Assembly: GCA_021202075.1 (NCBI GenBank)
Contig: JAJQDT010000108.1
Span: 8,282 to 65,309 of the forward strand
Direction of reading: 5' to 3'
Source: Lachnospiraceae bacterium
GTDB taxonomy: Bacteria; Bacillota; Clostridia; Lachnospirales; Lachnospiraceae
DNA length: 57,028 nt
This document shows, piece after piece, positions 1 to 57,028 of the stretch; position 1 is the stretch's first letter; each line of letters begins with the position of its first letter. A model generated the notes under the pieces. The model was given only the letters and a program-made list of their open reading frames with translations. It was not told where the DNA came from and ran no database searches. Made by a program: the position numbers and the translations under genes.

Positions 1-140
1 CATTTGGAACAAATGATGGACGTAGGCCGCGCCATTGCGAAGCAATTTTATTGCGCGGCTCTCCTTATTCTGTCCATCATTTGGAACAAATGATGGACGT
101 AGGCCGCGCCATTGCGAAGCAATTTTATTGCGTGGCTTTT
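1..140. repeat. Tandem 77-bp intergenic repeat, two copies
   Basis: Two nearly identical copies start at positions 1 and 78. Each has a palindrome (CATTTG-GAA-CAAATG) followed by GGACGTAGGCCGCGCC, a short hairpin (GAAGCAATTTTATTGC) and a closing GCGCGGCT (GCGTGGCT in copy 2) that can pair with GGCCGCGC. The first copy is cut by the window edge. The same framework recurs at 11799-12053 and, degenerate, at 8131-8252. I see no gene in 141-426, only the leader and ribosome site of the next gene. Confidence 0.85.
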
Positions 141-426
141 AAAAATACCTCCTAACTATACTTCCTTTTTTATCTTCTGTCAATTTCAGGGCGTCAGATT
201 TTTAAATCCGTTCTTGTCCTTTTTTGTCTTCTGTATTATTATGGAAATATGATTCTGAGGCGTCAAACAGTTCTGCCTGTTTCAAAAAATCTGAACCATA
301 TAAGGATTTCATAACATGAGAGACAGGCTGCGTCAGGACTTTTAATTCGCGTATCAGTCGGCGCCGGATGCACAGATTATTTCTTAACAGGTTATAAGAA
401 TCAGCACACATCACAGGAGGTACCCC

Positions 427-3246
427 ATGGCAGCATTTGAAAAAGTAAAAAGCGGACTTTCCGGCCTGGACCGGATTCTCGACAATATCCGGCTCGGCGA
501 CAACGTGGTATGGCAGGTGACCGACCTGTCCGAATACCGCTTCTTCGTGGAACCTTACATCCGGCAGGCGATTGCGGACAAACGGAACCTGGTCTACATC
601 CGCTTTGCCCAGCATGAACCAATCCTCCCGCTGAAGGAAGAGCCGGAGCTCTCCAGGGACTGTGAGCCGTCCTGCGTTTTCTACTATCCATGCGCAGAAT
701 CCGAAACCAGTAATCTGACACAGGGCACAGATGAGGCACTCTTTACAAACGGGCATTCAGATGCAAATTCTTCTTCAGGCGGAGATAGCAAAGATGCACC
801 TGGCGAAGGTGTTAAGATGCCTGCGCAGTCATCCTGCGGCGCGATACAATCTCCTGACAAAAATGATGACGGCAGCCAGGCGTCCGGCGTCGGCATCCAT
901 GTCTACCGCTTCGACCCGGATGTGGGCTTTGAGCCATTCACGGTGGCAATTCATGACGTTATCACAAAGGAGGGGCGGGACGCCTTCTATGTGTTTGACA
1001 GCCTGTCCGAGCTGCAGTCCGCCTGGTACACCGACCTGATGATGGGCAATTTTTTCTGCGTGACCTGCCCGTATCTGTTTATTCTCGATACGGTCGCGTT
1101 CTTCCCGCTGATCCGTGGGCGGCATTCCTTCGACGCGGTCGCGCGCATCCGCGAGACGACGCAGCTGCTGCTTGACGTGCACTCGGACGGTTCCGCGATT
1201 TACGTCCATCCGCTGAAGGTCTGGAAGCGCTATTCCTCCACAATGTTCCTCCCGCATTTCTGCAATGGGAAGGATGATCATTTTGAACCTCTGACTGACC
1301 CGGTCGAGGCAAGCCGCTACTATTCTCTGATTAAGTCTTCCTCAACCTTCACGCAGGAGCAATCCTACGACAGCTATGACCGCTTCTTTTCCAAGGCAAA
1401 GGCGGACTACCAGGCGGGATATTTTACAGAAAACACGGAGTCCATGATCATTGAGAGCATGATGAGCCGCGACCCGAAGATGCAGCGGCTGATCCACGAA
1501 TTTTTCGAGGTGGAGGACTATTTTTCCCTGCGCGACCGGATGATCGGCAGCGGCGCAATCGGCGGAAAAGCATGCGGCATGCTGCTTGCCCGCAAGATTG
1601 TGGAAAAGAAGCTCGACGGTTTTCATAAACACGCGGAGCAGCATGATTCGTTCTACATCGGCTCCGATATTTTCTATACCTATATTGTATCAAACGGCTG
1701 CTGGAACCTGCGCATTGAGCAGCGGACCAGCGAGGGCTACATGGAAAAAGCAGCGGAATTGAAGGAAGGGCTTCTGCACGGCTCTTTCTCGCCCGCGACC
1801 CGCGAGCAGTTCCGCAATATGCTGGAATATTACGGCCAGAACCCCATCATCGTCCGCTCCTCCAGTCTTCTGGAGGACGGCTTCGGAAATGCGTTTGCCG
1901 GCAAATACGAGTCTGTCTTCTGCCCGAACCGCGGGGAGATGGAGGAGCGCATGGAGGCGCTGGAAAATGCCGTGCGCACGGTTTACGCGAGCACGATGGA
2001 TCCGTCCGCGCTGGAATACCGCAAAAACCGCGGGCTCGACCGCAAGGATGAGCAGATGGCGATCCTGGTGCAGCGCGTCTCCGGCGCGTACTACGGACCG
2101 TACTTCATGCCCTGCACGGCAGGCGTGGGCTACAGCTACAGCGCCTACAAATGGATGCCGGATATGGATCCGGCCGCCGGTATGCTGCGCATCGTCATGG
2201 GGCTGGGTACCAAGGCGGTGGACCGCACAGAAAACGACTATCCGCGCCTGGTGAATCTGGACCGGCCCGAGGTGACCATGCTGACCAGTGTCGCCGACAA
2301 GCACCGTTTCTCGCAGCACAAGATCGATGTAATCAATATGGAAAAGAACGCCGTAGAGGAAGTACCGCTCTCGGCTCTGGTGCCTTATCTTCCCCGCTGG
2401 TATAAAAATACCGTGCTGGAGCACGATACCGAGGCGGAGGATCGCCTGCGCGAAGCCGGGCGGTACCGCGATGTGTTCTTCGTGAGCTGCCAGCAGCTGC
2501 TGGCGAACCGGAAATTCACTTCCATGATGAAACAGACTCTGCACGAGCTCCAGGCCGCCTATGGGAATCCGGTTGACATCGAATATACTGTAAACTTAAG
2601 CAAAGAAAATGATTTTGTCGTCAACCTGCTCCAGTGCCGCCCGCTCTATGTCGGAAAGGACGGCGGCAAGATCCAGATGCCGGACGCCGCGCCTGAGAAT
2701 GTGTTTTTTGAAATCCGCGAATCCTCGATGGGGCAGTCCTGTGTCCGCTCGATCGATATTGTCATCCAGATTGAGCCGAAGGAATATTATGAATTTGAAC
2801 ACGTAAAAAAACCGCTCATCGCGGATGCAATCGGAGCGGTTAATCAATATTACAAAGGGAGCGGCCACCACATCCTGCTCACCGTGCCGGGCCGCATCGG
2901 CACCAGCTCGCCAGAGCTCGGCGTACCGGTGCGCTTTGTGGACATCTCCGGCGTCGACGCGATCTGCGAGGTCACAGACAACCGCGCCGGCTATATGCCT
3001 GAGCTCAGCTACGGGAGCCATATGTTCCAGGATCTCGTCGAGGCCAACATTTTCTACGGCGCGATTTTCGGCGACCGGCGGACAATTCTCTACCAGAGAG
3101 ACTTTTTCGAAGCGCAGCCGAATCTGTTCCCGCAGATCTGCCCGGATCAGGCGGAGCTCTCCTCCATCGTCCGCGTATATGAGGCGGACGGGATGCGGCT
3201 CTGGGTCGATGGAATTGAAAATCATGTGATCTGTGCACGTTTATAG
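427..3246 (+). CDS. PEP/pyruvate-binding (PEP-synthase-like) protein with KaiC-like N-terminus
   Basis: A 939-residue cytoplasmic protein. ACAGGAGG lies 7 bases before the ATG. Residues about 5-40 (GLSGLDRILDNIRLGD) resemble the start of a KaiC/RecA-like domain, but no Walker A loop is visible. Residues about 370-760 resemble the ATP-grasp nucleotide-binding half of pyruvate phosphate dikinase/PEP synthase: GGKACGM near 378 and NPIIVRSSSLLEDGFGNAFA near 472. The C-terminal part has the conserved GRIGTSSPELGVPV and GSHMFQDLVEA stretches seen in PEP-synthase-like proteins. The phosphohistidine domain of true PEP synthase is not evident, so a dikinase reaction is doubtful. Residues about 88-156 are a Ser/Asn/Gly/Asp-rich low-complexity insertion. 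Its 3' end overlaps the convergent ATPase gene by 6 bases. Family confident, function unknown. Confidence 0.8.
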   Translation: MAAFEKVKSGLSGLDRILDNIRLGDNVVWQVTDLSEYRFFVEPYIRQAIADKRNLVYIRFAQHEPILPLKEEPELSRDCEPSCVFYYPCAESETSNLTQGTDEALFTNGHSDANSSSGGDSKDAPGEGVKMPAQSSCGAIQSPDKNDDGSQASGVGIHVYRFDPDVGFEPFTVAIHDVITKEGRDAFYVFDSLSELQSAWYTDLMMGNFFCVTCPYLFILDTVAFFPLIRGRHSFDAVARIRETTQLLLDVHSDGSAIYVHPLKVWKRYSSTMFLPHFCNGKDDHFEPLTDPVEASRYYSLIKSSSTFTQEQSYDSYDRFFSKAKADYQAGYFTENTESMIIESMMSRDPKMQRLIHEFFEVEDYFSLRDRMIGSGAIGGKACGMLLARKIVEKKLDGFHKHAEQHDSFYIGSDIFYTYIVSNGCWNLRIEQRTSEGYMEKAAELKEGLLHGSFSPATREQFRNMLEYYGQNPIIVRSSSLLEDGFGNAFAGKYESVFCPNRGEMEERMEALENAVRTVYASTMDPSALEYRKNRGLDRKDEQMAILVQRVSGAYYGPYFMPCTAGVGYSYSAYKWMPDMDPAAGMLRIVMGLGTKAVDRTENDYPRLVNLDRPEVTMLTSVADKHRFSQHKIDVINMEKNAVEEVPLSALVPYLPRWYKNTVLEHDTEAEDRLREAGRYRDVFFVSCQQLLANRKFTSMMKQTLHELQAAYGNPVDIEYTVNLSKENDFVVNLLQCRPLYVGKDGGKIQMPDAAPENVFFEIRESSMGQSCVRSIDIVIQIEPKEYYEFEHVKKPLIADAIGAVNQYYKGSGHHILLTVPGRIGTSSPELGVPVRFVDISGVDAICEVTDNRAGYMPELSYGSHMFQDLVEANIFYGAIFGDRRTILYQRDFFEAQPNLFPQICPDQAELSSIVRVYEADGMRLWVDGIENHVICARL

Positions 3247-5328
3247 AAGATTCCTCATACTCCGCATCCCTATCAGCAGCGTCGAAGTGTTATGAAGCAG
3301 GGCGGATACGGTTGGCGTAAACACGCCCGCCGTGCCCAGCACGATCAGGGATGTGTTAAAGCCGACAATGACGCGGTAATTCCCACGGATGCGCTTCATC
3401 AGCGCGTTGCTCAAAAGCTTCAGCGTAACCATCTCCCGCAGGTCATCCGCGCCTACAGTAATGTCGGCGATCTCTCTCGCAATCTCAGCCCCGTCGCTGA
3501 TTGCGATGCCGACGTCGGCGGCCGAGAGCGCCGGGGAATCGTTGATGCCGTCGCCTACCATAATGACCTTCCGTCCGCGGGCTTTTTCCTGCTCCACGAA
3601 CCGCGCTTTGTCTTCCGGCAGCACCTCCGAATAATACTCGTCCACACCTAGGCGCCCTGCCACAGCCGCTGCGGTCCGCTCACTGTCGCCGGTCATCATC
3701 ACAATTTTGCTGATACCGGCTTCTTTTAATGCCGCAAGAGCCCCTTCGGCCTCCGGGCGGATTGGATCCTCGATACAGATCACACCGATCAGCACATCCT
3801 CCGCCGCCAGATACAGGTGAGAATATTCCGCCGGAAGGGAATCAAACAATTCCTGCTTTCCTTCCGGAACGCTGCAGCCCTCATCCTCAAATACAAAATG
3901 ATAGCTGCCGATAATCATTTTCCTTCCGTCCACCATCGTGGAAATCCCATGCGCAACAATATAAGAAACGGTCGAGTGCTTTTCCTCATGGGTCAGCCCG
4001 CGCTCCTGGGCCGCCTTTACCACTGCCTTTGCCATGGAGTGCGGAAAATGCTCTTCCATACAGGCCGCAACCCGAAGCAGCTCGTCCGGATCCTCCCCGT
4101 TAAAAGAGACCACATCCACTACCGTCGGCTGCGCTTTGGTCAGAGTACCGGTCTTGTCAAAAACAATCGTGTCGGCTTCCGCAATCGCCTCCAGGAATCG
4201 TCCGCCTTTTACCGTGATGCTGTGCGTGCTCGCCTCGCGGATCGCAGAAAGCACGGAAATCGGCATCGCCAGCTTCAACGCGCAGGAAAAATCAACCATC
4301 AGCACGGAAACAGCCTTGGTCGTATTGCGCGTGACAAGCCAGGTCAGGCCGGAGCCGGCCAGTGTATAAGGCACCAGGGAGTCTGCCAGATGCTCCGCCC
4401 TGCTCTCCATGGCAGATTTGAGTTTTTCCGTTTCTTCGATCATGGACACGATTTTCTCATAGCGGCTGCTTCCGCCGGTCTTTTCTACGCGAATTCTCAG
4501 CTCACCCTCTTCGACAACCGTTCCGGCGTAGACATAACCGCCCTCACTTTTGCGCACCGGAATGCCCTCGCCGGTCAGGGAAGCCTGGTTTACCATCGCT
4601 TCCCCGCCAAGTACTGTCCCGTCAAACGGAATCACCGTGCCCATGCGGATCAGAATCACATCGCCCGGCCGAATCTCCGTCACAGGTGTCAGGACCTCTT
4701 CCTCACTATCAAGCTTCCACACCTTCGTCACGCCGAGCGACATGCTCCTTGCCAGATCGCCCACGGACCGCTTGTGGGTCCACTCCTCCAGCGTCTCGCC
4801 GATGCCCAGCAAAAACATAACGGAAGCCGCCGTCGTGTAGTCTCCGCGGATGATGGATACGCCGATCGCCACCGCATCAAGGACCGGCACTTCGATTTTG
4901 CGCGCCGCCAGCGTTCGCAGCCCTTTCCAGATATAGGGAACCGCTTTTATACAGGTGATGGCCGTACGAACCGGAGTTGGAAGAAGGAGCCGTCTCGCGA
5001 AATGAGCCACGGTCTGTGTCACAAGCTTATCATAATACTCACAATTCAGTTCGCGGCCGCTGCTTTGCAGATAAGACTCCGGCACCTCCGGCTTGGCCTT
5101 CTCATACCGAAATCTCCCAACCAGCCTCAGCACCGCATCTCTGTCGCCGCAGTAATAAATGACCACGTCTGCCGTGCGCTCATAGATTTTCACGGACTTC
5201 ACAGTCTCCTGCGAATCCAGATAATACTGCAGGACGTCCGCCTGATGGAAGCTCAGATGGCTCTGCATCAGATGAATGCGCAGACGCCCGCGGATTTCAT
5301 GCTTAATTTTAAATCTCATTTCGTTCAC
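3241..5328 (-). CDS. P1B-type heavy-metal-translocating ATPase with atypical membrane motif
   Basis: 695 residues, membrane ATPase. All catalytic parts are present: the TGEGIPV loop of the actuator domain near residue 250, the phosphorylation site DKTGTLT near 392, and the MVGDGINDSPAL hinge near 594. The N-terminal 75 residues look like a degenerate heavy-metal-associated (HMA_2-like) domain without a CxxC. The transmembrane metal motif, normally CPC followed by ALxLATP, reads FSC-ALKLAMP near residue 346, so two of the three usual metal-ligand positions are changed. Metal and direction therefore cannot be read from the sequence. Upstream on the same strand lie a 26-residue and a 106-residue small protein that may belong with it. 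The start is the only in-frame ATG after the pyrimidine-rich tract, preceded by a weak ribosome site. Confidence 0.9.
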   Translation of the reverse strand: MNEMRFKIKHEIRGRLRIHLMQSHLSFHQADVLQYYLDSQETVKSVKIYERTADVVIYYCGDRDAVLRLVGRFRYEKAKPEVPESYLQSSGRELNCEYYDKLVTQTVAHFARRLLLPTPVRTAITCIKAVPYIWKGLRTLAARKIEVPVLDAVAIGVSIIRGDYTTAASVMFLLGIGETLEEWTHKRSVGDLARSMSLGVTKVWKLDSEEEVLTPVTEIRPGDVILIRMGTVIPFDGTVLGGEAMVNQASLTGEGIPVRKSEGGYVYAGTVVEEGELRIRVEKTGGSSRYEKIVSMIEETEKLKSAMESRAEHLADSLVPYTLAGSGLTWLVTRNTTKAVSVLMVDFSCALKLAMPISVLSAIREASTHSITVKGGRFLEAIAEADTIVFDKTGTLTKAQPTVVDVVSFNGEDPDELLRVAACMEEHFPHSMAKAVVKAAQERGLTHEEKHSTVSYIVAHGISTMVDGRKMIIGSYHFVFEDEGCSVPEGKQELFDSLPAEYSHLYLAAEDVLIGVICIEDPIRPEAEGALAALKEAGISKIVMMTGDSERTAAAVAGRLGVDEYYSEVLPEDKARFVEQEKARGRKVIMVGDGINDSPALSAADVGIAISDGAEIAREIADITVGADDLREMVTLKLLSNALMKRIRGNYRVIVGFNTSLIVLGTAGVFTPTVSALLHNTSTLLIGMRSMRNLL

Positions 5329-5334
5329 CCGATT

Positions 5335-5488
5335 TCATGTCTGAATCGTATTTTCTATTCTTCTTTTTCTTGCTTTTCCTGTTATTTTTGCTTATTTCTT
5401 GCTATTATTTGTTTGAATTTTCTCACTTTTGCAATTTCTTACTTTTCCTGCCATTTCTTGTCTTTATCTTGTTTCTATCTTATTTCTA
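5335..5488. other. Polypyrimidine low-complexity tract
   Basis: About 150 bases, almost all T and C with scattered A and G on the plus strand, built from loose repeats around CTTTTCCTG and TTTCTTG. Read on the minus strand it is an A/G-rich leader between the 26-residue gene and the ATPase gene. Comparable tracts lie before gcvPA (51345-51430) and metY (55010-55075). Confidence 0.6.
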
Positions 5489-5566
5489 TTTATGCTTATA
5501 GCCCGTGTACATGGTCATAACAAAACAAAAAATCGCCGCCCATGCCCAGAATTTATGTTTTTTCAT
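5486..5566 (-). CDS. 26-residue single-span membrane protein (DUF6219-like)
   Basis: The reading frame MKKHKFWAWAAIFCFVMTMY..., ending GYKHK, has a charged start, one hydrophobic helix and a lysine-rich end. A GAGAGGTG ribosome site sits 5 bases before the ATG. A longer frame reaches back to 5725 but has no ribosome site. I recall similar very short proteins (DUF6219 family) in Lachnospiraceae, from memory only. It sits between the terminator of the 106-residue gene and the metal ATPase, on the same strand, so it may be co-transcribed with the ATPase. Function unknown. Confidence 0.55.
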   Translation of the reverse strand: MKKHKFWAWAAIFCFVMTMYTGYKHK

Positions 5567-5690
5567 TCTCACACCTCTCATTCCATGATGGTAGTTGTAA
5601 AATATCCCCGGCACTATGAAGCCTGCTCTGTCAGCAGCCGGATATAACTGCGATTTCAGGCATTCTTCCAGAATCTTCGTTTCATATATA

Positions 5691-5716
5691 GAAAGAGCCA
5701 CCCCATCAGTGGCTCT
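5691..5716 (-). terminator. Hairpin terminator after the 106-residue gene
   Basis: AGAGCCAC / GTGGCTCT with a 7-base loop, followed on the minus strand by TTTC. It lies 41 bases past the stop of the 106-residue gene. The T-run is short, so termination may be partial. Confidence 0.55.
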
Positions 5717-5756
5717 CCATGACAATATGCTTCAAAGCACGCTGCTTTGCCGCACA

Positions 5757-6077
5757 TCAGTCACCATCGTCTTCGTCATCCTCCTCGTCTTCAACGACGA
5801 ACTTCCCATTTCCGCCATCCGAATCGGATACGTCCTCGAAGATCTCATCCTCTTCCTTCCGCATCTCATTGATCATCTCCGCCTCCGCGTAGATATCCTC
5901 CGCGCTCTCCTGTACAGCCGTCGCCGTATTCAGGATGCACTCTTTCGCGCGCAGAACCGCAGCAGTACACTGCGTATAAAGCTTCTTTGCATCCTTACTT
6001 GTCAGAATCCGGATCCCTGCCGTTCCAAACAATACACCTGCCGCAAATAACCCTGCTCCTGCTTTTTTCACTGTCAT
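5757..6077 (-). CDS. Small membrane-associated protein (DUF6110-like)
   Basis: 106 residues from the ATG at 6077, which has GGAGGA 9 bases upstream; an earlier in-frame ATG at 6197 has no ribosome site. Residues 1-25 form a glycine/alanine-rich hydrophobic segment (AGAGLFAAGVLFGTAGIRIL). Then comes an amphipathic helix with KLYTQCTAAVLRAKECI, and the last 20 residues are almost entirely Asp/Glu. I recall this architecture as DUF6110, found beside heavy-metal P-type ATPases in Clostridia; that association is from memory. The acidic tail could bind divalent metal (inference). Confidence 0.7.
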   Translation of the reverse strand: MTVKKAGAGLFAAGVLFGTAGIRILTSKDAKKLYTQCTAAVLRAKECILNTATAVQESAEDIYAEAEMINEMRKEEDEIFEDVSDSDGGNGKFVVEDEEDDEDDGD

Positions 6078-6151
6078 CTTAAATTCCTCCTTCTCATTTG
6101 ATTTACTATCGTTCGTTTTCGCGCTCTGTTTATTCACAAGAACTGCCTGTC

Positions 6152-6185
6152 CCGGATTAACCGGAACCAAAATTTTGCCAAAATG
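6152..6185. repeat. 34-base dispersed intergenic motif, copy 1
   Basis: CCGGATTAACCGGAACCAAA followed by ATTTTGCCAAAATG. A copy with about five mismatches lies at 43146-43179. Both are upstream of minus-strand genes and contain short self-complementary parts (CCGG-ATTAA-CCGG). Confidence 0.65.
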
Positions 6186-6218
6186 AAAACCACGCAATAG
6201 AAATTCGGAACATTGCCT

Positions 6219-7088
6219 TTAAAGCTTCGTCCCGGTCAGCATCTCATACGCCTGCAGATATTTGTCGATGGTCTTCTGCACGATGTCCTCCGGCAGCGTC
6301 CAGTCGTTTCCGGGATTCGCTTTCAGCCAGTCGCGCGCAAACTGCTTATCAAAGGACGGTTGGCCATGCCCCGGCTCATAGACGTCCGCCGGCCAGAAGC
6401 GTGAACTGTCCGGTGTCAGCATCTCATCGCCGAGCACGAGATTGCCTGCCTCATCCAGACCAAACTCAAACTTCGTATCCGCAATGATGATGCCGCGCCC
6501 AAGCGCGTAATCCGCACACTTCTGATAAAGAGCGATGGTATAGTCCCGAAGCTTCGCAGCATATTCCTCCCCTTTTCCCGGGAATACCTTCTCCAGATGG
6601 GCAATGCTCTGCTCATACGAAATATTTTCATCGTGATCGCCTATCTCCGCCTTCGTGGACGGCGTGTAGATCGGCTCCGGGAGCTTGTCCGATTCCTTCA
6701 GGCCTTCCGGCAGCGTGATGCCGCAGACCGTACCGTCCTTCTGATAGCTCGCCCAGCCGCTGCCCGTGATATATCCGCGGACAATGCATTCAATCGGGAG
6801 CATCTTAAGTTTCCGGCACATCATACTGTTCCCGTCAAATTCCGGCTTCCGAAAAAACTCCGGCATGTCTTTTACATCCACAGAAATCATATGATTCGGC
6901 AGAATATCCTTCGTCATATCAAACCAGAAGCGGGACATCTGGGTCAGAACCGTGCCCTTCTTCGTCACCACGTTATTCAGAATCACATCAAAACAGCTAA
7001 TCCGATCCGTCGCCACCATGATCAGGCTGTCTCCATTGTCATAAATCTCGCGCACCTTGCCTTCTTTGACTGGTTTCCATTCATTCAT
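6219..7088 (-). CDS. purC: Phosphoribosylaminoimidazole-succinocarboxamide synthase
   Basis: 289 residues. Joins CAIR and aspartate with ATP to give SAICAR in purine synthesis, in the cytoplasm. The N-terminal KEGKVREIYD, the GSGW segment, and the SKAEIGDHD- and DTKFEFGLD-type motifs match the longer (~290-residue) SAICAR synthase form. AGGAGG lies 12 bases before the ATG. It stands alone, without other pur genes; the next gene upstream on the strand is a 47-residue protein. No purine riboswitch is visible in the short upstream gap. Confidence 0.95.
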   Translation of the reverse strand: MNEWKPVKEGKVREIYDNGDSLIMVATDRISCFDVILNNVVTKKGTVLTQMSRFWFDMTKDILPNHMISVDVKDMPEFFRKPEFDGNSMMCRKLKMLPIECIVRGYITGSGWASYQKDGTVCGITLPEGLKESDKLPEPIYTPSTKAEIGDHDENISYEQSIAHLEKVFPGKGEEYAAKLRDYTIALYQKCADYALGRGIIIADTKFEFGLDEAGNLVLGDEMLTPDSSRFWPADVYEPGHGQPSFDKQFARDWLKANPGNDWTLPEDIVQKTIDKYLQAYEMLTGTKL

Positions 7089-7144
7089 TTTTTGTCATTT
7101 CCTCCTGTCAGATCATCAGAATAGCTATCATTATTCATCATTCA

Positions 7145-7288
7145 TTATTCATCATTTTTACTGTCTTTTAAAATAGTCAGGCTGTCAATTTTCCTGAGAG
7201 CTTCTTCCTTATCCGCAGAACCCTGAATAATCATGCGAACCATCTCCATAATTGTTTTAAACTCGTCTCGTGTCATAGCATCAACCAT
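7145..7288 (-). CDS. 47-residue hypothetical protein
   Basis: Reads MVDAMTRDEFKTIMEMVRMI..., ending DSKNDE, preceded by GGAGGAAAGGAC directly before the ATG. It is predicted to be mostly helical, with two charged helices separated by QGSADKEEA. It ends 56 bases before purC on the same strand. I do not recognise a named family; the strong ribosome site and protein-like composition support a real gene. Confidence 0.6.
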   Translation of the reverse strand: MVDAMTRDEFKTIMEMVRMIIQGSADKEEALRKIDSLTILKDSKNDE

Positions 7289-7492
7289 GTCCTTTCCTCC
7301 ATAAATAAGCACACCCGTTTTCATAAGACATTGTCATTTTCTAAAAGATATACTATCACGAAACCGCATTTTACACAACAATTTTTATTTTCAAGCTTTA
7401 CCATACCATGAACGGCCCGGGCGGCTTGACAAGAAGGGCAAAACGTGTTTATGATAGGAACGCTAACAGAAATCGGAAGGAGAAGAACCAAT

Positions 7493-8086
7493 ATGTCCGT
7501 AAATGGATTAAATAAAAACGAAGTGATGCCGGAATATCTCACACAATTAACACGGGAATCGTATCAGACTGTGAAAGAACTGCTGGATGTGGCGAACCTG
7601 AAAGAAGGCGATCTGCTTGTCGTCGGCTGTTCGACCAGCGAGGTCGCCGGAGAGCGCATCGGATCGTATTCAAGCCCGCAGATGGCGGACGCTGTTTTTA
7701 CAGGGATTTATCAAGCAGTGAATGAGCAGAACATTTTTCTCGCCGCCCAGTGCTGCGAGCACCTGAACCGCGCACTGATCCTGGAGCGAAGTGCGGCGGA
7801 AAAATACGGCTATGAGCCGGTGAACGTCGTTCCTCAACCAAAAGCCGGCGGTTCCTTCGCGACCGCTGCCTGGCACCATTTTTCTGACCCTGTAGCGGTC
7901 GAGCACATCCGCGCCCACGCCGGGATCGACATCGGCGACACGCTGATTGGAATGCATTTAAGAGATGTGGCAGTTCCGGTACGCATTGCGCAGAAGTCCA
8001 TCGGTTCCGCGCACGTCGTATGCGCACGGACGCGATACAAATTTGTCGGAGGCGGACGGGCTGTTTATGATGAACGGCTGCTGTAG
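7493..8086 (+). CDS. UPF0340/DUF436 family protein (TIGR01440-type)
   Basis: 197 residues from the ATG at 7493 with GGAAGGAG 9 bases upstream. The middle and end (VVGCSTSEVAGERIG, CCEHLNRALI, VPQPKAGGSFATAAW, IGMHLRDVAVPVR) match the conserved stretches of the UPF0340 family (B. subtilis YwlG-like). The Cys-Cys-Glu-His cluster could be an active or metal site, but no function is established. It is divergent from the 47-residue gene, with an A/T-rich 200-base gap between them. Confidence 0.88.
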   Translation: MSVNGLNKNEVMPEYLTQLTRESYQTVKELLDVANLKEGDLLVVGCSTSEVAGERIGSYSSPQMADAVFTGIYQAVNEQNIFLAAQCCEHLNRALILERSAAEKYGYEPVNVVPQPKAGGSFATAAWHHFSDPVAVEHIRAHAGIDIGDTLIGMHLRDVAVPVRIAQKSIGSAHVVCARTRYKFVGGGRAVYDERLL

Positions 8087-8130
8087 TACTGACATTTTAC
8101 GATTCTGTATGCCAGTCACTTTATTATGAA

Positions 8131-8252
8131 GGTCGCGCCCCCCCCTCTCGCCGTGGTGGCATCCCGCACTTCGTACGGGATATGCAATCGCAAAGAATGT
8201 TCCGATTTGCGCAGCAAATCGAGAACGGTACCGATTTTCCATTGCGCGGCTT
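8131..8252. repeat. Modular hairpin repeat, single-module copy
   Basis: Starts GGTCGCGCC, contains one GGCATCCCGCACTTCGTACG / GGATAT hairpin module, then about 90 bases (CAATCGC.AAGAATGTTCCGA onward) nearly identical to 11986-12050, and ends ATTGCGCGGCTTT. It differs from the 11799 copy by lacking extra modules and a clear 5' palindrome. Confidence 0.85.
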
Positions 8253-8286
8253 TCATTGTATTCCGCTTTCTCTACAAGAATCGGGA

Positions 8287-8350
8287 GTGAAAAGCCACCT
8301 GTCTGAGATTGCATTTGCAGCTTGACTGCAGAAATAATTCCCTGCCGTCA
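8287..8350 (+). pseudogene. Remnant 3' end of an Rpn-type gene
   Basis: The frame reads ...HLSEIAFAA-stop, against LLSEIAFAV-stop at the end of the intact Rpn-type gene at 9698. The similarity continues past the stop (AATTCCCTGCCGT against TATTTCCCGCTGT). It begins about 35 bases after the modular repeat ends. The rest of the copy is missing. The remainder of the 8087-8750 gap is A/T-rich and holds only the promoter below. Confidence 0.7.
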
Positions 8351-8518
8351 TTTTTTTCAGGCACCAGCACCGGAAGGCCGTATTCTGCCAGGATAAATTC
8401 ATAACGCTCAATCAGTAATTTCTAATTGACACCCATTACGCTTTTAACGATAATCAAATCTATGTATAAACGTTTTAATTCTATTTTTTATCAATTATTT
8501 TTTCTTTTTTATCTATAC

Positions 8519-8547
8519 TTGACTTTATATTTATTTTGTGATATAAT
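8519..8547 (+). promoter_or_regulatory. Sigma-A-type promoter for the Rpn gene
   Basis: TTGACT, a 17-base spacer, then a perfect TATAAT. It would give a leader of about 195 bases before the ATG at 8751. No riboswitch is recognisable in the leader. Confidence 0.75.
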
Positions 8548-8750
8548 AGCTTTGTTCCTGCCTCTATCTACTCAATTCCAATTTCAGAAATCAGCATCAA
8601 AACCGTAAACCATTCACGAACGCCCTAAGGAACTGTCCAGGCATAATGTTATTGAAGGCATACCGAAGATACCAAAAGAAACCCCAATGCAGAATCCTGT
8701 CAAAGGGTTTTCAAATTACCCATTTTATGCTAAAATCAGGAGGAAACTAA

Positions 8751-9698
8751 ATGGCAGAAAAAGATATCACAGAAAAAATACTGGAAGACTATCCTGATGT
8801 CTTTGCTGACATCATTAATGTTCTTATCTATAAAGGTAAGGACATCGTGAAAGCGGAGGATCTCGAAGCCACCGGCACCATCAGCCAGTACAAGGCAGCA
8901 AACGTAATCCATGGCCAGGATCGCGATGTTGCCAAATATTGGACGAAGGGGCAGATGCGCATCGGTCTCATCGGTCTGGAGAACCAGACCCGAAACGACC
9001 CCGATATCGCACTGCGGGTGATCAGCTATGACGGTGCGGCGTATCGAAATGAATTAAATCAGGGAAAGAACCGTTATCCTGTAGCGACACTTGTCCTGTA
9101 CTTTGGCACGGATCGCCGTTGGGGGCAGAAATCACGCAGCCTCCGCAACGTGGTTGGAACACCAGATAAGGAATTTGCGCGTTTTTTCCATGACTATCGG
9201 GCAAACATATTTGAAATTGCCTGGCTTAGCGACGAGACAGTAGCAAAATTTAAAAGTGACTTCAGAATTGTAGCTGACTATTTTGTACAGATGAGGAAGA
9301 ATCACGCGTATGTTCCTTCTAAGGAGGAAATAACGCATGTAGAGGAAGTATTAAATCTGCTTTCAGCTGTCTCTGGTGATCGAAGATTTGAAATAACAAA
9401 AATTGAAGCTGCGGAAGGGAAGGTGACTAAAATGGAAGACTGGTTGACGAAAGCGTTGGACAAAGCGACTGCAAAGGGGATGGAAGAGGGCATCGAAAAG
9501 GGCATTGAGAAAGGCATTGAGAAAGGCATGAAAACTGGTCTGGATAAGGGAATGGCCGGAAGGCTTGTAAGGTGTGTCGATTCTCTTATGAAAAATGAAG
9601 GTTATTCAAAGAATCATGCCTGCAGTGTCCTGGATGTTACTGTGGAAGAATATGAGGAAGCAAAAAAACTCCTGTCAGAGATTGCTTTTGCAGTTTGA
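8751..9698 (+). CDS. Rpn-family recombination-promoting nuclease / putative transposase
   Basis: 315 residues; AGGAGG precedes the ATG. The N-terminal DITEKILEDYPDVFADIINV and the GLENQTRNDPDIALRVISYD stretch are typical of the clostridial Rpn/PD-(D/E)XK family (PF04754-like), with the nuclease core in about the first 180 residues. Residues about 225-270 contain a tandem GIEKGIEKGIEKGM repeat, a common coiled linker in this family. The C-terminal helical part ends SEIAFAV. Known relatives cut DNA and raise RecA-independent recombination; whether this one does is inference. A decayed copy of its 3' end and a hairpin repeat lie just upstream. Confidence 0.85.
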   Translation: MAEKDITEKILEDYPDVFADIINVLIYKGKDIVKAEDLEATGTISQYKAANVIHGQDRDVAKYWTKGQMRIGLIGLENQTRNDPDIALRVISYDGAAYRNELNQGKNRYPVATLVLYFGTDRRWGQKSRSLRNVVGTPDKEFARFFHDYRANIFEIAWLSDETVAKFKSDFRIVADYFVQMRKNHAYVPSKEEITHVEEVLNLLSAVSGDRRFEITKIEAAEGKVTKMEDWLTKALDKATAKGMEEGIEKGIEKGIEKGMKTGLDKGMAGRLVRCVDSLMKNEGYSKNHACSVLDVTVEEYEEAKKLLSEIAFAV

Positions 9699-9898
9699 TA
9701 GTTTATTTCCCGCTGTAAGAATCAGTCTCTGACTTTTCTTGCTATACTTGAACGCGGTGAAAGTGGTTCTTTGTCTAAAGAGGGAGTTTAAAACTGGTAT
9801 GATTAATTTTATTTAAATTGGATATTTTAAAAATACCAAATATTGCATACAATGAGCCTTAGATTTCATCTATACCATGAACTCGAGGAGGACTCATT

Positions 9899-10420
9899 AT
9901 GAAAAAATTGACTACGAAGAACCTTGTGATTGCCGCGCTGTTTGCAGCGCTTGCCTGCGTGATGACCATGTCGGTCCGAATCCCGATTCCCGGTACGCAG
10001 GGCTACATTCACCCCGGCGACGCCGTGGTAATCCTCTGCGGAATCTTTCTGGATCCGGTCGTCGCGTTTTTCGCGGCAGGCATCGGCTCCGCTCTGGCGG
10101 ATCTGCTCGGCGGATATTTTATCTATGTACCCATCACCTTTGTCATCAAGGGACTGGTCGCGCTCTGTGCCGGGCTGCTCTATCGCAGCCACGCATGTGC
10201 ATCGATGAATCGTCATCTGGTCGTCGCGCTTGGCGGCGTTGTTGACATCCTGATCGTAGCCGGAGGCTACTGCTTCTGTGAGATTTTTCTGTATGGAGCG
10301 CCCGCCGCGATTTCCAGCGTTCCGGCAAACTGTGTGCAGGGCGTCAGCGGACTGATTATCGCCTCAGTTCTGTATCCGGTACTGGATGCGGCTCTGAAGC
10401 AGGTACAGACTGCATCATAA
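9899..10420 (+). CDS. ECF transporter S component (substrate-binding membrane subunit)
   Basis: 173 residues, five to six hydrophobic helices, with GAGGAGGA 6 bases before the ATG. The first helix carries the small-residue AALFAALA pattern used for docking to EcfT. IHPGDAVVILCGIFLDP and GSALADLLGGYF match the riboflavin-type S-component family (PF07155-like). It would work with EcfA/EcfA'/EcfT encoded elsewhere. Substrate (a vitamin or precursor) cannot be read, and I see no preQ1, TPP, FMN or folate riboswitch in the 200-base A/T-rich leader. A terminator follows. Confidence 0.85.
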   Translation: MKKLTTKNLVIAALFAALACVMTMSVRIPIPGTQGYIHPGDAVVILCGIFLDPVVAFFAAGIGSALADLLGGYFIYVPITFVIKGLVALCAGLLYRSHACASMNRHLVVALGGVVDILIVAGGYCFCEIFLYGAPAAISSVPANCVQGVSGLIIASVLYPVLDAALKQVQTAS

Positions 10421-10518
10421 GGCGTCTGGAAGCCACATGGCTGTCTGTAACCAGGCCGCCCGTATCGTATTCTGCCTGCTTCGACGACAGCAAGATGCAA
10501 AATATACTGAAAACACTG

Positions 10519-10552
10519 CGCCGCTCGTCTTTTTGACGGGCGGCGTTTTTTT
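10519..10552 (+). terminator. Rho-independent terminator of the ECF S-component gene
   Basis: CGCCGCTCGTC / GACGGGCGGCG stem followed by seven T. Confidence 0.9.
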
Positions 10553-10560
10553 ATACACAC

Positions 10561-10705
10561 AGGCTGTGTAAGGAAATTTCCGGCTAAAGCCGGACGTAGC
10601 CTGGCGCGGCGGATAGGGAAGAGGACTCCCTCTATCCAACTGCAATCGCAAAAGGAATTTCCTCTCTTTCGCTGCCCGACAAAGCTATGCTTCGCTTTGG
10701 CAGAT
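10561..10705. repeat. Hairpin-rich intergenic segment, possible modular-repeat relative
   Basis: TTCCGGCTAAAGCCGGACGT, then AGCCTGGCGCGGC, follows the same plan as the other repeats (palindrome, GGACGTAG, GC-rich box). It continues with a GGATAGGGA / TCCCTCTATCC hairpin, a GGAAATTTCC / GGAATTTCC pair and CAAAGC / GCTTTG. It fills the gap between two convergent genes. Membership of the family is less certain than for the other copies. Confidence 0.5.
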
Positions 10706-10733
10706 GGCTCAATCAGGGAAAAAATCAGCCTGC

Positions 10734-11759
10734 TCATTCTTTCTCCAGGAACTCCTCCACCGTCTCTGCAGTCACCTTCTCATACGGCATCCGCACGTAT
10801 TTGCCATCCTGCAGCTGCACATCATCGAAATCTCCATTGGTCGCGAGCGCATAGGCCAGCAGCAGCATCTGATAAGCCTGCCCCTCTTTATCGTTATAAA
10901 CCGTGCCCACCATTTCGCCGTTCTGCACGGCTTCCAGTCCGACGTCTGTTCCATCGATCCCGACAATGATTGGCCAGTCGTCGCGGTCAATGTTTTCCGC
11001 TTTCAGAGCATCAATTGCGCCAAGCGCCATGTCGTCGTTGTTCGCCAGCACCAGTTCGATCGCGTCGCCGTACTGGGTTAGCATGGAGGTCATTTTTGTC
11101 TGCGCCTGCGCGCGGTTCCAGTTAGCGATCGCATATCCCAGCTTTTCTGCCTGCACGCCCTGCTCCATAATTGTATTGATGGAATACTCGGTGCGGACGA
11201 TGGAATCCTGATGCCCCGCCTCGCCTTCCAGGACGACATACTGACAGATTCCGTCTCCGTTTTTATCCGCATTTGCATCATTCAGGAATGCATCCGCAGC
11301 GATCTCGCCCTCCATGATGCCGGATTCAAACGCGTCCGCGCCGACATAATACAGCTGATCCCAGCGCTCCAGATCCTCCTCCACAAGTTCCCGGTTAAAA
11401 AACACAATGGGAATATTATTTTTTTCGCCCAGATCCGTGATGGTCGTCGGTTCCGTGCGGTCTACCAGATTCACACAGATTACATCGCAGCCCTTTTCAA
11501 TCAGGTTCTGTACCTGGTCATTCTGGGAGGACTGGCTGCCGGAGGCATCCATCACTTCGATATTGATGGCAATCCCGGTCTCCTCCTCCAGTTCTGAGAC
11601 ATATTCTGTAAAGCTTGCCATCATCTCAGAAATGAACGTATCGTATTGATCATACAGAGTCACGCCGATTTTGATGCTTTTAACCGTCTCATCGGTTTCT
11701 CTGTCGCAGCCCGACAGGAAAAAGATGGCGGCGGCGCAGAATACTATCCATTTTTTCAT
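10734..11759 (-). CDS. MglB-like galactose-type substrate-binding lipoprotein
   Basis: 341 residues from the ATG at 11759 with GGAG 6 bases upstream. The signal peptide ends in LSGC, a lipobox, so it is a lipoprotein at the outer face of the membrane. IKIGVTLYDQYDTFISEM, a CDVICVNLVDRT segment, NNDDMALGAIDALK and the GIDGTDVG segment match glucose/galactose-binding MglB. It is the last gene of a same-strand run (regulator, kinase, anchored binding protein), separated from it by a 373-base gap filled by the modular repeat. It may be a second receptor for the MglAC importer or a sensor ligand carrier (inference). Stops at TGA 10734. Confidence 0.85.
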   Translation of the reverse strand: MKKWIVFCAAAIFFLSGCDRETDETVKSIKIGVTLYDQYDTFISEMMASFTEYVSELEEETGIAINIEVMDASGSQSSQNDQVQNLIEKGCDVICVNLVDRTEPTTITDLGEKNNIPIVFFNRELVEEDLERWDQLYYVGADAFESGIMEGEIAADAFLNDANADKNGDGICQYVVLEGEAGHQDSIVRTEYSINTIMEQGVQAEKLGYAIANWNRAQAQTKMTSMLTQYGDAIELVLANNDDMALGAIDALKAENIDRDDWPIIVGIDGTDVGLEAVQNGEMVGTVYNDKEGQAYQMLLLAYALATNGDFDDVQLQDGKYVRMPYEKVTAETVEEFLEKE

Positions 11760-11798
11760 ATGAGCTCCATTCCTGATTTTTGACCCTTGTATTACATG

Positions 11799-12053
11799 TC
11801 CGTACTCGCAATGCGAGTATGGACGAAGGCCGCGCCCCCTCGCCGGGGTGGCATCCCGCACTTCATGCGGGATATACCCTCGCCGGGGAGGCATCCCGCA
11901 CTTCGTACGGGATATACCCTCGCCGGGTTTTGCCCCCAATCTTTGATTGTGGGGCGTGGGCATCCCGCACTTCGTACGGGATATACAATCGCGAAGAATG
12001 TTCCGATTTGTACAGCAAATCGAGAACGGTACCGATTCTCTATTGCGCGGCTT
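11799..12053. repeat. Modular hairpin repeat with three 40-base modules
   Basis: Begins with the palindrome TACTCGCAATGCGAGTA, then GGACGAAGGCCGCGCC. Two direct copies of a 40-base module (CCCTCGCCGGGG, then GGCATCCCGCACTTC, R-T-R-CGGGATATA) follow. A third carries an insertion of its own hairpin (CCCCAATCTTTGATTGTGGGG). A common tail with a CGATTTG / CAAATCG hairpin ends in ATTGCGCGGCTT. The outer GCCGCGC and GCGCGGC boxes can pair. Confidence 0.9.
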
Positions 12054-12132
12054 CCACTATACTCCAGCATCTGACGATTCTGTCGTTGACTTGCGAAGTT
12101 CGCTGCCACAAGCACCGTGAACTTCCTGCAAG

Positions 12133-13116
12133 TCATATCACGGGAAATAAGATCCGCTCGGTGTCTTCATCATACATCCGGTCCGGCGTCACGGTGAGGA
12201 ACCCGATTGTGACATTTTGCACGGTGTCGTCGTGATCCTCCAGCTGCGCCGAGATCTGGACGGCACTCTGATAACCCATGGAATATTCATCCGCAACAAC
12301 CATCGCTCCTATCAACCCCTTGTCCAGATAATAAACAGTTTTTTCCGAGCGCCCTTCCCCATACAGCCCGCAGTAAATATCTGGGTTCTCTGTCAGGTAA
12401 TCAATCGCATATTCCAGTGCATCATTATCCAGTGCGACAAGAATGTCCGGTGTGTTCTGTTCCATCCGGTCAGCAAATGCGAACCCTTCTTCCGCTTCCT
12501 CCTCTGAGAGCGACCAGATAATCTGCAGATTCATTGTCTCTGTCTCCGCGATGGCGTCGGTAAAGCCCTGCAGGCGCTGCTGCATGGATCGTTTCTTCTG
12601 ATTGCCGGTAAGCAGCCCGACGGTACAGGAGGCATCCAAGCCGGACCAGTCCGCGCTGATGGCCTCCGCAATGGCGGTTCCCACCTCATAGGCATCCGTC
12701 GACACAGTGGTAAAAGCGGCATCCTGCGGCGCTTCCATTTCGTTTGCGACCAGCACGGCCGCCGTATCTCCCAGTAACTCCCGGAGAGTGCCCTCCGCAT
12801 CCTCACTGTCATACATTTCAATAATGACTCCCTGCGCTCCGTTCTCAATCTCGCGCTGAAGAATCGCTTCCTCCTCCTCGCTGCCGGAAAGCTCCGTGAC
12901 GGAAACGATGTTCAGGTAAATCCGGTGCTCGGACGCTCCCTGCTCCAGCCCTTCCTTAAACGCGTTCCACCGGTCATTGCTGCTGTCCTCCACAATCACG
13001 GAAACTGAGTAGTAGGGAAGCTCCCGGTTCCCGTTCAGTATCCCGTAGGAGGCGTAGAGAATCACCGCCAGAATCGCTGCAATCATCAGCCCCATATAAA
13101 GACCGTTTTTATTCAT
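12133..13116 (-). CDS. Membrane-anchored periplasmic-binding-type sensor protein
   Basis: 327 residues. The N-terminal 25 residues form one uncleaved hydrophobic helix (LMIAAILAVILYASYGIL) with no lipobox or clear cleavage site. The rest resembles a sugar-binding protein of the Peripla_BP_4/LacI fold (VSVIVEDSSNDRWNAFKEGL, GAQGVIIEMYDSED, PDILVALDNDALEYAIDYL). Its ATG overlaps the end of the histidine kinase gene by 8 bases, so translation is coupled. Anchored binding proteins next to YesM/LytS kinases act as sugar sensors in the clostridial XylFII-LytS-YesN system; the same role is inferred here, with a galactose-type ligand likely. Confidence 0.82.
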   Translation of the reverse strand: MNKNGLYMGLMIAAILAVILYASYGILNGNRELPYYSVSVIVEDSSNDRWNAFKEGLEQGASEHRIYLNIVSVTELSGSEEEEAILQREIENGAQGVIIEMYDSEDAEGTLRELLGDTAAVLVANEMEAPQDAAFTTVSTDAYEVGTAIAEAISADWSGLDASCTVGLLTGNQKKRSMQQRLQGFTDAIAETETMNLQIIWSLSEEEAEEGFAFADRMEQNTPDILVALDNDALEYAIDYLTENPDIYCGLYGEGRSEKTVYYLDKGLIGAMVVADEYSMGYQSAVQISAQLEDHDDTVQNVTIGFLTVTPDRMYDEDTERILFPVI

Positions 13117-14956
13117 TCTCCGCCTCCTCCGGACGTTTCCCTTCGTCGAGCAGCCGCTGCGTCTCTTCGGTAAAAAGAATGTATGGGATATGAATCCGCA
13201 CCGTCATCCCTTCATCCGGGGCCGTCTCAATCTCCAGCCCGTACGATTCCCCGAACCTCAGGCGGATGCGGTTATGCACATTGATCAGCCCGACTCCAGA
13301 GCCCCGCTTTCGCTCACGAGCGCTGTCCGTCAGCAGACGCGCCGCCTCTTCCTCCGGCATCCCGAGCCCGTTGTCCCGCACCTCCAGGTACACGTCGCCG
13401 CCCATCCGGTATCCGCGGACAAGAATTTCTCCCTCATCGTCCATGCCTTCCATCCCATAATAAATCGCGTTTTCCAGCAGCGGCTGAACAACCAGCTTTA
13501 CCGTACAGCAATGCAGCACATCCTCATCAATGTCAAAGTCAACACGAAACGTATTTTTGTAGCGAATTTTCTGGATGTTCATATAGTTCTGCGCATGGCG
13601 GATCTCGTCCTCCACCCGGATAATCGTGCTGCCCCGGCTCAGACTGATCCGGAACAGGCTCGCGAGCTGCTGAATCATGAAGACCGCCTCATCGTAGCGC
13701 TCCCCGGTGATCATCCAGACAATGGAATCCAGTGTATTATAAAGAAAATGCGGATTGATCTGCGACTGCAGCGCGTCAAGCTCACTTTTCCGCTTTTCCT
13801 CCTGTTCCACGACAATATCCTGCATCAGCTCCTGAATCTGCGCAAGCGTCGCGCGCAATGTCAGGCCCAGATGCTCTACCTCCGAGCTGCCGCCCACATA
13901 AATATCCGGCTCCATATTCCCTGCTTCCCACTCTTTTACGGAATCGTTCAGACGGCGCAGCGGCATAGTGATTCGTCTGGAGACCAGCTGGTTCACAATC
14001 ACCATCGCCAGAAGGGACAGCGCGATCAGCATCACAATCAGGTAGCGGGAGTTGTCCTGCATCGTGACAAAGGAAGACATGGGAACCACGCTGACCAGCT
14101 TCCATCCCGTGTAGCTGATGGTTCGCTGCGTGACAATCCGCTTTTCTCCCTCAAAAACCTCCGTCGTGCTTTCGTCCCCATAGGAGATCGCCTCCAGATT
14201 GTTTTCCTGGCAGAGTCCGGAATGGATCAGATCCTGTTTAGGATGATAAATAATATTCCCATTCTGGTCCATCAGATAAAAGTATTCCGACGTCGCGTCT
14301 GTGTTTACCTTTTCAAACAGATCCTCCAGGCTGCCGTAATCCATATCCACAAGAAGCACGCCGAGAACCGAGGTGCCGTTGTCATTCAGCTCGACCGTGC
14401 GGCTTAAGGAAATCACCCAGTCATACCGGTAGGTCGAATCGTCAAACAGGTTCTGGACATGCGGAACGGAAAAATGGAAATTCTCCAGCTGATCCATCGC
14501 GTCCGTAAACCACTCCTGAGCGGTTACATCCACGTTCTGTTTGACCGTCGCCACCGGAGTGGCCGCAACCAGGCTGCCGTCGACCGTATAGCAGGCAATG
14601 CTGACCACCTTCTCCGTATTGGCCGCATACAGAAGATACATCTCCTCATCCAGACTCTCACTGGCGATGTCCTTATCCTTGATCACACTATAATACATTG
14701 CGTCCGAAATCCGGCGCATGCTGCGCAGATAATCCTCCAGAGAGCGCGCGGTCTGCTCCAGAAGCTGCCCGGAATTTTCAACAGTCAGGTTTACCTCCTG
14801 CTGCTCGAACTGGCGGTAGAGCACAATCCCGAGAAAACAAAGGCAGCAAACGGAGACGATCGTAAAGGATGCGGAGATCGTCATCTGAATGCTGCTCGGC
14901 CGGGAAATCCCGAATCGAGATAAAATTTTACGAATCTGTTTTCTTATCCTGCTCAC
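13109..14956 (-). CDS. YesM-type sensor histidine kinase with Cache domain
   Basis: 615 residues. Transmembrane helices near 25-47 and 298-318 flank a large extracellular Cache-like sensor (residues about 50-290). A HAMP linker follows (MPLRRLNDSVKEWEAG), then the His_kinase domain with QSQINPHFLYNTLDSI (phosphorylated His near 400) and an HATPase domain (LLENAIYYGM, DNGLGMPEE, GSGVGLINVHNRI). It overlaps the upstream regulator gene by 29 bases and the downstream anchored binding-protein gene by 8 bases, which makes a tightly coupled three-gene unit. Confidence 0.95.
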   Translation of the reverse strand: MSRIRKQIRKILSRFGISRPSSIQMTISASFTIVSVCCLCFLGIVLYRQFEQQEVNLTVENSGQLLEQTARSLEDYLRSMRRISDAMYYSVIKDKDIASESLDEEMYLLYAANTEKVVSIACYTVDGSLVAATPVATVKQNVDVTAQEWFTDAMDQLENFHFSVPHVQNLFDDSTYRYDWVISLSRTVELNDNGTSVLGVLLVDMDYGSLEDLFEKVNTDATSEYFYLMDQNGNIIYHPKQDLIHSGLCQENNLEAISYGDESTTEVFEGEKRIVTQRTISYTGWKLVSVVPMSSFVTMQDNSRYLIVMLIALSLLAMVIVNQLVSRRITMPLRRLNDSVKEWEAGNMEPDIYVGGSSEVEHLGLTLRATLAQIQELMQDIVVEQEEKRKSELDALQSQINPHFLYNTLDSIVWMITGERYDEAVFMIQQLASLFRISLSRGSTIIRVEDEIRHAQNYMNIQKIRYKNTFRVDFDIDEDVLHCCTVKLVVQPLLENAIYYGMEGMDDEGEILVRGYRMGGDVYLEVRDNGLGMPEEEAARLLTDSARERKRGSGVGLINVHNRIRLRFGESYGLEIETAPDEGMTVRIHIPYILFTEETQRLLDEGKRPEEAENE

Positions 14957-16562
14957 GCTCTCTTATCTTTCTTTGCCGGTATCTGGACGGCGCCACGCCA
15001 TATTGCTTCTTAAACACATAGCTGAAATAGTTGGGATCTGAATACCCGGTTTTCTCCGCTATGATATAAGTTTTTTCATCCGTTGTCAACAGCATCTCAG
15101 CCGCCCGTTCCATCCGGAATTCCGTCAGATAGCCGATAAATGTTTTTCCGGTCTCCTTTTTGAACACCGTACAGAAATAGGCGGAGCTCACGCCCAGCTG
15201 GCGGCAGATGGTTTCAATCGAAATGCTCTGATCCTCATAATTCTGCTCCACATACTCTCTGGCCTTTGCGACAAACGAGGTCGTCGCGCTGCGATGCTCA
15301 TCAGCAACAAGATCCTGCACCTTCTCTGTAATCTCCAGAATCCACTGCCACAGCTCCTCCGGCGACTCCGCCCCAAACGCGCACTCCGTCGGGTCAGCGC
15401 CTTCGCCAAAGATCTGTTCCGTCGGGATCTGATTGTTGTTCCCAAACCGGATGATTTCGGAGACCAGCTCCAGGATAAAGACCCGATAATTCAAAAGCGA
15501 GGTCCCCTGCCGGGAAAAATACCGCATATATTCGGAAATCTGCTCTTCCAACGCTTTGCGGTCCCCCATCCGCACATTTTTCAGGATTGCAGAGACCGCA
15601 TTTTCCTCCCAGCGCTCTTCCACATGCTCCTTCGGCTCGATCTCAGCAATGTTGATTGCACGCGTGGTTCCATAGATCGCGCGGTACGAGACCGCCTCCC
15701 GCGCTCCCTGATACGACTGGCGCAGATCCTGAAGCCGGCTGCAGACAAATCCGACCCCCGCCGTCACGCGGGCGCCGCAGACCCGCTTCGCCTGCCGGCA
15801 AAACGCATCCATGGAATCCGTATAGGCCGTCACAGCGCCGTCATCACTGGCCAGCTGCGAGATGACAACAATATCGCCCAGATACATGCTCAGACGGCTC
15901 CGGTAGCGCGCATCCAACTGCTCCTCCGCCAGCCTTCGAACCGACAGCACCATCAGCGTCGGGTCAATCTCCATCTCATAGCCGGTCGTGCTGATATGCA
16001 GGATCGTGACGATATAATACGGCCCGTCAAACTCAATCTGATAATCCGTCAGATAGCCTGAAAGCTTCTCCTCCGGAATCCTCCCGTCAATCAAAAGGGT
16101 AAAGAAATTCTCCTGCAAAAGAGGCAGGCTTTCCTGATAATAGTTCCGCAGCTTATCGATGTTGCGTTTTTCGTCCATCTCCCGGTCCAGCGTCTGTCTG
16201 ATTTTCGAAAACGCACTGATCAATTCATCGGCATTGACCGGCTTCAGCAGGTATTGCTCCACCTCGATCTCAATTGCCTCCTTCGCATACTCAAACTCGT
16301 CAAATCCGGTGAAAATGAGAATCTTGATGTTCGGATACCGCTCCTTCAGTCTCCGGCTCATCGCAAGCCCGTCCATATAAGGCATCTTGATATCCGTCAA
16401 AACAACGTCCGGCTGCTCCTCGTCCACAATCTCCAGCGCCTCCGCGCCATTATGGGCGTACCCCATTACCCGAAAGCCCAGACCGATCCAGTCTATTTTT
16501 TTCTGCATAACCTGTATAACATCCTCTTCATCATCCACCAGCAATACTGAATACAGGTTCAT
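14928..16562 (-). CDS. YesN-type response regulator, AraC family
   Basis: 544 residues. The receiver domain (residues 1-120) has LLVDDEED at 7-14, the phosphoacceptor Asp near 56 in VVLTDIKMPYMDG, and LLKPVN with the conserved Lys. A long linker domain follows. The last 100 residues form an AraC double helix-turn-helix (SISIETICRQLGVSSAYF, then GYSDPNYFSYVFKKQYG). It is the cognate regulator of the overlapping kinase gene and probably controls the mgl operon upstream (inference from position). Confidence 0.95.
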   Translation of the reverse strand: MNLYSVLLVDDEEDVIQVMQKKIDWIGLGFRVMGYAHNGAEALEIVDEEQPDVVLTDIKMPYMDGLAMSRRLKERYPNIKILIFTGFDEFEYAKEAIEIEVEQYLLKPVNADELISAFSKIRQTLDREMDEKRNIDKLRNYYQESLPLLQENFFTLLIDGRIPEEKLSGYLTDYQIEFDGPYYIVTILHISTTGYEMEIDPTLMVLSVRRLAEEQLDARYRSRLSMYLGDIVVISQLASDDGAVTAYTDSMDAFCRQAKRVCGARVTAGVGFVCSRLQDLRQSYQGAREAVSYRAIYGTTRAINIAEIEPKEHVEERWEENAVSAILKNVRMGDRKALEEQISEYMRYFSRQGTSLLNYRVFILELVSEIIRFGNNNQIPTEQIFGEGADPTECAFGAESPEELWQWILEITEKVQDLVADEHRSATTSFVAKAREYVEQNYEDQSISIETICRQLGVSSAYFCTVFKKETGKTFIGYLTEFRMERAAEMLLTTDEKTYIIAEKTGYSDPNYFSYVFKKQYGVAPSRYRQRKIREREQDKKTDS

Positions 16563-16654
16563 TCTCCGGTTCCTTTCTTCGCGTCAGATTTTTTACATCA
16601 ATTTTCGTCACAGTGATTTTTACACAGCAATTTGCAGAAATGCCACCAATTGCA

Positions 16655-16678
16655 AAATACACTTCCCGCGGGGAGTGT
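16655..16678 (-). terminator. Hairpin between small membrane protein and regulator genes
   Basis: ACACTCCCCGCGGGAAGTGT followed by ATTTTG on the minus strand, just after the stop at 16694. It probably limits read-through from mgl into the regulator genes. Confidence 0.6.
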
Positions 16679-16693
16679 TCCATTTACCTGCCA

Positions 16694-17014
16694 TCATTTC
16701 TCGCCATATTTATCATTCATTCTTTTCCAGAGGACCATAAAAACAACGATCCAGATGCAAACCACAACCACGGAAGCCGTCACATTAAAATACATCACCG
16801 CCATCATAACCAGAGATCCGACGGCCAGAAAAATCAGCAGCTCGCCCGCGGATTTCGTGTATTGTTCCTGATCCTTCAGCTTCTTATGGTCATTTTTCCC
16901 GCGGATCGCCTGGATATCATGCAGCACCAGCAGGCGGAACGCATAGTATGCCAGAACCACAAACATCAGAATCGGAATCACCGCCATCGACAGGAACCCA
17001 TCGCCTTCTACCAT
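16694..17014 (-). CDS. Small three-helix membrane protein
   Basis: 106 residues with hydrophobic helices near 9-29, 57-76 and 79-98. A charged loop lies between the first and second (RGKNDHKKLKDQEQYTKSAG). AGGAGG precedes the ATG. No family recognised. It is on the same strand between mglC and the regulator gene, but a 319-base gap with a large inverted repeat separates it from mglC. An A/T-rich TATAAT-like box at about 17057-17062 suggests its own promoter. Confidence 0.75.
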   Translation of the reverse strand: MVEGDGFLSMAVIPILMFVVLAYYAFRLLVLHDIQAIRGKNDHKKLKDQEQYTKSAGELLIFLAVGSLVMMAVMYFNVTASVVVVCIWIVVFMVLWKRMNDKYGEK

Positions 17015-17103
17015 GTCCTAAGAATCCTCCTACCATACTGATTATATATCGTATCATTATATAGTAAATTCACCATGCAGCAGTTTTCGATGCACCACTG
17101 CGT

Positions 17104-17182
17104 GTAAAAAGCTGATCCTCTAATGGACAGCCTCTCAGGCACGCGAGCGTGCGTCGAGTCAGTCCATTGAGGACGCTTTTAC
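17104..17182. repeat. Large imperfect inverted repeat
   Basis: Outer arms GTAAAAAGC..ATCCTCTAATGGAC (17104-17126) and GTCCATTGAGGACGCTTTTAC (17162-17182) are complementary with small bulges. An inner hairpin GCACGCGAGCGTGC sits at 17139-17152. Read on the minus strand the arm ends in CTTTTTAC, so it may serve as the mgl operon terminator. Nothing else is evident in the 17015-17333 gap. Confidence 0.7.
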
Positions 17183-17333
17183 AGTAAAATCAGGGCCGTC
17201 CAGGTATCGGTAAAAATCGCCGCTGCCTGCGACAGCCCTGTCTGTAAAGGGAAAATTCAGCCCGGCCGAACCATTCCGTTAATCAGTCACAAACAAATGA
17301 TATCCTGGTATGTACAGACAAATCCAGGAAACA

Positions 17334-18323
17334 TTACTTCCTCGCCACGTATTTTCTGATATCCAGAGAAATCGCGATGAAGATGATGACGCCAAGCGCG
17401 ATCCACTGTGCGTTCGAGTTCACGCCCAGGAACTGCAGCGCCGCCTTCAGGATCTCAAACACGGCAACACCGACAATGGCCGATGATACCTTGCCCCGGC
17501 CGCCGGAAACCGATACGCCGCCGATGGTACACGCCGCGATGGCCTCCATCTCGTAGCCAAGTCCGAGGTTTACCGAAGCGCCGCCGGCCTTCGCGCCGAG
17601 CATGAAGCCTGCCAGTCCATACATCGCTGCCGCCTTCGCGTAGATGATAATAAGAGTCATATTAACCGGAACACCGGCCACCTCAGCCGCCTGCGGGTTG
17701 CCGCCAATCGCGTACATGTATTTTCCGTGGCGGGTCATATTGAAGATGAACCAGGTGATCGCGGCCACCAGAACCGCAATCCAGATCAGGTAACTGATGC
17801 CGAGGAACTTGCCGGTAGCCAGGTTCGTGTATGCGGTCACATAGCCGCCCAGCGGGGTCGCGTTCGTATAGATCAGGTTGATACCATAGACGATCTCCAT
17901 CATGGCCATCGTGGAAATGAACGGCGGCACATGCATGTAAGCGATAAAGAATCCGGTCACGCTTCCGAACGCCGCGCAGATCAGCATTGCGATCAGCAGT
18001 GCCAGGAAAATATTCAGCGGCTGCATGTTCGGATAAAACTTATTGCTGTAATCCATGCGCTGCAGCAGGGTACCCGCGATACATGCGCCAAACCCGATCA
18101 TACGGCCTGCGGAAAGGTCGCAGCCCGCTGTGATGATACATCCGGCAATGCCGAGCGCGATAACCAGACGGGAACTCATGTTGTTCAGGATATTGGTAAA
18201 GTTATTAATCGTAAAGAAATTCTTGGATGTAATTCCGGTATAGATCACCAGGAGCACTACGATAATGATTACGCCGTAGTTCACCATGATGTCCTTAAAG
18301 CTCATTTTTTTCTTGTTTTCCAT
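17334..18323 (-). CDS. mglC: Galactose/methyl-galactoside ABC transporter permease
   Basis: 329 residues, about nine to ten membrane helices of the BPD_transp_2 family. FFTINNFTNILNNMSSRLVI, ITAGCDLSAGR, GGNPQAAEVAGVPV and YEMEAIAACTIGGVSVSGGRG match MglC/RbsC. AGGAGA before the ATG; only 18 bases separate it from mglA, so the two are co-transcribed. Forms the membrane channel of the importer with MglA and MglB. Confidence 0.93.
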   Translation of the reverse strand: MENKKKMSFKDIMVNYGVIIIVVLLVIYTGITSKNFFTINNFTNILNNMSSRLVIALGIAGCIITAGCDLSAGRMIGFGACIAGTLLQRMDYSNKFYPNMQPLNIFLALLIAMLICAAFGSVTGFFIAYMHVPPFISTMAMMEIVYGINLIYTNATPLGGYVTAYTNLATGKFLGISYLIWIAVLVAAITWFIFNMTRHGKYMYAIGGNPQAAEVAGVPVNMTLIIIYAKAAAMYGLAGFMLGAKAGGASVNLGLGYEMEAIAACTIGGVSVSGGRGKVSSAIVGVAVFEILKAALQFLGVNSNAQWIALGVIIFIAISLDIRKYVARK

Positions 18324-18341
18324 TGTGTTCTCCTCCCACCA

Positions 18342-19853
18342 TCAGAACTGTGTCGCGTAGCTCATTACCTTTGTCTGCGTCATATCCTCTTTCTCTGTGA
18401 TCTCGCCTCTCATCTTGCCGTCGCACATGACATAAATGCGGTCCGACATTCCCAGAAGCTCCGCCATCTCCGAAGAAATCATGATAATCGCCTTGCCCTG
18501 CGCAGCCAGATCATTCATGATCTCATAAATCTCATGCTTCGCACCTACATCGATACCTCGGGTCGGCTCATCCATGATCAGGATATCCGGGTTGTTCGCC
18601 AGCCACCTCGCAACAATAACCTTCTGCTGGTTGCCGCCGGACAGGTTCTGAATGAGCTCTTGCATACTGGGAGTCTTGATGCTCAGCATATCAATGCTGT
18701 CATCCACGACCTTATTGATTTTTCCGTGATCCAGGACAAACCCTGCCCTCAGATACTGATTGTACACGGATACGCCAACATTGTCCTTGATTGAAAGGCA
18801 TCCGAAAATACCATTTCCGCGGCGGTCTTCTGTAATCAGACCGATGCCAGCCTTCATCGCGTCCGCCGGCTTTTTAATCGTTACCTTCTGTCCTTTGACG
18901 TAAACCTCTCCGGAAGCCAGCGCACGGATACCGAAAACGCCCTCCAGAAGCTCCGTTCTCTGCGCGCCGACCAGGCCGCCGAAGCCAAGGATCTCGCCCT
19001 TGCGAAGCTTGAAGGATACATCCTGGAAGGAACGCGCGTGGATCGAGCTCAATCCCTTTACCTCCAGGACCACCTCATCGGATGGCTGATTCTTTCGTTC
19101 CGGATAGACATTGGTCAGCTCGCGGCCTACCATCTTCGCAATAATCTCATCCGTGGTCAGATCCGCCGCCGGCCAGGTGCCGACATAGGTTCCATCACGC
19201 ATGATGGTGACATCGTCAGCGATGCGCTTGATCTCATCCATCTTATGAGAAATATAAATCATCGACACACCCTTGTCCCGCAAATCATTCATAATGCGGA
19301 ACAGAGCCTCTACCTCATTGTCCGAAAGGGACGAGGTCGGCTCATCGAAAATAACCACCTTTGCCTGATGGGAAACCGCTTTTGCAATCTCGACCGACTG
19401 CATCTGTCCGATGGAAAGCGTACCGAGCTGCGCCTTCGGGTCAAAATCCATCTTTACCTCGTTCAGCCAGTGAGCCGTCTCCTCATACATTTTTTTATGG
19501 TCAATCACCTGAAGCGGACCGTACTTTTTCACCGGAAAACGCCCCAGGAACATATTCTCCGCCACACTCCTCGCCGGTACCGGCTGCAGCTCCTGATGTA
19601 CCATCGCGATACCGTAATTCATTGCCTCATCCGGGTTTGCGACCGTGATTTTCTGACCTTCCAGATAAATCTCCCCGGCATCCATCTTATAAATTCCAAA
19701 CAGGCATTTCATCAGTGTGGACTTGCCAGCACCGTTCTCTCCCATCAGCGCGTGTACCGTACCGGGGCGCACAGCAAGCTGTACATTATCCAACGCCTTG
19801 ACGCCCGGGAAAGACTTGGAAACGCCTTTCAGTTCCAGCCTGTATTCCGCCAT
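18342..19853 (-). CDS. mglA: Galactose/methyl-galactoside ABC transporter ATP-binding protein
   Basis: 503 residues from the ATG at 19853, which has a perfect AGGAGG 6 bases upstream; a longer frame reaching 19958 lacks one. It has two fused ATPase halves. The first has Walker A GENGAGKST, signature LSIGQMQSVEIAKA and VVIFDEPTSSL. The second has the usual degenerate P-loop GLVGAQRTELLEG, signature LSGGNQQKVIVARWL and ILIMDEPTRGIDVG. MAEYRLELKGVSKSFPGVKALDN is a typical MglA start. It powers import through MglC. Confidence 0.95.
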   Translation of the reverse strand: MAEYRLELKGVSKSFPGVKALDNVQLAVRPGTVHALMGENGAGKSTLMKCLFGIYKMDAGEIYLEGQKITVANPDEAMNYGIAMVHQELQPVPARSVAENMFLGRFPVKKYGPLQVIDHKKMYEETAHWLNEVKMDFDPKAQLGTLSIGQMQSVEIAKAVSHQAKVVIFDEPTSSLSDNEVEALFRIMNDLRDKGVSMIYISHKMDEIKRIADDVTIMRDGTYVGTWPAADLTTDEIIAKMVGRELTNVYPERKNQPSDEVVLEVKGLSSIHARSFQDVSFKLRKGEILGFGGLVGAQRTELLEGVFGIRALASGEVYVKGQKVTIKKPADAMKAGIGLITEDRRGNGIFGCLSIKDNVGVSVYNQYLRAGFVLDHGKINKVVDDSIDMLSIKTPSMQELIQNLSGGNQQKVIVARWLANNPDILIMDEPTRGIDVGAKHEIYEIMNDLAAQGKAIIMISSEMAELLGMSDRIYVMCDGKMRGEITEKEDMTQTKVMSYATQF

Positions 19854-19871
19854 TTCTGCCTCCTTTTCACA

Positions 19872-19906
19872 GAAAAGGTGCGGGGTGCCTTGCGCCGCCC
19901 CGCACC
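19872..19906 (-). terminator. Intercistronic hairpin between mglB and mglA
   Basis: GGTGCGGGG / CCCCGCACC stem followed on the minus strand by CTTTTC, 18 bases before the mglA start codon. Such partial terminators commonly keep the binding protein more abundant than the ATPase and permease. Confidence 0.75.
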
Positions 19907-20059
19907 TCATGAATTCTAATATCATCCTGATCTCATAAGCACTCACGAGAAAATCCATTTAAATTCATTCATTATTATCGCAGTGAATGCTCAGGCTGCA
20001 GGATATTGTCTGCCATTTGCAATAAACAACAGGCTTTATTCATATTCCTTCTGCAGAAA

Positions 20060-21115
20060 TCAGCTTACCATATCCAGGATTTCCTGTGCGTTCTCTGTGG
20101 TAACCTTTACATAATCGCAGCCAATGTAATAGTCATTGCCAACGCCTGCAAGGTAGTTCACAGCTGCGTCTGCCGCGCTGTGGGACTGTGAGAAGTGATC
20201 GTTGAATACAGTACCGGTCATGGTGCCTGCGATAACATCCTCAAGAGCCTCAGACAGAGCGTCTACGCCAAGAAGATAGATGTCCTCGTTTACTACACGG
20301 CCAGCTGCCTCAATTGCCTGCAGAGCGCCAAGTGCCATCGCGTCGTTGTTGCAGAATACAACCTCAACGTCGCTGCCATACTGGCTCAGAGAGTTCGCAA
20401 CGAGCTGCTGTGCGGTAACCTGATCCCAGTTGCCTACCTGATCATCCAGGCAGTTTACTTCCAGACCAGCATCCTCAAGAGCTGCGATGGAGTACTCGGT
20501 ACGATACTCAGCATCTACGTTCTCCGGGTCGCCCTCGATCATAACATAATCGATCGCGCCGTTGCCGTTGAAATCAACTGCATCCAGGCCAAGGTCAACA
20601 ACGATCTCGCCCTGATAGGTACCGGACTGGCGTGCATCGCATCCTACGTATGTAACGTCCCAGCCGTTCTCTTCCCATCTTGCTTCCTCGTCTGCATCCG
20701 GCTCACGGTTGATATAAACAAGCGGGATACCTGCCTCAACAACCTTGTCTGTGATCGTCTGTGCGGAAGAAGAGTTCACCGGGTTGATAATCAGTACATC
20801 TACGCCGTCAGCGATGAAGTTATCAATCTGCTGGGACTGGGTCGCCTGATCGTTCGCGCCATCTGCCAGTGTGATATTGTCCTCAGAGAAGCCGAGCTCT
20901 ACCATGTAGCTGACCAGCTCTTCGCGGAACAGGGTCATGAAGTTATCCGAGAACTGATAGATGCAAACGCCTACCTTCTTGTCGGACAGATCAATGTCAA
21001 CTGCCGCTGCCTCTGTCGCCGCTTCTGTCTCTTCCTCTGCCATTACCGGAACAGCTGCCGTAAGGCTCAGTGCCATCGCGCCGGCGAGAAGAATGCTGAG
21101 TAATTTTTTCTTCAT
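20060..21115 (-). CDS. mglB: Galactose-type ABC transporter substrate-binding protein
   Basis: 351 residues; AAAGGAGG 8 bases before the ATG. The signal peptide ends VPVMA-EEE and lacks a lipobox cysteine, unusual for a Gram-positive binding protein. An acidic ETEAATEAAA linker follows. DKKVGVCIYQFSDNFMTLF, VDVLIINPVNSSSAQ, VYINREPD, NNDAMALGALQAIE and LLGVDALSEAL are MglB-like. First gene of mglBAC. No second membrane helix is visible that could anchor it. Confidence 0.93.
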   Translation of the reverse strand: MKKKLLSILLAGAMALSLTAAVPVMAEEETEAATEAAAVDIDLSDKKVGVCIYQFSDNFMTLFREELVSYMVELGFSEDNITLADGANDQATQSQQIDNFIADGVDVLIINPVNSSSAQTITDKVVEAGIPLVYINREPDADEEARWEENGWDVTYVGCDARQSGTYQGEIVVDLGLDAVDFNGNGAIDYVMIEGDPENVDAEYRTEYSIAALEDAGLEVNCLDDQVGNWDQVTAQQLVANSLSQYGSDVEVVFCNNDAMALGALQAIEAAGRVVNEDIYLLGVDALSEALEDVIAGTMTGTVFNDHFSQSHSAADAAVNYLAGVGNDYYIGCDYVKVTTENAQEILDMVS

Positions 21116-21565
21116 GGATAAATCCTCCTTTGATATAGTGTTTTTTCAATGCGGTTTCATTATAACAAAGTTTCCGGTTCGCTCCATACAAAATCTTTCG
21201 TTTTTTCTCGAAAATCTTTTTCAATTTTTATGCATTCTTTATATTTTTCTGAATTAATTCACGGATTTTCTGTCAGAAGTGGCGAAGAGCATCGGGTAAA
21301 GCCTGCTCTTATTTCGTCAATTGAGACACAGGCATCTCATCATAAAAATTCTTCATGGAGATAATTCTTTTCCGATAACATTCATGCCGCACAGGCCTCT
21401 GCAACAGCAACACAGATTCCTGTACCCTGACCCGAACATGCCAGAAACCAATACGTTTCCATTTTTTACAGGAAATTGCTCTTAAATTCCTGGCCCGGAC
21501 AAACCAGAATCCAATTTTGCTTTTCTGCAAAAAACATTCTCCGGCACCAATGGATGTCTGCGGTT
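21116..21565. other. Gap with mgl promoter region and a degenerate direct repeat
   Basis: On the minus strand a perfect TATAAT (21159-21164) lies 44 bases before the mglB ATG; the -35 region is poor (TTGTAT at 21 bases), as expected for an activator-dependent promoter. Between 21395 and 21545 two imperfect copies of about 60 bases (TTCCTG, CCCGRACA, GCCAGAA-CCAAT, TTTT-CAG) follow one another. A minus frame of 86 codons across them looks repeat-derived. Confidence 0.5.
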
Positions 21566-22645
21566 TCATACATTTTCCGGCTCATACGGATTTACATGCA
21601 CCATCACGTGTTTGATATTATCAAATGTCTCCTCAAGTCCCCGGTGCACCTTCTCCGCGATGGCGTGCGCGCTTTCCAGCTCCATATGCGCATCTACCGC
21701 AATCTCCACATCCACGTATACCTTCTCGCCGAACATCCGGGTCTGCAGAAGGTCAATCCTCCGCACGCCCTCCTGGCCTGCAATAAAATCATGGACATGC
21801 CGTGTATAATCCTCATCGCAGGCCGTATCAGTCAGCTTTCTGGTCGCATCCATAAAAATCTCAACCGCAACCTTAATGATAAAAATACAGATCACCACGC
21901 TGGCAACCGAATCCAACACCGGCAGCCCGGCGCGTGCGCCCGCGATGCCGATCAGAGATCCGATCGAAGAAAATGCGTCCGAGCGATGATGCCAGGCATC
22001 CGCCATAAATGCGGAAGAATTCAGCTTTTTCGCACAGACCCGCGTATAGCGGAACATTCCCTCCTTCGACACAATCGAAACCACAGCCGCCGCCAGAGGC
22101 AGGATGCCCGGCACGGCAATCTCATCATAATTGCCGCCTAGAATCGTCCGCATCCCGCTCATGCCAATCCCGAGGCCCGTGACCAGCAGCAGCCCCGCAA
22201 GAAGCTCAGACGAAATGCATTCAAACCGCTCATGTCCGTACGGATGCCCGGCGTCCGCGCCCTTCCTGGCGATTCTTACACCGATCAGCGCAATCACCGT
22301 CGAGATCACATCCGACAGCGAATGAACCGCATCCGAAACCATCGCGGCCGACCGGCCCAGAACTCCCGCGATCAGCTTGAATGCCGAAAGGAACACATTC
22401 CCCGCGATGCTGACCGCCGAAACCCGCGCGACGAGAGCATTGTTCTGAGATGAGTTTTGAGCTGTATTTTGCCTGGTGCTCTGTTTTACGGTTGGACCAA
22501 TGTTTTGTCCAATACTTTGCTTTCCGTTTGTATTTAAATCAGTCTTTTCATTTATATTCTGATCAGAATGCTTTTCTATACCTTGCTTTCCAATTTGCTT
22601 TCCGGTTATCTCTTCGAATTCCAATTGTTCCTGTTGTCCTGTCAT
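21566..22645 (-). CDS. Cation diffusion facilitator family transporter
   Basis: 359 residues from the ATG at 22645, chosen because AGGAGGT lies 8 bases upstream; the earlier ATG at 22684 has no such site. Six membrane helices. SDAVHSLSDVISTVIAL and ADAWHHRSDAFSS hold the paired HxxxD metal sites of CDF exporters. The cytoplasmic C-terminal domain shows DVEIAVDAHMELESAHAIAE. The first 70 residues are a Gln/Asn/Lys/Thr low-complexity extension (QSIGQNIGPTVKQSTRQNTA), which makes it longer than the usual ~300 residues. The upstream NiCo-type riboswitch suggests export of Co/Ni, though Zn, Fe or Mn cannot be excluded. Confidence 0.92.
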   Translation of the reverse strand: MTGQQEQLEFEEITGKQIGKQGIEKHSDQNINEKTDLNTNGKQSIGQNIGPTVKQSTRQNTAQNSSQNNALVARVSAVSIAGNVFLSAFKLIAGVLGRSAAMVSDAVHSLSDVISTVIALIGVRIARKGADAGHPYGHERFECISSELLAGLLLVTGLGIGMSGMRTILGGNYDEIAVPGILPLAAAVVSIVSKEGMFRYTRVCAKKLNSSAFMADAWHHRSDAFSSIGSLIGIAGARAGLPVLDSVASVVICIFIIKVAVEIFMDATRKLTDTACDEDYTRHVHDFIAGQEGVRRIDLLQTRMFGEKVYVDVEIAVDAHMELESAHAIAEKVHRGLEETFDNIKHVMVHVNPYEPENV

Positions 22646-22802
22646 ATCAGGTAACCTCCTTACATTGTTCATCATCAGGTACAAATAATGAGCATAATAT
22701 GGTGAGCCGCACTATGAAAATATGCTTCACACAAGACGCGGCCTGCATCCGGCATATAAGAAAATGCCGGACATACTGTGCGAATCCCTCACCCCAGGAT
22801 AC

Positions 22803-22860
22803 AAAAGAAGCACCCCGGGCCGTCAGTAATACTACTACCTACTGTCCCGCAGATGCTTCT
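22803..22860 (-). terminator. Riboswitch expression-platform terminator
   Basis: Arms AGAAGCATCTGCGGG (22846-22860) and CCCGGGGTGCTTCT (22806-22819) pair and are followed by TTTT. The 5' arm is also the 3' side of aptamer helix P4 and the core GGGA, so aptamer and terminator exclude each other. That predicts an ON switch. Confidence 0.75.
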
Positions 22861-22963
22861 GTTACCTGCTGTCGCTATTGCAACCCGGCAATCGGAACGG
22901 TATACGGACTGTATACTTGATAGTCCGTCCTTCCTTCCGAAGCCTGATCAGTTTGTACTGTAG
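22831..22963 (-). promoter_or_regulatory. Candidate NiCo (czcD) riboswitch aptamer
   Basis: On the minus strand: ACUGAUCAGGC, a P2 helix UCGGAA/UUCCGA containing an extra ACGGACU/AGUCCGU hairpin, GCCGGG, a P3 helix GUUGC/GCGAC, and a P4 helix GCAGGU/AUCUGC running into GGGACAGU. From memory, crystallised NiCo RNA has ACUGAGCAGGC, P2, GCAGCCGGG, P3, ACAGAUG/CAUCUGU and GGGACAGU. The P4 difference is a compensatory A-U to G-C change. It precedes a CDF exporter, the classical NiCo target. The GCAGCC junction is shortened, which is the main doubt. Confidence 0.78.
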
Positions 22964-22993
22964 ATAAATTGCAGTGCAAAGTTAATTTTTAAT

Positions 22994-23022
22994 ATCATAT
23001 GTCACCGAATCAAAAATGTCAA
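22994..23022 (-). promoter_or_regulatory. Strong promoter for the CDF transporter leader
   Basis: TTGACA, 17 bases, TATGAT on the minus strand. Transcription would begin about 20-25 bases before the riboswitch. Confidence 0.85.
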
Positions 23023-23061
23023 CTGTTTTTTATTTCTTTAAAAACCGTGATCTGGCGTCTG

Positions 23062-24678
23062 TCAGAGTGTTTCAATTATACAATGATGATCTTTATCCTT
23101 TTTATGATAACCTATCCCAACCGCAAGAATTCGCCCCGTGGTTTTGGGCCGCTCACCAAGCTTTCCCCTGAATTTCATCGCATATTTTTTATCTTTAATC
23201 TGTTTTATCGCATTTTCTGCACTATCGTCCACCTTTAGCTCAATGATTATTCCATCCTCTTTTTTATTATACGGATAGAAAATATAATCCACATAACCAA
23301 TGCCTGCCTGATCTTCTCTCTGAATATCATATCGGTTTCTCGCAGTAAGGTATGCCAGCTTAACACATCCCGATAATTCCGCCTCGTCATTATAGGCTTT
23401 CAAGGGAGACTCTGAATGATGGACAAATTCCAATACTTCTTCAACCACACCTGTATCCCCGGCCAGCGTTGCCTGAAGGACGCGCTGCGACTGTTTTTCC
23501 AGCTCATGTACATAACTGTACTCCGCCTCTTTGTGAATCGTTTTCCCAAATTCATCCATCAGTTCTTTATTGGGGATTCGTACACATCCATCTTCATAAT
23601 TCAAAAAGCCATACACCACCATCGCCGAAAAGACTTCTTCTTTCGTACTTAAGTTCATTGCGGTAGCAGCATATTCCTCTATACTTGTTGAAATCGGCTC
23701 GCCAGCCGTCATCATAATAACGTCATCTTTTAGTCCCTTAATCTTTCCAACCTCTCCAACAATATACTTCGATATTTCCGAATACTGGCCTGAGCCTGTC
23801 CAATAACTCGCCAGATGATTATTATCCAAAGCATATACCACGGAGCGCGGGTTATATATGCGTGTCCCTGCGGCTGTATAATAGCCGTCATACCAAAATT
23901 TCAAGTCCTCCCTCGTAACAGCCGGGCGTTCTTGTTTTTTACAATATCTTTCATAAAGATCATCCACTTCTTCTTCCGTAAAACCAAAGTACTCGTTATA
24001 CTTCGGCTGCGTAGCCATCGTATACTCCATAAAATTATTTAGCGTATCACTTTGTGAATACTTTGCAATAGGCAGCACTCCCGTCATGTATGTAAAAGAG
24101 ACACAGCCAACGCCTTTGGTCAGATTCGCAAGAAAACTCGTATAGCTTTTTCTGTCGTTTTCAGTGAAAAAGTCCTTATGAAAAACACAGTCCCACTCAT
24201 CAAATACCAGAATAAACCGTTCCCCTGTACTTTGATGAATCCTCTTCATATCCTCCGCCACTGTGCCATTCTCCCGAAAATACACATCCGGAAAAGCGCT
24301 ATGAAGATCTTCCCTCAAAATATCCTTTATGTTTCCTATATAATCACTATATCTATGGTATTCCTCATCATACTTACTGAAATCAATATAAATCAGATTA
24401 TGCTGATTCAAATGAAAGCAAAACTTTGGGTCTTCCGCAATCTTAAGGGAAGCAAATACTTCTCTGCTGTCCATCCCTCTGCCAAAAAAAGAACCTATCA
24501 TAGAGGCAATCGTAGACTTACCAAATCGTCTCGGACGAGTAATGCACAAACTATATCCGCCCTGTTCCACGAGCGGAATCAGTTCAGTCAGCATCCGGGT
24601 CTTATCCACAAAATAAGGTTTCGCAGCCTCATTCTGAAATTGAGACAAACAGTCGTTGCTGTTCAAATAAAATCCCAT
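23062..24678 (-). CDS. AAA-ATPase-like / PD-(D/E)XK nuclease protein, paralog A
   Basis: 538 residues, AGGAGG before the ATG. The N-terminal AAA-ATPase-like domain (PF09820 type) has YFVDKTRML, a Walker A variant RPRRFGKST near residue 50 and Walker B FILVFDEWD near 165. The C-terminal nuclease-like domain (PF08011 type) shows GYVDYIFYP and IIIELKVDD (D...ExK). The family is abundant in gut anaerobes. No function is established; defence or mobile-element roles are guesses. Paralog B of identical length follows upstream on the same strand. Confidence 0.85.
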   Translation of the reverse strand: MGFYLNSNDCLSQFQNEAAKPYFVDKTRMLTELIPLVEQGGYSLCITRPRRFGKSTIASMIGSFFGRGMDSREVFASLKIAEDPKFCFHLNQHNLIYIDFSKYDEEYHRYSDYIGNIKDILREDLHSAFPDVYFRENGTVAEDMKRIHQSTGERFILVFDEWDCVFHKDFFTENDRKSYTSFLANLTKGVGCVSFTYMTGVLPIAKYSQSDTLNNFMEYTMATQPKYNEYFGFTEEEVDDLYERYCKKQERPAVTREDLKFWYDGYYTAAGTRIYNPRSVVYALDNNHLASYWTGSGQYSEISKYIVGEVGKIKGLKDDVIMMTAGEPISTSIEEYAATAMNLSTKEEVFSAMVVYGFLNYEDGCVRIPNKELMDEFGKTIHKEAEYSYVHELEKQSQRVLQATLAGDTGVVEEVLEFVHHSESPLKAYNDEAELSGCVKLAYLTARNRYDIQREDQAGIGYVDYIFYPYNKKEDGIIIELKVDDSAENAIKQIKDKKYAMKFRGKLGERPKTTGRILAVGIGYHKKDKDHHCIIETL

Positions 24679-24761
24679 TGATCATTGCCTCCTTCTGTGA
24701 CTCTCTGTGGGTGTTTCGTCCATTTACAGTTTTCTTTTTGTCGTATCAGACAGTATTCCAC

Positions 24762-26378
24762 TCAATTGTGAATCACCTCAATTTTGCAGTGATGATCCTT
24801 TTTCTTTTTACAGTATCCAATTCCTACCATCAGGATACGACCGGTATGGCGTTTCTTTTCAGCCATTTTTCCCTGAAATTTAAGAACATAATTCCGGTCT
24901 TTAATCTGTTGAATTGCCGCCTCAGGGGTGTCATCCACTTTGAGTTCAAGAATAATTCCATCATCACCAGGTCTTTCCGGGTAAAATATGAAATCAGCAT
25001 ACCCTTCTCCGGCTTTATCTTCTCTTTCTACAAAATAGCTGTCTCGTGCCGCCAGATAGACAAGATTCACAATTGCGGTCAATTCCGTTTCGTCGTTATA
25101 ATCCAATAATGGTGTTTCTGTGTCATGAGCAAACTGAAGCACATTTTCCATCGTTTTGATATCGCCCTTCAGCGTTGCCTTTAGCATGCGGTCAGATTCC
25201 ATCGCCAGTCTGTTAATATAGCCAAGATTTTCTTTTTCACAAATCGTCTTTGAGAATTCGTCCATCAATTCCCTGTTTGGGATATGGACTTTCCCATCCT
25301 CATAATTCAGGAATCCGTAAACAACCATCGCGGAGAGAATCTCATCCCGTGTGTTTAAATTCATCGCTGTAGCCGCGAATTCCTCCACTTTTGCAGGGAC
25401 TGCCTCTCCGGCGACCATGAGTGCGACGTCTTTTTTTACATTGGCTCTGTCATTCGTGATATAGGCAGAGATCTCATCATATGTTCCGGTTGCCGACCAA
25501 TAACTGCGGATCTGATTGCGCGTCAGTGCCTCTACCACAGACCTTGGATTATACATACGCTCTGTGGATGGCGTATGGTATCCATCGTACCAGTCTTTCA
25601 GATCCTGTCGGGATATTGTTCGATTTGGAGTCAATGCCTCATATCTGGCATAAAGCTCATCTACCTCAGCTTCTGTAAAACCAAAGTATTCGCTAAACAG
25701 ATCATCTGTTGCCATTGTATATTCGTAAAAGTTGTTAATTGTGGAGCCGCTTGAATACTTAGCTATGGGAAGTACACCCGTCATATAACTCAAAGATACA
25801 TATCCCGTATCCTTAGTCATTGCAGCAAGCCAGTTGATAAAGCTTCTTCTATCATCATTTGATGTATAAGTCTTATGAAAAATGCAATCCCATTCATCCA
25901 ATATAAGTATAAAATTCTCATTTGTATCCGCATGGATCAATCCCATGTAATCAGCAAGAGACAGGCCATTCCAATAATCGACTTCCGGAAATGTCTTGCG
26001 GAGATCCCGGACAATAAACATTTCTACATTGCTTATAAATTCTTCATAGTTTTTGCTTATGTTGGCCGTCTTAATAAAATTGATATATATCACATTATGC
26101 TGATTCAGGTGTTTTTGATAATCGGACGAGTCCTCAGCAATCTTCAGGGATTCAAACAATCCGCTGCTATCCTGCCCTTTGCCAAAGAATGCCCCAATCA
26201 TCGCTGCCGTTATAGATTTCCCAAATCGCCTCGGCCTGGTAATGCAGACATGGTTATTCCCCTGCTCCACTAAAGGAATCAGCTTTCTCAGCATATCTGT
26301 TTTATCTACAAAATATGGCTTTTTCATCTCGCTCTCATAGAGAGAATATGGCTGTGAGCCGTTCAGATAGTATCCCAT
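24762..26378 (-). CDS. AAA-ATPase-like / PD-(D/E)XK nuclease protein, paralog B
   Basis: 538 residues from the ATG at 26378 with AGGAGG 8 bases upstream. Same plan as paralog A: YFVDKTDML, Walker A RPRRFGKSIT, Walker B FILILDEWD, then GYADFIFYP and IILELKVDD. By eye roughly half of the residues are identical to paralog A, so this is an old tandem duplication. The start of both proteins (MGFYLN / MGYYLN) is conserved. Confidence 0.85.
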   Translation of the reverse strand: MGYYLNGSQPYSLYESEMKKPYFVDKTDMLRKLIPLVEQGNNHVCITRPRRFGKSITAAMIGAFFGKGQDSSGLFESLKIAEDSSDYQKHLNQHNVIYINFIKTANISKNYEEFISNVEMFIVRDLRKTFPEVDYWNGLSLADYMGLIHADTNENFILILDEWDCIFHKTYTSNDDRRSFINWLAAMTKDTGYVSLSYMTGVLPIAKYSSGSTINNFYEYTMATDDLFSEYFGFTEAEVDELYARYEALTPNRTISRQDLKDWYDGYHTPSTERMYNPRSVVEALTRNQIRSYWSATGTYDEISAYITNDRANVKKDVALMVAGEAVPAKVEEFAATAMNLNTRDEILSAMVVYGFLNYEDGKVHIPNRELMDEFSKTICEKENLGYINRLAMESDRMLKATLKGDIKTMENVLQFAHDTETPLLDYNDETELTAIVNLVYLAARDSYFVEREDKAGEGYADFIFYPERPGDDGIILELKVDDTPEAAIQQIKDRNYVLKFQGKMAEKKRHTGRILMVGIGYCKKKKDHHCKIEVIHN

Positions 26379-26449
26379 CAAATCGCCTCCTTGCGAATAG
26401 GGCTGCATTCCCGTTAACCTTAGATGGTGTAATGTTCCGTTAGCTTCCC

Positions 26450-27067
26450 TTAAGTTTCTTTCCGAAATATCTCAATCCTCCCGTCGTCCCCGCTCCGGTC
26501 TTTGAATGCCGGGAAGAGGAAGCCGCTCACCGGCGGTTCGGGTTCGTAGTCTCCGCTGACTGGACAGATGGCGCCAACCAGGAAGGAATAGACCTCTTCG
26601 GACTCCCACTGGCTCTCATGGTCGGTTCCCTTGCGCGGGATATCGTAGGTACCGTAGAAAAGATAAATAGCAAACGGTTCCTGCGGCAGCTGCCCCAAGC
26701 CCAATGCTTCAAAAAATGACTCTGACACTTCATAAAAGGTATCCAGCAGCGCGTCGTTTTTGAGGCCGCAGTCGTTCAGCGCCATAAGCATCTGCCGGAT
26801 GCCGCCCGGCTTTTGTTCTTCCGGTTCAAAACGGTATTCATTTAACTGTACATTTGTTTCTGAGAAAGGGATGGCCTTCGCAATCTCCAGATTCTGCTGC
26901 CGCTCGGCGCCCGTCAGCTTCTGAAAGTGCCGGTTGAAGGTGCCGTCCACATAGCCTTCCTCATCAAAATAAGCTCCCGCGATTCTGCTGAAGCATGTCC
27001 GGCTCAGTGTCATGCGGCGCGTCAGCTCCAGCATGTCCTCGCGGTTGATTGATCCCTGTTGACGCAT
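26450..27067 (-). pseudogene. N-terminal half of a DUF4317 family protein
   Basis: 205 residues; GAGGAA before the ATG. The NREDMLELTRRMTLSRTCFSR start, LKNDALLDTFYEV, ESEEVYSFLVGAICPVS and GFLFPAFKDRS match DUF4317 proteins, which from memory are near 380-400 residues. The frame ends at IFRKET-stop. The bases after it carry further stops in that frame and do not continue the family. It may be a truncated remnant or a functional short form; codon quality inside the frame is intact. Confidence 0.7.
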
Positions 27068-27367
27068 TATCTATTCCTCATCATGAAATGTCCTTTATTC
27101 TGGAATTTTATTTGCTCCCGTTTTTATGTCGAACAATGCATATTCATCATTTTCCATCTGACATACCACATTCGCTTCAAGGCTGCACAGTTTTCCTTTA
27201 TCGCTGTCAAGCGCAGGTTGTCTTCATTAGACAATCCAGTCGTCTGCTCCATAAGTTCTTCAGCGGAAAATGCGTCGCCTGCAGCGTTAGTGTAGCATAT
27301 CTCTTTGCCCTCCACAAGTTAATTTTCTGTTGCCGGTATCAGCTCTATTGTTTTTGTACACACTATA

Positions 27368-27395
27368 ATTATATCTACCTCCGCGCTTAAATCAA
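27368..27395 (-). promoter_or_regulatory. Promoter of the shared GGAGGTRGA type, copy 1
   Basis: TTGATT, 16 bases, TATAAT. The spacer contains GGAGGTAGA and the -10 runs on as TATAATTATA. The same arrangement recurs at 45200-45227. It faces the DUF4317 remnant. Confidence 0.6.
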
Positions 27396-27397
27396 GG

Positions 27398-27450
27398 AAA
27401 AGAAGAAATAGCCGTTTGACACCCTCAAAAAGTGCAAACAGCCATTTCTT
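27398..27450 (-). terminator. Terminator of the giant surface-protein gene
   Basis: AAGAAATGGCTGTTTGCAC / GTCAAACGGCTATTTCTT long stem with an 11-base loop, followed by CTTTTCC on the minus strand, 22 bases past the stop codon. Confidence 0.85.
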
Positions 27451-27472
27451 ATATTCTTGTATCAATTAGCGC

Positions 27473-30400
27473 TTACTTCACCGTCACCTTGACCTTAATA
27501 CTCTTGGATCCTGATTCGATCGTAATGGTCGCGGTTCCTTTTTTCTTTGCAACAATTTTACCCTTTGAGCTTACGGTCGCCACTTTCTTGTCAGAGGTTT
27601 TGTAAGTAACTTTCTGAACAGATGTGATCGGCGTAATCACCGGCAGCAACGTATAGGACTTACCTTTGCTCAATGATACTTTCTTTGAGACAACCGTAAT
27701 TTTTGTTGTTTTGACCACGGCTTTCTGAACGGTAACCTTAATATCTTTCGTTAATCCGCTTGCCAGAGTGACTGTGATAATCGCCTTTCCGGTCTTATTC
27801 TTTGCTGTAATCTTTCCTGCACTGGTCACGGTTACAACCTTTGTATTGCTGGATTTCCATGAAACAATGGAATCCCCTTCCGCAAGCCCGGTTACCTTCA
27901 GCGCTGTTGTTTTTTGTTTCTTCTTCAATTTAATCGAGGAAGCGTTCACCGTGATGGTCGGCGTCAATGTGGTTCCGTACTCACGTATCACTGTCTCACC
28001 GCAAATTTCGCAGGTATGCGTCTGAGTCTCTGGCGCAAATACCGTCGCCTCGCTCGTAGTTGTCCACTCGCCGTAGCTGTGGCCGGTTGCCGCAATCGTC
28101 TCCGATATCACAACAACAGAAGAACCGCACTCTGAGCAATACTGTACTCTGGTTCCAGCCTCCGTACATGTTGCCTCTTTCATCGTCACCCAAGTGCCGG
28201 TTGCTGTATGCGTATGAGTCGTACCCGCTGGATCGGTCGTATCGGTTGAGTCTGTTGAACCTGTCGTATCCGTTGAATCTATTGAGTCTGTAGTATCTGT
28301 CGCAAGCTTCGCAATTGCCTCTGTCTTCGTCGCGCCACAGGCCGTACAGGTATATGTCATTACTCCCGCAGCCGTAGTGGTTGCTTCCGTAGTGACTACC
28401 CCGTTATCCCAGCTATGACCTGTGGCCGCGATTGTCTCAGACTTCACGACTTCGGATGTTCCACAATATCTGCAATACTGTACCCGCGTGCCTGCTGTCG
28501 TACATGTCGCCGCCTTTGTCGTCACCCAGGTGCCGGTCGCCGTGTGCGTAGTCAGCTTGCTGATCGTTTCTGTCTTCGTCGCGCCGCAGGCCGTACAGGT
28601 GTAGGTCTTTACACCAGTCGCTGCGCAGGTCGCCGTCTTCGTAACTGTGCCGCCATCCCAGGTATGGCCGGTCGCCGCAATCACCAGATCCGCCGGGGAC
28701 ACTTCTGCGGTAAGAGCAGAATCCGCGAAATACTTCCCACAGATTTCACAGTACCAATACGCGATGTGGCCTTCTTCAGTACAGGTTGCATCCACCCCGC
28801 CATATTCCGACAGTTCATGGCCTGAGGCAACGGTTACCCGGTTGCTGCTTAATCCACAGACTGTACAAGTATGGTTCTCCTCACCTTCCTCTGTACAGGT
28901 CGGCTCTGTTACGGTTTCCCAGACGCTCCAGCTATGACCCGTCGCCGGGATAATTTCCTCATAAGAACTCCCGCAGGTCTGGCAGGTATAAGTGCGTCGG
29001 CCCGATGACGTGCAACCCGCCTCTTCCTCCACAGTCAGTTCATAACTGTGGCCGGTCGGCAGAATCGTCTCATAGACCGTTGTCCCACAAACGGAGCAGA
29101 CCGAAGAAGCGATTCCGGATGTCGTACATGTCGCTTCCTCTATAATCTCCTGTTCTCCGAGGGTATGGCTGCCTGTTCCGCAATTTTCCGTCCGAAATTC
29201 GAAGGTGCTAAAAGAAGCAGCCGCAAAGGTAATGGTTCCGTCTCCATTGTCCGTATAGGAAAGTTCAGTCTCTGCACCATCCTCGTTCAAATGGTATAAA
29301 CAAAAATTTAGTCCCACATAAGTATCTGGTACCGGCATCGTAATCTGCACCGGCGCGGACAACTGCTGCGCTGTATCCGAAAGTCTTACGCCATCTTTCA
29401 AAATATACAGGCTGATATTGACTGAGTAAACTGTCTGCCCGCTCTCGTTTACTTCCGAACCCGCTTCTGAAAAAACCACTTCCGCGGAGTAAACGGATCC
29501 TGCCTCGGCTGTAATGCCGGAGTTTTCATCCAGCAAAACCGCCGCTACCGTGACAGCCGCGCCATCCACGGTCACAGACGAACTCTCAAGAAAAGCAGAA
29601 GCACTTGATTCTTCAGAGGAAACTGCTGCAAGGTTGTAGGAATTATCCGTTTCATCTTCTGTAACGGTGATTGTAGTCTCAACTATTGTCACAGTTTCAT
29701 CTGATACATTACACCCTGTCTCTGCCAGCCTCTGTTCCAGAACAGTGACAAGTTCCATTGAGCCGTTATCAATGAGCTGCTGGTTGTCAATAGCCGCTGT
29801 GTTTTCTACCAGTTCCGATATCTGATAGTCGTCGGGCTCGTCCCCCGCATCTGACAGGCTGTCCAGTATATCCTGAATCGCCGCTGTTACCGTTTCGGGA
29901 ATCAGAATTTCAAGCGTTTCCTCCATCTGGCAGTCCTCGCAGACCCGATACCGTCTGCCCGATGTCAGCGTCTCTTCATCCGCCTCGACAATCTGTTCTT
30001 CACCCCAGCTATGTCCGGATGCTTCCAATATTTCAGTTTCCAGTTCACCACAGCCGCTCCTCTGGCAGATCCGGTATGCAAGTCCGTCCGTCGTACAGGT
30101 TGCGGCAAGTGCTGTCGTCCATGTCTCCGGCCACTCATGACCCAGTGCTTCCAGCACCTCATCCTTCTCCTCCTGGCAGGAGATGCAGGTATATCGCAAA
30201 GTTCCATCCGCCGTACAGGTCGCGTTCTGAACCACTGTCCCATCGTCCCAGGTATGGCCGGTGGCCGGAACCTCCTCGTCCTCATATTTTCCACAGAAAC
30301 TGCAGATATTTCGCAGAATTCCGTTCTCTGTACAGGTTGCTTCACGCATAATATACTGTTCAAAGGAGTGAACCGTCGGCGTCGATACACTCCCGGTCAG

Positions 30401-33400
30401 TTCAGCTGTCCCCTCCTCGTCACTGAAATACTTTCCGCATATCGAGCAATACCAGTATTCAATATTTCCTTCCTCTGTACAGGTTGCTTCCTTCGCCTCA
30501 ACATGGGTCAAATCTCCATGTCCCGCTGAGAGAACAAAGGTTGCAGAATACAAATCATAATCTATCGCGAAATAATAGGTTTCCTGCTCTTCCAGCGTAC
30601 AGCCGAGAGCCGAGCCCTGATCAATGAAATTGCCCGCTGAATCATACAGGATCACAGAAACGATACCAGTGCCATCCAACTCATATGCGCCGCTCTTCCC
30701 ACGCGGCACAGTATATTTGAAATATCGTTTTTCATAATTATAATATCCATCTGATTGCAGCATATCGTCTTCGAGAACCACTACCTTCGCAGAGTCTGTA
30801 ATCGTCTCCCAGGACTTCTGTAATTCAATAGATGTCTGGTGTCGCCCGAATGCATATGGCACCCGGATATAGTAGGTCTCATTCGCAGCCGCGACAAACC
30901 CAAGTGTCGAATACGATTCGTCCAATAAAATCCCGGCCGAATTATAAACCTGGTCCGTGACCGACAGGGTATCGGTCGAGAAAAGATAGAACCCCGCCTC
31001 AGTTGGCGTGAAAGTATACCAGACCACTTCCCCGTCCACGGTTCGTATCTCTTCCGTGATCTCGGTCCCTGCTGTCAGACTCTCCGCGCTCACGGAAACT
31101 GTATCAAAGATTTCATCTATAGACTGTCTTTTTTCCAGAAGAACCTGCCAGTTCCCATACGAACCATATCCACTCTCCATCTCAAAATAATAAGTAGTCC
31201 CTTCCTGAAGCATACAGGTCAGACTGCCGTTTGAAGTTGTTTCGGAAACACTTGTTCCATAACCACTATCCTCGGAAGGGGTCGTCTTTGCGGTTACATA
31301 CGCCACCAGATCCGCATCCTCTGCCGTATAGGAAAACTGATATTTCCCGGATTCCCCATTTGGCACAGTATATTTAAAGCATACCGTATCCCGGAGCACA
31401 GAAAGCTGCGCCGTATCCGCCGTATTGAGTTTTAATATCTGAGCCTCTTTCTTATAATCAACCCAGGATCTCCGTTTCTCAAGATATACCTGAAGTTCCT
31501 CAGATGCATCATCTGTGAAAATCAGAAAATAATACTGCTCATTTTCCTCTAAGGAAACAGTCCGGGAAGGACTCCCCCATGATTTTTTTGTCCCTTCATC
31601 GTCATACACTTCAATATAGTCGCAGCTAAGACTATAAAATTCGTACTGGCCGCCAGTTCCCTCTGGGACAACATAGGAAAAGACACATACACCCGAAGCT
31701 TCGGACGGAGTACCAGTTATGACATCATCCAGGGCAAGCGGTACTGCAGATGCCTCCAGTGATTCCAGCTGCACCAATTTAACAGACAGAGATTCCGGCA
31801 CACTGTTTTGACCATATATGCCGAAATAATACGTTTTCCCGGCAGTCAGAGAAAAAGTCGCGCTAAAAATGCTCCCACTAATAGAAACGTAGTCGTTCTG
31901 TGCATCATACAATTGAAAAGAACGTGAATCGGATGTCCAGAACCGATAGTATCCGGTTCCCGCATCGGATGGCACAGTATATTTCAAATACCCCCATTCT
32001 CCCTTATCCGGCTCAGTCACGGTCACAAGCTCCCCGACTGTCAGCTCGGTATCATCCATAGCCGTCAGGATGGCCTTAAAGGTTCCGGTCGCATTTCCCA
32101 CGCCTTGAACCGTGATATACCAGGTGGCGCCGGCGCTAAGCCGCTTCCTCACTCTCACAGAACTATCCCCCGACACATCCGTCGTCGAATTGCCGTTGCT
32201 GTTATAAAAGGTAATCTCTGCCCCGGGACTTTCTGTCAATTCAAATTGATAGGTTGCTGTCCCATTATCCGGCACAGTAAAGCTGTACCAGATGGTCTTC
32301 CCCGGCTCTATGATTGTTCCAGTCACAGATGTTCCAAGCTCCAGTTCTGTCGCATAGGATTTCATTGTGCTGAAGGTATTGTCCTTCCGAAGCACCGCCG
32401 TGACATACTCCGCTTCCGAATCGCCCGGCCTAACTTCAAAGTAATAAGTACTTCCAGAGCTTATGGTATAGCTCAGATAGCCTTCACCCGAACTCATTAA
32501 CGTCCCGGAGTTGGAATACAAATAAATTGAATTCCCTGCAGAAATCAGACGGTATGTCGATGTTGAACCCGCCGTATATTGGTAATAGACCGCCTCATCC
32601 CCTTCCGTCAGATCAATGTCAGCGTCCACATCCAGCGTCAGCTCCTGCGCCATCTCTTTTTTCTCAGACCAGGTCAGCGCATCCCTGCTCAAAAAAAGCC
32701 GGAATGCGCCACTGCTGCTCCGATATTGGCAAACAAGCTTAAAATAATAAGTCATCCCTGCTTCCAGAATCAGTGTATAATAATATTGCGACTTTGCATA
32801 AGACAAGCCGGACAGTTCTTCTATCACGTTACCGGCCGCATCGCAAACTGAACAGAACAGACTCGAACCGTCCGAAGAGACGACACCGAACTTATAAGTG
32901 CCGCCTGCGTCTTCCGGAACATCATATTTATAATAAAGCGTCCCGCCTTCCGGTATGGCATTCAGATCAAAGCTTTCGCCAGCTTCCACTTCAAAAGCTC
33001 CTGAAGCCCAGGTATCCAGGGACAGACTAACCGCATCCGCTATAGCCTCCTCCCAGGCATCCCGCTCCAGCATGACAGAAAATATACCTGCTGTATCCGC
33101 CGAAGAGTAACTGACTTTATAATAATAGGTACAACCTTCCTCGAGATACCAGGTCAGCACAAAGCAGCTGGCGTATTTCTTCCAATAAGTCAGCATATTA
33201 CCCGTCGCTCCGTCATACAGATAGCCATAGGCGCGGCTGCCCTCCTCAGAGGTCAGCGTATATCGACCACCTGCTCCCTCCGGCACTGTGTAGCGGAAGA
33301 ACACTTCATCTCCGCCCTCCAGAATGACAGCGGAGGCTTCCTCTCCGAGAGTCAGGTCGGTCACATCCTTCCAGAGCCAAGTGAGGTGCACGGTGAGCGT

Positions 33401-34750
33401 TGCCTTTTCCGCAGTCAGTTTGACGCTGATATAATACGTCCCGCCACCCTTCAGATAAGCCTCCGTATAAGTCTGCTTGTCGCCAGAGAGATAGGTATTT
33501 GACGCCATTACGGTGCTCGTCGACCCTTCCTCATAGATATACGTCGTCGTATTCGCACCCGCATCAAATTGATAGCGGCCACTTCGATCCTCCGGAACGG
33601 TATAAGTAAAATAGAACACCTCGTATGCCGAACCTCCGGTAACGCTCAGCTCAGTACCTTCAGTCACTTCTACAGCGTCAGCGGCAGAAACCGAGGCCGC
33701 CATGGCAGAACCCGCCTCTGTCTCCGAAATAGCCGATACCATGAGCACTGTCTCATTCATCTCTGATTCCGTCTCTGCCTCTGTTTCTGTGGATACTTCC
33801 ATCTCTGAATCTGCATCCAGCACCTTGGAGGCCTCACTCCCGATCTCCCCTGTCTGATTGCTATTACTATCCGCTTCTGTCTGTTCACTATCCGATTCTG
33901 GCTGGTCACCGGGTTCTTCCATCTGCTCCTCGACACTCGTGAGCAGCAACGTGACATCCATAACAGTGCTTATGTTCTCCGTCTCCACGGAGTAGTAATA
34001 AGTCACACTCACCGGCAACTCTGCTTCTGCCAGGATAATAGCCCCGTCCGAGATAGACACGCCTGTGTGGGCTATTGTTATTTTATCCATGGACTCCGGG
34101 CTGACCAGCCCGGCAAGAGAGATAACCCACGCACCGTCTTCCAAAATCGCGGCGGCTGTACATATTTGTCCGGAACAATAGAGTTCTGACAGGGCCGTAA
34201 AATACTCGATCCCATCCAGGCTGCCGATCGTGTTTTCCGTGACATCAATAACGACAGTCTCCTCAATTTCTTCATGACTCAACATACCATCCTGATCTGT
34301 GTCAATATTATCCGAAATGTACGCTCTGAAGGCCGCATCCGGAAAATACGCCTCGTCAACCGCGAGAGTCTCTGAAGTGTTCTTTGCAAGAGCCTTCTCA
34401 TCGTTCCCTGTTCCAGTTTCTGTTTCAATATCTTCCTCAATCTCGGCTGCTGCAACCTCTGTTTCCGTTTCTGTCTCAGTTTCCGACTCCGACTCAGTCT
34501 CCTCCAACTGCGCACTCTCCGTCTCATCCATCTCCGTTTCGACTGTCTCATCGCCCGATGCCAAAACTTCATTAATCTCAACGACGGTTACAGATTCCGC
34601 GGTCTCCATTTCATCCGATTCGGTGATTTCAGCATCAGCCACGCCTTCCTCAAGGATGATATCCGCACTGTCATAGGCTAACACAGGGCTTGCAGACGAT
34701 GTTACCAGCATCACCACAGCCATCCCAAGAGCCCAACCTCTCTTCTTCAT
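27473..34750 (-). CDS. Giant repetitive secreted surface protein
   Basis: 2425 residues from the ATG at 34750, which has GGAGG 9 bases upstream; a longer frame to 34813 lacks a ribosome site. The signal peptide is cleaved near SPVLA-YD. Residues about 30-340 are Glu/Thr/Ser-rich low complexity, interrupted near 150 by an EF-hand-like DTDQDGMLSHEE and the start of an LRR-like segment. About ten beta-sandwich repeats of the pre-peptidase C-terminal type fill residues about 355-1415 (key YFKYTVPEGxGGxYxF). About fourteen repeats of the EATCTEEG...YCSICG type (CxxC) lie at about 1415-2250, split by a 250-residue Cys-poor segment. Two Ig-like BIG2 domains end the protein. No LPXTG motif, SLH or dockerin is seen. 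A role as adhesin is inferred. Confidence 0.9.
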   Translation of the reverse strand: MKKRGWALGMAVVMLVTSSASPVLAYDSADIILEEGVADAEITESDEMETAESVTVVEINEVLASGDETVETEMDETESAQLEETESESETETETETEVAAAEIEEDIETETGTGNDEKALAKNTSETLAVDEAYFPDAAFRAYISDNIDTDQDGMLSHEEIEETVVIDVTENTIGSLDGIEYFTALSELYCSGQICTAAAILEDGAWVISLAGLVSPESMDKITIAHTGVSISDGAIILAEAELPVSVTYYYSVETENISTVMDVTLLLTSVEEQMEEPGDQPESDSEQTEADSNSNQTGEIGSEASKVLDADSEMEVSTETEAETESEMNETVLMVSAISETEAGSAMAASVSAADAVEVTEGTELSVTGGSAYEVFYFTYTVPEDRSGRYQFDAGANTTTYIYEEGSTSTVMASNTYLSGDKQTYTEAYLKGGGTYYISVKLTAEKATLTVHLTWLWKDVTDLTLGEEASAVILEGGDEVFFRYTVPEGAGGRYTLTSEEGSRAYGYLYDGATGNMLTYWKKYASCFVLTWYLEEGCTYYYKVSYSSADTAGIFSVMLERDAWEEAIADAVSLSLDTWASGAFEVEAGESFDLNAIPEGGTLYYKYDVPEDAGGTYKFGVVSSDGSSLFCSVCDAAGNVIEELSGLSYAKSQYYYTLILEAGMTYYFKLVCQYRSSSGAFRLFLSRDALTWSEKKEMAQELTLDVDADIDLTEGDEAVYYQYTAGSTSTYRLISAGNSIYLYSNSGTLMSSGEGYLSYTISSGSTYYFEVRPGDSEAEYVTAVLRKDNTFSTMKSYATELELGTSVTGTIIEPGKTIWYSFTVPDNGTATYQFELTESPGAEITFYNSNGNSTTDVSGDSSVRVRKRLSAGATWYITVQGVGNATGTFKAILTAMDDTELTVGELVTVTEPDKGEWGYLKYTVPSDAGTGYYRFWTSDSRSFQLYDAQNDYVSISGSIFSATFSLTAGKTYYFGIYGQNSVPESLSVKLVQLESLEASAVPLALDDVITGTPSEASGVCVFSYVVPEGTGGQYEFYSLSCDYIEVYDDEGTKKSWGSPSRTVSLEENEQYYFLIFTDDASEELQVYLEKRRSWVDYKKEAQILKLNTADTAQLSVLRDTVCFKYTVPNGESGKYQFSYTAEDADLVAYVTAKTTPSEDSGYGTSVSETTSNGSLTCMLQEGTTYYFEMESGYGSYGNWQVLLEKRQSIDEIFDTVSVSAESLTAGTEITEEIRTVDGEVVWYTFTPTEAGFYLFSTDTLSVTDQVYNSAGILLDESYSTLGFVAAANETYYIRVPYAFGRHQTSIELQKSWETITDSAKVVVLEDDMLQSDGYYNYEKRYFKYTVPRGKSGAYELDGTGIVSVILYDSAGNFIDQGSALGCTLEEQETYYFAIDYDLYSATFVLSAGHGDLTHVEAKEATCTEEGNIEYWYCSICGKYFSDEEGTAELTGSVSTPTVHSFEQYIMREATCTENGILRNICSFCGKYEDEEVPATGHTWDDGTVVQNATCTADGTLRYTCISCQEEKDEVLEALGHEWPETWTTALAATCTTDGLAYRICQRSGCGELETEILEASGHSWGEEQIVEADEETLTSGRRYRVCEDCQMEETLEILIPETVTAAIQDILDSLSDAGDEPDDYQISELVENTAAIDNQQLIDNGSMELVTVLEQRLAETGCNVSDETVTIVETTITVTEDETDNSYNLAAVSSEESSASAFLESSSVTVDGAAVTVAAVLLDENSGITAEAGSVYSAEVVFSEAGSEVNESGQTVYSVNISLYILKDGVRLSDTAQQLSAPVQITMPVPDTYVGLNFCLYHLNEDGAETELSYTDNGDGTITFAAASFSTFEFRTENCGTGSHTLGEQEIIEEATCTTSGIASSVCSVCGTTVYETILPTGHSYELTVEEEAGCTSSGRRTYTCQTCGSSYEEIIPATGHSWSVWETVTEPTCTEEGEENHTCTVCGLSSNRVTVASGHELSEYGGVDATCTEEGHIAYWYCEICGKYFADSALTAEVSPADLVIAATGHTWDGGTVTKTATCAATGVKTYTCTACGATKTETISKLTTHTATGTWVTTKAATCTTAGTRVQYCRYCGTSEVVKSETIAATGHSWDNGVVTTEATTTAAGVMTYTCTACGATKTEAIAKLATDTTDSIDSTDTTGSTDSTDTTDPAGTTHTHTATGTWVTMKEATCTEAGTRVQYCSECGSSVVVISETIAATGHSYGEWTTTSEATVFAPETQTHTCEICGETVIREYGTTLTPTITVNASSIKLKKKQKTTALKVTGLAEGDSIVSWKSSNTKVVTVTSAGKITAKNKTGKAIITVTLASGLTKDIKVTVQKAVVKTTKITVVSKKVSLSKGKSYTLLPVITPITSVQKVTYKTSDKKVATVSSKGKIVAKKKGTATITIESGSKSIKVKVTVK

Positions 34751-34960
34751 ATTCTTATCCTCCGTTCTTTTTCGTACAACAAAATAACTCTCACAAAATA
34801 ACCTGCACCTCATGCACAGTCAGGAGTTCCACGACGCTGCTTATTAAGCGAATCCAGGTTTCGGAACGAAGCATGCGTAAGCCGATCTGTTATTTTGTGG
34901 AAATCTCTGCCAGTCTCTTTTTAATCAGCTTAACATACCCCCCTGAAAGTCAAATATTTT

Positions 34961-35371
34961 TCAAAATGCTGTGGAAAAAGCCACCTTCCTCCTGTATATG
35001 GTCTGCCCATATACTTTTATGTCCCGAAACAGGACAGAAGAAGCCGCTTTCCTGTCCATATCCTCTTTGCAATTCATATAAATAAAATCATAATCCTGTT
35101 TATAATCTCCGTCAATAAATATCTTATTCTTAAAATTAATATAGCTTCGATCCCGATACAGCCGCGACTTCTTCTTCTCACTCACAATCAGTAAATCAAT
35201 ATCCGAACTCTCTGTGCACCGTTCCTCCAAAACAGAACCGAAAAGTATTATTTCTGCAATAGATCGACACAGCGGAGCAGTTTTTATAATATTTTCAACG
35301 TAATCTTTCTTTATATCTGCAATCCTGACCTCTGTGTCAAAATTAGTCTTTACTCTGGAAAGTTCACACAT
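34961..35371 (-). CDS. Nucleotidyltransferase-domain protein (MNT-like)
   Basis: 136 residues; GGAGGG 9 bases before the ATG. ILFGSV followed 11 residues later by SDIDLLIV is the G-S...D-x-D signature of polymerase-beta-type nucleotidyltransferases; a later DYDFIYM may give the third acidic residue. Such small proteins often pair with HEPN proteins as antitoxins, but no HEPN gene is adjacent. It lies 85 bases downstream of a HicA-like gene on the same strand. Confidence 0.8.
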   Translation of the reverse strand: MCELSRVKTNFDTEVRIADIKKDYVENIIKTAPLCRSIAEIILFGSVLEERCTESSDIDLLIVSEKKKSRLYRDRSYINFKNKIFIDGDYKQDYDFIYMNCKEDMDRKAASSVLFRDIKVYGQTIYRRKVAFSTAF

Positions 35372-35456
35372 AATGCTGTACCCTCCTCGTTTTCATGTAT
35401 ACTTGCAGCTTTCTTACTCATTCTCATTTGAATAAATACTATTTTGTGTAAATAAG

Positions 35457-35675
35457 TCATATTTTACTGTTAAAGTATTCCTGTGTCACCTGTAATTGTT
35501 TCTTCAGTATTTCTTTCCACATATGGGGATGTATTTCTCCCGAACCTTTTGATACCTTTGTTCGCCGAATGTTTCCGTCCTCATCTGTTTTTCTATAAAA
35601 ATAATGGTCTGTATCTTTATATAATTCCCATTCGTCTCTTTCGCAAAATCGCCTTAGTTCTTTCCATCTCGGCAT
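35457..35675 (-). CDS. HicA-like toxin
   Basis: 72 residues. WELYKDTDHYFYRK, VSKGSGEIHPHMWKEILKKQ and the final His-x-His-x5-Ile-x3-Gln pattern fit the small double-stranded-RNA-binding-like HicA/YcfA fold; the His of EIHPH would be the catalytic candidate. It begins 22 bases inside the end of the upstream gene, as expected for a toxin translated after its antitoxin. HicA assignment is by pattern only. Confidence 0.6.
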   Translation of the reverse strand: MPRWKELRRFCERDEWELYKDTDHYFYRKTDEDGNIRRTKVSKGSGEIHPHMWKEILKKQLQVTQEYFNSKI

Positions 35676-36079
35676 TGAATACTCTCTCCTATCTGTTCAG
35701 GGTCATCTGTAATGAGTGCCTTAAAAATATAGGGAACATGACTTTTCCGGTTCGGGCTTCGGCTATACAACTCGTATTCATTATAATATTCTTCCGAATA
35801 TTCTAAAATCGCATTTCCCATGGCCAGACGGGCGATATGCTCATCACATCCATTCTCTATCAAATCAATTTCGTTCAAAGACAAAGTAATTGAACCATCT
35901 TCCTCTACGTACTTTTGGGCAGTGAAATGATATGCCGCTAATATCTCTGACATCGTCTCCAGATTCGAAAACCACATTCTGTCACGCGTGCGCTTGATAA
36001 ATTTCGGTTTATCGTGAATGACACTGTCGCACACCGCACTCCACTGCTTTCTCACATCCGTTGCCTGTTCCATTAACAT
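35654..36079 (-). CDS. Candidate antitoxin partner of the HicA-like toxin
   Basis: 141 residues starting at ATG 36079, with AGGAGG 8-9 bases upstream; the ATG at 36088 directly abuts the ribosome site. The N-terminal 45 residues (MLMEQATDVRKQWSAVCDSV, then KPKFIKRTRDRMWFSN) resemble a Phd/YefM-type DNA-binding antitoxin. The remainder (SLNEIDLIENG, ILEYSEEYYNEYELYSRSPN) is an uncharacterised domain. It is not a HicB by sequence, so the pairing would be mixed. A canonical promoter with GTACAC repeats precedes it. Confidence 0.6.
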   Translation of the reverse strand: MLMEQATDVRKQWSAVCDSVIHDKPKFIKRTRDRMWFSNLETMSEILAAYHFTAQKYVEEDGSITLSLNEIDLIENGCDEHIARLAMGNAILEYSEEYYNEYELYSRSPNRKSHVPYIFKALITDDPEQIGESIQCRDGKN

Positions 36080-36106
36080 ATCTATCATCCTCCTTTGTGT
36101 ACCTCC

Positions 36107-36135
36107 ATTATAGTTTTGTTTTTATTTCAAGTCAA
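36107..36135 (-). promoter_or_regulatory. Toxin-antitoxin promoter with candidate operators
   Basis: TTGACT, 17 bases, TATAAT. The palindrome GTGTAC-GTTAT-GTACAC lies just upstream (36143-36159) and a third GTACAC occurs at 36097-36102 after the -10. Their placement suggests autoregulation by the antitoxin. Confidence 0.8.
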
Positions 36136-36136
36136 T

Positions 36137-36165
36137 AAAAAAGTGTACATAACGTACACTTTTTT
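36137..36165 (-). terminator. Terminator of the second sugar ABC operon
   Basis: AAAAAAGTGTAC / GTACACTTTTTT hairpin with a 5-base loop, T-rich on both strands, 44 bases past the last permease gene. It is also adjacent to the toxin-antitoxin promoter. Confidence 0.85.
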
Positions 36166-36208
36166 ATTATATGAAATGATATCAGGTTTTATTCTGCCGT
36201 TAACTTCT

Positions 36209-37174
36209 TTACTTCACAATCATTCCCGTCTTGCGGTCGCTGAACAGCGCTACTTCCACCAGGAAGATGATGCCGAGGATGAGCTGCTGCATCTGCGTGG
36301 AGATCATCAACATGACCAGGCCGCTGGCCAGAATCTTGTAGGTCATGACGCCGAGGATGATGTTGTAGAACTTCACCTTTGCGCCGCCGTTGACCGGCAT
36401 TCCGCCGAGCACGAGGGCGATCATGATCTGTGTCTCGAGCTGGTTGCCTGCCGTGGAGGTTACCGAGCCTACCTTTATGGAATTGACGAACGCCGCCAGG
36501 CCAGTAATGCAGCCGGCTGTCATAAAGATCAGCATCTTTGTCCGCTCGACGCGGATGCCCGCGTATCTTGCCGCCGTCTCACCGGCGCCGATCGCTTTCA
36601 GCCGGGAGCCGAGACCGGTGAACGTAAAAATGAAAAAGGTCACGGCAAAGATGATGACCGTAAACGTCAGCATGAACGGCAGCGTATTGTACTTGGAAAT
36701 ATCGCTGACCGCGTACACTGGCGAAGTCGTCGTCGCGTAAGCCACCACGCCGCGGAACAGATACATCGTACAGATAGTTACAATAAAGCTGGTGATCTTG
36801 CGCTTGACATTAAAATAGCCGTTAATCAGCCCGATCAGCCCGCCGGTCACCACGCCGCCGATGACAGCGAGGACGATGTTGTAGTTCGACAGATAGCAGA
36901 TGACAATCGAGCACACACCGAGCATGGAGCCCTGAGAGAAATCCAGCCCGCCCATCGTCATGATCATGAACACGCCGATCGAGGAGATCAGCAGCATGTA
37001 GGACTGGGAAAGCAGCAGCGTCAGGTTCTTCGGGCGGAACAACCTTCCATCCGTCAGGATGGCAAAAATAACACAAATCACGACAAATCCGGCAATGGGA
37101 AGGATGGTACGCACCATCGGCCGTTCCAGAAACGGAATCTTCTCAGCCGAATCCTTTTTTACAGTTGTATCCAT
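36209..37174 (-). CDS. Sugar ABC transporter permease (RbsC/YtfT family), second permease
   Basis: 321 residues, about ten membrane helices of the BPD_transp_2 family: MTMGGLDFSQGSMLGV, GAGETAARYAGIRVERTK and MIALVLGGMPVNGGAKVKFY are typical. The start lies 12 bases after the ATPase gene. Together with the permease at 38699 it gives the importer two different permeases, as in YtfT/YjfF-type systems. Confidence 0.9.
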   Translation of the reverse strand: MDTTVKKDSAEKIPFLERPMVRTILPIAGFVVICVIFAILTDGRLFRPKNLTLLLSQSYMLLISSIGVFMIMTMGGLDFSQGSMLGVCSIVICYLSNYNIVLAVIGGVVTGGLIGLINGYFNVKRKITSFIVTICTMYLFRGVVAYATTTSPVYAVSDISKYNTLPFMLTFTVIIFAVTFFIFTFTGLGSRLKAIGAGETAARYAGIRVERTKMLIFMTAGCITGLAAFVNSIKVGSVTSTAGNQLETQIMIALVLGGMPVNGGAKVKFYNIILGVMTYKILASGLVMLMISTQMQQLILGIIFLVEVALFSDRKTGMIVK

Positions 37175-37186
37175 GTGCTTACCCCC

Positions 37187-38683
37187 TTAAATCATGTTAT
37201 TGATCAGATCCGTATCTTTCAGAGATTCCGAGCGGAAAAATTCGCCGTTGATTTTTCCGTCCTTCATGATCAGAATCCGGTCTGCCATACCCAACAGTTC
37301 CATGATTTCCTCCGAAATCATAATGATCGATTTCCCATTTTTACGCATGTTGTCCATCATTGCGTAGATATCCGCCTTGACCTTGACGTCGATGCCGCGG
37401 GTCGGGGAATCCAGAATGATCAGATCGGAGTCCTTGCCGATCCAGCGCGCCAGCACCACCTTCTGCTTGTTGCCGCCGGAAAGAGCGGATACGAACTGAT
37501 CCACACCCGTCATCTTCGTGCTCATCTGCGCCGCGTATTTTTCTGCGAATGCTTTCATATTCTTACCCAGCAGGATTCCGTTCTTCTTCAAATCCTCCAG
37601 CGATGGAAGGCAGATATTGTCGCCGATCGTATCATTGATGACAAGGGATTCATTATCTCTGTCCTTCGACGCGTAAGCCATGCTGTGTTTAATCGCGTCC
37701 GGAATGGAATTGATCGGGGTGCCGTCGCCGAGCGTCACCGTTCCCTTCCGGAAATAAGATGCGCCGAAAATGGCTTTCCCGACCTCGTGCATCCCGCACT
37801 CAGACAGGCCGCCGATGCCAAGGATTTCTCCTTTGTGAAGCTCCAGAGAAAGGTCTTCAATCTGTCCCTTCACGGTCACATTTTTCACGGAAATCACGAC
37901 TTCGTCGGATATCTTCTCGCCATAGTCCGTGCGGTAATAGTTTTCGCCGATCTCACGGCCGACCATCATCTGCTTCAGCTTATCGGTCGTTGCCTCCGCC
38001 TTGGAGATGGAACCGATCATAACACCGTCACGCAGGACGCTGATGTTGTCCGCCTGCTCGATCACTTCCTCCAGATCGTGAGAGATAAAGATGACACAGT
38101 TGCCCTCATCGCGAATCTTGTGCATAACCTTGAACAGCTCTTCACGGCCCTTCTGGCCGAGCGCCGTCGTCGTCTCGTCCACCACGAGCACCTTCGGGTT
38201 AAAATAGGTCGACTTGACAATCTCAATCAGCTTTCTCTCTTCGAAGTTGTAATCGTCGATCACGCGCGTCGCGTCTATGTAATTGAACCCATAGCTGTCC
38301 AGATACTCCTGCGCCTTTTTGTTCATCGCGGAGGTGTTTTTAATCCCGTGACTGATAAAATCATTTTCATTTCCGAGGAAAATATTTTCCGCCACCGTCA
38401 GACCCGACAGGGTACCCATCTCCTGCACGACGATCGCCACGCCCTGATGGTTTGCCTCTACCTGATTCTTCGCAATGATCTCTTTCCCCTCAAGGGTAAA
38501 CGTGCCGGAATCCTTCTGGTAAATGCCGGTCAGGCAGGATGTCAGCGTGGACTTTCCGGATCCGTTCTCACCGATCAGTGCGTGAATCTCTCCTTTTCCA
38601 AAGGTAAGGGAGACGTGATCGAGGGCGTGCGTGATTCCAAAGTGCTTATCAATATTATCCGCTTTTAATAATACTTCACCCAT
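37187..38683 (-). CDS. Sugar ABC transporter ATP-binding protein (RbsA/MglA family)
   Basis: 498 residues, two ATPase halves. The first has GENGSGKST (Walker A) and VLVVDETTTALG, where the usual DEPT is DETT. The second has the degenerate GIGGLSECGMHEVGKAIFG, signature LSGGNKQKVVLARW and ILDSPTRGIDV, where the usual catalytic Glu of DEPTRG is Ser. The second site is normally weak in this family, but the replaced Glu is notable. 15 bases separate it from the upstream permease gene. Confidence 0.92.
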   Translation of the reverse strand: MGEVLLKADNIDKHFGITHALDHVSLTFGKGEIHALIGENGSGKSTLTSCLTGIYQKDSGTFTLEGKEIIAKNQVEANHQGVAIVVQEMGTLSGLTVAENIFLGNENDFISHGIKNTSAMNKKAQEYLDSYGFNYIDATRVIDDYNFEERKLIEIVKSTYFNPKVLVVDETTTALGQKGREELFKVMHKIRDEGNCVIFISHDLEEVIEQADNISVLRDGVMIGSISKAEATTDKLKQMMVGREIGENYYRTDYGEKISDEVVISVKNVTVKGQIEDLSLELHKGEILGIGGLSECGMHEVGKAIFGASYFRKGTVTLGDGTPINSIPDAIKHSMAYASKDRDNESLVINDTIGDNICLPSLEDLKKNGILLGKNMKAFAEKYAAQMSTKMTGVDQFVSALSGGNKQKVVLARWIGKDSDLIILDSPTRGIDVKVKADIYAMMDNMRKNGKSIIMISEEIMELLGMADRILIMKDGKINGEFFRSESLKDTDLINNMI

Positions 38684-38698
38684 AATTGTCTACCTCCC

Positions 38699-39637
38699 TT
38701 ATTTCACCACTGCGCCCTTGATCGGCTTTGTCGTCAGGGTAACAATCAGAAGCAATGCCGCGCCGGTCACCACGTTCTGGATTGTTGTCGGCGCGCCCAG
38801 TGCCACGAAGCCGTTAAACATGAGCTGGATGATCATCTCACCCACCACGATAGCAATCACCGGATGGCCGTATTTTTTGAACGCCAGACCGAAGAACGTG
38901 CCCATCAAAGGTGTGAAGTTCCGGCTCATGGACGAAAGGTTTGTAGCCGAGGTCATCGAAGTACCGAAGCTGATCGTCAGGATTGACTGCAGGCCGAAAA
39001 ACATGCCCGCGAGGGTAAACGCCACGACCTTATATCTCGCCACGTTGACGCCCATGTTCTTCGCCACCACTTCATTGCTGCCGATCGCATAGGTGTAGGT
39101 ACCGACCTTCGTGTATTTAAGAATAAATGCACAGAGCAGGTAGGCCACCAGAGCCAGAATCAGGTTCGCCGGATAATCGCCGAACGCGCGGTAATCGGTG
39201 GAGAGAATCACGTTCTTCCCGTTGGTCGCGTACACGCTCAGCGCCTCGTAAATCAGAGAGAGCGCCACCGTAACAATCAGGGATGAAATATGAAGCTTGA
39301 TGTACACCAGCCCGTTGATCAGGCCGATGCAGGTGCCGACGATAATCGGAGCAATCACAAGGCCAAGGTAGCCAAACTGCTCGCTCATATTGCAGGCAAC
39401 GATAGAGGAAAGCACAATATTCGCACCGACACTCATATCAAACGGTCCCATGGAGCAGATAAAATAAAGTCCGCAGCCGCCAACCGCATAAATCAGTGCC
39501 GACTTCATGTACGTCATCAGCTTATCCGGGGAGCCGAAGGTCGCCGGCGCCAGAATCTTAAACACCGCCCAGAACACCACCAGAAGAAGCAGCAGAAGGA
39601 CGATCCCATAGTACTGGCTTTGTTTGAGTTTTTTCAT
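38699..39637 (-). CDS. Sugar ABC transporter permease (RbsC/YjfF family), first permease
   Basis: 312 residues, multiple membrane helices: ICSMGPFDMSVGANIVLSSI, YAIGSNEVVAKNMGVNVARY and FTPLMGTFFGLAFKKYGHP. The last stretch replaces the usual IGG-x-S-xx-GG loop, marking a divergent branch. GGAGAA before the ATG. First of the three transport genes after the binding protein. Confidence 0.88.
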   Translation of the reverse strand: MKKLKQSQYYGIVLLLLLLVVFWAVFKILAPATFGSPDKLMTYMKSALIYAVGGCGLYFICSMGPFDMSVGANIVLSSIVACNMSEQFGYLGLVIAPIIVGTCIGLINGLVYIKLHISSLIVTVALSLIYEALSVYATNGKNVILSTDYRAFGDYPANLILALVAYLLCAFILKYTKVGTYTYAIGSNEVVAKNMGVNVARYKVVAFTLAGMFFGLQSILTISFGTSMTSATNLSSMSRNFTPLMGTFFGLAFKKYGHPVIAIVVGEMIIQLMFNGFVALGAPTTIQNVVTGAALLLIVTLTTKPIKGAVVK

Positions 39638-39823
39638 AATCCGTTCTCCTATTTAGTCAGATGATACAAGTGATAGACAGCCGTGGCTGCTGCGAATTGC
39701 ATCTGCACTCCACTCAGGTACCTGACAAACCGTATCTTCGGGACTAGCACAGATACTCAGATGTTATATCGAGAGTGCGAAACAAAAGAACGCATATCGG
39801 ACTTACTTGTATCATCATATGAA

Positions 39824-39850
39824 TACAGGCACGCATTCCGCGTGCCTGTA
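39824..39850 (-). terminator. Intercistronic hairpin after the binding-protein gene
   Basis: TACAGGCACGC / GCGTGCCTGTA with a 5-base loop. No T-run follows (ATTCATATG), so it is more likely an RNA-stabilising or attenuating hairpin between the binding-protein and permease genes. The rest of 39638-39903 shows nothing else. Confidence 0.6.
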
Positions 39851-39903
39851 TAACCGAAATGATACGCAGCTGTCCCTGCGGCAGCCGCCGCGATCATTTT
39901 AAA

Positions 39904-41043
39904 TTAGTTGTGACGGGAAATAACGTCCTCAATCGAGAGCGATGTCGCTGCCGTATTCAGATCGTCAAAGCTGTAGCTTGCCATCTCAACGATTTCTTCA
40001 TCTGTATAAGGATCATCGTCTACGAAATAGGTTACATAGTTTGCATAGTCATCCGAAGAGGATACATACAGATACGGGAACAGAATCTCATATCCGAATG
40101 TGCCGGATTCCTTGGTGTAGTTGCCCTGAATTGCGTTGTAGGTCATCAGGAACGCAAACAGCGGGTCGCAGAAATGTCCGCCGGACTCTGCAAACATTCC
40201 GCCGGATTCCAGCTGCTCAGCCAGGTCATCCAGGAAGTCTGTGGAGACAACGTCAATCTCGCCGGTCAGGCCTTCATTTGCCAGAGCGCCGATTGCGCCA
40301 ACGAGCGGGTCACCGCCGCCGCCTGCTACGATCAGAGCATCCATATCCGGGTTGGAGTTTACGAGCGAAAGTGCTACGGAAGCGCCTTCCTCAGAGGAGG
40401 TGTTCGCGTAAACCGGGTCAGTCATGTATGCCTGGTCATCCGGGTTCGCCTCGTTCCACTCGTCGATCGCCTGCTGATATCCCTGCCATCTGAGCTGGAA
40501 CGTCGCATCGCCTACTGTCCATGCCTCAAGGCCGATGTAGCGGTCGCCATTCTCAAGAAGCAGATTAACCAGTGTGTAACCGTTGGTCACCTCATCCTCA
40601 TGAACTGCGCCAAGATAATAATCGGAATCACAAGCTACCTGATATACTTCCGGGCTGTTCTCCTCAGAAATGATGCGGAAGAACTGGGTCAGATATACGC
40701 CGTAAGCGTCACAGGTCTGGATCGCGGAGGTCATCTCAGAATCCGCGGAGTTGCAGATGATGATACCATCGCAGCCAGCCGCGCAGAGCGTTTCAACCGA
40801 TGCGGTCACTTCCTCAGATACATGTCCCTGGTCTACATACATAACGCTGACGCCGAGTGCATCCGCCGCCTTGTCAATGATGGCCTTGCACTGGCTTCCC
40901 AGTACGTCCGTGGAACTCCAGATTGAAACACCGATCGTGATGTCGTCTGCCGCAGATGCCGTCGTCACGCCGCCTGCGAACGCAGAGGTGAGCATAGCCG
41001 CTGTCGCCGTAGCCGCAACCAGCTTTTTGAATGTTCTTCTCAT
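39904..41043 (-). CDS. Sugar ABC transporter substrate-binding protein
   Basis: 379 residues from the ATG at 41043 with AAGGAGG 9 bases upstream; an upstream in-frame ATG at 41190 lacks a site. The signal peptide ends TTASA-ADD and again has no lipobox cysteine. DDITIGVSIWSSTDVLGSQC, AAGCDGIIICNSADSEM and DMDALIVAGGGGDP indicate the Peripla_BP_4 fold. Ligand unknown. It heads the transport operon downstream of the kinase/regulator pair. Confidence 0.88.
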   Translation of the reverse strand: MRRTFKKLVAATATAAMLTSAFAGGVTTASAADDITIGVSIWSSTDVLGSQCKAIIDKAADALGVSVMYVDQGHVSEEVTASVETLCAAGCDGIIICNSADSEMTSAIQTCDAYGVYLTQFFRIISEENSPEVYQVACDSDYYLGAVHEDEVTNGYTLVNLLLENGDRYIGLEAWTVGDATFQLRWQGYQQAIDEWNEANPDDQAYMTDPVYANTSSEEGASVALSLVNSNPDMDALIVAGGGGDPLVGAIGALANEGLTGEIDVVSTDFLDDLAEQLESGGMFAESGGHFCDPLFAFLMTYNAIQGNYTKESGTFGYEILFPYLYVSSSDDYANYVTYFVDDDPYTDEEIVEMASYSFDDLNTAATSLSIEDVISRHN

Positions 41044-41273
41044 TATAAAATCCTCCTTGTAATTAAATGCTGAACCGGATAGTCTGTCACGAACCCGGTC
41101 CGCGGGTGAGGCTGCATCAAACCAATTCAGAAGCCAATCAGAAACCATTTCATATCTTTCCTGGCCGCATGAATCCTTCTTTGCAGTCACATGGTATTGT
41201 TATTAAACCACATTCTTCCCGTTCACAGTTAGGACAAATTTGCGCGTTTGCTCTCACTTTTTTGTGCAAAAGA

Positions 41274-41318
41274 TTTTGTCCAACAGGGAAGTTCGGATCA
41301 CATTCCTGTCGGACAAAA
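41274..41318. repeat. Palindromic hairpin element
   Basis: TTTTGTCCAACAGGGAA / TTCCTGTCGGACAAAA arms around a 12-base loop. I recall very similar sequences between genes of other Lachnospiraceae, often mis-annotated as short Cys-containing proteins. The remainder of 41044-41318 holds only the leader of the binding-protein gene. Confidence 0.65.
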
Positions 41319-41346
41319 CAGACGGAGCTGCGTGCAGCACCGTCTG
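41315..41346 (-). terminator. Terminator after the regulator gene
   Basis: CAGACGGTGCTGC / GCAGCTCCGTCTG stem followed by TTTTG on the minus strand, 22 bases past the stop. It separates the kinase/regulator transcript from the transport operon. Confidence 0.8.
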
Positions 41347-41368
41347 TTCTGCAAATATTCAGCAAAGG

Positions 41369-43117
41369 CTATTCGATTTGAGCAGCCAGATGCGTCCGAT
41401 ACTCGCTCGGGCTTACGCCCATCTTTTTCCGGAACACGCGGCTGAAATAGTTGTAATCGTCGTATCCGACCAGCATGGAGATGGTCTCCAGCTTCCGGTC
41501 CGCGTCGCGCATCAGTTCCACGGCATGCTCCATCCGCATTCTTGTCTGAAACGCCGTGATGGTCTCCCCGTATTTGCGGCTGAATGTCCGGGAAAGATAG
41601 CTTGCGTCCACATGATATTTTTCGGCAAGCGCAGTCAGCGTAAACGTCTCATAATAAGAATTTTCTATGTAAGAATGAATCATCTCCACCTGCGCCGTAA
41701 CTGAGTCCGAATCCCGCTGCTCTTCATTCTCCCAGAGAAATTCCAGCAGAATGCGCAGAGAAGAGACCACCGCATCCGCATTGAGATTTTTCATATAATA
41801 ATCAATGTTTTCGATGGATTCCTCAATCCTTGAGAGCAGCTCCGGCTTCTGGGAGCGGGCAAACGCATACAGGATATTTGTCAGCCTGCTCACATACTGT
41901 TTCACATCCAGATACGTCCATTCCCCGTCGCCGCAAGCTCCAAACCCGGACTCCTCAAAAATCAGGTGCGCGGCCGCGTTTTTCATTCTGGAGCGCAGCA
42001 TGTGAGGCAGCTCCTCCTCCAGACGAACGCCGGCGCCCCTCCCGGAATCGATGTCCTTTCCGGCGGATGCCCCTGATCCGGAGTTCAGATTATCTGCGTC
42101 ATTTCTGTCATATTCCGTATTCGCCCAGTTCACGGATTCTGCACTCATGCCAGAAAATCCGAGCCGCTCGGCGCTGACCCCGGCGTCTGTCCGCCGGGCG
42201 CAATACAGCACACAATGGGTGCGCCCAAATGGCCGTTCCATCAGCGCCGCAATCATTTCCCGATAAACGGTACCGATATCATCGAGGGAGCTCGCCTGCT
42301 CGTGCACAACCACCGAGACCGGCCCATATTCTGTTTCCGGAAATTCCTTCAGCACCCGGTCCGCAAACCTGGAAAGCTGCGCCGGATCCGCGTTTCCGGC
42401 AAGCAAAAACTCAGTCATCTTACTGTAATAATTGAAGGCCAGGATGTTTCCCGAACCGCCGAAAAGCGCTCGAAGCTTCGCTTTGATTTCTCTGGACGTC
42501 TGTGAACTGTTATGGCCGTTTGCCGCGGTAATCTCCACAATATCATAGAATTTCACCATCACCGTAGAGACCTCTGAGAACATACGTGTGCTGGAAACAT
42601 GCGGCTGCGTCTCCTTCCCGCCATAGAGCTTCCCGGAGAGAAGCGCAGAATACTCACTGTCCTCCAGATAGGAGGACAGCAGGTATTCCTGGTCGCGCGC
42701 ATCCTGATCCTTTCGCGCCTTGATCCGGCGTTCCTCCAGAATTCCGAACGCCTTCGACAGAACCTGAATCAACTCTTCCTTTCCGACCGGCTTGAGCAGA
42801 TAATCAATGCCGCCAGAGAGAAATACGCCCTTCACCTTTTCAAAATCATCATAGCCGCTGATTGCCACTGTAATCAGATCCGGGTACTCGGTATGGATGC
42901 GTTCGAGCATCTCAAGCCCATTCATAAAAGGCATATTGATATCCGTCATAAGAATATCCGGCTGCTCGGCCGGAATCCGTTCCAGCACCTCTTCCCCGTC
43001 ACAGGCCGGCTCCAGAAACGTAATCGAGTATTCCTCCCACGGAAGCAGGCTGCGAATATTTTCCCTGCTCCAATATTCGTCATCCGCGGCAAGCACCTTG
43101 TACATTTTCGATTTCAT
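41369..43117 (-). CDS. YesN-type response regulator, AraC family (second system)
   Basis: 582 residues; GGAGAG before the ATG. The receiver has VLAADDEYWS and the phosphoacceptor Asp in DILMTDINMPFMNG, then LLKPVG. The last 100 residues are an AraC double helix-turn-helix (FTLTALAEKYHVDASYLS; GYDDYNYFSRVFRKKMGVSP). Residues about 308-366 are a Ser/Gly/Asp/Asn-rich insertion (NSGSGASAGKDIDSGRGAG) that the paralog at 14928 lacks. It probably activates the adjacent transport operon. Confidence 0.93.
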   Translation of the reverse strand: MKSKMYKVLAADDEYWSRENIRSLLPWEEYSITFLEPACDGEEVLERIPAEQPDILMTDINMPFMNGLEMLERIHTEYPDLITVAISGYDDFEKVKGVFLSGGIDYLLKPVGKEELIQVLSKAFGILEERRIKARKDQDARDQEYLLSSYLEDSEYSALLSGKLYGGKETQPHVSSTRMFSEVSTVMVKFYDIVEITAANGHNSSQTSREIKAKLRALFGGSGNILAFNYYSKMTEFLLAGNADPAQLSRFADRVLKEFPETEYGPVSVVVHEQASSLDDIGTVYREMIAALMERPFGRTHCVLYCARRTDAGVSAERLGFSGMSAESVNWANTEYDRNDADNLNSGSGASAGKDIDSGRGAGVRLEEELPHMLRSRMKNAAAHLIFEESGFGACGDGEWTYLDVKQYVSRLTNILYAFARSQKPELLSRIEESIENIDYYMKNLNADAVVSSLRILLEFLWENEEQRDSDSVTAQVEMIHSYIENSYYETFTLTALAEKYHVDASYLSRTFSRKYGETITAFQTRMRMEHAVELMRDADRKLETISMLVGYDDYNYFSRVFRKKMGVSPSEYRTHLAAQIE

Positions 43118-43145
43118 TGCTCTCTCCTTGTTCTATAATACCAAT

Positions 43146-43179
43146 CCCGATTAACCGGAGCCAAAATTTCGCCGAAATG
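43146..43179. repeat. 34-base dispersed intergenic motif, copy 2
   Basis: CCCGATTAACCGGAGCCAAA then ATTTCGCCGAAATG, matching 6152-6185 with about five changes. It lies between the kinase and regulator genes. Confidence 0.65.
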
Positions 43180-43240
43180 CGCAGGAAATCGTTCTTAAAC
43201 ACAGAATTCTTCCGACCAGCTATCCTGCTTTTGCCATCCA

Positions 43241-45106
43241 TTATATAGCGGGCGCACCTGTCTTCTTTTCATCTGAACACTCATCTTCAATTGCCGTTCT
43301 TTTCTCCACTTCAGCGTCATTCTCTTTCTCAATCGCCGGTACCAGCAGGATGACCGTCGTCCCCTCCCCCGGCGCGCTCTCAATCCGGAGACCATAGAGC
43401 TCTCCAAACAACTTTTTCAGGCGGGCGTTCACATTCAGGATGCCGATGGAGACCCCGCTCTCCACGCGCTTAGGGTCATTCTTTTCCAGCGCCCGGTTCA
43501 TTTTCTCCGCGTCCATGCCGGTCCCGTTGTCACGAATGGTCACAATCAGCTTGCCCGCCGAGCGCACCGCGCGGATCTGCAGCCGTTTATTGTCTTTTCT
43601 CACATTCCGAAGTCCATGGGTGATTGCATTTTCCACGATCGGCTGCAGACAGATCCGGGGCAAGCAAAGATTTAATGTATCCGTGTCAATCTGGTAGTCA
43701 TATGCGATGGAAAACCCGTTCCGCACATCCATCACATAGAGATAATTCCGCACATGCGCCATCTCCTGCTGTACAGTAGAGAGATCGTCCGTCATATTCA
43801 GGCTGTAGCGAAAAACCGCGGACAGAGAATGACACATACCGCTCACCAACGGACAGTTCTGCGCGTTCGCAATGCCGCTCATCGTATCCAGCGTATTGTA
43901 GAGAAAATGCGGGTTAATCTGCGCCTGAAGCATTTTATATTCCGTGCGCTCCACCAGCAGCCGGTACTTATATTCCTCCTGCGCCATCGTCTGTATCCGG
44001 TCGAGCATATCATTAAACTCTGTGCCCAGAACCTCCAGCTCCTCCGACCAGCCGGAGGTCTGCACACGCAGGTCTGTCTCTCCCTGTTTGATGCGCGTGA
44101 TGCTGTCGCGCATCTCCTCCATCGGCCGTGTCAGCCAGCGCGTCAGCACCGCCGCAAGCACTACGGAAGCCGTAATCATAAGAATCATGATGATCAGGAG
44201 CGTCCGCATAAGCGCCTGCTGCGTACTCGAAAGCAGCGACTGCGAGACAAGAGCAAATGCAACCAGGTTCAGGCCCGTCTGCTCTACCTGGATCAGATAA
44301 TAATTTTCATACTCCTCTTCCAGCACCGCTGTGTCCGCGGCAGACTCCACGATGCCGGAAATCTCGCTCTGCAGCGTCTGCAGCGTTTCTGTACTGCTCC
44401 CCGTTACCGCAACTGCGCAGTCTCCTGTCGGCTGCAGCCAGAGGCAGATATGTGAAATATCCACATATTTTTCCATAATCGTCGTAAGAGCGGCCGCATC
44501 GATATCGCATACAAGATAGCCAAGGTTCAGCCGTTCCTCATCATAGGTATGAAGCTTCAGGACAAAACGGATCACATCCGTCTTCTCATCCGGATTGTAA
44601 TAGCCGGAAATCATCAGGTCTGTGCTGTCGCTCTGGATGTATTCGCGCACAACCTCCGTGTTCATGTCATAGTCGGCATCATAAATATTCCTCGGCAGCG
44701 TAACGCAGTTGTAGCGGTAAGCGCTCACCAGATTGTCCTGCGCGTCGTAGAGATACATGGCGAGCAGCCGGTCATCCGTCGTAAATCGTTTCCTCCCGAG
44801 ATACCAGGTGCGCCAGTAAAACGCCTTCAATTCGCTCTCATCCCCGTCAGCTGCCGCACGAAGCGCTTCCACCAGATCGCTCTCATTGTAAATCGTCAGC
44901 ATTTCCGCCCGAAAATCATGAATGAACGACGCAATATCCTCCTGCATCTTGCCCAGCGCCGTCTCGTTTTCTGTCACGCTCTCCTCCCGGATCTGCTGGC
45001 GCAGCGACCGCTGAAAGAAAAATGTCTGCAGCAAAAGAGCGGCCAGCACGCTGGCGACAAAGGTCACTAATATAGCCGTCCGCATGGTCCATCTTCTGTG
45101 CTTCAT
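43241..45106 (-). CDS. YesM-type sensor histidine kinase (second system)
   Basis: 621 residues; GGAGGG 7 bases before the ATG. Membrane helices near 12-30 and 300-322 flank an extracellular sensor of about 265 residues. A HAMP region (RPMEEMRDSITRIKQGET), QAQINPHFLYNTLDTM with the phospho-His, then LQPIVENAITHGL and DNGTGMDAEK of the HATPase domain. The 44-residue C-terminal tail after the ATPase (EKENDAEVEKRT) is charged. Transcribed from the promoter at 45200; the regulator gene follows after 123 bases. Confidence 0.95.
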   Translation of the reverse strand: MKHRRWTMRTAILVTFVASVLAALLLQTFFFQRSLRQQIREESVTENETALGKMQEDIASFIHDFRAEMLTIYNESDLVEALRAAADGDESELKAFYWRTWYLGRKRFTTDDRLLAMYLYDAQDNLVSAYRYNCVTLPRNIYDADYDMNTEVVREYIQSDSTDLMISGYYNPDEKTDVIRFVLKLHTYDEERLNLGYLVCDIDAAALTTIMEKYVDISHICLWLQPTGDCAVAVTGSSTETLQTLQSEISGIVESAADTAVLEEEYENYYLIQVEQTGLNLVAFALVSQSLLSSTQQALMRTLLIIMILMITASVVLAAVLTRWLTRPMEEMRDSITRIKQGETDLRVQTSGWSEELEVLGTEFNDMLDRIQTMAQEEYKYRLLVERTEYKMLQAQINPHFLYNTLDTMSGIANAQNCPLVSGMCHSLSAVFRYSLNMTDDLSTVQQEMAHVRNYLYVMDVRNGFSIAYDYQIDTDTLNLCLPRICLQPIVENAITHGLRNVRKDNKRLQIRAVRSAGKLIVTIRDNGTGMDAEKMNRALEKNDPKRVESGVSIGILNVNARLKKLFGELYGLRIESAPGEGTTVILLVPAIEKENDAEVEKRTAIEDECSDEKKTGAPAI

Positions 45107-45199
45107 GAGAGAGCCCTCCGCGTGGTTTTATTTCCTCATTCGATTTTTCACTCAAATCGACAGTCTTTTCGGATTCACTCCAATTATGCATCATTTATA

Positions 45200-45227
45200 A
45201 TTATATCCACCTCCATAAATAAATCAA
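45200..45227 (-). promoter_or_regulatory. Promoter of the shared GGAGGTRGA type, copy 2
   Basis: TTGATT, 16 bases containing GGAGGTGGA, TATAATTATA. It starts right after the gcv terminator and drives the kinase gene about 90 bases downstream. Same architecture as 27368-27395. Confidence 0.7.
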
Positions 45228-45228
45228 G

Positions 45229-45258
45229 AAAAAAGAATCCCGCAAAAAAGGGATTCTT
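45229..45258 (-). terminator. Terminator of the glycine cleavage operon
   Basis: AAGAATCCC / GGGATTCTT stem with an 8-base loop, followed by TTTTC on the minus strand, 33 bases after lpdA. Confidence 0.9.
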
Positions 45259-45290
45259 CTATCTCTGAATAATTGGCCGGAAGCTTTGTG

Positions 45291-46802
45291 TCAGAGTCTC
45301 ACAGCATCTGTGATCATTTCCTCAAATGAGGGATGCGGGCGAATCACAGCGGCCATTTTCTCCATGGTCAGGCAGTTTTGAATGGCGACCGCGAATTCCC
45401 CGATCATGTCCGTCGCCCGGGCACAGAGCATCTGCGCGCCGAGAATGGCATGAGTGTTTTTGTCGTAAACCACCTTGATAAATCCGCGCTCCTGCATAGT
45501 CAGCACGGACTTTCCGTTTGCAGAGCTTAAGATTTTGTGGCTTTCCGCCGCGATTCCCTTTGTTTTTGCTTCTTCCAGAGTCAGGCCAACGGAAGCAATC
45601 TCCGGGCTCGTGTAGATGCAGGAAGGAATCAGAAGAGTCCCCGCGTCTATCTTCTCCGAGGAATAGTCGCGAACAGATGCTGCTTCCCCCGAAGATTGCT
45701 CACTAACACTCGAATCCTCCCGTAAATAACGTTTACCGTCGATTTGCCGGCCATTGATCTGCGCCGCCATATGATGAACCGCCCGCAGCCCCTGCGCGGT
45801 CGCGGCATGGGCTAGCTGGATCTGGCCAATCACATCCCCGACCGCATAAATACCGGAAATGCCGGTCTCATAATTGTCATTTACCAGGATGCGCCCCCGC
45901 TTCATTTCCGGAATACATCCTTCCTCAAAAAGCCCTTCTGTATAGGGGCGGCGTCCGGTCGCAATGAGAACCGCCTGTGCCGTGCAGGTCTGCTCCTTTT
46001 CTTTTTCAACGTAAGTACAGCAAATTCCGTTTTCTGCAGCAGCCAGGGACTGCACCTTCGCTCCGGTATGGATGTCCGCTCCCTTTTTCTTCATAGACAG
46101 CCTCAGGCTCTGTCCGAGCTCCCTGTCCAGATTCGCAATCAGCGACGGCAGCGCCTCCAGAATCGTGATTTTCGTCCCAAATGACTGCCAGATTCCGGCA
46201 AACTCCACGCCGATCACCCCTCCGCCAATGATCAGAAGTGAGTCAAATGGGGGTCCGTCATATGCAAGCAGCTCGTCACTGGTCATGATGCCCGGCAGAT
46301 CCGCCCCCGGAATGGGCGGAACCGATGGAACGCTGCCGGTGGCAAAGAGGATCCGTCCGGCTTCCAGAATCGTTTCCATCCCATCCGGCGCGGTGACCAT
46401 AATAAGATGACTGGATGGTTCCGTGGAAATAACCTTCCCGGTTCCATGATACACGTCGATCTTTGCCGCCTTCAGGCGGGACGCGATGCCTTTTTGTAAG
46501 GCCGCGACTGTATCTGCCTTATGCTGCTGTACTGCTTTCATGTCCAGAGTCGAAGCCTCCGAGTGAATGCCAAAGCGCGCTGCCTTCTTGATTTCGTCAT
46601 AAAGCTCCGCCGTGTGAATCAGGGTCTTGGTCGGGATGCAGCCCCGGTTCAGGCAGGTGCCGCCTAAGGCTTCCTTTTCCACCAGGGCAGTGTGAAGGCC
46701 GAGCCTGGCCGCTTCAAAGGCTGACTCGTAGCCGCCGGGACCAGCGCCGATAATGACCAGATCATATCGAGGAAGCCCTCCTTTTCTTCGATTCTCATCC
46801 AT
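45291..46802 (-). CDS. lpdA: Dihydrolipoyl dehydrogenase (L protein)
   Basis: 503 residues. Reoxidises dihydrolipoyl-GcvH with FAD and NAD. VIIGAGPGGYESA (FAD site), GGTCLNRGCIPTK (redox disulfide), IIGGGVIGVEFA (NAD site), GISGIYAVGDV and the C-terminal HPSFEE (His-Glu pair) are all present. Residues about 355-382 hold a Ser/Glu-rich insertion (REDSSVSEQSSGEAASVRDY) just before the dimerisation domain, accounting for its length above the usual ~460. Last gene of the gcv operon. The exact start (46802 or the next Met) is uncertain; no strong ribosome site. Confidence 0.94.
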   Translation of the reverse strand: MDENRRKGGLPRYDLVIIGAGPGGYESAFEAARLGLHTALVEKEALGGTCLNRGCIPTKTLIHTAELYDEIKKAARFGIHSEASTLDMKAVQQHKADTVAALQKGIASRLKAAKIDVYHGTGKVISTEPSSHLIMVTAPDGMETILEAGRILFATGSVPSVPPIPGADLPGIMTSDELLAYDGPPFDSLLIIGGGVIGVEFAGIWQSFGTKITILEALPSLIANLDRELGQSLRLSMKKKGADIHTGAKVQSLAAAENGICCTYVEKEKEQTCTAQAVLIATGRRPYTEGLFEEGCIPEMKRGRILVNDNYETGISGIYAVGDVIGQIQLAHAATAQGLRAVHHMAAQINGRQIDGKRYLREDSSVSEQSSGEAASVRDYSSEKIDAGTLLIPSCIYTSPEIASVGLTLEEAKTKGIAAESHKILSSANGKSVLTMQERGFIKVVYDKNTHAILGAQMLCARATDMIGEFAVAIQNCLTMEKMAAVIRPHPSFEEMITDAVRL

Positions 46803-46979
46803 ATCAAAGTTCCTTTCTGTTTCGTATCAGCATCTGTTTCCGTTTCATAAATCTGTTTATATTCCTGAATCCTGTCTTTGCTTTGCACATAAATTGGCTT
46901 CGGGTTTCGTACTACTGCTGGTTTCATCTTTGTGCCGGTTCCATATTCCTGATAGCTCCATATCCCTGCTGATTACCGC

Positions 46980-47990
46980 TCACATATTCCGGTGGATTCC
47001 TTCGCACAACTCCCTCTGAACCGATTCCGGAACTCCCCGCCCGTTCAGCACATTCGTCAAACTGTCACAGATTGCTCCGGCATCATAGCGACACCCGATC
47101 AGCTGCTCCCCAATGTTCTCAAACCAGCGGACTTCCATCGCGTCTGTGGAAAACAGCGCCTCCTCGATCATTCCCCGGTTCACCTTCATTGCCAGCTCTG
47201 CCTCGCCCCAGTCAAAGCGCACGCCAATCCGGTTTGTAAACGGGATTTTCTGCCCATACTTCCACTCCCAGGAGTCAAACCGTTCTCTCAAGCTGCTGAT
47301 TTCGGCGGCGTTAAATCGATGTTCATCGAATGGCTCTGCCGGTAAGTCATAAACTTCCGACAAAGCTCGAATCATGGCCTGCTTCATTGCTTCCACGGTG
47401 AGATCCGGGCAGAACGCGAAAAGATTGACCACGCGGGAACGGACGGAGTCTACACCTCTGGACGCAAGCTTCGCCTGAGACGGATTCAAAAAACGGGTCA
47501 TGGATGGCAGATCGACATCCACGAGCAGCGTTCCATGGTGATAATAGCAGCCTTTTGAATCAAAAAACGCGTTCCCTGAAAATTTGCGTCCGCAGACAAC
47601 CGCGTCATTTCGCCCGGTCATCCGCGCATCCAGCCCAAAGGAAGCAACCGCACGGAGGATTACCATCATCTGCCGGACGACATTCGCTTCCTCTTTTTTC
47701 ATGCAAAACGTGAAATTCAGGTTGCCCAGATCATGGTAAACTGCGCCTCCGCCGGAGAGGCGGCGAACCAGGTGTCCGCCGTCCGCCTCCAGCTCACTGA
47801 CCCGACATTCCTTCCAGCAATTCTGGTTCCTGCCGATCACAACGGTGTGCGCGTTCTGCCACAGAAACAGGATGCATTCCCCGGGAAGCGCATGAAACGT
47901 GAGGTATTCCTCCGTGGCAAGATTTGTATAAGGGTCTGTGGTTTCACTTAACCATACGGAAAGCTTTTGAATCATAGAAGCATACCCCAT
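46980..47990 (-). CDS. lplA: Lipoate-protein ligase
   Basis: 336 residues. Attaches lipoate to GcvH. WQNAHTVVIGRNQN, RRLSGGGAVYHDLGNLNF and GRKFSGNAF are the lipoate/adenylate-binding motifs; the C-terminal ~90 residues match the accessory domain of bacterial LplA. The true start may be Met6 (47975), because neither ATG has a good ribosome site. It sits between gcvPB and lpdA, with a hairpin before it. Confidence 0.92.
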   Translation of the reverse strand: MGYASMIQKLSVWLSETTDPYTNLATEEYLTFHALPGECILFLWQNAHTVVIGRNQNCWKECRVSELEADGGHLVRRLSGGGAVYHDLGNLNFTFCMKKEEANVVRQMMVILRAVASFGLDARMTGRNDAVVCGRKFSGNAFFDSKGCYYHHGTLLVDVDLPSMTRFLNPSQAKLASRGVDSVRSRVVNLFAFCPDLTVEAMKQAMIRALSEVYDLPAEPFDEHRFNAAEISSLRERFDSWEWKYGQKIPFTNRIGVRFDWGEAELAMKVNRGMIEEALFSTDAMEVRWFENIGEQLIGCRYDAGAICDSLTNVLNGRGVPESVQRELCEGIHRNM

Positions 47991-48061
47991 TTCTTATTTT
48001 CTGCACAGACTCCGTCTGAGCAAAAAGCCTTTCCAACTAAGTGAGTTATTTGCAACTATTC

Positions 48062-48092
48062 AAAACAGGTCTTCGCACCCTCTGCGAAGACC
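48062..48092 (-). terminator. Intercistronic hairpin between gcvPB and lplA
   Basis: GGTCTTCGCA / TGCGAAGACC perfect 10-bp stem with TGTTTTG after it on the minus strand. Probably a partial terminator that lowers lplA-lpdA expression relative to gcv. Confidence 0.7.
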
Positions 48093-48178
48093 GTATGAAA
48101 ATATGTCGCAGACAGGAAAAGGCACTGAACAATTACAGGATATTTTTGCTTTACTCCATTTATGGCAACCGGCTGTTA

Positions 48179-49894
48179 TCACTCCCAGCTATACCGTACT
48201 ACCGGTTTCCTCGCAGCCGTAACCTCATCCGGCCTCCGGATTGATGCGGAGAGTGGGTACAGATGCATGATCTCCGGCATGTTTTCGGACTCTTTTAATA
48301 CTTCCGTGAAAATCCGGATTGCCTCATCGAGCGTTTCGCGATTCTCTGTCTCGGTTGGCTCAACCATCAGTGCCTCGTGGACGATCAGCGGGAAATACAT
48401 GGTCGGCGGATGAATGCCATGGTCGAGAAGTGCCTTGGCGATATCCAGCGCAGAAATATTTCTCTCATGCTTTTCCTGTTCCAGCGAGATGACAAATTCA
48501 TGCATGCATACATGGTCGTATGCCATCCGAAAATGGGGTTTCAATCCGTGCATCATATAGTTGGCATTCAGCACCGCAGCGGTCGCCGCCTCCGGGATCC
48601 CCTCTTTTCCAAGCGATAAAATATAACAGTATGCGCGGACAATGACCAGAAAATTCCCGCAGAAGCTGCGCATGTCGCCGATGGAGCGTGGTGCGCGTTT
48701 TTTTACAAATCCGCATACGGCGGTATTTCCGTCAAAACCGTAACCCGGCTGCCCCGCGCAGTTTTCATCTGCATGGTCTGCATGCGCCGCAGACAGAGTG
48801 CCATCTCCCTCAAAGGCAGCTTCTGATGAAGTCGCGCGGATCCCCGGCAGGAACTTAGCGAGAAACTCCTTGCACGCGACCGGTCCGCTTCCCGGGCCTC
48901 CGCCGCCGTGAGGCGTAGAAAATGTCTTGTGAAGATTCAGATGCATCACGTCGAAGCCCATATCCCCGGGGCGGGCGATGCCCATGATTGCGTTCAGGTT
49001 AGCCCCATCATAGTAACACAGTCCTCCCGCTTCGTGGACAATTCGTGTAATCTCGGCGATATTCGGGTCAAACAGGCCGACCGTGTTTGGATTGGTCAGC
49101 ATCAGACCGGCCGTGTCTTCTCCTGCCGCTTTTCTCAAAGCCTCCAGGTCAACGCATCCATGCGAATCCGACGCGATATTGACTACGTCGAACCCGGCCA
49201 TCGCCGCACTCGCCGGGTTTGTGCCGTGGGCAGAGTCCGGAACAATTATTTTTTTGCGGGCAGTATCGCCGCGGCTGACATGGTACGCCTTGATCAGCAG
49301 CAATCCGGTAAATTCTCCGTGCGCGCCGGCAGCGGGCTGCAGTGAGCAGGCATACATACCGGTAATCTCGCAGAGCGCTTTTTCCATCTCGGAGAGCACC
49401 TCCAGGCAGCCCTGTACATCCTGTGCCTCCTGCAGCGGATGAATCTGCGTAAAGCCCGGAAGCGCGGCCGCTTCCTCGTTCACCTTTGGATTGTATTTCA
49501 TTGTGCAGGAGCCAAGCGGATAAAATCCATTGTTGACCCCATACGTCTGCCCGGCCAGCTCCGTATAATGGCGGCTGATCTCTGTCTCAGAGACCTCCGG
49601 CAGAAGCAGTGGTTTCCTGCGAAGTGCCACTGATTTCCCGGAACGGACAGTTGAAGCAGCCATCATTCCGGATATTCCCGGTTCCGTCATGCCCACTGAT
49701 GTTTCCGCATCCTGCACTCCCGATTCCGCCATAGCCGCGGATGTTTTTGCACCCGGCGCTCCGGATTCCAACACAACAGCAGATGCATCCGGACCCGGCG
49801 CATGGGACACTGTCGAAAACACATACGGCGTCCTGCATTTTGGAAGCAGCTCGCAGCCGCGTCCGGGCGCACCCAGTTCAAATATCAGCTTCAT
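48179..49894 (-). CDS. gcvPB: Glycine dehydrogenase (decarboxylating) subunit 2
   Basis: 571 residues, PLP enzyme subunit that with GcvPA decarboxylates glycine and passes the aminomethyl group to GcvH. NNGFYPLGSCTMKYNPKVNE, DSAHGTNPASAAMAGFDVV and the PLP lysine in NLHKTFSTPHGGGGPGSGP (near 321) are conserved. Residues about 28-80 are a low-complexity Ala/Gly/Ser/Glu insertion with loose repeats (ESGAPGAKTSAAMAESGVQD), and a second short insertion lies near 370-390 (SAAHADHADENCAG). The usual subunit is about 480-490 residues. ATG overlaps the gcvPA stop (ATGA). Confidence 0.95.
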   Translation of the reverse strand: MKLIFELGAPGRGCELLPKCRTPYVFSTVSHAPGPDASAVVLESGAPGAKTSAAMAESGVQDAETSVGMTEPGISGMMAASTVRSGKSVALRRKPLLLPEVSETEISRHYTELAGQTYGVNNGFYPLGSCTMKYNPKVNEEAAALPGFTQIHPLQEAQDVQGCLEVLSEMEKALCEITGMYACSLQPAAGAHGEFTGLLLIKAYHVSRGDTARKKIIVPDSAHGTNPASAAMAGFDVVNIASDSHGCVDLEALRKAAGEDTAGLMLTNPNTVGLFDPNIAEITRIVHEAGGLCYYDGANLNAIMGIARPGDMGFDVMHLNLHKTFSTPHGGGGPGSGPVACKEFLAKFLPGIRATSSEAAFEGDGTLSAAHADHADENCAGQPGYGFDGNTAVCGFVKKRAPRSIGDMRSFCGNFLVIVRAYCYILSLGKEGIPEAATAAVLNANYMMHGLKPHFRMAYDHVCMHEFVISLEQEKHERNISALDIAKALLDHGIHPPTMYFPLIVHEALMVEPTETENRETLDEAIRIFTEVLKESENMPEIMHLYPLSASIRRPDEVTAARKPVVRYSWE

Positions 49895-51333
49895 GCCATC
49901 GCCTCCTTCCTCTCGCCAAATTTTTTCCCTTCATTTAGCTTATTTCCTTCGTTTAGCTTTTTCCCTTCGTTTAGCTTTTTCACATCATGATTCATTCCCT
50001 GCTCCCGCTTCTGGCAAATTGGGACAACATCGTTCAGCACACCTCCGAGACTCCTGATCTCTTCCGGCGTATTCATTTCCGTCGCGCACCAGAGCATTTC
50101 CCTCTCACTGACCGGCAGACCGGAAAGATACCCGCGTTTCGCGAGCTCCCGTGAGAGCATCGCCGCATCGCAGGGGCAGATCATCACAAGTTCGTGGAAA
50201 AACTCACCCTCATACTTTTTCACAAAACCGACCGTTTCCAGTTCAGAGAGCAGAGCATGAGCATTTGTCACGCAGCATTCGGCCGCTCTCTCAAGGCCCC
50301 GGCTTCCCATCGCAGACAGATACACTGCCGCAGTCATCGCACAGAGCGCCTCGTTCGAGCAGATATTCGAGCTGGCCTTCTCGCGACGGATGTGCTGCTC
50401 GCGCGCCTGAAGTGTCAGCACAAAGGCACGTTTCCCTTCTGCATCCACGGTCTGACCAACGATTCGGCCCGGCAGCTTCCGCATCATATCTTTTGTGGAC
50501 GCCATAAATCCCAGATAGGGACCGCCAAATCCCATCGGAAGTCCAAGCGGCTGACCCTCACCCACCGCGATATCAGCCCCGTATTCGCCCGGCGTCTCAA
50601 GCAGTGCCAGGGAAATCGGATTGCAGCTCGCGATCAGCTTTGCCCCGGCCGCATGAACCGCCTCCGCGATTGCCCTGCCGTCCTCTATCAAACCATAGAA
50701 ATTCGGCGACTGAATCAGCAGACACGCGGCATCCTTATTATCCAGCGCATCCCATGCGTCCAGATCTGTAAGCCCGTCCTTGACCGGCAGGATGGCAAGC
50801 GGCGCACCGCTCCCAAAGCAGTATGTCTTTACGACAGAGATCACCTTCGGATCGACAGCACCGCTGACCACGACGGTTCCTCGTTTCCGGTCGCGGCACA
50901 TCGCCGCAGCCTCCGCCGCGGCAGTTGCCCCGTCATAGACAGAGGCATTTGATACATCCATCCCTGTCAGTTCACAGATCATTGTCTGATATTCAAAAAT
51001 CGACTGCAGGACGCCCTGACTGATCTCGGCCTGATATGGTGTATATGCAGTGACAAACTCTTCCTTTGCTGTCACCTGCTTTACAATAGACGGAATATAG
51101 TGATGATACGAGCCCGCACCGCGAAAAATGTGGGTGAACCGGGTATTTTTCTCAGACAGCTCCGTCATTTTCCGCAAAACCTCCATCTCAGAACGCCCCG
51201 GCGGAAGCGCGAGCGGCTTCCGTATGCGCAGCTCTTCCGGAATATCGGCGTAGAGATCATCAAATGACTTCATCCCGATGGATTCCAGCATCTGCCGGCG
51301 CTCCGATTCTGTGGAAGGAATATAATTCCCCAT
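49891..51333 (-). CDS. gcvPA: Glycine dehydrogenase (decarboxylating) subunit 1
   Basis: 480 residues. MGNYIPSTESERRQMLESIG, FRGAGSYHHYIPSIV, YTPYQAEISQGVLQSIFEYQ and GEGQPLGLPMGFGGPYLGF are hallmarks. The conserved enzyme ends near residue 446; the last ~33 residues are a Lys/Asn/Glu/Gly repeat (KKLNEGKKLNEGNKLNEGKK) from an 18-base direct repeat, not part of the family. The tail ends with the ATGA overlap into gcvPB. Confidence 0.95.
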   Translation of the reverse strand: MGNYIPSTESERRQMLESIGMKSFDDLYADIPEELRIRKPLALPPGRSEMEVLRKMTELSEKNTRFTHIFRGAGSYHHYIPSIVKQVTAKEEFVTAYTPYQAEISQGVLQSIFEYQTMICELTGMDVSNASVYDGATAAAEAAAMCRDRKRGTVVVSGAVDPKVISVVKTYCFGSGAPLAILPVKDGLTDLDAWDALDNKDAACLLIQSPNFYGLIEDGRAIAEAVHAAGAKLIASCNPISLALLETPGEYGADIAVGEGQPLGLPMGFGGPYLGFMASTKDMMRKLPGRIVGQTVDAEGKRAFVLTLQAREQHIRREKASSNICSNEALCAMTAAVYLSAMGSRGLERAAECCVTNAHALLSELETVGFVKKYEGEFFHELVMICPCDAAMLSRELAKRGYLSGLPVSEREMLWCATEMNTPEEIRSLGGVLNDVVPICQKREQGMNHDVKKLNEGKKLNEGNKLNEGKKFGERKEAMA

Positions 51334-51344
51334 ATCTGCACCTC

Positions 51345-51430
51345 TTTTCTCTTTCTCTTTTCTGTTTACTCTATTACTCTTTTCTTAATTACTCTTTCTC
51401 TTCTTTTTCCTGCTCTGCTTTCTGGCAGAC
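51345..51430. other. Polypyrimidine low-complexity tract upstream of gcvPA
   Basis: CTCTTTTCTCTTTCTC-type runs with TTTACTCTATTACTC and TTAATTACTC blocks, A/G-rich as the minus-strand leader of gcvPA. A similar TTTACTTTATTACTT / TTAATTACC block lies upstream of metY. The rest of 51431-51586 shows nothing. Confidence 0.55.
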
Positions 51431-51586
51431 GGGAGTCTTCATCGGCTCTCCTGTAAGTAGCGGAACTCGTCCAGAATCATCGCCCGGCTGAGCCTGTGTT
51501 TTTACGGTCTCTGCTTCACACGTTATCCGGCACAATCCGGGCATATTTTTTTGCGACAGTTCCTAAAGTTATTTCAAAGTGAGCCA

Positions 51587-51973
51587 TCAGTCTGCGCTGC
51601 CCTCTTCCTCACAGAATGCCTCATAGGCCTCTGCGTCAAGCAGTTCTTCTTCTTCCGTGATGTTCTCTGCCTTCACAAACCACGCGTCATAAGGAGACTC
51701 ATTGATCATCTCCGGTGCATCGAGCAGCTCTTCATTAATCCCGGAAACCGTTCCCGATACCGGAGAATAGACATCCGACACCGCTTTCACGGACTCGACA
51801 TCTCCAAGCGCCTCCCCCGCTGTCAGCTCGTCTCCCACCTCCGGAAGGTTGACAAAAACCAGATCGCCCAGCTCATGCTGCGCATAATCCGTCAGACCGA
51901 TCGTGGCAATCCCATCCTCGATCCTGACCCACTCGTGAGACTTCGAATAACGCAATTCTTTTGGAAAGTTCAT
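51587..51973 (-). CDS. gcvH: Glycine cleavage system H protein
   Basis: 128 residues from the ATG at 51973, which has AGGAGG 8 bases upstream; the ATG two codons earlier is too close and 52003 has none. [20 protein letters not shown] start, [18 protein letters not shown] with the lipoylated Lys, and [20 protein letters not shown] are standard. Carries the aminomethyl group between P, T and L proteins. Lipoate is supplied by LplA of the same operon. Confidence 0.96.
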
Positions 51974-52166
51974 AACCATATCCTCCTTCTGAATGTCCGA
52001 CATTCATTATATCTGTATTTTTTTCTTTTGCTATTACAATTTTTAAAAATGCATTTCTCATCTTCCGGATATATAGGAAACGACATTCGTCGTTTTCCTG
52101 TTGCGCCGTTGCTGTGTGCCAGAGGAACACGTTTTCTGTCCCGATTTTCGCAGAAAAATCCGGCAA

Positions 52167-53261
52167 TCATGATTTCTTCCTCGTCTCCGAATAAAACGGG
52201 AGCGGCACGACCTCCACCGCAACCCTCCGGCCGCGGACATCCGCCGTCAGCTTCGTCCCGACTGCGGAGACATCCGTGCCCACCAAAGCCATCGCGACCG
52301 GATACCCCAGATATGGCGCCTGGGTACCCGAAGTCGTCATGCCGACCTGCGCATCCCCCTGGTAAACTGCCATGTGTTCCCGAACGATTCCCCGGCCTGT
52401 GACTTTCAGGCCGACCCGCACGCGGGTAATTTCTTTCGCAGCCAGCGCACCCTTCCCTATAAAATCATCCTTTTTCATCTTCACGGCGAAATCAAGTCCT
52501 GCTTCAAGCGGCGAGATCGATGCATCCATCTCGTGTCCGTACAGCGGCATGCCCGCCTCCAGGCGGAGCGTATCCCGCGCGCCAAGGCCGCAGGGAATCA
52601 GTCCGTCCTCTTTTCCGGTATCCAGGAGTAGCTTCCACATGGCCGCCGCGTCCGATGAAGCCATATAAAGTTCATACCCGGCAGAACCGGTATATCCGCT
52701 TTTGGAAATGGCGCATTTCATCCCGCCGATGGAGACATTAAAATGAGCGCTGTAATACTTCACCGGAAATTCTTCCTCCGGCAAAAGTCTCCCGAGAATC
52801 TCCTTCGCCTTCGGCCCCTGCACGGCAATCTGCGCGACGGCATCTGAAATGTCTGTAAACACCGCATCGCCTCTCTCGTGCTCCTTCATCCAGGCGAAAT
52901 CCTTATCCTTGTTCGCCGCATTCACCACGATAAAATAATGATTTTTCCGCACTTTGTAGACGATCAGATCGTCCACGCAGCCGCCATCCTCATAGCACAT
53001 CACGCTGTAGCGCGCCTGCCAGTCGAACATATTGGTAAAATCATTGGTCAGCAGATGGTTCAGAATCGAGAGCGCATCCGGGCCTTCACATGTGATCTCA
53101 CCCATATGGGAAACATCAAACAGTCCGCAGGCTTTCCGAACCGCCATATGCTCCGCGATCACCCCCGTCTCATACTGTACCGGCATCAGATACCCCGCGA
53201 AGGGCACCATCCTGCCGCCGGAATTTTTGTGCATCTCATAAAGCGGTGTTATTTTTTCCAT
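52167..53261 (-). CDS. gcvT: Glycine cleavage system aminomethyltransferase (T protein)
   Basis: 364 residues from the ATG at 53261 with AAGGAGGAG 5 bases upstream. TPLYEMHKNSGGRMVPFAGY, MPVQYETGVIAEHMAVR, GLFDVSHMGEI, KSGYTGSAGYELYM and GLGARDTLRLEAGMPLYGHE are conserved. Transfers the methylene group to tetrahydrofolate and releases ammonia. First gene of the operon, controlled by the glycine riboswitch. Confidence 0.96.
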   Translation of the reverse strand: MEKITPLYEMHKNSGGRMVPFAGYLMPVQYETGVIAEHMAVRKACGLFDVSHMGEITCEGPDALSILNHLLTNDFTNMFDWQARYSVMCYEDGGCVDDLIVYKVRKNHYFIVVNAANKDKDFAWMKEHERGDAVFTDISDAVAQIAVQGPKAKEILGRLLPEEEFPVKYYSAHFNVSIGGMKCAISKSGYTGSAGYELYMASSDAAAMWKLLLDTGKEDGLIPCGLGARDTLRLEAGMPLYGHEMDASISPLEAGLDFAVKMKKDDFIGKGALAAKEITRVRVGLKVTGRGIVREHMAVYQGDAQVGMTTSGTQAPYLGYPVAMALVGTDVSAVGTKLTADVRGRRVAVEVVPLPFYSETRKKS

Positions 53262-53301
53262 AGGCTCCTCCTTCTTCGGATATAAATACTCTGTACATAA
53301 G

Positions 53302-53337
53302 AAAAAGAGCGCGAGACAAATATATGTCTCGCGCTCT
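53302..53337 (-). terminator. Terminator of the glycine riboswitch
   Basis: AGAGCGCGAGACA / TGTCTCGCGCTCT stem followed by TTTTTC on the minus strand, located between the second aptamer and gcvT. Its 5' arm overlaps the last bases of the aptamer (GACAGAG), which fits control by transcription termination. Confidence 0.92.
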
Positions 53338-53490
53338 GTCATGTTACCTGAAAGATTCCCGGAACGGTTCGCCGTCCGGTTGCTTCTTCGGCGCGGCCCG
53401 TAAAGCCGCTTTCCAGAGTATCGTCAGAAACTGGTCCTTTTGCCTGAGAGTTCTTCAGCCCCTTCGGCGCACTTCCTCGTATCTCTCCCA
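53335..53490 (-). promoter_or_regulatory. Tandem glycine riboswitch
   Basis: Minus strand: aptamer 1 GGGAGAGA, GCGCCGAAGGGG, AACTCTCAGGCAAAAGGACC; aptamer 2 CTCTGGAAAG, GCGCCGAAGAAGCAA, ATCTTTCAGGTAAC. Both show the GCCGAAG and TCAGG hallmarks, joined by the short linker of the gcvT RNA. With the following terminator it should switch gcv on at high glycine. Confidence 0.95.
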
Positions 53491-53521
53491 GCTCCATCGT
53501 CCGATTTATTAAATTGATGTC

Positions 53522-53550
53522 ATACTAACACATTAAAAAATATAAGTCAA
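53522..53550 (-). promoter_or_regulatory. Promoter of the glycine cleavage operon
   Basis: TTGACT, 17 bases, TAGTAT on the minus strand. Start site would be about 25 bases before the riboswitch. 53551-53722 holds nothing recognisable. Confidence 0.8.
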
Positions 53551-53722
53551 TGTTCAAAAATAGCAAAACTGTAAACTTTACAGGAAGTATCTGCATGGCA
53601 AAGCAAAGTTTACCCTCCTGTCTGGGGCATCCGGTCTACGCTGTATTTTCTACATTCGCAAAAGCCGGAATGCAATATTTAACACACTATTTTCATTATT
53701 TGAACTTGCATTTTAATTTTCA

Positions 53723-55006
53723 TCAGATCGCATCCAGCGCATTCGAAATGTCCGCAATCAGATCTTCCTTATCCTCGATGCCGAGGCTTATGCGGATCAG
53801 CTCCGCCGGAACGCCTGCCTCTTTGAGCTGCTCGTCGTTCATCTGACGGTGCGTGGAGGTCGCCGGGTTCAGGCAGCAGGTACGCGCGTCTGCCACATGT
53901 GTCTCGATCGCGCCCAGCTTCAGCTCGCGCATGAAAATGGACGCCGCCTCGCGGCCGCCCTTCAGTCCGAAGGAGACGACGCCGCAGCCGCCGTTCGGCA
54001 AGTATTTCTGCGCCACCTGATAATATTTATCCGTCGGGAGCCCGGAGTAGTTCACATACGCCACCTTTGGATGATTGTACAGGAATTCCGCAACTGCCTG
54101 ACCATTCTCTACATGCTTCGGCATACGCACATGCAGCGATTCCAGGCCAAGGTTCAGCAAGAACGCATTCTGCGGGGACTGTATGGAGCCAAAATCCCGC
54201 ATCAGCTGGGCCGTACATTTGGTGATAAATGCACCCTCTTTGCCAAACTTCTCCGCGTAGGTAATGCCGTGATAGCTCTCATCCGGTGTGCACAGCCCCG
54301 GGAACTTGTCCGCATGCGCCATCCAGTCAAATACTCCATGATCGATAATCGCGCCGCCCACAGCTGCTCCATGGCCATCCATATATTTGGTCGTTGAGTG
54401 CGTCACGATATCCGCGCCCCACTCAAACGGACGGCAGTTGATCGGGGTCGGGAAAGTATTATCCACAATCAACGGAACTCCATGTGCATGCGCCGCTTTC
54501 GCAAATTTTTCAATATCAAGCACGGTCAGCGCCGGATTCGCAATCGTCTCTCCAAAGACCGCCTTCGTGTTCGACCGGAACGCCGCATCCAGTTCCTCCT
54601 CGCCCGCGTCCGGGCTGACAAAGGTTGTCGTAATCCCCATCTTAGCCATCGTGACGGAAATCAGGTTGAACGTGCCGCCGTAGATCGACGAAGAAGCGAC
54701 AATGTGGTCGCCGCACTCACAGATATTAAACAGCGCAAAAAAGTTCGCCGCCTGTCCGGACGAGGTCAGCATCCCGGCTGTACCGCCCTCCAGTTCTGTA
54801 ATCTTTGCCGCCACCATGTCATTGGTCGGATTCTGCAGGCGCGTATAAAAATAACCGTCCGCCTCCAGGTCAAACAGCTTTCCCATATCCTCGCTCGTCG
54901 CGTAGCGGAACGTCGTCGACTGCACAATCGGAATCTGACGCGGCTCCCCGTTTCCCGGCGTATAACCGCCCTGCACACAGCGAGTTCCCAGTTTATAATC
55001 GCTCAT
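53723..55006 (-). CDS. metY: O-acetylhomoserine sulfhydrylase
   Basis: 427 residues, PLP enzyme making homocysteine (or cysteine-type products) from O-acetylhomoserine and sulfide. GTRCVQGGYTPGNGEPRQIP, YTRLQNPTND, SSGQAANFFAL, IVDNTFPTP and the PLP lysine in THSTTKYMDGHG match the MetY branch of the Cys/Met metabolism family. A purine-rich leader precedes it. No S-box or T-box is visible upstream. Repeated GTGCTAATAAA blocks at its promoter may be an operator. Confidence 0.94.
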   Translation of the reverse strand: MSDYKLGTRCVQGGYTPGNGEPRQIPIVQSTTFRYATSEDMGKLFDLEADGYFYTRLQNPTNDMVAAKITELEGGTAGMLTSSGQAANFFALFNICECGDHIVASSSIYGGTFNLISVTMAKMGITTTFVSPDAGEEELDAAFRSNTKAVFGETIANPALTVLDIEKFAKAAHAHGVPLIVDNTFPTPINCRPFEWGADIVTHSTTKYMDGHGAAVGGAIIDHGVFDWMAHADKFPGLCTPDESYHGITYAEKFGKEGAFITKCTAQLMRDFGSIQSPQNAFLLNLGLESLHVRMPKHVENGQAVAEFLYNHPKVAYVNYSGLPTDKYYQVAQKYLPNGGCGVVSFGLKGGREAASIFMRELKLGAIETHVADARTCCLNPATSTHRQMNDEQLKEAGVPAELIRISLGIEDKEDLIADISNALDAI

Positions 55007-55076
55007 CTTTTTTATCCTTTCTGTTCTGGTTCTTATTTACTTTATTACTTTAATTACCTTGACTTCCCTGGCAGCT

Positions 55077-55102
55077 TTATTAGCACCATGATTTATTAGC
55101 AC
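55077..55102. repeat. TTTATTAGCAC direct repeats upstream of metY
   Basis: Two copies 16 bases apart (55076-55086 and 55092-55102), a third TTATTAGCAC at 55201-55210. They flank the promoters of metY and of the transposase. Confidence 0.55.
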
Positions 55103-55153
55103 TAATATTTTGAGGAAAATACTTATTTTTTCAACGGTTTTTGCCATTTCCTG

Positions 55154-55182
55154 TTGCAAAAATAATCATCCAGTGTTATAAT
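55154..55182 (+). promoter_or_regulatory. Promoter of the transposase gene
   Basis: TTGCAA, 17 bases, perfect TATAAT. A 14-base palindrome AATAATTAATTATT follows at 55191-55204 in the leader. Confidence 0.75.
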
Positions 55183-55230
55183 GTACTAGCAAATAATTAA
55201 TTATTAGCACGTTCAAAAAAGGTGATTATT

Positions 55231-57028
55231 TTGTATATTTTTTATTCGGGCCCGGGAGGCAAGTATGCCTCGGCGGCAACTTCAAAGCGTGTTGGCAAGA
55301 ACACCTCTGTCGATGCCACATACCTTGGCACGGTTATTGACAGGAAGCGCGGTATCTATAAAAGCCGTGAAAGAGGTTTTTTCACCTTTGACCCCGCTAC
55401 GGGGGAATATGGTGAAGTCCCGGATGACTTCGCCATACCTGCCCCCGAAATCTCCACTAAACACAGCCATGTGTCCGTGGATTTTGGCGATGCCTTTATC
55501 CTGAATGCATTCCTGTACCAAAGCGGCTTGATGGACGTCATTGATACAATCGATTACAGCAATAAGGAAACACTCCATGCCATGGTGCTGTTTTATACCC
55601 TGTCAGCGATGGCAAACGCCGATGCCATTCACTGGTATCAGGGCAGCATCACCAGGGTGCTTTATCCCAAAGCCAACATGGCCAGCCAGAGGATCAGCGA
55701 GCTCCTTGCGCAGATTGGCACTCCTGACAGCCAGCTGACATATCAGCAGAAGTATATCCAGTTCGTGCAGCAGCATTATAATCCTGACAAGAACATCCTG
55801 ATTGACAGTAGCGGGCTTCCTAACAGCATCCACTTTCCGCTTACGCACAGGAATGTCCATAACGGCAAGGTCAGCAACGAAGTACGCCTCATCTTTGTGG
55901 TGCAGCGGAGTACCGGGCTTCCCCTGTTTTACCGGGCAGTGCCGGGTAACATAGTGGATATGTCCACGCTTGAAAGGATTCTGCTTCATCTGGATTCTCT
56001 CGGGGTGGATATCGACTCCTGCATCATGGATGCCGGATATAACACGGCAGATAACCTGGATCTGTTCTATACGGATGGCCATGAATGCAAGATTAACTTT
56101 ATCACAAGGGTAAAGGCAAACGACAAACATCTCAAGGCCATGATAAAGGAATCGCTCCCGAACATTGACCAGCGGGATAACTTCGTCAAGTATCAGGACC
56201 GTTACCTCTTTATTGTAAAGAAGCAAGTCATGGTTGGCATTGACGAAAACAACCCGGCATGGATGTATCTCGGTCTGGACTGCAGTCGTCTCAGTGATGA
56301 ACAGCACAAACTTCTGAAACGTGCAGCCAGGGAGGAAATGACAGCGGATGCTGTTTATGAAGCCATGCAGATGGAAGGCCTGTTTGACGTCATTTCCGGC
56401 CATGAATACCCATGTGAAGAAATCCTTCCAGCATACTATCAAAGGCAGTCTGCTGAACAGATTTTTGATTTTGCAAAGAACTACACGAAGCTTCTGCCGC
56501 TCCGTACAGCTACGGAGGCGACTTTCCAGGGACATTTACTTTTATCATACATAGCCTCCTGTGCGGTAAAAATGCTTCAGATGAAACTGAAGACTGCAGA
56601 TTTATTCTTCGGGTCACGCCTGCAGTATATGCGTAACCAGAAATGTACCATTTATCACAACCGCCTGATAACGGATGTGCCACAAAAAGAAGCAAATGAA
56701 ACATACCAGGCGTTAGGAATTAAGTGTCCGGCTTCCATAGCGATTGTAAACGGGGAGCTCCAGTATACACCGCCTCCAAAGAAGGAAGAGGAAGCGCCTA
56801 AAAAGCGGAAGCGCAGGAGCGGAGCAAAATCAGCAACAGCTGTAAGCAGTAATAAAAATCAGCCTGAACAAAAAAACGGGCAGAAGCCATTAGCTGATGC
56901 GACACCAAAGAAACGAGGCCGTCCAAAAGGTTCAAAAAACAAGAAAACTCTGGAGCGGGAAGCACAGCAGCAAGCACAGCAGAAACGTGGCAGAGGCCGT
57001 CCCAAAGGCTCCAAGAACAAGAAAACTC
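55231..57028 (+). mobile_element. IS4/IS1634-like DDE transposase with AT-hook tail (partial)
   Basis: An open frame of at least 599 codons that is still open at the window end. It starts at TTG 55231 (GGTGAT just upstream) or GTG 55222; there is no early ATG. DDE residues: NILIDSSGLP, SCIMDAGYNTAD, and the IS4 signature Y-(2)-R-(3)-E-(6)-K as YYQRQSAEQIFDFAK. The last ~90 residues are Lys/Arg/Pro-rich and carry two KRGRPKGSKNKK-type AT-hooks separated by a Gln/Ala stretch. Terminal inverted repeats cannot be located because the right end lies outside. Confidence 0.88.

Follow-up and report, generated by a model that had tools for sequence, protein, structure and literature searches.

A near-invariant 5' hairpin abutting the NiCo riboswitch of a Lachnospiraceae CDF exporter gene and its possible part in switching

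The element described here, on the minus strand of a 57,028-nucleotide stretch of Lachnospiraceae DNA (hereafter, the window), is very probably a NiCo-class riboswitch with terminator control and with a real additional hairpin, P0, at the 5' end of its leader. What is new is that this strongly conserved 5' hairpin is left out of the standard NiCo model and may help the switch flip. We tentatively propose, at well under an even chance, that many Clostridia and at least two Erysipelotrichaceae carry P0 in their NiCo riboswitches as an unannotated module acting as a strand-exchange relay. The promoter, the aptamer, the terminator and then the CDF transporter gene follow each other on the minus strand in the order that had been predicted, with no strand named, from the letters (Table 1).

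Table 1. Positions of the parts of the NiCo element and of the downstream gene in the window
Feature	Positions	Strand	Basis or remark
-35 hexamer TTGACA	23022-23017	minus	read from the letters
-10 hexamer TATGAT	22999-22994	minus	spacer to -35, 17 nt
P0 5' arm (box) TTTGCACTGCA, near-invariant and not covered by the Rfam model	22970..22980	minus	13 nt after -10
P0 3' arm ACAGTACAAA	22952..22961	minus	Rfam NiCo positions 1-10 (1-9 unpaired in Rfam)
NiCo riboswitch aptamer	22961..22840	minus	RF02683, 65.3 bits
P1 5' strand ACUG	22949..22952	minus	abuts P0 without a linker
P2 extension hairpin ACGGACU/AGUCCGU	22904..22928	minus	fold and covariation
GCCGGG, P2 3' end and J2/3	22884..22889	minus	presumed counterpart of ligands G45-G47
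P4 5' strand GCAGGU	22864..22869	minus	Rfam alignment and MFE fold
P4 3' strand AUCUGC and J4/1 GGG	22846..22854	minus	presumed counterpart of G87, G88
P1 3' strand CAGU	22841..22844	minus	Rfam alignment
Intrinsic terminator hairpin and U tract	22803..22860	minus	5' arm overlaps P4 3', J4/1 and P1 3'
CDF cation exporter	21566..22645	minus	PF01545, PF16916, TIGR01297

The original prediction of a candidate NiCo riboswitch, for which a covariance search with the Rfam NiCo model had been suggested as the check, was upheld when this search was run: the match to RF02683 was full-length (model positions 1-96, complete) and scored 65.3 bits against a gathering cut-off of 37 (E = 7.4e-13 in the window search; 5.2e-15 in a 401-base search). 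It was the sole NiCo match found in the 5.55-Mb assembly. Another known RNA family upstream was rejected, since NiCo alone was over the cut-off in the Rfam search of 22700-23100 (two further rows had E values of 2.5 and 3.9). The helices P1 to P4 round the junction were present in the Rfam alignment (with two non-standard pairs) and in the MFE fold of the aptamer, and the P4/core sequence given in the prediction, CAUCUGCGGGACAGU, was located at 22855-22841 of the minus strand. GCCGGG and CUGCGGGACAGU were letter for letter the Rfam consensus, the core letters GCCGGG and CUGCGGGACAGUA stood without change in the Rfam alignment, and GCCGGG with CUGCGGGAC, examined for the metal-binding guanines of J2/3 and J4/1, was identical to the consensus. 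According to PMC7689651, G45-G47 and G87 and G88 are metal ligands of the NiCo RNA; by analogy, GCCGGG would correspond to G45-G47 and the GGG of J4/1 to G87 and G88. The GCAGCC junction had been described as shortened, and this was not borne out: apart from a single base missing on the 3' side of P2 and three missing from the P4 loop, the Rfam alignment showed no shortening. The window is thus like RF02683 in its full-length match, its P1-P4 junction, its consensus core letters, a terminator using the 3' strands of P4 and P1, and a metal exporter downstream. At E <= 0.001, 30 of 47 genomes of the same genus had a NiCo match, which exceeded the cut-off in 28 of them; of 299 genomes of the same family, 58 had one, 55 of them above the cut-off.

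The window differs from RF02683 in that its P2 bears an added hairpin, common to its genus clade. The extra hairpin that had been noticed in P2 is present, with its arms at 22928-22922 (ACGGACU) and 22910-22904 (AGUCCGU), and 52 nt of P2 separate CAGGC from GCCGGG, compared with fewer than 40 in 146 of the 168 loci measured. This length speaks for the earlier suggestion of a divergent NiCo variant whose metal preference was changed through the P2 hairpin; however, the core letters equal the consensus, and the extension, which lies distally to the core, is kept in the genus clade with compensatory changes. Inserts of 51-55 nt occurred in 16 same-genus loci (L001, L006-L018, L020, L025). In the 15 of these that were aligned (L016 was left out), the P2 helices were paired in 95.9% of cells with 21 double-changed cells, and none of 500 shuffles was as high on both measures. 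The P2 lengths of L016 (51) and L134 (42) were determined by hand, the pattern starting at an earlier CAGAC giving 60 and 51, respectively. By sequence comparison, the extension that this hairpin adds to P2 is inherited, clade-specific, covarying and distal to the metal core. Because of this inheritance and covariation, together with the unchanged core, the altered metal preference is unsupported; we regard it as very improbable and rejected it, the core being unchanged against the consensus. Very long P2 inserts (86-107 nt) were seen in L029, L030 and L060, of which L060 was over the cut-off and L029 and L030 were below it.

The terminator hairpin (22860-22806) had a folding energy of -25.9 kcal/mol (z = -3.1; 0 of 200 shuffles equally good) and a short U tract (UUUU, 22806-22803); the simple terminator scan gave no entry for this hairpin. 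The arm on its 5' side is made up of the P4 3' strand, J4/1, the P1 3' strand and a portion of the P4 loop. The strands 22860-22841 are in common, as in the predicted terminator sharing its 5' arm with the aptamer, and by folding the two structures would be mutually exclusive; the claim of a complete expression platform is supported by this anatomy and by the folding. According to PMC7689651, switching in the NiCo family is off-on: the aptamer, once stabilised by metal, keeps the terminator from forming. With metal bound, P1-P4 would form together and the P4 3' and P1 3' strands would be withheld from the terminator, so that the exporter would be transcribed; with no metal, the same strands would form the terminator, as anatomy and folding indicate for the window. 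A further hairpin, TCCGGCAT-N8-ATGCCGGA, lies at 22748-22771 (minus strand) in the leader between the terminator and the CDF start, and its 8-bp arms occur at four genomic places, this one among them.

The predicted promoter, TTGACA-17-TATGAT, was found on the minus strand with 11 of 12 consensus letters. Note that the site by itself is not significant (one promoter-like site in 22500-23300 against 2.7 from shuffles); a promoter-like pair lay upstream in 74 of 103 homologous leaders, where shuffles would lead one to expect 6.1, and the spacing from the -10 to the P0 5' arm was 9-16 nt in 73 of these 74. The downstream ORF on the same strand matched PF01545 with 147 bits (cut-off, 26.6), PF16916 (ZT_dimer) with 70.5 bits and TIGR01297 with 214.9 bits (cut-off, 82.35), in agreement with the CDF exporter that had been named; by reading, its likely start is the ATG at 22645 behind AAGGAGG, the mechanical ORF beginning at the TTG at 22684. 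From its position, the NiCo element is predicted to control this exporter. Thus, the NiCo riboswitch, its platform and the CDF exporter of the original interpretation stand, and its divergent variant with altered metal preference is not supported. Downstream of the NiCo loci, 146 of 173 ORFs were CDF homologues (90 of 108 at loci with P0), and most of the remaining 27 read as P-type ATPases.

The exporter scored highest with the equivalog models MamB (205.5 of 350), MamM (191.5 of 350) and FieF (136 of 420), had a low score with DmeF, the model of a Co/Ni exporter (21.3 of 250), and passed no equivalog cut-off. In the alignment to a solved FieF-type pump, it had H and D in both the first and the second metal-site motif. 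An HD-HD site is typical of zinc CDFs. The exporter leaves the sensed metal undecided, which may be Fe(II), Co(II) or Ni(II) in this host. The cognate metal of NiCo/czcD is reported in the literature as disputed, being Co/Ni in the first study and Fe(II) later, and according to PMC7689651 the published affinities vary widely among studies. Elsewhere in the window, two tandem proteins (538 and 548 aa; 23062-24678 and 24762-26408, minus strand) are alike by reading, the first of which matches AAA-ATPase_like and PDDEXK_9; 27473-34813 (minus strand) encodes, by reading, a repeat-rich, secreted-looking protein of 2446 aa. A glycine riboswitch aptamer (RF00504, 58.3 bits) lies at 53326-53426 (minus strand) at the start of a GcvT-like ORF, followed by GcvH-like and GcvPA-like ORFs (names by reading), as in ordinary glycine-cleavage control.

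The 5'-terminal hairpin P0 is made of an upstream 5' arm (UUUGCACUGCA) and, as its 3' arm, Rfam positions 1-10 (ACAGUACAAA). The Rfam model draws positions 1-9 (ACAGUACAA) unpaired, and the window differs from RF02683 in having P0, a hairpin missing from the Rfam structure line, before and abutting P1; the original prediction made no mention of the upstream arm at 22980-22970. We examined 174 NiCo loci (114 from searches and 60 fetched), with further matches lying outside this sample and 23 additional loci left out of the analysis; 172 were usable, L023 having no upstream letters and L117 containing an N. All 84 loci with an exact ACAGTACAAA carried TTTGCACTGCA upstream (11 of 11 letters in 70 and 10 of 11 in 14), and shuffled upstream stretches (one per locus, 84 loci) gave at most 8 of 11; selection by the exact 3' arm is free of box-likeness bias. 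This test replaced a first one, in which the upstream stretch best complementing the 3' arm was compared with shuffles; that test was weak (single-locus p, 0.005 to 1), since an arm of 10 nt will find some pairing partner upstream by chance. Among the 172 loci, both arms were present in 99, neither in 59, the 5' arm alone in 10 and the 3' arm alone in 4. The 14 discordant loci comprised one-base offsets (L020, L136), compensated forms by reading (L022, L096, L156) and nine others that were unexplained. The 5' arm was found in 74 of 87 same-family loci (a tally that includes 30 fetched same-genus loci), 20 of 43 same-order loci and 15 of 42 other phylum loci, counts that are not phylogenetically independent. 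By this comparison, having P0 is typical for the clade to which the window's switch belongs.

The two-arm pattern was found in 38 of 299 family genomes; it adjoined a NiCo match in 36 and adjoined NiCo across an assembly gap in one, and the remaining match lay in apparent coding sequence without a NiCo match. Among the best 80 of 523 CDF relatives (in named genomes), the rough pattern gave P0 in 54, of which one (L256) was false on reading, and the NiCo core in 59; Rfam found NiCo in 13 of 20 submitted from these. Holdemania massiliensis and Beduini massiliensis, both Erysipelotrichaceae, carried P0 plus NiCo. The crystallised NiCo aptamer (PDB 4RUM) is from Erysipelotrichaceae according to PMC7689651; it belongs to the same RNA family as the window's, and P0 occurs in two members of that bacterial family. 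The exact P0-NiCo pattern was not found in viral contigs, and no plasmid record matched the Holdemania P0-NiCo query. In L019 and L025, arm-like stretches upstream of the aptamer were displaced or duplicated; in L025, a complete box and ACAGTACAAACT lie some 20 nt ahead of where the scored aptamer begins. In the literature on the NiCo/czcD riboswitch, the titles and abstract openings among the matches listed had no upstream hairpin, the primary papers being outside this scope. The Rfam structure line does not show P0, whose novelty beyond that is unproven.

For the structure of P0, 109 loci with the 5' arm (8 of 10 letters) were chosen by box likeness, which inflates the first ten conservation positions. 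The P0 rows, the box conservation and the leader-shuffle test left out L025, L050, L145, L152, L028, L069 and L099, and the leader-shuffle test also those loci whose four P1 pairs were not all standard; L022, a compensated form that falls short of 8 of 10 box letters, was put into the P0 rows by hand. The off-state folds and the promoter count left out L025, L050, L145, L152, L028 and L069, and the off-state folds also three loci lacking a downstream T4 run. The MAFFT alignment, which left out L025, L050, L145, L152, L019, L070, L076, L105 and L148, misaligned the apical stems of P0; therefore, each P0 loop was folded alone, without L025, L050, L145 and L152 (arm on a decoy or duplicate). The pairs of P0 held in 97.4% of cells (28 distinct rows). 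Two of the seven pairs showed a single double change, G-C to A-U in L082 for one and U-A to C-G in L156 for the other, and G-U variants were counted at all seven. Ten to 17 of 500 shuffles reached the observed covariation measures, a count that leans towards P0, since rows were picked by box likeness, seven awkward loci were out and L022 was added by hand; the covariation is thin because the P0 sequence hardly varies (54 of 103 rows were identical). In the same rows, the covariation of P1 was not significant (61 to 66 of 500 shuffles). Thus, as a helix, P0 is well supported by the co-occurrence of its arms and weakly by covariation.

The repeat TTTGCACTGCA...ACAGTACAAA forms a dyad close behind the -10, as would suit a repressor-binding DNA operator located where transcription starts. 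Its spacer, however, varies from 5 to 43 nt, the variation on which we rejected this reading, and long spacers tend to fold alone (37 long loops, mean z of -2.0; L019 and L143 had positive z). Furthermore, 37 of the 38 pattern matches in the 299 family genomes adjoin NiCo, and the G-U variants and double changes noted above are as RNA pairing allows. An operator is therefore very unlikely.

P0 might instead be a separate 5' hairpin of an ordinary NiCo riboswitch, protecting the mRNA or keeping the P1 5' strand accessible with no switching part, a reading to which we give close to an even chance. Its position near the predicted transcript start (9-16 nt after the -10 in 73 of 74 leaders) agrees with this, as do a mean net effect of about zero on the on/off balance (see below) and the existence of NiCo loci without P0 (at a limit of 8 of 10 letters, the 5' arm is absent from 63 of 172). 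Unpaired positions of the box, however, are near-invariant, which argues against a mere stem: C5, a C-A mismatch inside P0, was kept in 84 of 84 loci, the unpaired C10 in 83 of 84, and A11, which is not paired in P0, in 96 of 102. As far as sequence conservation can tell, a plain stem fails to explain the kept C5 and C10. In addition, P0 and P1 were joined without a linker in the aligned rows (L020 had one extra base), although the P0 loop varies from 5 to 43 nt.

That P0 acts as a relay between the bound and off states is, from the folding, a real possibility that falls somewhat below an even chance. The RNA starts with P0 (UUUGCACUGCA with ACAGUACAAA), which abuts P1 and would be a part of the switch. 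In the bound state, P0 would stack on P1 to form one stack. In the off state, P0 would open; the P1 5' strand would then pair with the CAGU of P0 (hairpin CAGU-ACAA-ACUG) and the P4 5' strand with the UUGCACUGC of P0. The arms of P0 would thus stand in for the strands stolen by the terminator, ACAGUA copying the P1 3' strand and CUGC resembling P4 3'; they would pair mutually when metal is bound and with the orphaned 5' strands of P1 and P4 when the switch is off.

The P1 5' strand ACUG is able to pair also with the CAGU of the P0 3' arm. In the best off fold of the window, CAGU paired with the P1 5' strand and UUGC-CUGC of P0 with GCAGGUAA of the P4 5' side, and keeping P0 in the off state cost 4.6 kcal/mol (-61.6 versus -66.2). 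In the off-state folds of 100 homologous leaders, the terminator was present in 100, the CAGU-ACUG hairpin in 78 and a kept P0 in 10; in unliganded aptamer-length folds, P1 was present in 29 of 100 and P0 in 44 of 100. In the window ensemble, CAGU-ACUG prevailed at nearly every transcript length computed, before and after the terminator, and P0 was substantial only at the aptamer end (about 2.2 expected pairs). Both the unliganded folds and this ensemble speak against the relay. Note that the energy model is without metal and does not properly include coaxial stacking. Of 93 loci, 90 had a P1-forced fold that was more stable with the native leader than with shuffled ones (mean difference, -2.6 kcal/mol), and for the off (terminator) fold the same held in 76 (mean difference, -2.3 kcal/mol). 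The mean net effect on the on/off balance was about zero (+0.35 kcal/mol; sd, 1.95), so P0 would deepen both states rather than favour one; the window's own leader favoured the off state by 3.1 kcal/mol. Also against the relay, the CAGU-ACUG alternative had no significant covariation (92 to 104 of 500 shuffles), and the box was kept in 14 loci whose P4 side is CAGUGG instead of CAGCAG, which argues against a selected pairing of the 5' arm with P4.

If the relay is true, an aptamer without P0 is a truncated natural switch, and metal affinities determined in vitro may differ from those of the full leader. A deposited family model such as RF02683 can end in the middle of a helix, and, if many leaders hold a P1-abutting helix with alternative P1 and P4 partners, the affinities of isolated aptamers may mislead.
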